Shown: positions 1 to 33,306 of the stretch, piece by piece | How positions within the stretch are numbered: the first letter of the stretch is position 1 | Layout: each line of letters begins with the position of its first letter | Assembly: GCA_030656195.1 (NCBI GenBank) | Contig: JAUSOJ010000250.1 | Coordinates: forward strand, 1 to 33,306 | Origin: Lutibacter sp. | GTDB lineage: Bacteria > Bacteroidota > Bacteroidia > Flavobacteriales > Flavobacteriaceae | Reading direction: 5' to 3' | Length of the DNA: 33,306 nucleotides | Notes under the pieces: generated by a model | What the model saw: only the letters and a program-made list of their open reading frames with translations | The model's database searches: none | What the model was told of the DNA's origin: nothing | Program-made: the position numbers and the translations under genes

Positions 1-1380
1 GCCAAGCGCAAGTGTATCTGCGGCGACAACAGTGTTAACCTGCGTCACAGAGTCTATCACTCTTACTGCAACAGCAACAGTTCAAGGGACAGCAAGTTAC
101 TTATGGAGCACAGGAGCTACCACAGCAAGTATCGCCGTAACAACTCCAGGCAGCTATTCAGTAACAGTTACAGATAGCGAAAATGGATGCAGCGTAACTT
201 CGGATGCTGTGACAATCACCCAGGATATTACAGCACCAAGCGTAAATGTTTCGGCAGCGAACACAGAGTTAAATTGTAACACAGCAAGCATCACCCTTAC
301 TGCAACAGCAACAGTTCAGGGAACAGCAATTTACTTATGGAGCACAGGAGCCACCACAGCAAGTATTTCAGTAACAACTCCAGGAAGTTATTCAGTAACA
401 GTAACAGACAGTGATAACGGTTGTAGCGTAACATCAGAAAGTGTTACAATCACCCAAGATATTACAGCGCCAAGCGCAAGTGTATCTGCGGCGACAACAG
501 TGTTAACCTGCGTCACAGAGTCTATCACTCTTACTGCAACAGCAACAGTTCAAGGGACAGCAAGTTACTTATGGAGCACAGGAGCTACCACAGCGAGTAT
601 CGCCGTAACAACTCCTGGAAGCTATACAGTAACAGTAACGGACAATTCGAACGGATGCAGCATAACATCAGAAAGTGTTACAATCACCCAAGAAATTACA
701 GCGCCAAACGTTAGTATTTCGGCAGTAACCACCATACTCACTTGTAACATCCAAAGCATTGCTTTGACAGCAGCGGCAGAAGGGGCAGCAAGTTATTTAT
801 GGAGCACTGGAGCAACAACGGCGAGCATTAATGTAACAGCGGCCGGAACTTATACAGTAACGGTAACAGGATCAAACGGATGTTCAGCTACAGCAACAGT
901 GACAATCACAGGAAACTCTGCACAACCATCAGTTGTGATCACAGGAAATGCTGTATTGACTTGCACAACGCAAAGCGCTACTTTAGTTGCGGCAGCAACG
1001 GTATCAGGAACAGCGAGTTACCTTTGGAATACAGGAGCCACAACAGCTACAATTTCGGTAACCGCACCAGGGGAATATTCAGTGACAGTGACCGACAGCA
1101 GTAATGGCTGTTCAGTTACCCAATCAGTGACCGTGGCACAAAACATCACGCCACCGGCAGTGAACATAAGCGGACCAACAACGTTGACCTGTAATACAAC
1201 AAGTGTAACATTAAATGCTTCAGGTTCAACAGTACAGGGAACGGCAAGTTATTTATGGAATACCGGAGCAACAACCGCTTCCCTAGTAGTTAGCCAGGCA
1301 GGAGTATACACGGTGGTTGTAACAGACAGCGGAAATGGATGTTCGGGCACAATGAGCGTAACGGTTACAGAGAATTATGT
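1..1380 (+). repeat. In-frame tandem coding repeats, unit ~234 bp (78 aa)
   Basis: LTC...NGCS units recur at ~32, 266, 500, 734, 959 and 1190. Bases 1-126 are identical to 469-594 (two units apart). Confidence 0.88.
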
Positions 1381-1957
1381 AGCTGCAGCAATCACAGGCG
1401 GTTCAAGAGCACTATGTATATTAGACGCAAGCTTAGATTTGATTACCTTATTGCCAACCGGCTATGTTACCGGTGGTACTTGGGCCGACAAGATGAACAG
1501 CGGCGGCTTAACAGGAAGTAGTTTTAATCCATCCATAGTGAATCTGGGAGATTATGAGTTTACTTATACAGAGCCTGGCAACTGCGGCAGAATTATTACA
1601 GTATTCGTAAATGTTAATGATGACTGTGTGGTATTGGCCTGTTCAACTCCTGAGGATATTTCTAAAGTTGTAACACCAAACGGAGATGGTATAAATGACG
1701 TATTTAGTGTAGGTGATGTTTCAGGTAATAATACTTGTAAGTATATAGTTAAAATATTCAATCGTTGGGGCAAAATGGTTTATCATTCAGACAATTATTT
1801 GAATAACTGGGCAGGGAAACATGACGGTTCGGGAATGCAAATAGGGTCCAACACAGAATTGCCTACAGGAACTTACTATTATATTGTTAATATAATTGAT
1901 ACTGGCGGTAGTTCTTTAAAACCAATAACAGGATATATTTATTTAGGCACTCATTAA
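2..1957 (+). CDS. Adhesin-like protein with ~78-aa Ig/SprB-type repeats and C-terminal T9SS type B (gliding motility-associated) sorting domain; 5' end outside window
   Basis: Open frame runs to the left edge (frame from base 2; the GTG at 32 is only the first in-window start). Repeats of LTC..YLWSTGATTASI.VT.PG.Y.VTVTDS.NGCS, then VVTPNGDGINDVF...IFNRWGKMVY...W.G...PTGTYYYIV, typical of the type B CTD. Confidence 0.93.
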   Translation, partial: PSASVSAATTVLTCVTESITLTATATVQGTASYLWSTGATTASIAVTTPGSYSVTVTDSENGCSVTSDAVTITQDITAPSVNVSAANTELNCNTASITLTATATVQGTAIYLWSTGATTASISVTTPGSYSVTVTDSDNGCSVTSESVTITQDITAPSASVSAATTVLTCVTESITLTATATVQGTASYLWSTGATTASIAVTTPGSYTVTVTDNSNGCSITSESVTITQEITAPNVSISAVTTILTCNIQSIALTAAAEGAASYLWSTGATTASINVTAAGTYTVTVTGSNGCSATATVTITGNSAQPSVVITGNAVLTCTTQSATLVAAATVSGTASYLWNTGATTATISVTAPGEYSVTVTDSSNGCSVTQSVTVAQNITPPAVNISGPTTLTCNTTSVTLNASGSTVQGTASYLWNTGATTASLVVSQAGVYTVVVTDSGNGCSGTMSVTVTENYVAAAITGGSRALCILDASLDLITLLPTGYVTGGTWADKMNSGGLTGSSFNPSIVNLGDYEFTYTEPGNCGRIITVFVNVNDDCVVLACSTPEDISKVVTPNGDGINDVFSVGDVSGNNTCKYIVKIFNRWGKMVYHSDNYLNNWAGKHDGSGMQIGSNTELPTGTYYYIVNIIDTGGSSLKPITGYIYLGTH

Positions 1958-1970
1958 TAAAAATAACACT

Positions 1971-2894
1971 ATGAAACGTATAATTTCAATAATAGTATTG
2001 CTGATCGCAGGCTTTGAATATTCAAACGCCCAGCAACTACCGCAGTTTACCCAATATATGTACAATACAATAGCCATTAATCCGGCCTATGCCGGGAGCA
2101 GGGATGCGTTGAGTATTGTTGCATTAAACAGGAACCAGTGGGCAGGATTTGACGGAGGGCCACAAACACAAACACTCTCCATACATTCCCCGCTGAGAAA
2201 CGAGAAAATAGGATTAGGGTTGTCCTTGATAAATGATAAAGCAGGTTATGAAAACTTCACCTATGTATACGGAGATTTCTCCTATACCATTCAGGCGAGT
2301 GAGACTGTAGACATCAGTTTTGGTTTAAAAGCCGGGATGACCTATTATAAATTGGCGGATGAATTGTACAATGCCACTGAAGTAAACCAAGACACCTATT
2401 TTGACGAACGATTAAACAGATGGAATGAGAATTTTGGCGTCGGGATTTTATTTCACAGCGAAAGATGGTATTTAGGGCTTTCAACGCCAAAAATCATCAA
2501 CCACGACTTGAACAACAAGACCGAGTTTAAAGCTTTGGAAAGAGTTCATTATTACGCAATAGGAGGCTATGTTGTTGACTTAAGTGAAAGCCTAAAATTT
2601 AAACCATCCTTTATGGTAAAACACACAGATGGCGTTCCGCTTTCAACCGATTTAACGGCAAACTTTCTTTTTAATGAAAGGTTTTGGCTGGGCGGTTCCT
2701 ATAGGATGAACGGCAAGCAGGAAGCCATAGGCGCGCTTGTGGACTTTCAAGTTACAGACCAGTTTAGGGTTGGTTATACCTATGAAATTCCGACAGGGGA
2801 GATTCGTCCTTATACCAACGGATCTCACGAGATATTGTTGATGTATGAATTTAAATTTATGAAAAACAAACAAAAATCTCCGAGATATTTCTAA
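1971..2894 (+). CDS. PorP/SprF family type IX secretion system membrane protein
   Basis: Signal peptide; QLPQFTQYMYNTIAINPAYAGSRDALSIVALNRNQWAGFDGGPQTQTLSIHSPL is the hallmark N-terminus of the PorP/SprF family; sits directly after a type B CTD gene. Confidence 0.95.
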   Translation: MKRIISIIVLLIAGFEYSNAQQLPQFTQYMYNTIAINPAYAGSRDALSIVALNRNQWAGFDGGPQTQTLSIHSPLRNEKIGLGLSLINDKAGYENFTYVYGDFSYTIQASETVDISFGLKAGMTYYKLADELYNATEVNQDTYFDERLNRWNENFGVGILFHSERWYLGLSTPKIINHDLNNKTEFKALERVHYYAIGGYVVDLSESLKFKPSFMVKHTDGVPLSTDLTANFLFNERFWLGGSYRMNGKQEAIGALVDFQVTDQFRVGYTYEIPTGEIRPYTNGSHEILLMYEFKFMKNKQKSPRYF

Positions 2895-2904
2895 CCAAAT
2901 AAAG

Positions 2905-4833
2905 ATGAATATTATGAAAAATATAAAACTTTTATGTATTGCTTTTGTTTTGATAAGCACATCAACATTTGGTCAGACAGCAAGACAAAAGAAAGCGGAA
3001 AGACAATTCAATGACTTTTCGTTTGTAAAGGCAATTGATACCTATGAAAAACTCGTGGACACGAGCTTTAACAAATATTACGCAATGCGGCAATTGGGCG
3101 ATGCTTATATTATGCTTCGCCAGCCGGAAAAAGCTTTGCCAATTTATGAGAAAGTGGTTCAGCAGCCAAATGTTCCGTCGGAATATTATTTTTACTATGC
3201 GCAGACCTTAAGGGCCAACGGACAGTATGAAGCATCAAAAGAGTGGATGAAAAAATACAGTGACGCCGGCAACCAAGAAGACACGCGGGTTAAGCGGTTC
3301 TTTGAGAATGAGGATCTGGCAAGCGGCATCTTTAATGCAAGAGAGAAGAACTTCCTAAAAAAAGTAAACTTCAACAGCAAATACAACGATTTTGGCGCAG
3401 TTATACTAAACGACCAGATAATGTTCACTTCCTCAAGTGATGAAGGTGTTTCGGTAAAAAGATTGTACGCCTGGGACGGACAGCCACTGTTGGATATGTA
3501 CCAGACCCCAATTGAAGGCGCTTCAACAGCAAACACCAAAAAACTGGAAGGCGATGTGAATACGATTCACCACGACGGACCCGCAACCTTTAACGCTGAA
3601 GGCACGAAAATGTACTTTTCGAGAAACAATTATCACGACGGCAAGAAAATCACAAACAGCAAAGGTGTGATGCTAATGGGTATCTACAGTGCCGATTTGG
3701 TTAACGGTAAATGGACCAACGTAAAACCGTCCAACCTTAACAATGCCAACTATATTGTTTACCACCCATCGTTAAGCCAGGACGGCAAGAAATTGTATTT
3801 TTCTTCCGATATGCCCGGTGGCTTTGGAGGCACCGATATTTATGTGAGCGATGTTAATCCTGATGGTTCTTTGGGAACTCCAAAAAATTTAGGGAATATT
3901 GTGAACACCGAAGGCAACGAATCATTCCCGTTCATACATTCAGCAGAAGGAACCTTGTTTTTCTCTTCCGATGATCACGTGGGCGCAGGGCTTTTAGACA
4001 TATTTGCTGCCGTTAAAGACCAGAATGACAACATTGTGAACGTGATTAATTTGGGCGAGCCAATCAACAGTGAAAAAGATGATTTTGCCTATTATTTGTC
4101 ACCAGACGGACTAAACGGATATATTTCTTCCAACAGGGACGGTGGCATGGGCGGCGATGACATCTATGCCTTTACCAGAATTCCGCCGCTGACTTTGAAA
4201 GGACGTATTTTTGACGCCATCAATGGAGAACCGGTCGCCGGCGCAAAAGTGATTTTGGCGCGTAAAAACGGAGAAGAAATTGCCTACTTCATCACGGAAG
4301 CAGACGGCGCTTACGAACATTTGATAGACAGAGACAAAGAATTTGTGCTGAAAGGATCCAAAGCAAAATACCAGGACGTGCAAAAAGAATTCAATTCTTT
4401 TGGACTTGAAAAAGAAAGAGAACTGATTGTCGACTTAAATATTCCAATGTCGCCGATAGAGGACGTGGTTATTTTGGCTGATTTAGAAACAATTTATTTT
4501 GATTTGGATAAATCCAACATCAGGCCAGATGCTGCCGTTGAACTTGACAAGGTGGTAGCTCTTATGAAAAGATATCCTGGAATGGAAATCAGGCTGGAAT
4601 CACACACCGACAGTAGGGCAGACGACAATTATAACATGAAACTGTCCAACAGAAGAGCAAAATCCACCTACAATTACATCATCTCAAAAGGTATTGATGC
4701 CAAGAGAATCCCAAAATATGAAGGATTTGGTGAAAGCCAGTTGGTTAATAAATGTTCAAACGGCGTAAAATGCTCTGATGAAGAGCACCAGTTAAACAGA
4801 AGAACGGAATTCATCATCCTAAAAATGAAATAA
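2905..4833 (+). CDS. OmpA family protein with TPR, PD40 beta-propeller and carboxypeptidase regulatory-like domains (PorE-like)
   Basis: N-terminal TPR-like region, repeated LYFSSDMPGGFGGTDIYVS motifs, GRIFDAINGEPVAGAKV, C-terminal OmpA domain IYFDLDKSNIRPDA...LESHTDSRADDNYNMKLSNRRA. Confidence 0.93.
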   Translation: MNIMKNIKLLCIAFVLISTSTFGQTARQKKAERQFNDFSFVKAIDTYEKLVDTSFNKYYAMRQLGDAYIMLRQPEKALPIYEKVVQQPNVPSEYYFYYAQTLRANGQYEASKEWMKKYSDAGNQEDTRVKRFFENEDLASGIFNAREKNFLKKVNFNSKYNDFGAVILNDQIMFTSSSDEGVSVKRLYAWDGQPLLDMYQTPIEGASTANTKKLEGDVNTIHHDGPATFNAEGTKMYFSRNNYHDGKKITNSKGVMLMGIYSADLVNGKWTNVKPSNLNNANYIVYHPSLSQDGKKLYFSSDMPGGFGGTDIYVSDVNPDGSLGTPKNLGNIVNTEGNESFPFIHSAEGTLFFSSDDHVGAGLLDIFAAVKDQNDNIVNVINLGEPINSEKDDFAYYLSPDGLNGYISSNRDGGMGGDDIYAFTRIPPLTLKGRIFDAINGEPVAGAKVILARKNGEEIAYFITEADGAYEHLIDRDKEFVLKGSKAKYQDVQKEFNSFGLEKERELIVDLNIPMSPIEDVVILADLETIYFDLDKSNIRPDAAVELDKVVALMKRYPGMEIRLESHTDSRADDNYNMKLSNRRAKSTYNYIISKGIDAKRIPKYEGFGESQLVNKCSNGVKCSDEEHQLNRRTEFIILKMK

Positions 4834-4845
4834 AAATAATGAAAT

Positions 4846-4927
4846 AGCAGTCGTAACATCTATAATACTCTTGATAATACTACCGTTGTGGGGACGACAA
4901 TTTCTCAAGATATTGGTTACGGCTGCT
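4846..4927 (+). other. Candidate structured RNA / long-stem inverted repeat downstream of the OmpA/PorE-like gene
   Basis: AGCAGTCGTAAC (4846-4857) pairs with GTTACGGCTGCT (4916-4927), 12 pairs with one G-U; nested AATA(C)TCTTGA (4864-4874) pairs with TCAAGATATT (4905-4914). Confidence 0.5.
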
Positions 4928-4949
4928 TCTTTTATTGAATATTATTATA

Positions 4950-4987
4950 ACAAACAGCGCTTTTTCAATTGAAAAAGCGCTGTTTGT
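4950..4987. terminator. Bidirectional rho-independent terminator between convergent genes
   Basis: Perfect 38-bp palindrome ACAAACAGCGCTTTTTCAA|TTGAAAAAGCGCTGTTTGT. Confidence 0.85.
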
Positions 4988-5010
4988 ATTTAGGTGTTAA
5001 ACGATTTTGT

Positions 5011-7041
5011 TTATTTCAGCAATCCCGCTCTTTTTAATAAAGCGGTGTTATTTGGTTTTTTACCTCTAAAATTTACATACAATTGCATAGGTTTGTCGGT
5101 CCCGCCTTTTGACAATACATTTTCTTTGAATTTTTGTGCGGTAGATTTGTCAAAAATTCCATTTTCCAAAAAGTAAGCAAACGCATCTGCATCTAAAACT
5201 TCAGCCCATTTGTAAGAATAATAACCGGATGAATAACCGCCCTGAAAAATATGCGAAAAAGAAGTGCTCATACAGTTCTCTTTGATTTCAGGAAATAATT
5301 GGGTGTTTTTAAAAGACAAAGTTTCAAATTCCTTGACGTCTTTTATTTCTGAAGGATCTTTTGCGTGATAATTCATATCCAACATTCCCAAACTCAATTG
5401 TCGTAAAGTTTGCATTCCTTCTAAAAAATTGGAGGATTGTTTAATTTTATCAATCAATTCCATCGGAATTGGCTCATTGGTTTCATAATGTTTTGCGAAC
5501 AAATTCAATGCATCTTTTTCATAACACCAATTTTCTAACAGTTGGCTTGGCAGTTCCACAAAATCCCAATATACGTTTGTGCCAGATAAGCTTGGGTAGG
5601 TGGTGTTTGCCAACATTCCGTGCAAGGCGTGTCCAAATTCATGAAACAAGGTGGTCACTTCATTAAAAGTCAATAAAGAAGGCTTGGTTTCCGTAGGTTT
5701 GGTAAAATTGCAAACAATTGAAATGTGCGGTCTGGAGTTTTCGCCGTCTTTCACCCACTGGCTTTTAAAAGAAGTCATCCACGCACCGTCGCGTTTTCCT
5801 TTTCTCGGGAAAAAATCGGCATATAAAATGGCGATGAAATTACCTGAAGTATCATTTACTTTGAAGGTTTTAACATCTTCATGATATTTATCGACAGTAT
5901 AAATTTCCTCAAAAACCAAGTCGTATAATTTGTTGGAGACTGTAAATACGCCTTCAATAACATTTTGCAATTTGAAATAAGGTTTTAACTGTTCTTCTTC
6001 CAAATCGAACAATGCCTTTTTTAATTTTTCCGAATAATAGGCGCTGTCCCATTTTTGAAGTTTTTTAATGCCGTCTTTTTTCGCAAAATCCGACAGGTTT
6101 TTAAACTCTGCTTCTGCAGCAGGTTTTGCTTTTACCAGCAGGTCTTCCAAAAAGTCATTGACGATTTTTGGATTTTCGGCCATTCGCTCTTCCAAAACAA
6201 AGTGTGAATGCGTTTTATAGCCCAATAAATTGGCTCTTTTATGACGAAGTTTTACAATGTTCAATAAAGTTTTCTGGTTGTCATTTTCATTGTTCCTGAA
6301 GGCTTTTGCGCCAAAGGCCACAGCCATTTTTTTTCTTAGATTTCTATCATCCGCATAGGTCATAAATGGAATGTAACTCGGATAATCCAAGCTAAATACC
6401 CAGCCTTCCTTGTTTTTTTCTTTCGCTGCCAATTGCGCAGCTTCAATGGTGTTTTCTGGCAAACCCTTTAAATCATTTTCATCGGTCAAATGAAGTTCAA
6501 AATCATTTCCTTCGGCCAAAACATGCTCTCCAAAATTCAATTTTAATTTGGAAAGTTCCATATCAATTTTTCGCAGCTTTATTTTGTCATTCTCATTTAA
6601 ATTAGCGCCGTTTCTGACAAAACTTTTATAAGATTTGGTTAATAAAGTATCTTGCTCTTTGGTTAAATTAAGTGAATCTTTTTCCTCATAAATTTGCTTA
6701 ACCCTTCTAAACAATGGCTCATTCAATTTAACGTCATTGGAGAATTCAGAAAGTATTGGTGATATTTCTTGGGCAATTTTTTGAATTTCTTCACTGGTTT
6801 CGGCAGAATTTAGATTGAAAAAGATACTGGAAATACGGTCTAATTTTTCTCCGCCAAATTCCAAGGCTTCCATGGTGTTTTCAAAAGTGGTCGCTGCGTT
6901 GTTGTTTGTGATGGCATCAATTTCAGCTTTTGCCAGTTGAATGCCTTCAATAAATGCAGGTTTAAAATGCTTATTTTTAATTTTCGAAAATGGCGCTGTT
7001 GAAAATGGGGTATTAAAATCAGCTAATAATGGATTGCTCAT
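5011..7041 (-). CDS. M3 family zinc metallopeptidase (oligopeptidase / peptidyl-dipeptidase Dcp-like)
   Basis: HEFGHALHGML zinc site and overall M3 architecture (MSNPLLADFNTPFSTAPFSKIKNKHFKPAFIEG). Confidence 0.95.
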   Translation of the reverse strand: MSNPLLADFNTPFSTAPFSKIKNKHFKPAFIEGIQLAKAEIDAITNNNAATTFENTMEALEFGGEKLDRISSIFFNLNSAETSEEIQKIAQEISPILSEFSNDVKLNEPLFRRVKQIYEEKDSLNLTKEQDTLLTKSYKSFVRNGANLNENDKIKLRKIDMELSKLKLNFGEHVLAEGNDFELHLTDENDLKGLPENTIEAAQLAAKEKNKEGWVFSLDYPSYIPFMTYADDRNLRKKMAVAFGAKAFRNNENDNQKTLLNIVKLRHKRANLLGYKTHSHFVLEERMAENPKIVNDFLEDLLVKAKPAAEAEFKNLSDFAKKDGIKKLQKWDSAYYSEKLKKALFDLEEEQLKPYFKLQNVIEGVFTVSNKLYDLVFEEIYTVDKYHEDVKTFKVNDTSGNFIAILYADFFPRKGKRDGAWMTSFKSQWVKDGENSRPHISIVCNFTKPTETKPSLLTFNEVTTLFHEFGHALHGMLANTTYPSLSGTNVYWDFVELPSQLLENWCYEKDALNLFAKHYETNEPIPMELIDKIKQSSNFLEGMQTLRQLSLGMLDMNYHAKDPSEIKDVKEFETLSFKNTQLFPEIKENCMSTSFSHIFQGGYSSGYYSYKWAEVLDADAFAYFLENGIFDKSTAQKFKENVLSKGGTDKPMQLYVNFRGKKPNNTALLKRAGLLK

Positions 7042-7082
7042 TATAAAATGTTGAAAGGTTGAATATTTTTTTAAAACGAAAC

Positions 7083-7577
7083 TTAAATCTTTTTATTTTT
7101 TAGTTCCTCTGAGGCTTTATAAACTTTAGCTTTTAAGGCTTCTTTGTAAAGAATAATTTTATCCAGCACTTTTTTGTCGGAACTGCCAATAATTTGTGCG
7201 GCCAAAATACCGGCATTTTCAGCGCCGTCTAAAGCAACGGTTGCTACGGGAACACCGCTTGGCATTTGAAGAATTGACAGCACAGAATCCCAGCCATCGA
7301 TGGAGTTTCTCGATTTTATTGGAACACCAATAACGGGTAACGGACTCATAGAAGCTACCATGCCCGGTAAATGCGCAGCACCGCCGGCACCGGCAATAAT
7401 CACCGAAATTCCACGGGTATGTGCGTTTTTTGCGTAGTCAAAAAGCTTTTCAGGCGTTCGGTGGGCGGAAACAATATCCACTTCAGTTTCAATGTTAAAA
7501 CTTTGTAAAATAGCGATAGCCAGTTGCATAATTGGAAGATCTGAACTGCTTCCCATAATAATTCCTACTTTGCTCAT
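7083..7577 (-). CDS. purE: 5-(carboxyamino)imidazole ribonucleotide mutase
   Basis: VGIIMGSSSDLPIM...SAHRTPE...IIAGAGGAAHLPGM is diagnostic of PurE. Confidence 0.97.
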   Translation of the reverse strand: MSKVGIIMGSSSDLPIMQLAIAILQSFNIETEVDIVSAHRTPEKLFDYAKNAHTRGISVIIAGAGGAAHLPGMVASMSPLPVIGVPIKSRNSIDGWDSVLSILQMPSGVPVATVALDGAENAGILAAQIIGSSDKKVLDKIILYKEALKAKVYKASEELKNKKI

Positions 7578-7640
7578 TTTGTTGAAAATTTAAAAATTAA
7601 AAGACTGAAAATTGAAAACCCACAAATCAAATTCCTATGA

Positions 7641-8786
7641 TTACTTGCTAATTACCCTAATGGTGTTTTTAACTTCTTCCGCAATTTTACGCGCTTCGGT
7701 TAAATTGTTGTTCACAATGGTTACGTGGCCCATTTTTCTGAAAGGCCGTGTTTGTTTTTTGCCGTAAATATGAGGCGTTACGCCTTTCATTTCAAGAATT
7801 TTTTCTATATTTTGATAAATCACATCACCCGAAAAACCTTCTTCACCCACCAAATTTACCATAATTCCGGCAACTTTGCTGTCGGTATTCCCCAAAGGAA
7901 GGTTTAAAATACTTCGCAAGTGTTGCTCAAACTGATTTGTGTAAGATGCTTCAATGCTGTAATGGCCGCTGTTGTGTGTGCGTGGTGCCACTTCATTTAC
8001 CAAAATTTCGTCATCTTCCGTTTGAAAAAACTCCACGGCCAACAAGCCAATGTGCTCAAAAGCTTCCGCAACGTGTAAGGCAATTTTTGTGGCTTTTTTA
8101 GCGACTTCTTCAGAAATTCTGGCCGGACAAATGACGTATTCCACTTGGTTTGCTTCAGGATGGAATTCCATTTCAACAACAGGATATGTTTTTATTTCTC
8201 CGTTTTTATTTCTGGCAACAATGACAGCCAATTCATTTTTAAACGGAATTAAATCTTCTGTGATCGACTCATTATCAGGCAATGAATTTAAATCAGCAAC
8301 ATTTCTAACGATTTTAACGCCAGTGCCGTCATAGCCAAATTGCGCCGATTTCCAAACAAAAGGATGATTTAAGCCTTCTTTTTTTAACGCTTGCAGCGAC
8401 GAAAATCGTTTATGTGCAGCTGTTGGGATGTTATTTTCTTTGAAAAAATCTTTTTGTTTTCCTTTATGCTGAATAATTTGTAAAATGCTTGGCTGCGGAT
8501 AAATAGCCAGACCTTCTTTTTCAAGTTTTAGAAGCGCCTCAATATTTACGTGTTCAATTTCAATGGTTAACAAATCCACTTTTTTGCCGAAGTTGTAAAC
8601 GGTATCAAAATCCATTAAACTTCCCTGGTGAAATTCGTTGCAAATTTGTGCGCAGGGTGCGTCGCTAGCTGCGTCTAAAATACAGGTGTAAATATCGAAT
8701 TTTTGAGTTTCGGCCAACAACATTTTCCCTAATTGTCCGCCTCCCAAAACACCCAATCTAAAATTTGATGAGAAATAATTTTTCAC
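7641..8786 (-). CDS. purK: 5-(carboxyamino)imidazole ribonucleotide synthase
   Basis: LGVLGGGQLGKML...ATP-grasp...NEVAPRTHNSGHYSIEA; adjacent to purE. Confidence 0.97.
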   Translation of the reverse strand: MKNYFSSNFRLGVLGGGQLGKMLLAETQKFDIYTCILDAASDAPCAQICNEFHQGSLMDFDTVYNFGKKVDLLTIEIEHVNIEALLKLEKEGLAIYPQPSILQIIQHKGKQKDFFKENNIPTAAHKRFSSLQALKKEGLNHPFVWKSAQFGYDGTGVKIVRNVADLNSLPDNESITEDLIPFKNELAVIVARNKNGEIKTYPVVEMEFHPEANQVEYVICPARISEEVAKKATKIALHVAEAFEHIGLLAVEFFQTEDDEILVNEVAPRTHNSGHYSIEASYTNQFEQHLRSILNLPLGNTDSKVAGIMVNLVGEEGFSGDVIYQNIEKILEMKGVTPHIYGKKQTRPFRKMGHVTIVNNNLTEARKIAEEVKNTIRVISK

Positions 8787-8956
8787 TTTTATAGGTTTGC
8801 CACAAAAATACCAATCTGTTTTTAATAAAGATTGCTAAATTTTAATAATTGCAACAATTTATAAAGTTTAAATGAAAATTATGAATGATTAGGTAATTAT
8901 TGGGTTAGTGATTACTTCACCCCATTTTATTTTCATATGAGTTCAGTGAACCATGT

Positions 8957-9046
8957 TTGAAGTGAAAAACCTTTTTTGATTTGCCTTTTGGCGAAGTAAA
9001 AAAGTTTGTAACGAAAAGCACGACCCGCCAGCTGGCGGGGAACCCC
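8957..9046. repeat. Intergenic inverted-repeat element (hairpin plus GC palindrome)
   Basis: CTTTTTTGATTTGCC (8971-8985) TTTT GGCGAAGTAAAAAAG (8990-9004); perfect palindrome CCCGCCAG|CTGGCGGG (9024-9039) overlapping GGGGAACCCC. Confidence 0.65.
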
Positions 9047-9101
9047 AAAAATAGTATGTTAATTATTTTACTGTTTTAGGTAGTTTTTTAGCCGTAAAAC
9101 T

Positions 9102-9521
9102 TTAAAAATTGGTAATTTTTAAAGCAGCGCTATTTATAACAAATACTTTATATTCTCTTGCAAAATGTTTATTTCCAGCTGTTTGCGGTGAGCCGTCTAT
9201 AATGCTGTATTCACTGTTATCGCAAGGGCATTTTAATTTTAAACTTCCGTCAAAATTCATAGGCGTTGCGCAGTCGTTATTTGGACAGGCTCTGTCAAAT
9301 GCTTTATAGGGCGGATTTCCGATGCCTGTATTTTGAATGATAATGCCTTTAATTCCGCCATTTGTATAGGCAAATCCGCTTGGTGTTTGAAGATTAATGT
9401 ATTGCGGTAAATTTAAATTGATGGTTTCATCTACATAAACATCGGGCAAAATATCGTTGGTGTCGTTCTTTTCGCAGGAAAAAAATAGGGCAAGCGCTAA
9501 CAATAAAAATAACTTTCGCAT
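9102..9521 (-). CDS. Lipoprotein with degenerate Rieske-like domain
   Basis: Internal start MRKLFLLLALALFFSC (lipobox Cys) preferred over the ORF-track start; ACPNNDCATPM...LKCPCDNSEYSIIDGSPQTAG resembles Rieske cluster loops. Confidence 0.75.
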   Translation of the reverse strand: MRKLFLLLALALFFSCEKNDTNDILPDVYVDETINLNLPQYINLQTPSGFAYTNGGIKGIIIQNTGIGNPPYKAFDRACPNNDCATPMNFDGSLKLKCPCDNSEYSIIDGSPQTAGNKHFAREYKVFVINSAALKITNF

Positions 9522-9551
9522 AGTTATAACATCAAGTTTTTTGGATAACGG

Positions 9552-9580
9552 TTGCAATTTACAAATATTTTGTACATTTG
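9552..9580 (+). promoter_or_regulatory. Predicted Bacteroidetes-type promoter of greA
   Basis: TACATTTG (9573-9580) matches the TAnnTTTG -7 element; TTG at 9552-9554 at approximately the -33 spacing. Confidence 0.5.
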
Positions 9581-9584
9581 TGTT

Positions 9585-9619
9585 AAATCTCATTCTGGGT
9601 TTCCAGTTGTGAGATTTTT
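9585..9619 (+). promoter_or_regulatory. Terminator-like hairpin in greA 5' leader
   Basis: AAATCTCA-TT-CTGG-GTTT-CCAG-TTG-TGAGATTT followed by TT; ~23 nt upstream of the greA ATG. Confidence 0.6.
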
Positions 9620-9641
9620 GTATTTATTAAAACAGTAAGTT

Positions 9642-10118
9642 ATGAGTAATATTTCGTATTATACAGAAGAAGGGTTGAAAAAACTAAAGGATGAATTGGA
9701 GTTTTTGGAGCGTGTTGAACGCACAAGAATAAGTAATGATATTGCTGAAGCAAGAGATAAAGGAGATTTAAGCGAGAATGCCGAATACCACGCCGCCAAA
9801 GAGGAACAATCTATGTTGGAGTTGAAAATCGCCAAATTAAAAGAAGTGCTTTCCAATGCAAGAATAGTTGATGAATCGTTGTTGGATACTTCAAAAGTGT
9901 TGATTCATTCAACGGTGAGATTAAAAAACACGGTGACCAAAGCCGAATTTAAATATATTTTGGTGGCCGATTCCGAAACAAATTTGAAAGAAGGAAAACT
10001 GTCGGTAAATTCACCGATAGGTAAAGGTTTGTTGGGTAAAAAAGTTGGGGACATTACCGAAATTGAGGTGCCTAGCGGCGTTATGGAATTTGAGATTTTG
10101 GAAATTACCAGAGGATAA
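9642..10118 (+). CDS. greA: Transcription elongation factor GreA
   Basis: SYYTEEGLKKLKDELEFLERVERTRISNDIAEARDKGDLSENAEYHAAKEEQ is the GreA coiled coil; SPIGKGLLGKKVGD C-terminal domain. Confidence 0.97.
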   Translation: MSNISYYTEEGLKKLKDELEFLERVERTRISNDIAEARDKGDLSENAEYHAAKEEQSMLELKIAKLKEVLSNARIVDESLLDTSKVLIHSTVRLKNTVTKAEFKYILVADSETNLKEGKLSVNSPIGKGLLGKKVGDITEIEVPSGVMEFEILEITRG

Positions 10119-10138
10119 TTTTTTGTAAAATAATCGCA

Positions 10139-10180
10139 TAAATCCTTTTCAATTTTTTATTTGGAAAGGGTTTATTAATT
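10139..10180 (+). terminator. Possible greA terminator
   Basis: TAAATCCTTTTC...GGAAAGGGTTTA pairs with two G-U wobbles; weak T-tract. Confidence 0.4.
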
Positions 10181-10198
10181 TTGGGTAAAAATAAAACG

Positions 10199-10588
10199 AT
10201 GAGCACAATATTCACAAAAATAATTAATGGTGAAATCCCATCTTATAAAGTTGCCGAAAACGACGATTTTTATGCTTTTTTGGATGTAAATCCGAATGCA
10301 AAAGGTCATACGTTGGTGGTGCCGAAAAAGGAAGCCAACAAACTTTTTGAGTTGGATGAGGAAACTTACAATGGCTTAATGCGTTTTTCACGAAAGATTG
10401 CCATTGCTTTGGAAAAAACAATTCCGTGCAAACGTGTTGGAATGGCCGTTATCGGATTGGAAGTGCCTCACGTTCATGTACATTTAATTCCTTTGGATGC
10501 GATGCAAGATATGCAGTTTATGCATAAAGTAACCTTGAAGCCCGCGGAATTTGAAGCGATTGCCAAAGCGATTTCAGCCAATTTGTAA
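10199..10588 (+). CDS. HIT family protein
   Basis: MSTIFTKIINGEIPSYKVAENDDFYAFLDVNPNAKGHTLVVPK...VPHVHVHLIP histidine triad; ATG at 10199. Confidence 0.96.
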   Translation: MSTIFTKIINGEIPSYKVAENDDFYAFLDVNPNAKGHTLVVPKKEANKLFELDEETYNGLMRFSRKIAIALEKTIPCKRVGMAVIGLEVPHVHVHLIPLDAMQDMQFMHKVTLKPAEFEAIAKAISANL

Positions 10589-10590
10589 CA

Positions 10591-11745
10591 TTATTTTTTC
10601 AACGTAATCGCAAAAGTGGTTCCTTTACCCAATTCCGATTTTAAAACAGCGATTTTACCGTTGTGGTAATCTTCAATAATTCGTTTTGCGAGTGACAATC
10701 CCAATCCCCAACCGCGTTTTTTGGTGGTAAAACCTGGTGTAAAAATTTCGTGTTGCAAATGTTTTGGAATTCCTTTGCCGGTGTCGGCAATGGTGATGGT
10801 TACATTTTTATTGTTTTCAGTTATTAGAAGTGTTATTTTTCCTTTTCCTTCCATAGCATCAATGGCGTTTTTTACCAAATTTTCGATCACCCAACTAAAC
10901 AATTGCAGGTTTATTTTGGCGTAAATTTCTTTTTTTGAGGAATCAAAATTAAAAACAACTTGTTTGGAGCTTCTTAATTTGAGATATTCAAACGAATCGT
11001 TGGTTGCTTCCACCACATTTTGTTCTTTTAATTCGGGAATAGAGCCAATTTTTGAAAACCGTTCCGCGATGGTATTTAATCGCACTACATCATTTTCAAT
11101 TTCTTTTATGGTGTTTTCATTGGTGTTTTCCAGTCGTAAAATTTCAATCCAACCCAGCAGCGATGATAAAGGCGTGCCAATTTGATGGGCAGTTTCTTTG
11201 GCCATTCCGGTCCAAAGTTTGTTTTGTTCCGCCACTTTATTCGATTTAAAAAACAGGTAAATAACGCTGGCAAATAAAAATAAAATAAGAATCAGCGCTA
11301 CGGGATAATATTTTAGTTTGGTCAATAAATCGGAATTGCGGTAGTAAATATATTGCTTTAAGTCTTCTCCTTTATAGCTAATTGTGATGGGATTGTTTTG
11401 GCTTTTCATCAAAAAAAGCTGTTTTTCCAAATAGTTTTTCTTTTTTATTTTAAGAGAATCTAAATTGGACCATTCGGTAATGCTGTCTTTTTCATCAGTA
11501 ATAATCATCGGGATATTATGATTGTTGCCAATAATTTTAGCTTCAAGCGAAATATCGGTATTGAGGCTGGCGCTGCTGAAACGCTCATAAGCTTTCGCTA
11601 AAATTTCCATTTTGGAGCGTTCCTCGTGTTTAAATTTCTGAAAAAAATCATACGTGTTCCAAAGAATGAGGGCAACAATGATAAATGAGGACAAAATTAC
11701 TGTCCAACGAATTATCTGAGTATTCTTTTGTGAAGCCATAATCAA
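10591..11745 (-). CDS. Membrane sensor histidine kinase
   Basis: Two hydrophobic segments; H-box AKETAHQIGTPLSSLLGW; N-box NLVKNAIDAM; GKGIPKH; GWGLGLSLAKRI. Confidence 0.95.
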   Translation of the reverse strand: MIMASQKNTQIIRWTVILSSFIIVALILWNTYDFFQKFKHEERSKMEILAKAYERFSSASLNTDISLEAKIIGNNHNIPMIITDEKDSITEWSNLDSLKIKKKNYLEKQLFLMKSQNNPITISYKGEDLKQYIYYRNSDLLTKLKYYPVALILILFLFASVIYLFFKSNKVAEQNKLWTGMAKETAHQIGTPLSSLLGWIEILRLENTNENTIKEIENDVVRLNTIAERFSKIGSIPELKEQNVVEATNDSFEYLKLRSSKQVVFNFDSSKKEIYAKINLQLFSWVIENLVKNAIDAMEGKGKITLLITENNKNVTITIADTGKGIPKHLQHEIFTPGFTTKKRGWGLGLSLAKRIIEDYHNGKIAVLKSELGKGTTFAITLKK

Positions 11746-11831
11746 ATATAAAGTATAAGTTCCTATAACTTAAAAATAAAATCTATATTATTTTAACCTT
11801 GAAATATTTATATTTGTTAAAAATCAAAAAA

Positions 11832-12692
11832 ATGCTAAGTATAGATCCAAAAGATATATCAACAGTAAAGTTACAGGAATATTTGCAAAGCGCCATTGCG
11901 CCGCGTCCTATTGCTTTTGCAAGCACGCTTGACGCGCATGGAAACCCAAATTTATCGCCATTTAGTTTTTTTAATGTTTTTAGTGCAAATCCGCCTGTTT
12001 TAATTTTTTCTCCTGCACGCCGCGTGCGGGATAACACCACAAAACACACTTTGGAAAATGCCAATACGACTCAAGAAGTGGTTATTAATGTGGTGAACTA
12101 CGATATTGTTCATCAAATGTCCTTGGCGAGCAGCGAATATCCCGAGGGTGTGAATGAGTTTTTAAAAGCGGGTTTTACCATGTTGCCATCTGATAAGGTT
12201 AAACCATTCAGAGTGGGAGAAGCGCCCATACAATTTGAGTGTAAGGTTAAAAAAATAGTGGAGCTCGGCTATGAAGGCGGTGCCGGAAATCTGGTCATTT
12301 GTGAAGTGGTAAAATTTCACATCAAAAAAGAGTATTTAAATGAAGACGGCACTATCAATCAATATAAATTAGACTTGGTGGCCAGGGCGGGAGGAAACTT
12401 GTATTCTCGCGCAAGAGAAGGTTTTTTTGAAATACCAAAACCAGTTTCTACACTTGGAATTGGAGTTGATGCCATACCTGCCGAAATACGAAACAGCGAC
12501 ATCTTAACAGGAAATGATTTGGGAATGCTGGGCAATGTGGAATCGGTTCCTTCTAACGCCGATGTTGATAAGTTTGCAAAAGAACATTTGGAATATGTTG
12601 GAATTAATACGGTGAAAAAACATACATTTGCGAAAGCGCTTTTAGAAAAAAACGAAGTGTCGAGTGCTTGGAAAGTACTTTTAATACAATAA
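11832..12692 (+). CDS. Flavin reductase family protein (FMN-binding split barrel)
   Basis: APRPIAFASTLDAHGNPNLSPFSFFNVFSANPPVLIFSP; internal start MLSIDPKD preferred. Confidence 0.92.
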   Translation: MLSIDPKDISTVKLQEYLQSAIAPRPIAFASTLDAHGNPNLSPFSFFNVFSANPPVLIFSPARRVRDNTTKHTLENANTTQEVVINVVNYDIVHQMSLASSEYPEGVNEFLKAGFTMLPSDKVKPFRVGEAPIQFECKVKKIVELGYEGGAGNLVICEVVKFHIKKEYLNEDGTINQYKLDLVARAGGNLYSRAREGFFEIPKPVSTLGIGVDAIPAEIRNSDILTGNDLGMLGNVESVPSNADVDKFAKEHLEYVGINTVKKHTFAKALLEKNEVSSAWKVLLIQ

Positions 12693-12700
12693 TTAGAAAT

Positions 12701-13075
12701 ATGGAAATTACAGGAAAAATCAAAAAAATTGATGAACCTAAAACCTTTGGGGCAAGTGGTTTTAGAAAAAGAGAATTGGTAATTACTACAAATGAACAAT
12801 ATCCACAACCGTTGATGGTAGAATTTGTGCAAGATAAATGTGATTTATTAAATAGTTATCAAGTTGGGCAAGACGTAAAAGTATCCATCAATCTAAGAGG
12901 AAGAGAATGGATCAATCCGCAGGGAGAAGCTGTTTATTTTAACTCAATTCAAGGATGGAGAATAGAAGCAGCACAAGCGGAAGGTGCTCCTGGAGCAAAA
13001 CCAACAGCACCACCTGCTAAATTTGAAACCACTACAGAGATAGACGACAGCGAACCGGATGATTTACCGTTTTAA
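12701..13075 (+). CDS. DUF3127 family OB-fold-like protein with SSB-like acidic C-terminal tip
   Basis: MEITGKIKKIDEPKTFGASGFRKRELVITTNEQYPQPLMVEFVQDKCDLL; ends SEPDDLPF. Confidence 0.88.
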   Translation: MEITGKIKKIDEPKTFGASGFRKRELVITTNEQYPQPLMVEFVQDKCDLLNSYQVGQDVKVSINLRGREWINPQGEAVYFNSIQGWRIEAAQAEGAPGAKPTAPPAKFETTTEIDDSEPDDLPF

Positions 13076-13093
13076 GTCGGTTTAAATAGTATT

Positions 13094-13127
13094 AAAAAGA
13101 GAAAAACCCAGGTTTTTCTCTTTTTTT
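13094..13127 (+). terminator. Rho-independent terminator
   Basis: AAAAAGAGAAAAACC-CA-GGTTTTTCTCTTTTT followed by further T. Confidence 0.85.
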
Positions 13128-13158
13128 GTTTGGTTATATTTGTAAAAAATAATTAGGA

Positions 13159-13794
13159 ATGTATTTGCTTTCAAAAGATTTGGTATTTCCTTCGGTAAAT
13201 TTGGCGGATAAAAATGGTTTATTGGCCATTGGAGGCGATTTATCTGCCGAAAGATTGTTGCTTGCTTATAAAAGCGGAATTTTCCCTTGGTACAATCCGA
13301 GAGAACCCATTATTTGGTACAGCCCTGATCCAAGAATGGTTTTGTTTCCAAAAAATCTGAAAATTTCGAAAAGCATGAAGCAAATTATTCGAAAAAATCA
13401 ATTTAGGGCAACCTTCAATCAAAATTTTTCGGAGGTGATTTCTAACTGTAAAAATAGTTACAGAGAAGGCCAGGGCGGAACGTGGATCACCGATGAAATG
13501 GAACAGGCCTATATTAATTTACACCAATTGGGTGTGGCAAAATCGGTGGAGGTTTGGGAAGGAGATGAATTGGTTGGCGGATTGTATGGCATCGATTTAG
13601 GACACGTTTTTTGCGGGGAAAGCATGTTCAGCAAGGTAAGCAATGCTTCAAAATTCGCTTTTGTTTATTTGGTTCAAAAACTGGAAAAAGAACATTATAT
13701 ATTGATAGATTGCCAGGTTTATAATGCGCATTTGGCAAGTCTGGGAGCCGATGAAATTTCAAGAGAAACCTTTCTAACCTATCTCAAAAAGTAA
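13159..13794 (+). CDS. aat: Leucyl/phenylalanyl-tRNA--protein transferase
   Basis: FPSVNLADKNGLLAIGGDLSAERLLLAYKSGIFPWYNPREPIIWYSPDPRMV...YIDCQ-type C-terminus (ILIDCQVYNAHLASLGA). Confidence 0.97.
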   Translation: MYLLSKDLVFPSVNLADKNGLLAIGGDLSAERLLLAYKSGIFPWYNPREPIIWYSPDPRMVLFPKNLKISKSMKQIIRKNQFRATFNQNFSEVISNCKNSYREGQGGTWITDEMEQAYINLHQLGVAKSVEVWEGDELVGGLYGIDLGHVFCGESMFSKVSNASKFAFVYLVQKLEKEHYILIDCQVYNAHLASLGADEISRETFLTYLKK

Positions 13795-13795
13795 A

Positions 13796-13816
13796 AAGTT
13801 CACTATCTTTGAACTT
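13796..13816 (+). promoter_or_regulatory. Predicted -7 promoter element inside a perfect inverted repeat
   Basis: AAGTTCA-CTATCTT-TGAACTT; contains TATCTTTG (13804-13811), 23 bp upstream of the MazG-like gene. Confidence 0.45.
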
Positions 13817-13833
13817 CAATAAAAACAACAAAA

Positions 13834-14160
13834 ATGGAGATTAAAAACGCACAGCTTGTCGTTGACAATTGGATAAAAGAACATGGAGTCCGTTATTTTA
13901 ATGAATTGACCAATATGGCGCAATTGACTGAAGAAGTTGGTGAAGTGGCGCGAATTATTGCACGGCGTTATGGCGAACAAAGCGAAAAGGAAAGCGATAA
14001 AGGAAAAGATTTGGGCGAAGAACTGGCCGATGTGGTTTTTGTGGTTTTGTGTTTGGCAAATCAGACGGGTGTTGATTTACAGGCGGCCTTCGATAAAAAA
14101 ATGGATATAAAAACAAAACGGGATCACGACCGTCATCAAAATAATAAAAAATTAAAATAA
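13834..14160 (+). CDS. MazG-like nucleotide pyrophosphohydrolase
   Basis: LTEEVGEVARIIAR...LGEELADVVFVVLCLANQTGVDLQAAFDKKMDIK all-alpha NTP-PPase motifs. Confidence 0.93.
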   Translation: MEIKNAQLVVDNWIKEHGVRYFNELTNMAQLTEEVGEVARIIARRYGEQSEKESDKGKDLGEELADVVFVVLCLANQTGVDLQAAFDKKMDIKTKRDHDRHQNNKKLK

Positions 14161-14400
14161 ATGAATCCTTATAAAAATCAGTCGTTTTTAAAATTGACCG
14201 TTCGATTTGCATTGATCTTTTTTGTGGTGGTCACCATCCTGAAAATTATCATTTCAATATTTAAAAATAGTGGAGTTTCAGGTATGATTTCAGAATATTT
14301 TTCTGCAGAAACCTGGATGTCATTTGTGACAATTCAGTTGGTGATGGCACTTGTTTATGGATTGCTGATGGCGGGTTATTACAAGTTTATTAAAAAATAA
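14161..14400 (+). CDS. Small membrane protein of unknown function
   Basis: Start ATG directly follows the upstream TAA; two predicted TM segments. Confidence 0.75.
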   Translation: MNPYKNQSFLKLTVRFALIFFVVVTILKIIISIFKNSGVSGMISEYFSAETWMSFVTIQLVMALVYGLLMAGYYKFIKK

Positions 14401-14402
14401 AG

Positions 14403-14531
14403 AGGCTGTCTAAAAATAAATTATATTTTAACTGCAAAAGACGCTAGGTTTTTCGCAAGGAACGCAAAATGTTAATTTCTATAACTTAACATTTTGCGAA
14501 CATTGCGGTTAAACCAATTTTTTAGGCAGCT
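14403..14531. repeat. MITE-like foldback element between convergent genes
   Basis: AGGCTGTCTAAAAA (14403-14416) / TTTTTTAGGCAGCT (14518-14531) termini; internal perfect CGCAAAATGTTAA (14463-14475) / TTAACATTTTGCG (14486-14498). Confidence 0.65.
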
Positions 14532-14540
14532 GTATTTTTA

Positions 14541-17500
14541 TTAATTTAAATTGATTAATTCTATATCGCTTTCCTTTACTTTTTTGTTCAGTTTTTTCAC
14601 ATCATCTTCAAAAATGGCATAAATTTTTGCCAGTTCCACATCTATTAATTGGGTAATTTCTTTTTTAAATTCAACCGACTGGTCCGTAGGTTTGTAGTCT
14701 CCAATGGAACTCAGCGAATTTAAATGTGCCAATTTGTTGTTTAACTTAATTGGAAAGTTAAGCGGATCTTGTGAGCTTTTGCTTTTTGTCTGATACAATT
14801 CATTTTCAATGATTGTCATTTCTTTTACAATTTTATCCGCCAGTTCAACAATTTCCTTATTTTTCTCCTTATCAATTATTGATGCTTTCAGCAGATTGAT
14901 TTGTTCTCTTATTTTGGTAATATTTTTCAAGGTTTTATGAATTTCAGTCAATTTTTCCTGAATTTCTATGATAAAATCGAATTGAGCCTTTAAATCTTCT
15001 GTTGTTGCATTGCTTCTAGGATCTTTTAACAAAGTGAAATTTTGTTCAGAAACTGGTTTTCCATTTTTGCTTAATTGAACTTTATAGGTTCCCGGCAATG
15101 CCTTCGGCCCTTGTAAGGAAGCCCACCATAAAATCATGCCTTTTATTTTTTCGGCGTCAGGATATTGCATATTCCACTTAAACTGATTGGCGCCATTTTT
15201 AACTTTTAAAGGTTCTTCATTTTTTTTATCGTTGGGTTTGGTTGAAAAAGTTTTAATGAGTTTTCCAGAATTCTCAAAAACAGAGATACTTATGGTGTCG
15301 TTTTCGGCAACATTTTTCACATAATAATTCACCAATACACCGCCGGGATGATTTTGTCCGGCAGTTTTTGATTTGCGGTCGCTTCCGCCCATTCTGTAAC
15401 TGTCCATCGGTTTGTAAAGGAAAAAATCTTTGGAAATAAGGGTTTCATCAATTTGATGAAAAGGCGTTAAATCGTCAATAATCCAGAAGGAACGACCTTG
15501 TGTTGCCGCAATTAAATTATTGTTTTTAATTGCCAAATCTGTTATAGGAACAATGGGTAAATTCAGCTGAAAAGGGCCCCAATTAATTCCGTCATTAAAA
15601 CTTATATACATGCCATTTTCAGTTCCTGCATACAGCAATCCTTTTCTTTTGGGATCTGCGCGCAAAGCTCTTGTAAAATGTTCGGCAGTGATTCCGTTTG
15701 TCAGTAATTTCCAGGTTTTTCCATAGTCTTCAGTTTTATAAATATAAGGCGTATAATCTCCCAATTTATAGCGCGTACCAACAATATAAGCGCCGCCAGG
15801 CTTAAAAGGATCAACTTCAATGCAATTGAACATCATCCATTCCGGCATTTTTTTAGGTGTCACATTTGTCCAGTTTTTTCCGCCGTCACGGGTGATATGA
15901 ACCAAACCGTCATCAGAGCCTGTCCAAATCAAGTCTTTTTCAAAAGGAGATTCCACAGCGGCAAAAATAGTTCCGTAATATTCCACGCCAGTGTTATCTT
16001 TGGTAATTGGGCCGCCCGAAACCCCTAAAGTTTTTGGATCATTTCTGGTTAAATCGGGGCTAATAATCTCCCAGGATTGTCCTTCGTTGGTTGTTGCATG
16101 CAAGTGGTTTGAAGCGGCATACAACCTGTTTTTATTGTGAGGCGAAAAGAAAATAGGATAATTCCACTGAAATCGATATTTCATGCCTTCAGCACCATGA
16201 CCCATAGGATCATCAGGCCAAACGTTGATAGCCCTGGTTTCATTGGTTTTGTGATTGACTCTGGTTAGCAATCCGCCATAACTGCCGCCATAAACTATAT
16301 CGTTATTTAAGGGGTCTACGGCGATATGGGCGCTTTCACCGCCAGCGGTGCTTTCCCAATCACTCTCTTCTATGGTTCCGCCGTTTGTTCTGTGCGATAT
16401 TCTGACAGTTGAATTGTCTTGCTGCGCACCATAAATTCTGTACGGAAAATGGTCATCGGTTACCACCCTGTAAAATTGGGAAGTTGGCTGGTTGTGATAA
16501 GTACTCCAATTTTCTCCGGCATCAAAACTTATTTGTGCACCGCCGTCATCGGCAATAATCATCCGCTGATTGTCTTCAGGAGCAATCCATAAATCGTGGT
16601 GATCGCCATGCGGAGCTTCAAAGGATTTAAAAGTTTTGCCGCCATCTTTAGATTGATGGTAATCCACGTTTAAAACATACACCGTGTTTTCATCTTGTGA
16701 GTCGGCATAAATTCGGGTGTAATACCAGGCGCGTTGGCGCAATTCACGGTCGCTGTTAATCAGTTTCCAGGTTTTTCCGGCATCGATGGATTTGTAAACA
16801 CCACCGTCATTATTTTCAATTAAAACCCAAACAACATCTGAATTTAAGGGAGAAACAGCAATGCCGGCAATGCCCCAAATTCCTTTTGGCAAACCTTCAT
16901 TTGCTGAAATATTTTTCCAGGTTTCCCCTTCATCCGTGCTTTTCCACAATGCAGAACCTTCACCACCGCTGGATAAACTGTAAGGCGTTCTTCTTACATT
17001 CCAGGTTGTGGCATATAAAATTCGTGAATTGGTTGGATCAATTATTAAATCGATTGCGCCTGCATCAGCATTGGAAAATAATACTTTTTTCCACGTTTTT
17101 CCGCCGTCAGAAGATTTGTAAACGCCTCTTTCCTCAGTAGATTTATACAAATCACCCAAAACAGCCACAAATACAATATCCGGATTTTTAGGATGAATTC
17201 TTACGCGTGGAATATGGCGTGAATTTTTTAAGCCAATATGTTGCCAGGTTTTTCCGGCATCAACCGATTTCCACATGCCGTCGCCTGAAGAAACATTGCC
17301 GCGAACCGTTTTTTCGCCATTGCCAACATAAATTACATTATTGTCTGATTCACTTACGGCAATAGCGCCAACAGAGCCTCCAAAAAATCCGTCGGAAATA
17401 GAACTCCAAGTGTTTCCGGCATCCGTAGTTTTCCATACGCCGCCGCCTGTTGCTCCAAAATAGTAGAGATTTGCCTTGTTTGGAACGCCGGTTACCGCAG

Positions 17501-17648
17501 CACTTCTGCCGCCGCGGAACGGACCAATATTACGCCATTCAACAGATTTGTAAAATTCTTCACTAAATTTGGATACTGTTTTTTGTGCGTTAACTTTGTG
17601 GGCTGAAAGAAAAAACAAAAAGCCAAAAAATAAAATATATTTTTTCAT
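14541..17648 (-). CDS. Secreted BNR/sortilin-like beta-propeller protein (glycosyl hydrolase BNR-repeat family annotation)
   Basis: Signal peptide; many Asp-box motifs such as SxDGGKTW, STDEGETW, SIDAGKTW, TEDYGKTW. Confidence 0.92.
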   Translation of the reverse strand: MKKYILFFGFLFFLSAHKVNAQKTVSKFSEEFYKSVEWRNIGPFRGGRSAAVTGVPNKANLYYFGATGGGVWKTTDAGNTWSSISDGFFGGSVGAIAVSESDNNVIYVGNGEKTVRGNVSSGDGMWKSVDAGKTWQHIGLKNSRHIPRVRIHPKNPDIVFVAVLGDLYKSTEERGVYKSSDGGKTWKKVLFSNADAGAIDLIIDPTNSRILYATTWNVRRTPYSLSSGGEGSALWKSTDEGETWKNISANEGLPKGIWGIAGIAVSPLNSDVVWVLIENNDGGVYKSIDAGKTWKLINSDRELRQRAWYYTRIYADSQDENTVYVLNVDYHQSKDGGKTFKSFEAPHGDHHDLWIAPEDNQRMIIADDGGAQISFDAGENWSTYHNQPTSQFYRVVTDDHFPYRIYGAQQDNSTVRISHRTNGGTIEESDWESTAGGESAHIAVDPLNNDIVYGGSYGGLLTRVNHKTNETRAINVWPDDPMGHGAEGMKYRFQWNYPIFFSPHNKNRLYAASNHLHATTNEGQSWEIISPDLTRNDPKTLGVSGGPITKDNTGVEYYGTIFAAVESPFEKDLIWTGSDDGLVHITRDGGKNWTNVTPKKMPEWMMFNCIEVDPFKPGGAYIVGTRYKLGDYTPYIYKTEDYGKTWKLLTNGITAEHFTRALRADPKRKGLLYAGTENGMYISFNDGINWGPFQLNLPIVPITDLAIKNNNLIAATQGRSFWIIDDLTPFHQIDETLISKDFFLYKPMDSYRMGGSDRKSKTAGQNHPGGVLVNYYVKNVAENDTISISVFENSGKLIKTFSTKPNDKKNEEPLKVKNGANQFKWNMQYPDAEKIKGMILWWASLQGPKALPGTYKVQLSKNGKPVSEQNFTLLKDPRSNATTEDLKAQFDFIIEIQEKLTEIHKTLKNITKIREQINLLKASIIDKEKNKEIVELADKIVKEMTIIENELYQTKSKSSQDPLNFPIKLNNKLAHLNSLSSIGDYKPTDQSVEFKKEITQLIDVELAKIYAIFEDDVKKLNKKVKESDIELINLN

Positions 17649-17732
17649 AATGTTTGGTTGAGATAATTGAAAGTAAACTGAATAGTAAATCTATTAAAAA
17701 TAATTTTATTTAAAGCAACTAATTATACTAGG

Positions 17733-18944
17733 ATGGAATCGTTGAAAATCAATAAAATAAACAAAACTGTGATTGGAAATATTCAAATTACAGGATCAAA
17801 AAGCGAAACAAACCGATTGTTGATTTTACAACAGTTTTATCCGAATTTAACGATTGAAAATATTTCAAATTCCGATGATAGCGAATTGATGCAAAAAGCA
17901 CTAAAAAGCAATTCCTCTGAAATAAATATTGGACATGCCGGAACGGCGATGCGTTTTTTAACAGCTTATTTTTCGGTAAAAGAGGGCAGTGAAATTGTAT
18001 TGACCGGTTCGCACAGAATGAAAGACCGACCAGTAAAAATTTTGGTTGAAGCACTGACTTCAGTAGGCGCCAACATTCATTATCTTGAAAAAGAAGGTTT
18101 TCCGCCGCTAAGAATTTCAGGAAAAAAACTGACAAAGGATTTTGTTGAAATTGAAGGAAATGTAAGCAGCCAATACATTTCGGCCTTGTTATTAATTGCT
18201 CCAACTTTGCAAAACGGATTGAAATTGAAATTTAAAGGTGAAGTCACTTCTGTTCCATACATAAAAATGACACTGGCATTGTTGGCCGAATTGGGCATCG
18301 ACTATGTTTGGGAAGGAAATTTGATTGCTGTAAAACCGAAACCAGCCATTGAGGCAAAAACAGTTACCGTAGAATCAGATTGGAGTTCGGCATCATATTT
18401 TTACAGTTTATGCGCACTAAGTCCGAATTCAGAAATAACATTGGCATCCTACAAAAAAAACAGTTTGCAGGGGGATTCTGCATTGGCTGTAATTTATGAA
18501 AATTTAGGTGTTTCTACCGAATTTAACGAAAACACCATCATTTTAAAAAATAAACAAACCTTAAATCTTAAACCTTTAACTTTAAACCTGATTAACGCGC
18601 CGGATATTGCACAAACAATCGCTGTAACTTGTTTCGGTTTGGGAATTGAATGTTATCAAACAGGTCTTCATACCTTAAAAATAAAGGAAACCGACAGGTT
18701 GGTGGCTTTAAAAACAGAACTTGAAAAATTAGGAGGCGAGGTCATTATTACCAATGAAACGTTGCATTTAAAGCCATCAGCCAACATAAATGAAAACATC
18801 AGTATTGCCACTTATGATGACCACCGAATGGCCATGGCTTTTGCGCCATTGGCGGTAAAAGTTGCCATTGAAATTGAAGATGCTGGTGTTGTTTCAAAAT
18901 CGTATCCGACTTTTTGGGAAGATTTTGCCCAAATTAGCCGTTAA
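17733..18944 (+). CDS. aroA: 3-phosphoshikimate 1-carboxyvinyltransferase (EPSP synthase)
   Basis: GNIQITGSKSETNRLLIL, NIGHAGTAMRFLTAYF, GSHRMKDRPVKILVEAL, KETDRLVALKTELEKLGG, YDDHRMAMAFAPLA. Confidence 0.97.
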   Translation: MESLKINKINKTVIGNIQITGSKSETNRLLILQQFYPNLTIENISNSDDSELMQKALKSNSSEINIGHAGTAMRFLTAYFSVKEGSEIVLTGSHRMKDRPVKILVEALTSVGANIHYLEKEGFPPLRISGKKLTKDFVEIEGNVSSQYISALLLIAPTLQNGLKLKFKGEVTSVPYIKMTLALLAELGIDYVWEGNLIAVKPKPAIEAKTVTVESDWSSASYFYSLCALSPNSEITLASYKKNSLQGDSALAVIYENLGVSTEFNENTIILKNKQTLNLKPLTLNLINAPDIAQTIAVTCFGLGIECYQTGLHTLKIKETDRLVALKTELEKLGGEVIITNETLHLKPSANINENISIATYDDHRMAMAFAPLAVKVAIEIEDAGVVSKSYPTFWEDFAQISR

Positions 18945-18977
18945 AAGGCTGCAAAACAAACTTTTATTCTAAAACAC

Positions 18978-19009
18978 TTGACAACGCCTATACGGATGTT
19001 GTATCTTTG
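18978..19009 (+). promoter_or_regulatory. Predicted queA promoter
   Basis: TATCTTTG (19002-19009) with upstream TTGAC; inverted ACAAC/GTTGT between the boxes. Confidence 0.5.
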
Positions 19010-19051
19010 CCCTCGTTCTATAGAAAAACATTGGTGGAACAGGCGAAAAAA

Positions 19052-19071
19052 AATTCCTTATCTAAGGAATT
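19052..19071 (+). promoter_or_regulatory. Palindromic hairpin in queA leader
   Basis: AATTCCTTA-TC-TAAGGAATT, ~50 nt upstream of queA. Confidence 0.45.
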
Positions 19072-19120
19072 ATAAAGAGTTTGGTTCATATGATCAATAA
19101 AAAACAATTAAAATAAACAC

Positions 19121-20170
19121 ATGAAATTATCAAAATTTAAGTTCGATTTACCAGAAGAGTTATTGGCAGAATATCCGGCAGAAAATAGGGATGAATCGAG
19201 GTTAATGGTTTTGGACAGAAAAAAGAAAACCATTGAACACCATAGTTTTAAAGAAATAATTAATTATTTTGATGAAGGGGATTTAATGATCTTAAACAAT
19301 ACCAAAGTTTTTCCGGCCAGAATGTACGGTGAAAAGGAAAAAACAGGTGCGCGTATTGAGGTGTTCTTATTAAGAGAATTAAATGCGGAAAGCAGGTTGT
19401 GGGATGTATTGGTTGATCCGGCCCGTAAAATTAGAATCGGAAACAAATTATTTTTTGGTGACGATGAAAGCTTGGTAGCTGAAGTCATTGACAATACCAC
19501 CTCAAGAGGACGAACATTGCGTTTTTTATATGATGGCTCTTATGAAGAATTCCGCCAAAAATTGGAAGAATTGGGAGAAACACCTTTGCCAAAATATATT
19601 AAAAGAGCTGTTGAAAAAGAAGATGAAGAACGCTACCAAACAATTTATGCAAAACATGAAGGCGCTATTGCAGCACCAACTGCAGGATTGCATTTCTCCA
19701 AACATTTAATGAAACGTCTGGAAATTAAAGGAATTGACTTTGCGGAAATCACTTTGCATGTGGGCTTGGGAACTTTTAATCCTGTTGAAGTTGAAGATTT
19801 ATCCAAACATAAAATGGATTCTGAGCGTTTGATTATTACGCAGGACGCTGTTGATATTGTAAACAGATCCATCGACCAAAAAAGAAGGATTTGTGCTGTG
19901 GGAACAACGGTAATGCGCGGTATTGAAAGTGCTGTTTCATCAAACAATCACTTAAATTCATATAACGGCTGGACCAATAAATTTATTTTTCCTCCTTACG
20001 ATTTTAGCATAGCGAATTGTATGGTCACAAATTTCCATACGCCTAAATCTACCTTAATGATGATGGCTGCAGGTTTTGCGGGTTACGATTTCTTAATGGA
20101 AGCCTATGAAGAAGCGGTGAAAGAAAAATATAAATTTTACTCGTACGGTGATGCGATGTTAATTATCTAG
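19121..20170 (+). CDS. queA: S-adenosylmethionine:tRNA ribosyltransferase-isomerase
   Basis: [64 protein letters not shown]. Confidence 0.97.
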
Positions 20171-20330
20171 AACTCATCTTGACTTTTTTGATTGAAGCGA
20201 AAAATAGGGATTTTTGTCCCAGATGTAGCCTTTTTTGCACTGCATAGCCTTAGCTATGGAGTAAGAAAAAGATGAAATATGGGGTAAAAAGACCATTTTA
20301 CAGCCAATTAGAAAAAGTATAGAGGAGTTC
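20170..20330. repeat. 161-bp branched inverted-repeat element
   Basis: Outer AACTCATCTTGACTTTTTTGATTG (20171-20194) / CAATTAGAAAAAGTATAGAGGAGTT (20305-20329); central CTTTTTTGCACTGCATAGC-CTTA-GCTATGGAGTAAGAAAAAG (20230-20271); side hairpin GGGATTTTTGTCCC (20207-20220). Confidence 0.65.
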
Positions 20331-20358
20331 ATTATTAAAAAAACTATTTTTTAATAAT
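20331..20358. terminator. AT-rich perfect hairpin
   Basis: ATTATTAAAAAA-ACTA-TTTTTTAATAAT. Confidence 0.5.
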
Positions 20359-20360
20359 TA

Positions 20361-20388
20361 AATTCCCGCCCTTTGCGGGAATCTTTTT
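20361..20388 (+). terminator. Rho-independent terminator
   Basis: ATTCCCGC-CCTTT-GCGGGAAT then CTTTTT. Confidence 0.85.
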
Positions 20389-20404
20389 ATAAACCCTGTT
20401 TAAA

Positions 20405-21445
20405 ATGATTAAAAAAAAGGACATACGTGCTTTAACCAAAACCCAATTGCGTGATTTTTTTGTGGAAAAAGGCGACAAGGAATTTAGGGGAAATCAGGTT
20501 TATGAATGGTTGTGGGTTAAAAGTGCGCATTCTTTTGAAGACATGACCAATATTTCAAAGGAAACGCGTCAAATGCTTGAAGATCATTTTGTGATCAATC
20601 ATATTGAAGTTGATTTAATGCAACGCAGTGCCGACGGAACCGTAAAAAATGCCGTTCGGTTACATGACGGGTTGATTGTGGAATCGGTTTTAATTCCAAC
20701 GGAATCCAGAACAACGGCTTGCGTATCAAGTCAAGTTGGGTGCAGTTTAGATTGCAGTTTTTGCGCTACGGCACAATTAAAAAAGATGCGAAACTTAAAT
20801 CCTGATGAAATTTATGATCAGGTGGCTGCCATAAATAAGGAGAGCTTGTTGTATTATAACCACAAATTGTCGAATATTGTTTTTATGGGAATGGGTGAAC
20901 CATTGATGAATTATAACAATGTTTTAAAGGCGATTGAGAAAATTACTTCAGAAGAAGGTTTGGGAATTTCACCAAAACGCATTACGGTTTCCACTTCCGG
21001 AATTCCAAAAATGATCAAAAAATTGGCAGATGATGAGGTAAAATTTAATTTGGCGGTTTCTTTGCATTCGGCAATCGATGAAGTTCGTAACAAAATTATG
21101 CCATTTACCAAGGATTTTCCTTTGCAGGATTTAAAAGAGGCGCTGGAATATTGGTATGAAAAAACGAATAACAGGGTTTCTTATGAGTATGTAGTTTGGG
21201 ACGGAATTAACGATACCAAAGAAGCGATTATGGCCTTGGTGAAATTTTGTAAATATGTTCCGTGTAAGGTAAATTTAATTGAATACAACCCAATAGGCGA
21301 CCCTAATTTTCAACAGGCAAAACCGCAGGTTATTTCTGATTATATCAGTATTTTGGAAATGAACGATATTATTGTGAATGTGCGAAGAAGCAGGGGGAAA
21401 GACATAGATGCTGCCTGCGGGCAGTTGGCAAATAAAAAAAGCTAG
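20405..21445 (+). CDS. rlmN: 23S rRNA (adenine2503-C2)-methyltransferase
   Basis: Radical SAM CSLDCSFCATAQ; GMGEPLMNYNNV; ITVSTSGIP; DIDAACGQLA. Confidence 0.97.
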   Translation: MIKKKDIRALTKTQLRDFFVEKGDKEFRGNQVYEWLWVKSAHSFEDMTNISKETRQMLEDHFVINHIEVDLMQRSADGTVKNAVRLHDGLIVESVLIPTESRTTACVSSQVGCSLDCSFCATAQLKKMRNLNPDEIYDQVAAINKESLLYYNHKLSNIVFMGMGEPLMNYNNVLKAIEKITSEEGLGISPKRITVSTSGIPKMIKKLADDEVKFNLAVSLHSAIDEVRNKIMPFTKDFPLQDLKEALEYWYEKTNNRVSYEYVVWDGINDTKEAIMALVKFCKYVPCKVNLIEYNPIGDPNFQQAKPQVISDYISILEMNDIIVNVRRSRGKDIDAACGQLANKKS

Positions 21446-21467
21446 CGATATCGCTAGCTTTTTTTTT
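21434..21467. terminator. Bidirectional rho-independent terminator overlapping the rlmN stop codon
   Basis: AAAAAAAGCTAGCGAT|ATCGCTAGCTTTTTTTTT perfect palindrome; rlmN TAG (21443-21445) is inside the stem. Confidence 0.9.
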
Positions 21468-21506
21468 GCTTTTTTAAAAAGCGTTTATTTTAGTAAGATA
21501 AACTTA

Positions 21507-24383
21507 TTAATTTCTTTTCAGTTTTTTCTTAATTTCAACTTCGTGGTAAGCTTCAATTAAATCACCAACTTCAATATCATTAAAGTTTTTAATTTGAAGT
21601 CCGCAATCATATCCTTTTGAAACCTCTTTTGCATCATCTTTAAAACGTTTTAAAGAGCTTAAATCGCCTGAATGAATTACAACACCATCTCTAATGACTC
21701 TAATTTTAGCATTTCTTTGAATTTTACCGCTCAATACCATACAGCCTGCAATTGTTCCGATTTTAGAAATTTTGAAGACTTCCCTGATCTCAGTATTACC
21801 TAAGATTTCTTCTTTCACTTCAGGAGACAACATGCCTTCCATCGCGTCACTTAAATCGTTGATGGCATCATAGATAATAGAATAAGTTCTGATATCTATT
21901 TCTTCATTGTCAGCCAATGTTCTTGCATTTCCTGAAGGTCTTACGTTAAATCCAATAATGATGGCATCGGATGCAGAAGCCAGCAATACGTCTGATTCTG
22001 TAATGGCACCAACACCTCTATGGATAATATTTACCTGAATTTCGCCAGTTGAAAGTTTTTGGAAGGAATCGGCCAACGCTTCTACGGAACCATCCACATC
22101 ACCTTTTAAAATAATGTTCAATTCTTTAAAGTCACCTAAGGCAATTCTTCGTCCAATCTCATCCAATGTAATATGACGTTGTGTTCTTACCGATTGTTCG
22201 CGTTGTAATTGAGAACGTTTAGAGGCAATTTGTTTTGCTTCTTTTTCATCTTCAAAAATGTAAAACTTATCTCCCGCTTGTGGCGCTCCATCCAAACCAA
22301 GTATTGAAACCGGCGATGAAGGTCCTGCAGTTTTCATGTTATTTCCGCGTTCATCAAACATGGCTTTTACTTTACCGCTGTGTTTTCCGGCAAGCATATA
22401 ATCACCAATTTTCAAGGTTCCGTCTTGAACCAATATGGTTGAAACATAACCTCGGCCTTTATCTAATAAAGCTTCAACAACAGTACCGCCGGCTCTTTTG
22501 TTTGGATTTGCTTTTAAATCCAGCATTTCGGCTTCTAGCAATACTTTTTCAAGCAATAATTCAACATTCTGACCTGTTTTGGCTGATATTTCCTGAGACT
22601 GAATTTTCCCTCCCCAATCTTCAACCAACAAATTCATTTGTGAAAGTTGTTCCTTAATTTTTTCAGGATTCGCGTTTGGCTTGTCAATTTTATTGATGGC
22701 AAAAACAATTGGCACACCAGCTGCTTGTGCATGGCTAATGGCTTCCTTGGTTTGTGGCATCACATCATCATCCGCTGCAATTACAATAATTACCAAATCC
22801 GTAACTTGAGCTCCACGAGCACGCATCGCTGTAAAAGCTTCGTGACCAGGAGTGTCTAAAAACGCTATTTTTTGTCCGTTTTTTAAATTTACGCCATAAG
22901 CGCCAATGTGTTGCGTAATTCCTCCGGATTCACCAGCGATTACATTTTCTTCACGAATATAATCCAGTAAGGAAGTTTTTCCGTGATCTACGTGTCCCAT
23001 TACGGTAACAATTGGTGCTCTTGGTTTTAAACCTTCAATATCATCCTCTTGTTCGTGAATGGCTTCTTCAACTTCCGCTCCAACAAAGTCTAAGCTGTAG
23101 TCAAATTCATCGGCTACAATACTAAGTGTTTCGGCATCCAAACGTTGATTCATAGTTACCATCAATCCCAAAGACATACAGGCTGAAATAACTTGGGTAA
23201 CCGGAATATCCATCATCGTGGCAATTTCGCTTACCGTCACAAATTCCGATACTTTTAGTATTTTGCTTTCAGCTTCTTGTTGCTCAAAGTCTCTTTCAGT
23301 TTGTATACGGTGTATATCTCTTTTGTCTCTTCTGTGTTTTGCGCCTTTTCCTTTTTTAGATTTACCTTGAAGTTTCTCTAAAGTTTCTCTAATTTGTTTT
23401 TGTACATCTGCTTCAGTAGGCTCTTCTTTTACCAAAGGTTTTCTGCCGCGCACCAATGGTGCTTTGTTGGCTCCTTTTTGGGCAAGAATTGGTTGTTTTT
23501 TAACGCCTGTTATTGGTGTAATAGGCATTTTTTTTACGATCCTTCTTCTTTTTTTCTTATTCGCTTCGCTGTCTTCTTTTTTAACAGACAGCTCAGGTTT
23601 TTTCTTTTTAGGACGTTCAAACTGTTTTAAATCAATTTTATCGCCAATAATTTTTGGTCCTTCTAATTTTGAATATACCGTTTCTATGGTTTGGGATTCT
23701 AAGATTTCGGCTTCAGTAGGTTCCTTTTTCTCCTCAATTATTTCAGGTTGTTGCTTTTCAGTTTCTATTGGTTGTGCAGCTTTCTTAAGAATAGGCTTTT
23801 TAGAAACCTTAACTTCTTGTTCTTCTGCTTTTGGGGTTTCTACAGGTTTTTCAACAGGCTTTTCTTTGATTTCAACTTCAACTTCAACTTCAACTTTTGG
23901 CGCTTCTTCTTTAATTTCTTCAACAGGTTTTGGTTGTTCAAGAATCACTTTGGGTTTTTCTTCAACTATAACTTTTGGCGTTTCTTCAACAACAGCAGCA
24001 GGTTTTTTCTCAATTTCCGCCTCTTTTGGCTCAATATCAATTTTGCCGACCGTTTTAATCTCTAATTTTTCCGCTTTTCCTTTAATCACAACTTTTTTGG
24101 CTTCTTCCTCAAGTCGATGTTTCTCAACCATTTCTTCATGAGCGATTCTTAAGGTTTCTTTTTCTTTCCTTTTTTCTTCGCTTACCTCTTTTGAAGCCGC
24201 TTTTTTACTTCTGTCGGTCTGAAAACCATCCAATAAGATTTCATACTCTTCGTCAGATATTTTTGTTGTAGGTCTTGCTTCAATTTCAAAACCTTTGGTT
24301 GCTAAATGCTCAACAGCTCTATCTAACGAGATATTCAATTCTCGTAATACTTTGTTCAGTCTTAATGTTTTGTCTTCAGCCAT
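21507..24383 (-). CDS. infB: Translation initiation factor IF-2
   Basis: PIVTVMGHVDHGKTSLLDYIR, DTPGHEAFTAMRARGA, NKIDKP; long charged N-terminal region. Confidence 0.98.
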   Translation of the reverse strand: MAEDKTLRLNKVLRELNISLDRAVEHLATKGFEIEARPTTKISDEEYEILLDGFQTDRSKKAASKEVSEEKRKEKETLRIAHEEMVEKHRLEEEAKKVVIKGKAEKLEIKTVGKIDIEPKEAEIEKKPAAVVEETPKVIVEEKPKVILEQPKPVEEIKEEAPKVEVEVEVEIKEKPVEKPVETPKAEEQEVKVSKKPILKKAAQPIETEKQQPEIIEEKKEPTEAEILESQTIETVYSKLEGPKIIGDKIDLKQFERPKKKKPELSVKKEDSEANKKKRRRIVKKMPITPITGVKKQPILAQKGANKAPLVRGRKPLVKEEPTEADVQKQIRETLEKLQGKSKKGKGAKHRRDKRDIHRIQTERDFEQQEAESKILKVSEFVTVSEIATMMDIPVTQVISACMSLGLMVTMNQRLDAETLSIVADEFDYSLDFVGAEVEEAIHEQEDDIEGLKPRAPIVTVMGHVDHGKTSLLDYIREENVIAGESGGITQHIGAYGVNLKNGQKIAFLDTPGHEAFTAMRARGAQVTDLVIIVIAADDDVMPQTKEAISHAQAAGVPIVFAINKIDKPNANPEKIKEQLSQMNLLVEDWGGKIQSQEISAKTGQNVELLLEKVLLEAEMLDLKANPNKRAGGTVVEALLDKGRGYVSTILVQDGTLKIGDYMLAGKHSGKVKAMFDERGNNMKTAGPSSPVSILGLDGAPQAGDKFYIFEDEKEAKQIASKRSQLQREQSVRTQRHITLDEIGRRIALGDFKELNIILKGDVDGSVEALADSFQKLSTGEIQVNIIHRGVGAITESDVLLASASDAIIIGFNVRPSGNARTLADNEEIDIRTYSIIYDAINDLSDAMEGMLSPEVKEEILGNTEIREVFKISKIGTIAGCMVLSGKIQRNAKIRVIRDGVVIHSGDLSSLKRFKDDAKEVSKGYDCGLQIKNFNDIEVGDLIEAYHEVEIKKKLKRN
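23871..23897 (-). repeat. Hexanucleotide microsatellite in infB (four TTCAAC units)
   Basis: TTCAACTTCAACTTCAACTTCAAC encodes VEVEVEVE in the IF-2 linker. Confidence 0.8.
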
Positions 24384-24424
24384 ACAATGTTTATTTTTGC
24401 CAATTTGTGTTGAATAATTAAAGA

Positions 24425-25684
24425 TTAATCTTTAAATTCTTCTCTTAATATTTTTTGAACCTCTAAAATGGTTTCTTCTTCTAAATCGGTTCTGCTCACA
24501 AGTTCATTGATGTCTTTTTCCAAGACGCTTCTTGCGGTGTCTAAACCAATATTTTTAAATTCCTGAATCACCCAAGCTTCTATTTCATCAGAAAATTCAG
24601 TCAATTCCACATCATCTTCTGCTTCAACGCCTTCACGCTGCACATCAAGCTCATAGCCGGTTAATTGCGAAGCCAATCGAATGTTTACGCCGTTTTTTCC
24701 AATTGCTTTTGAAACTTCTTCAGGCAATAAGTATACATCAACCCTGCCTTTTTTGCCATCTTCACGGCCTTCTTCTTCATGAATTTTCATGGAAACAACT
24801 TTTGCAGGGCTTAAAGCTCTTGCAATGTAAAGTTGTGTGTTTTTTGTGTAATTGATCACATCAATATTTTCATTCCCCAATTCACGAACAATCCCGTGAA
24901 TACGAGATCCTTTCATTCCAACACAAGCACCAACCGGGTCAATTCTGTCATCGTATGAATCTACCGCCACTTTTGCTTTTTCGCCAGGAATTCTTGCTAC
25001 GCCTTCAATGGTGATCAATCCGTCAAAAACCTCTGGGATTTCTTGTTCAAATAATTTCACCAAAAATTCAGGGGCAGTTCTCGATAAAATAATTACGGGT
25101 TTGTTGCCGCGCAATTCTACGGATTTAATGATTCCGCGAACGTTATCTCCTTTTCTGAAGTAATCTGAACGAATTTGTTCATTTTTTGGCAAGATGATTT
25201 CATTGCCGTCGTCATCCAACAAAATGATTGCATTGTGACGAATATGGTGAACCTCAGCAGTGTAAATATCGCCTTCTAACGCTTTAAACTGTTTGAAAGT
25301 ATTTGTGCTGTCGTGTTCATGTATTTTTGAAATCAGGTTTTGGCGTAAGGCTAAAATAGCGCGTCTTCCTAAATCGATTAACTTTACTTCTTCCGATACG
25401 TCTTCGCCGATTTCAAAATCCGGTTCAATTTTTCTGGCTTCTGAAAGTTCAATTTCTTCATTGTCATCTTCCGACATTCCATCAGCAACCACAACGCGAT
25501 TTCTCCAAATTTCTAAATCGCCTTTATCCGGATTTATAATAATATCAAAATTATCATCAGATCCGAATTTTCTTTTTAAAGCAGCTCTAAAAACTTCTTC
25601 AAGTATTGCCATAAGCGTTACCCTGTCAATATTTTTATCTCCTTTGAAATCTGAAAACGACTCAATTAATGCTAAATTTTCCAT
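24425..25684 (-). CDS. nusA: Transcription termination/antitermination factor NusA
   Basis: S1 and KH motifs: VDSYDDRIDPVGACVGMKGSRIHGIVRELGNENIDVI; lies between infB and rimP. Confidence 0.97.
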   Translation of the reverse strand: MENLALIESFSDFKGDKNIDRVTLMAILEEVFRAALKRKFGSDDNFDIIINPDKGDLEIWRNRVVVADGMSEDDNEEIELSEARKIEPDFEIGEDVSEEVKLIDLGRRAILALRQNLISKIHEHDSTNTFKQFKALEGDIYTAEVHHIRHNAIILLDDDGNEIILPKNEQIRSDYFRKGDNVRGIIKSVELRGNKPVIILSRTAPEFLVKLFEQEIPEVFDGLITIEGVARIPGEKAKVAVDSYDDRIDPVGACVGMKGSRIHGIVRELGNENIDVINYTKNTQLYIARALSPAKVVSMKIHEEEGREDGKKGRVDVYLLPEEVSKAIGKNGVNIRLASQLTGYELDVQREGVEAEDDVELTEFSDEIEAWVIQEFKNIGLDTARSVLEKDINELVSRTDLEEETILEVQKILREEFKD

Positions 25685-25696
25685 GCACTCTCTTAA

Positions 25697-26164
25697 TTAA
25701 AATATTATTTTCACTTTTGCCTCTAAAATATTGCTGAAAGGGATGGTTGAATTTTTAGTGACCGTTACTTTACCTTTTCCTAAAGGCTTTGGTTCACGGG
25801 TTTTATACTCTAACTCAATCTCACTGTCGGTAACATTTTTAAGCACACCTTCAATAGTGGTGTTGTCTTTTAACTTTAAGGTTAAAACCCTATTGATATT
25901 TTTTTTATACTGCCGGTTAACTTTTAAAGGATTTGCAATGTCGGGTGAAGCAACTTCAAGAGAAAAATCTTCTATTTCTCGGTCTAAATTATGCTCAATT
26001 CCTCGACTTATTCTAATACATTCCTTTAAAGTTACGCCGTGATCGCCATCAACTTCAACAGAAATTTTGTTATCTGCCAAAAATTTCAAGTCTATCAAAA
26101 ACAACTCTGGGTTTTCTTCGATAGCTTCTTTTACCAAATTTATGACTTTTTCTTTTTGTATCAT
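25697..26164 (-). CDS. rimP: Ribosome assembly cofactor RimP
   Basis: CIRISRGIEHNLDREIEDFSLEVASPDI; rimP-nusA-infB order. Confidence 0.95.
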   Translation of the reverse strand: MIQKEKVINLVKEAIEENPELFLIDLKFLADNKISVEVDGDHGVTLKECIRISRGIEHNLDREIEDFSLEVASPDIANPLKVNRQYKKNINRVLTLKLKDNTTIEGVLKNVTDSEIELEYKTREPKPLGKGKVTVTKNSTIPFSNILEAKVKIIF

Positions 26165-26169
26165 ACTAT

Positions 26170-26201
26170 AAAAAGAGGGGACTTATGTCCCCTCCTAGTC
26201 C
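26170..26201 (-). promoter_or_regulatory. Terminator-like hairpin in rimP-nusA-infB leader
   Basis: On the - strand GAGGGGAC-ATAA-GTCCCCTC-TTTTT ends 5 nt before the rimP ATG; alternative GGACT/AGTCC pairing (26179-26183 / 26197-26201). Confidence 0.65.
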
Positions 26202-26222
26202 TTTATCTGTTCTAATTCCGTG

Positions 26223-26230
26223 CAAATATA
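26223..26230 (-). promoter_or_regulatory. Predicted -7 promoter element of rimP-nusA-infB
   Basis: TATATTTG on the - strand (TAnnTTTG consensus). Confidence 0.5.
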
Positions 26231-26323
26231 CTAAGATTTTTTGAAATGATAAAAATTCATGTTTATTTTTAATTTAAAATTATTAACTTAGCCTTAGGAT
26301 AATAAACTATACAACAATTTTTT

Positions 26324-27154
26324 ATGAAAAGTATTCTGGTCCCTATTGATTTTTCTGAACAAGCAAAGTATGCGGCAAAAGTAGCGTCTGATATTGCCAG
26401 ACATACAAATGCAAAAATATTCTTGTTGCACATGCTTGAACTTCCCACAGGAATTATTGATCCTGCAGGCTACGGTTCTTCTAGCAATACGCCTTCGGCC
26501 TTGCTGTTTTTGAAGAGAGCTCACGAAAAGTTTGAGGAATTTAAAAAATTGCCTTTTTTGGAGGGTCTTGATGTGCAGGATTCCGTTCAGTTTCACAAAG
26601 CTTATGATGGCATTATTGACGAAAGCAAAAAGCAAAATGCCGATTTAATTGTAATGGGTTCAAAAGGAACTTCCGGACTTGAAGAAATGTTGGTGGGCTC
26701 CAATACCGAAAAAGTGGTCAGAAATTCTGATGTTCCCGTACTTGTTATCAAAAGAGATATTGAGAAATTTAAAATAGATAATATCGTTTTTGCTTCTAAT
26801 TTTAAAATTGATCATAGAAATGCTTTCCAAAAAATATTGGATTTTTCGTCGCTTTTTAATGCGCGGCTGCATTTGCTTAAAATAAATACGATCCATAATT
26901 TTGAAACCACCAAAGAATCAAGTGATGCCATAAGAAATTTTATCAATGATTTTGATTTGGGTGATTATACCTTAAATATATACAATGATATTTCTGTGGA
27001 AGCCGGTATTTTAAATTTCTCTAAAGTGATAGATGCGGATGCCATATTGTTAAACACCAGTGGCAGAAGAGGTTTAGCTCATTTATTTAATGGAAGCATC
27101 GGCGAAGATTTGGCAAATCACGCAAAATTACCTGTGATAACTTTTAAATTGTAA
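26324..27154 (+). CDS. Universal stress protein, two tandem Usp domains
   Basis: MKSILVPIDFSEQAKYAAKVASDIAR...DLIVMGSKGTSGLEEMLVGSNTEKVVRNSDVPVLVIKR, then a second degenerate Usp domain. Confidence 0.95.
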   Translation: MKSILVPIDFSEQAKYAAKVASDIARHTNAKIFLLHMLELPTGIIDPAGYGSSSNTPSALLFLKRAHEKFEEFKKLPFLEGLDVQDSVQFHKAYDGIIDESKKQNADLIVMGSKGTSGLEEMLVGSNTEKVVRNSDVPVLVIKRDIEKFKIDNIVFASNFKIDHRNAFQKILDFSSLFNARLHLLKINTIHNFETTKESSDAIRNFINDFDLGDYTLNIYNDISVEAGILNFSKVIDADAILLNTSGRRGLAHLFNGSIGEDLANHAKLPVITFKL

Positions 27155-27219
27155 AGTAAAATTTTCGATTTTCGTTATCATTGAGATAAATCTAATAACC
27201 ATAAAATTTCAAATACTTT

Positions 27220-27252
27220 AATTGGCCCATTTATTAATGGGCTAATTTTTTA
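27220..27252 (+). terminator. Rho-independent terminator between convergent genes
   Basis: AATTGGCCCATT-TATT-AATGGGCTAATTTTTT. Confidence 0.75.
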
Positions 27253-28038
27253 TTTTAATTCTTCGGGTATTTCACAAATAGGTATTGGCAACATTTTGTG
27301 CATATTTGCGCGGTTTCTTTTTGTATAAATGGAAAAGACTTCTTTTTTTCTTCCTTCAAAATCGGTAATTTTTTTGCCAAGCTCAACTTGTTTCATCGCC
27401 CATTCCAATTCGTCATAACTTGCGCCAATTTGATCTTCATCAGTTTTGTCATCACCCCATAAACCATCTGTTGGAGCTGCTATTATAACATCTTCATTAA
27501 TGCCTAAATATTTTGCAATTTCATAAACTTCAGATTTCATTAAATCGGCGATCGGACTTATATCTACCCCGCCGTCGCCATATTTCGTAAAAAAACCTAT
27601 GCCAAAATCTTCCACTTTATTCCCGGTTCCGGCAACCAAATAACCTTTTAATCCTGCAAAATAGTATAAAGTGGTCATTCTAAGCCTTGCACGGGTATTT
27701 GCCAAAGACATTAAAAGCTGTTCTTCGTTTTCAGCCTTAGGAAAAACAGCAATCAGGCTGTCAAATACCGGAGTTAAGTTTACTTGTTGTACGGATATTT
27801 TTTTAAAGTTTTTTTGTAACCATTCAATATGGTTATGCGCTCGGGTTATTTGATTTTCAGCTTGATGTATTGGCATTTCAAGGCATAATAAAGGAAACCC
27901 CGTTTTGGCACACAATGTTGAAGTCACTGCAGAATCGATACCTCCAGAGATTCCAATAACAAAACCATTTACTTTTGATTTTTCGGCATAGTCTTTTAAC
28001 CAACTCACTATATATTCTACAACTTTTTCGGTATTCAT
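27250..28038 (-). CDS. nadE: Ammonia-dependent NAD+ synthetase
   Basis: VIGISGGIDSAVTSTLCAK; GTGNKVEDFGIGFFTKYGDGGVDISPIADLMKSEVYEIA. Confidence 0.96.
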   Translation of the reverse strand: MNTEKVVEYIVSWLKDYAEKSKVNGFVIGISGGIDSAVTSTLCAKTGFPLLCLEMPIHQAENQITRAHNHIEWLQKNFKKISVQQVNLTPVFDSLIAVFPKAENEEQLLMSLANTRARLRMTTLYYFAGLKGYLVAGTGNKVEDFGIGFFTKYGDGGVDISPIADLMKSEVYEIAKYLGINEDVIIAAPTDGLWGDDKTDEDQIGASYDELEWAMKQVELGKKITDFEGRKKEVFSIYTKRNRANMHKMLPIPICEIPEELK

Positions 28039-28098
28039 AACTTAATTTAATTTAGTAATTTTGACTTTTTAAATAAAGAATTGTAAATATAGAAATTA

Positions 28099-29055
28099 AT
28101 GAACAGACTTTTAATTACTGCGATTGTTTTATTCTTAATGGTTTCCTGCAAAACAGAAAAGGCAAATGAGGTTGATGTATCGGCTGTTGACATAACCCTT
28201 TCAGTAAACAGGTTTGAGAAAAAATTCTACGAAGCCGATGAAACAACGCTCCCGATAATCAAAAATGAATTTCCTTATTTGTTTCCCGAACAAAACGACA
28301 GTATTTGGCTCAATAAAATAAAAGATAAAGAAGAAAGGGAATTGTACCAAAAATCACAAGAAGTTTTTGGGGATTTTGAAAATGAAAAAACACAAATTAT
28401 TGAACTGTTTAAACACGTAAAACATTATCATTCCAATTTTGAAACTCCTAAAATAATTACGCTAATCACTAATTTGGATTACCAAAACAAAATTGTTTAT
28501 GCAGACAGTTTGCTTTTTGTTTCATTGGATATGTATTTGGGGAAAGACAGCGAAGTGTATCATGATTTTCCTGTTTATTTATCCCAAAATTTTGAAAAGT
28601 CCCAATTGGTTGTTGATATGGCCAGCGCCATAAGCGATCGTTATTTTACAACTGATAAAGGCCGACAGTTTTTAGATTTGGTTGTTGGCGCCGGAAAAAG
28701 AATGTACATGATTGACAGCTATTTGCCTGCTGTTTCTGACGCAAAAAAAATAGGATATAGCGATGCCGAATATGAATGGGCAACGGCCAACGAAGCTCAA
28801 ATTTGGAAATATTTTATAGAAAATAAGGTACTTTACAGCACCGATTCAAAATTGGTTGATCGCTTTATGGCGGAAGCTCCATTTTCGAAATTCTATATCG
28901 ATATTGATAAGGAATCCCCAGGAAGAATAGGCGTTTGGCTGGGCTGGCAAATTGTACAATCCTATATGAACAATAATGAGGTAACTTTGCAGCAACTTTT
29001 GCAAACCAATGCCGAAGAAATATTTAATAAATCGAAATATAAACCTAAAAAATAA
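28099..29055 (+). CDS. gldB: Gliding motility lipoprotein GldB
   Basis: Lipobox LMVSC; F.PEQNDSIW, DMYLG, GRIGVWLGWQIVQSYM; next to nadE and gldC. Confidence 0.93.
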   Translation: MNRLLITAIVLFLMVSCKTEKANEVDVSAVDITLSVNRFEKKFYEADETTLPIIKNEFPYLFPEQNDSIWLNKIKDKEERELYQKSQEVFGDFENEKTQIIELFKHVKHYHSNFETPKIITLITNLDYQNKIVYADSLLFVSLDMYLGKDSEVYHDFPVYLSQNFEKSQLVVDMASAISDRYFTTDKGRQFLDLVVGAGKRMYMIDSYLPAVSDAKKIGYSDAEYEWATANEAQIWKYFIENKVLYSTDSKLVDRFMAEAPFSKFYIDIDKESPGRIGVWLGWQIVQSYMNNNEVTLQQLLQTNAEEIFNKSKYKPKK

Positions 29056-29390
29056 TGGCAGTAGTACAAACATCAAAAATTGAATTTATCGTTGGATTAG
29101 ACGAAAATAAAGTGCCTGAAACGATAAACTGGACCGCCGATGACGGCGAAATTAAGGATGCGAAATCAAAAGCATTGATGATTTCCGTTTGGAATCCTGA
29201 AAAAAAGGAAACACTCCGCATGGATTTATGGACAAAAGATATGCCTATTGATGAAATGAAACAGTTTTTTCATGAAACATTGGTTTCTATGGCAACTTCC
29301 TTTTTACGTGCAACAAATGACGAAAAAATGAGCGCCACCATGCTCGATTTTTGTGATTATTTTGCCGAAAAGCTGGAGTTGAAAAAATAG
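29055..29390 (+). CDS. gldC: Gliding motility protein GldC
   Basis: TSKIEFIVGLDENKVPETINWTADDGEIKDAKSKALMISVWNPEKKETLRMDLWTKDMP; overlaps the gldB stop (TAATG). Confidence 0.95.
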   Translation: MAVVQTSKIEFIVGLDENKVPETINWTADDGEIKDAKSKALMISVWNPEKKETLRMDLWTKDMPIDEMKQFFHETLVSMATSFLRATNDEKMSATMLDFCDYFAEKLELKK

Positions 29391-29477
29391 GTATAAGTTG
29401 AAAGGCTGAATCTTTTATTTATAGCGTCATTTCGTTTTTATAAACTTGAAACTTGAAACCAAAAACCAACAAATTGC

Positions 29478-30602
29478 TTATTGCCTTTTTATAAGGTCTA
29501 TAATTTCTTTGTATTCCTCCGGATTGTTTAAAAAATCTTTTTGGGAAACATCAATAATGAGGGTATTTAAATTTTCTTCGGTTTTAATAAAACTCGAATA
29601 GCCTTGGTGAATTTTATCTAAATATTCAGGTGCAATATTTTGTTCATAATCCCGGCCTCTTTTTTTAATGTTTTTGATTAATTGAGGCGTGTCCTGATAC
29701 AGATAAATGTACAAATCGGGTTTTGAAATTTCTTTGTACATAATGTCGAACATCTTTCTGTACAAATAAAATTCATCTTTCTGCAAAGTGACTTGTGCAA
29801 AAATAAGCGACTTAAAAATGTAATAATCCGAAACAATAAAGTTTTTAAACAAATCAAATTGCGCCAAATCATCTGAAAGCTGAGAATATCTGTCGGCTAA
29901 AAAACTCATTTCCAACGGAAAAGCATAACGGTCGTTGTCTTCGTAAAACTTCGGCAAAAACGGATTGTCAGCAAAACGTTCCAATATGATTTTCGCATTA
30001 AAATCCTCGGCAATCATAGTGGCAAGCGTTGTTTTACCGGAGCCAATATTTCCTTCAATAGCGATATAATTAAATTTTTCGGCAAGTGAAACCGGGCATT
30101 CAAGCGTAAAAGAAGTTTTTTCAATATAACTGTTGTCGGTGCAGTTTTCCAAACAAGTTTGTATGCGCTGTTTTGTGATGGGATGTATTAAGTTGGGTGC
30201 AATTTCAGCCAAAGGAACCATTACAAATTTTCTGTTCAGCATCTCTTTATGCGGCACCATCAATTCTTTTGAAAGGATAATCTCCGTATCAAAAAGCAAT
30301 ATATCAATATCAATAATTCGTGCTTTATAACTGGTTTCAAAAGTTCTTTTTCTGCCCAATAAAAGTTCAATTTCTTGAATGGATTTTAGCAGATTTTCGG
30401 GATTTAAACTTGTGGAAATTTGAATGCAGCAATTTAAAAAATCGTCGCTTTTAAAACCCCAGGATTCCGTTTTGTATACTGAGGAAATCCTCACAACCGC
30501 ACCTATTTTTTCTGCAATTAAATCCGTAGCCTGTTGTAGATTCTCAAGCTTGTTTCCTTGGTTGCTTCCCAAAGATAAATATGTAGGTCTTAAAATTTGC
30601 AT
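29478..30602 (-). CDS. folK: Bifunctional HPPK (FolK) / deoxynucleoside kinase fusion
   Basis: N-terminal YLSLGSNQGNKLENLQQA...RIIDIDILLFD...VPHKEMLNRKFVMVPLAEIAP; C-terminal YIAIEGNIGSGKTTLATMIAEDF...FLADRYSQ...KKRGRDYEQNI. Confidence 0.95.
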   Translation of the reverse strand: MQILRPTYLSLGSNQGNKLENLQQATDLIAEKIGAVVRISSVYKTESWGFKSDDFLNCCIQISTSLNPENLLKSIQEIELLLGRKRTFETSYKARIIDIDILLFDTEIILSKELMVPHKEMLNRKFVMVPLAEIAPNLIHPITKQRIQTCLENCTDNSYIEKTSFTLECPVSLAEKFNYIAIEGNIGSGKTTLATMIAEDFNAKIILERFADNPFLPKFYEDNDRYAFPLEMSFLADRYSQLSDDLAQFDLFKNFIVSDYYIFKSLIFAQVTLQKDEFYLYRKMFDIMYKEISKPDLYIYLYQDTPQLIKNIKKRGRDYEQNIAPEYLDKIHQGYSSFIKTEENLNTLIIDVSQKDFLNNPEEYKEIIDLIKRQ

Positions 30603-30642
30603 AAAGTGAATGCAAAGAAAAGAAAAGTATCAGATAAAAACC

Positions 30643-30650
30643 TATCTTTG
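30643..30650 (+). promoter_or_regulatory. Predicted -7 promoter element of sppA
   Basis: TATCTTTG. Confidence 0.4.
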
Positions 30651-30707
30651 CACGTCAATTTATAAACATTTACAAACTTTTTTTCAGATTTTAAATTCAA
30701 GGTTAAC

Positions 30708-32462
30708 ATGAAGTTTTTAGGAAATTTATTAGCATCAATTTTAGGGACCCTAATTGCATTAGGTATTTTGTTCATGATGTTTATTGTGATTGCAATGGCA
30801 TTTGGAGAAACTGAGAAAGTGATGGTGAAAGGCAATACCGTTTTGGAAATTAAATTAGATGCTTTGGTGAAAGATTATGCACCAAAAGGAACAAATTTGC
30901 TTGATGAATTTTTTGCCTTTACCGATGAAAAAATGGGCTTGAATGAAATTATCAATGCTATTGAAAATGCGAAGAACGACAAAAACATTGTAGGAATAAG
31001 TATCAATACTGTTGATGTAAATGCAGGTGTTGCACAAACCCAGGCCATCAGAAATAAATTAGAAGAATTTAAGGAATCGGGCAAATTCATTATGGCTTAT
31101 GCCGATGTTTACAACCAAAAATCATATTATCTTAGTTCTGTGGCCGATTCAATTTTTATGAATCCATTAGGCGGAATCGATTTTAAAGGCTTGTCATCAG
31201 AAGTGTTATTTTTTAAAGATTTGCAGGAGAAATCAGGCGTGAAACTGGAAGTGATCCGACACGGAAAATATAAAAGCGCTGTTGAGCCATTTTTATACAA
31301 TAAAATGAGTGATGAAAACAGGGAACAAATCACCACGTTTTTACAATCTATTTGGGGTGAATTGTTAGCGGATATTTCTAAAAGCAGAAATAAATCAATT
31401 GAGGAACTTAACACCATAGCCGATAATTTATGGGCGCGAAACGCAACATTGGCCATTGAAAACAACATTGTTGACGACGCTGTTTATTTGGATGAATATG
31501 AATCCAAATTAAAAATGGCTTCAGGTATTTTGGCTGATGATGAATTGTCTAAAATTACGCTTTCTGATTATATTTCGACAGGAAAAGGAAGGGTAACTTC
31601 AACTTCTGCCAATAAAATTGCCGTAATTTATGCACAAGGTGAAATTATTTATGGGAAAGGAAATGAAGATTTAATTGGACAGGAATTAATTATTGAAGCC
31701 CTACGCAAAGCCAGAAAAGACAAAAATGTAAAAGCCATTGTATTGCGAATCAATTCACCGGGCGGAAGCGCCTTGGCTTCAGAATTAATTTGGAGAGAAT
31801 TGGAATTGACCAAAAAGGAACTTCCTTTGGTGGTTTCTATGGGAGATTTGGCAGCCTCAGGCGGTTATTACATCGCTTGTAATGCCGATAGAATTTTTGC
31901 GGAACCAACTACTATTTCGGGATCAATCGGTGTTTTTGGCGCTTTGCCAAATATGAGCAAATTAGCGGGTGACATTGGTATTAATGCCGAGCAGGTAAGT
32001 ACCAATAAAAGCCCAAATTACAGTCTTTTTGAACCTCTTGCCGATGAGTTTAGAGCCGTAACCACTGAAGGTGTTGAAGACATATACACTGCATTTGTGG
32101 CGCGAGTTTCCGCAGGAAGAAATATGAGTATTGAGGCAGTGGACAACATTGCACAAGGCCGTGTTTGGTCGGGCGTTGACGCTATGAAAAACGGCTTGGT
32201 TGATGAGTTGGGGAATTTGGATGACGCCGTAAAGTATGCTGCAGAATTGGCTGCAATTGTTGATTATAAAGTGCGGAATTACCCAGACTACAAAATAGAT
32301 TTAAGCGATAAATTGAGCGGCATTCCTTTTATGAAAACGAAGGAAAAAGCCTTGATTGAAGCATTGGGATTGGACAATTATAAAACATACCAAACCATTA
32401 AACAATTTTCGGAAATAAAAGGAATACAAGCAAGAATGCCTTTTCTACTGGAAATTAAATAG
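30708..32462 (+). CDS. sppA: Signal peptide peptidase SppA, 67K type
   Basis: RINSPGGSALASELIWREL; VVSMGDLAASGGYYIACNADRIFAEPTTISGSIGVFG. Confidence 0.97.
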   Translation: MKFLGNLLASILGTLIALGILFMMFIVIAMAFGETEKVMVKGNTVLEIKLDALVKDYAPKGTNLLDEFFAFTDEKMGLNEIINAIENAKNDKNIVGISINTVDVNAGVAQTQAIRNKLEEFKESGKFIMAYADVYNQKSYYLSSVADSIFMNPLGGIDFKGLSSEVLFFKDLQEKSGVKLEVIRHGKYKSAVEPFLYNKMSDENREQITTFLQSIWGELLADISKSRNKSIEELNTIADNLWARNATLAIENNIVDDAVYLDEYESKLKMASGILADDELSKITLSDYISTGKGRVTSTSANKIAVIYAQGEIIYGKGNEDLIGQELIIEALRKARKDKNVKAIVLRINSPGGSALASELIWRELELTKKELPLVVSMGDLAASGGYYIACNADRIFAEPTTISGSIGVFGALPNMSKLAGDIGINAEQVSTNKSPNYSLFEPLADEFRAVTTEGVEDIYTAFVARVSAGRNMSIEAVDNIAQGRVWSGVDAMKNGLVDELGNLDDAVKYAAELAAIVDYKVRNYPDYKIDLSDKLSGIPFMKTKEKALIEALGLDNYKTYQTIKQFSEIKGIQARMPFLLEIK

Positions 32463-32471
32463 GACCGTTCT

Positions 32472-32957
32472 TTAAATTCGCTCGAAGGTCACAAAACTGT
32501 AATCGTATTTGTTTTTTTCGTCTGCTTTAAAATTTTCCCGAGAAGTTTCTTTCCAAATGGTTTTATCAATTTCAGGAAAAAAAACATCAGCCTCAAATTG
32601 ATGGTGAACAAAAGTAATGTCAAGCTTGTCCGTAAACGGCATTGCTTGTTTGTAAATTTCTGCGCCGCCTAAAATAAACGGATTTTCATCAACTTCAGCA
32701 GCAGCTTTAAGCGCTTCTTTTACAGAATTTACCACCAAACAGCCTTCAGCTTTGTAATTTTTATCACGCGTAATAAGGATATTGGCTCTGTTTGGAAGCG
32801 GTTTCCCTAACGATTCATACGTTTTTCGACCCATAATAACCGCATGGTTTAAGGTCGTTTTTTTGAATCGTTTTAAATCGACAGGTAAATGCCAAATCAA
32901 TTGATTGTCTTTTCCTAAGGCATTATTTGCTGCTATTGCAGCTATTATTGTTACCAT
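32472..32957 (-). CDS. folA: Dihydrofolate reductase
   Basis: IIAAIAANNALGKDNQLIWHLPVDLKRFKKTTLNHAVIMGRKTYESLGKPLPNRANILITR. Confidence 0.97.
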   Translation of the reverse strand: MVTIIAAIAANNALGKDNQLIWHLPVDLKRFKKTTLNHAVIMGRKTYESLGKPLPNRANILITRDKNYKAEGCLVVNSVKEALKAAAEVDENPFILGGAEIYKQAMPFTDKLDITFVHHQFEADVFFPEIDKTIWKETSRENFKADEKNKYDYSFVTFERI

Positions 32958-33304
32958 TCTTCAGTTGCGTTGTCTAAATCACTCTTTCTTTTTTCTTTTT
33001 CAAAATTATAAAGTTCTTGTGCTTTTTCGGCCCTTAATGCATAGTCATCTTCCATTTCTTTTTTCAGTTTGGCTATTTTCACTTCTTGTTCCAACACCAA
33101 TTTTTCGGTTTGTATGCGTTCCCAGTCTTTTCCCATAAAACGATGGGTGACAAATACATTTATAAAATGCAACACAAAAAAGAAGAACCATAAAACAATG
33201 GCCCAAACAAACCAATTTTCAACAACATTTTCGCCAACTTTTAAAAATTTGTTAAGCAATATTAAAAAAACAGCGCCAACCAAAAACACGATAAAATGAT
33301 AGTA
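32951..33304 (-). CDS. 2TM domain-containing membrane protein; 5' end beyond the window
   Basis: Frame stays open past the listed GTG start to the right edge (...YYHFIVFLVGAVFLILL...WFFFFVLHFINVFVTHRFMGKDWE..). Its stop overlaps the folA start. Confidence 0.75.
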   Translation of the reverse strand, partial: YYHFIVFLVGAVFLILLNKFLKVGENVVENWFVWAIVLWFFFFVLHFINVFVTHRFMGKDWERIQTEKLVLEQEVKIAKLKKEMEDDYALRAEKAQELYNFEKEKRKSDLDNATEEW

Positions 33305-33306
33305 GA

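Follow-up and report, generated by a model that had tools for sequence, protein, structure and literature searches.

A conserved leader hairpin of the rimP-nusA-infB operon in Lutibacter and other Bacteroidota: a likely rimP-leader-type attenuator with NusA as candidate regulator

The rimP-nusA-infB operon of Lutibacter sp. begins with a compact leader, in which a promoter box is followed by a GC-rich hairpin and a T-run. We consider it likely that this leader works as a transcription attenuator and belongs to the rimP-leader kind, with NusA as the likeliest factor setting read-through and thereby exerting negative feedback on nusA. In this reading, the hairpin probably stops transcription, and NusA is the best candidate for the regulator of the leader terminator.

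Architecture of the leader in the Lutibacter window

In the window, which is the whole 33,306-nucleotide stretch analysed, the minus strand carries the hairpin and T-run GAGGGGAC-ATAA-GTCCCCTC-TTTTT at 26194-26170, 5′ of the rimP ATG (26164). The TTTTT is followed by ATAGT and then by this ATG, which lies 5 nt beyond the end of the U-tract and 10 nt beyond the end of the stem. The initial annotation had described the TATATTTG box, the hairpin, their coordinates and the 5-nt gap to the ATG, and direct reading confirmed all of these to the base. We infer that transcription starts ~5-8 nt past the TATATTTG box. The components of the leader and the operon genes are listed in Table 1.

Table 1. Components of the leader element and genes of the downstream operon, in window coordinates
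Feature	Position	Strand	Basis
TATATTTG, flavobacterial -7 promoter box of the TAnnTTTG type	26223..26230	-	direct read; 104/109 delimited related loci
AT-rich stretch of 28 nt between box and hairpin	26195..26222	-	poorly conserved; without conserved structure
5′ arm of the putative terminator stem, GAGGGGAC	26187..26194	-	direct read, fold, compensatory changes
Loop ATAA	26183..26186	-	length and letters vary among relatives
3′ arm of the putative terminator stem, GTCCCCTC	26175..26182	-	direct read, fold, compensatory changes
U-tract TTTTT, then ATA; expected termination region	26170..26174	-	direct read; T-richness kept in relatives
rimP, operon gene 1	25697..26164	-	ORF of 155 aa; PF02576 RimP_N match
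nusA, candidate target and candidate feedback regulator	24425..25684	-	ORF of 419 aa; hairpin stays 5′ of nusA without rimP
infB, operon gene 3	21507..24383	-	ORF of 958 aa; also 3′ of nusA in rimP-less genomes

The neighbour on the other side is a universal-stress-protein-like ORF (26324-27154, +) that runs divergently. Therefore, the hairpin is not the terminator of another gene, and this reading was ruled out. With no same-strand gene upstream, the element is the operon's own leader, as had been annotated initially. The hairpin ranks first among the terminator-like candidates in 18-33 kb of the window, and the 83-nt region containing it folds with -19.9 kcal/mol (z = -3.6), which none of 200 shuffles equalled. 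The core GGGGAC-N2-8-GTCCCC has a single occurrence in the 2.9-Mb genome. A competing GGACT/AGTCC hairpin had also been suggested. This pairing can form, but when forced it yields -5.8 kcal/mol, as compared to -18.2 kcal/mol for the terminator fold, and is thus ~12 kcal/mol worse; moreover, it is not conserved, as GGACT is found only in the window and the closest Lutibacter relatives. The competing hairpin was rejected on both grounds.

At the gathering score, Rfam 15 assigns no family to the element, with nothing near threshold there; the sole Rfam match in the window is the Flavo-1 RNA (RF01705) at 8945-9029 (+), with 52.8 bits. A separate hairpin, ATTCCCGCCCTTTGCGGGAAT-CTTTTTATAA, is located in the queA-rlmN gap (20362-20392, +), a little 5′ of rlmN, and may serve either to terminate queA or as a leader element of rlmN.

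Conservation and RNA structure from Flavobacteriaceae to the phylum

How widely is the element conserved? The nearest relatives by RimP are mostly named Lutibacter, with 91-97% RimP identity. The element could be delimited at 109 related loci; among these, the exact 8-base arms are present in 80 and the GGGGAC/GTCCCC core in 101. A covariance model (R1), composed of the promoter box and the hairpin, was run on 151 Flavobacteriaceae genomes and matched 131 of them, exactly once per genome. By comparison with the rimP positions, each of the 131 matches shares its contig and strand with rimP and lies directly 5′ of it, with a median gap of 11 nt. The combination of box and hairpin is thus far from chance, and the conservation upstream of rimP that had been anticipated holds throughout these matches and also beyond the family. 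Eleven genomes possess rimP without a model match; in ten of their loci (L159-L162, L164-L169) a diverged hairpin and T-run are visible by eye, and in L163 no hairpin was seen by eye. Since the core is unique in its own genome and the model matches once in each of 131 family members, there is no sign of other targets, and the idea of a regulon was rejected.

Within Flavobacteriaceae, the sequence of the stem hardly changes, which exceeds what a bare terminator requires and counts against the attenuator reading. Covariation within the family is therefore uninformative, and a wider set of 93 Bacteroidia sequences was aligned. This alignment was fitted to the structure, with slid versions serving as the control. 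In it, each of the eight stem pairs shows a compensatory, two-sided change in at least one sequence; 24 such cells were observed, as compared to a shuffled mean of 2.1 and far lower values for the slid controls, and 98.2% of the stem cells are paired. Following the stem, five to eight of the next 8 nt are T in all 93 aligned relatives. The loop varies in its letters and in its length among the relatives (3-7 nt, apart from a single 13-nt loop). The spacer between the box and the stem is poorly conserved in sequence and spans 12-32 nt (median 26) in the 93 sequences, which leaves no room for a riboswitch or other sensor, a T-box, a leader peptide or an antiterminator. By this spacing and the lack of an Rfam family, the region 5′ of the terminator has neither a sensor domain nor a leader ORF, by which a riboswitch, T-box or leader peptide would be recognized.

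Members of the Arenibacter/Flagellimonas/Cellulophaga group have a further short inverted repeat, GAATAT-N-GTATTC, which is located immediately 5′ of the attenuator stem (L024 1424-1490, L075 1327-1393, L103 1420-1487 and relatives), and is perhaps a pause hairpin.

The covariance model also matches other families and orders of Bacteroidia; of the fetched matches outside the family, most lie 5′ of rimP and one directly 5′ of nusA. For the phylum, we scanned the 200 nt upstream of 41 rimP genes, which were drawn from a Pfam search rather than picked by their hairpins, and some of which come from the same family and are hence not all independent. All 41 of these leaders contain a terminator-like hairpin that reaches at least -8 kcal/mol in stability. 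At -10 kcal/mol, the sense strand scores in 40/41, the antisense strand in 8/41 and the shuffles in 49/410; for comparison, 2 of the 48 divergent-gene leaders of one complete relative contain such a hairpin. Stems without relation to this one occur in other classes of the phylum, such as TCGCCC/GGGCGA or AAGTGGG/CCCACTT.

Target gene, proposed mechanism and alternatives

Which gene of the operon is the target? Nine genomes have nusA without a RimP_N match: five from a single related family within the order (G155, G169, G180, G189 and G243), the Flavobacteriaceae genome G004, and G159, G161 and G437. A hairpin with a T-run lies upstream of nusA in all nine, a count that rests partly on incomplete assemblies (68-100% complete) and leaves out G177, where nusA begins its contig; the 300-kb genome G165 is the only rimP-less genome judged to have no hairpin 5′ of nusA. 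In the five genomes of the related family and G004, the hairpin is close to nusA, and a tRNA-Gln (TTG) is located just 5′ of the nusA leader (L236, L240, L241, L242, L245 and L246). The hairpin directly followed by nusA-infB indicates that rimP was deleted in place. As judged from this gene order, the element follows nusA(-infB). These lineages are natural deletions, and the retention of the hairpin makes nusA, or infB, a likelier target than rimP; since infB lies 3′ of nusA in the rimP-less genomes checked, IF2 is also a possible target. The complete genome G040, in which rimP was not found, is a separate case. At G040:C1:717496-718293 (L247), nusA matches only from residue 144 inside a 1964-aa open frame, and the operon is rearranged or misassembled.

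We propose the following mechanism. RNA polymerase would start a few nt past TATATTTG, transcribe ~20-25 nt, and then produce the 8-bp GC-rich hairpin and the U-tract. Part of the polymerases would stop at the U-tract and release an RNA of ~45-50 nt, while the others would continue into rimP-nusA-infB. In the lack of a sensor domain or antiterminator, read-through is most likely set by a factor acting via the polymerase. In other bacteria, NusA promotes the folding of hairpins as well as intrinsic termination. The published precedents for such leaders, together with the hairpin staying with nusA after the loss of rimP, make NusA the most plausible regulator. A rise in NusA would thus increase termination and reduce the nusA transcript, forming a negative feedback loop. 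We also entertain, with considerable doubt, the more specific idea that the near-invariant Bacteroidia stem GAGGGGAC/GUCCCCUC is recognized through its sequence by a transcription factor, NusA being the simplest choice. The hairpin would then be a dedicated NusA-recognition terminator, instead of a generic one, with a class-specific code.

The alternative that survives best is a real leader terminator without a NusA-specific feedback. The terminator might hold a fixed expression ratio, respond to another elongation factor (NusG, Rho or GreA), or report the growth rate via polymerase speed. The anatomy suits any factor that acts on terminators, and greA has a leader hairpin in these genomes as well. 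However, the element occurs once per genome, at the nusA operon, and remains with nusA where rimP is gone, and a review (PMC12288461) documents feedback by NusA at this same leader of B. subtilis. We regard a terminator without NusA-specific feedback as unlikely.

A much smaller chance is given to translation control, in which the hairpin would mask the rimP ribosome landing site. The stem end is indeed only 10 nt from the ATG in the window, and start-codon occlusion had been raised in the initial annotation. In nine of the 109 loci, Arenibacter included, however, the hairpin is separated from the start by ~20 to 130 nt (20-29 nt in two loci and at least 100 nt in the other seven), with the longest distance, ~130 nt, in Arenibacter, and three further family genomes have gaps of 97-101 nt to rimP. 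The U-tract is conserved in spite of such distances, and the hairpin persists 5′ of a different gene, nusA, in the genomes without rimP. Occlusion is thus not supported as the shared function, as the distances vary, reaching ~100 nt or more in several genera, and the hairpin precedes nusA in the rimP-less genomes. In nine loci (L026, L075, L089, L092, L094, L102, L104, L173 and L174), the attenuator and the rimP start are separated by ~100-130 nt of extra leader, and no obvious second TAnnTTTG promoter was found in this extra leader.

It is similarly improbable that the hairpin stabilises the mRNA 5′ end, or that the leader, once released, functions as a small RNA at other sites. The nearly invariant family stem would fit either role, and the E. 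coli greA leader RNA provides a precedent for a role in trans (PMC6829880). Nevertheless, a stabiliser would not need the conserved U-tract right after the stem, and the other classes keep the hairpin with an unrelated sequence, which is unexpected for a trans-acting RNA. Finally, a DNA operator for a dimeric regulator at the palindrome GAGGGGAC-N-GTCCCCTC, as its perfect inverted repeats with a nearly fixed sequence in Flavobacteriaceae might suggest, is rejected as having a negligible chance, because the arm spacing ranges from 3 to 7 nt, and the compensatory stem changes and the strand-specific U-tract fit an RNA.

Comparison with known leader attenuators

In their study of 302 genomes, Naville and Gautheret (2010; PMC2965389) identified the rimP-leader as the most ubiquitous attenuator and proposed NusA as its effector in other bacteria; the main text of that article does not mention Bacteroidetes. 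As described there, the terminator has a GGGc(...)gCCC motif conserved in its stem, shows no larger structure and is located 4-130 nt from the gene. The Bacteroidia element resembles it in its position in the 5′ leader of rimP-nusA-infB, in its G-rich 5′ arm, C-rich 3′ arm and conserved stem sequence followed by a T-stretch, in the absence of an antiterminator or larger conserved structure, and in its distance to the gene, from 5 nt in the window to the Arenibacter maximum. In contrast to the GGGc/gCCC stem, the flavobacterial GGGGAC/GUCCCC keeps the G-run, the C-run and the C-G loop-closing pair with an intervening A-U pair; an exact GGGGC/GCCCC stem is present in some relatives (L005, L143). 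Two further differences from the published description are the unrelated stems of other Bacteroidota classes and the hairpin at nusA in genomes without rimP.

Guerin et al. (2021; PMC9723704) reported an element 5′ of rimP in F. psychrophilum that is expressed, structured, conserved in Flavobacteriaceae and without an Rfam match, and gave TAnnTTTG as the flavobacterial sigma-A consensus. This is very probably the same element, for which the main text of that paper gives no sequence, structure or mechanism. Our literature search found no Bacteroides Term-seq paper on the rimP leader locus, and for rimP and Flavobacterium johnsoniae start sites found only the F. psychrophilum paper.

According to a 2025 review (PMC12288461, citing Mondal et al. 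2016), NusA of B. subtilis controls its own expression by stimulating termination in the 5′ leader. Both cases place an intrinsic terminator in the 5′ leader of a nusA-containing operon. However, the regulation was demonstrated experimentally in B. subtilis and is inferred here, and the leader is ~180 nt there (PMC2965389), as compared to ~50-60 nt here.

The greA leader in the window was likewise expected to have such a hairpin, and a conserved one is indeed present: AAATCTCATTCTGGGTTTCCAGTTGTGAGATTT-TTGTATT lies at 9585-9624 (+), upstream of greA (9642-10118, +), and the 82-nt region folds with -17.5 kcal/mol (z -2.8). Many Flavobacteriaceae greA leaders have TATATTTG and AATCTCGTG..CGGGATTTTTT in common, and the terminator test at -8 kcal/mol was passed by 24 of 30. 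The E. coli greA leader, which yields GraL, also combines a short leader, an intrinsic terminator, an elongation-factor gene and autoregulation; overproduction of Nus factors had no substantial effect on it (PMC6829880). It differs from the rimP leader element in both gene and sequence.

Leader termination as a means for NusA, a core elongation factor, to exert feedback on its own operon appears to be common to distant phyla. The Bacteroidota version, with its ~50 nt, single copy per genome, stem that is nearly invariant within a family, and unrelated stems in other classes, would provide a clean system for the tuning of terminators by NusA. Judged by its sequence, the window element belongs to the already known rimP-leader kind, with a stem motif that is off by one A-U pair; the new features are its anatomy and statistics across the Bacteroidota, the stems specific to individual lineages, and the apparent retention at nusA after the loss of rimP.
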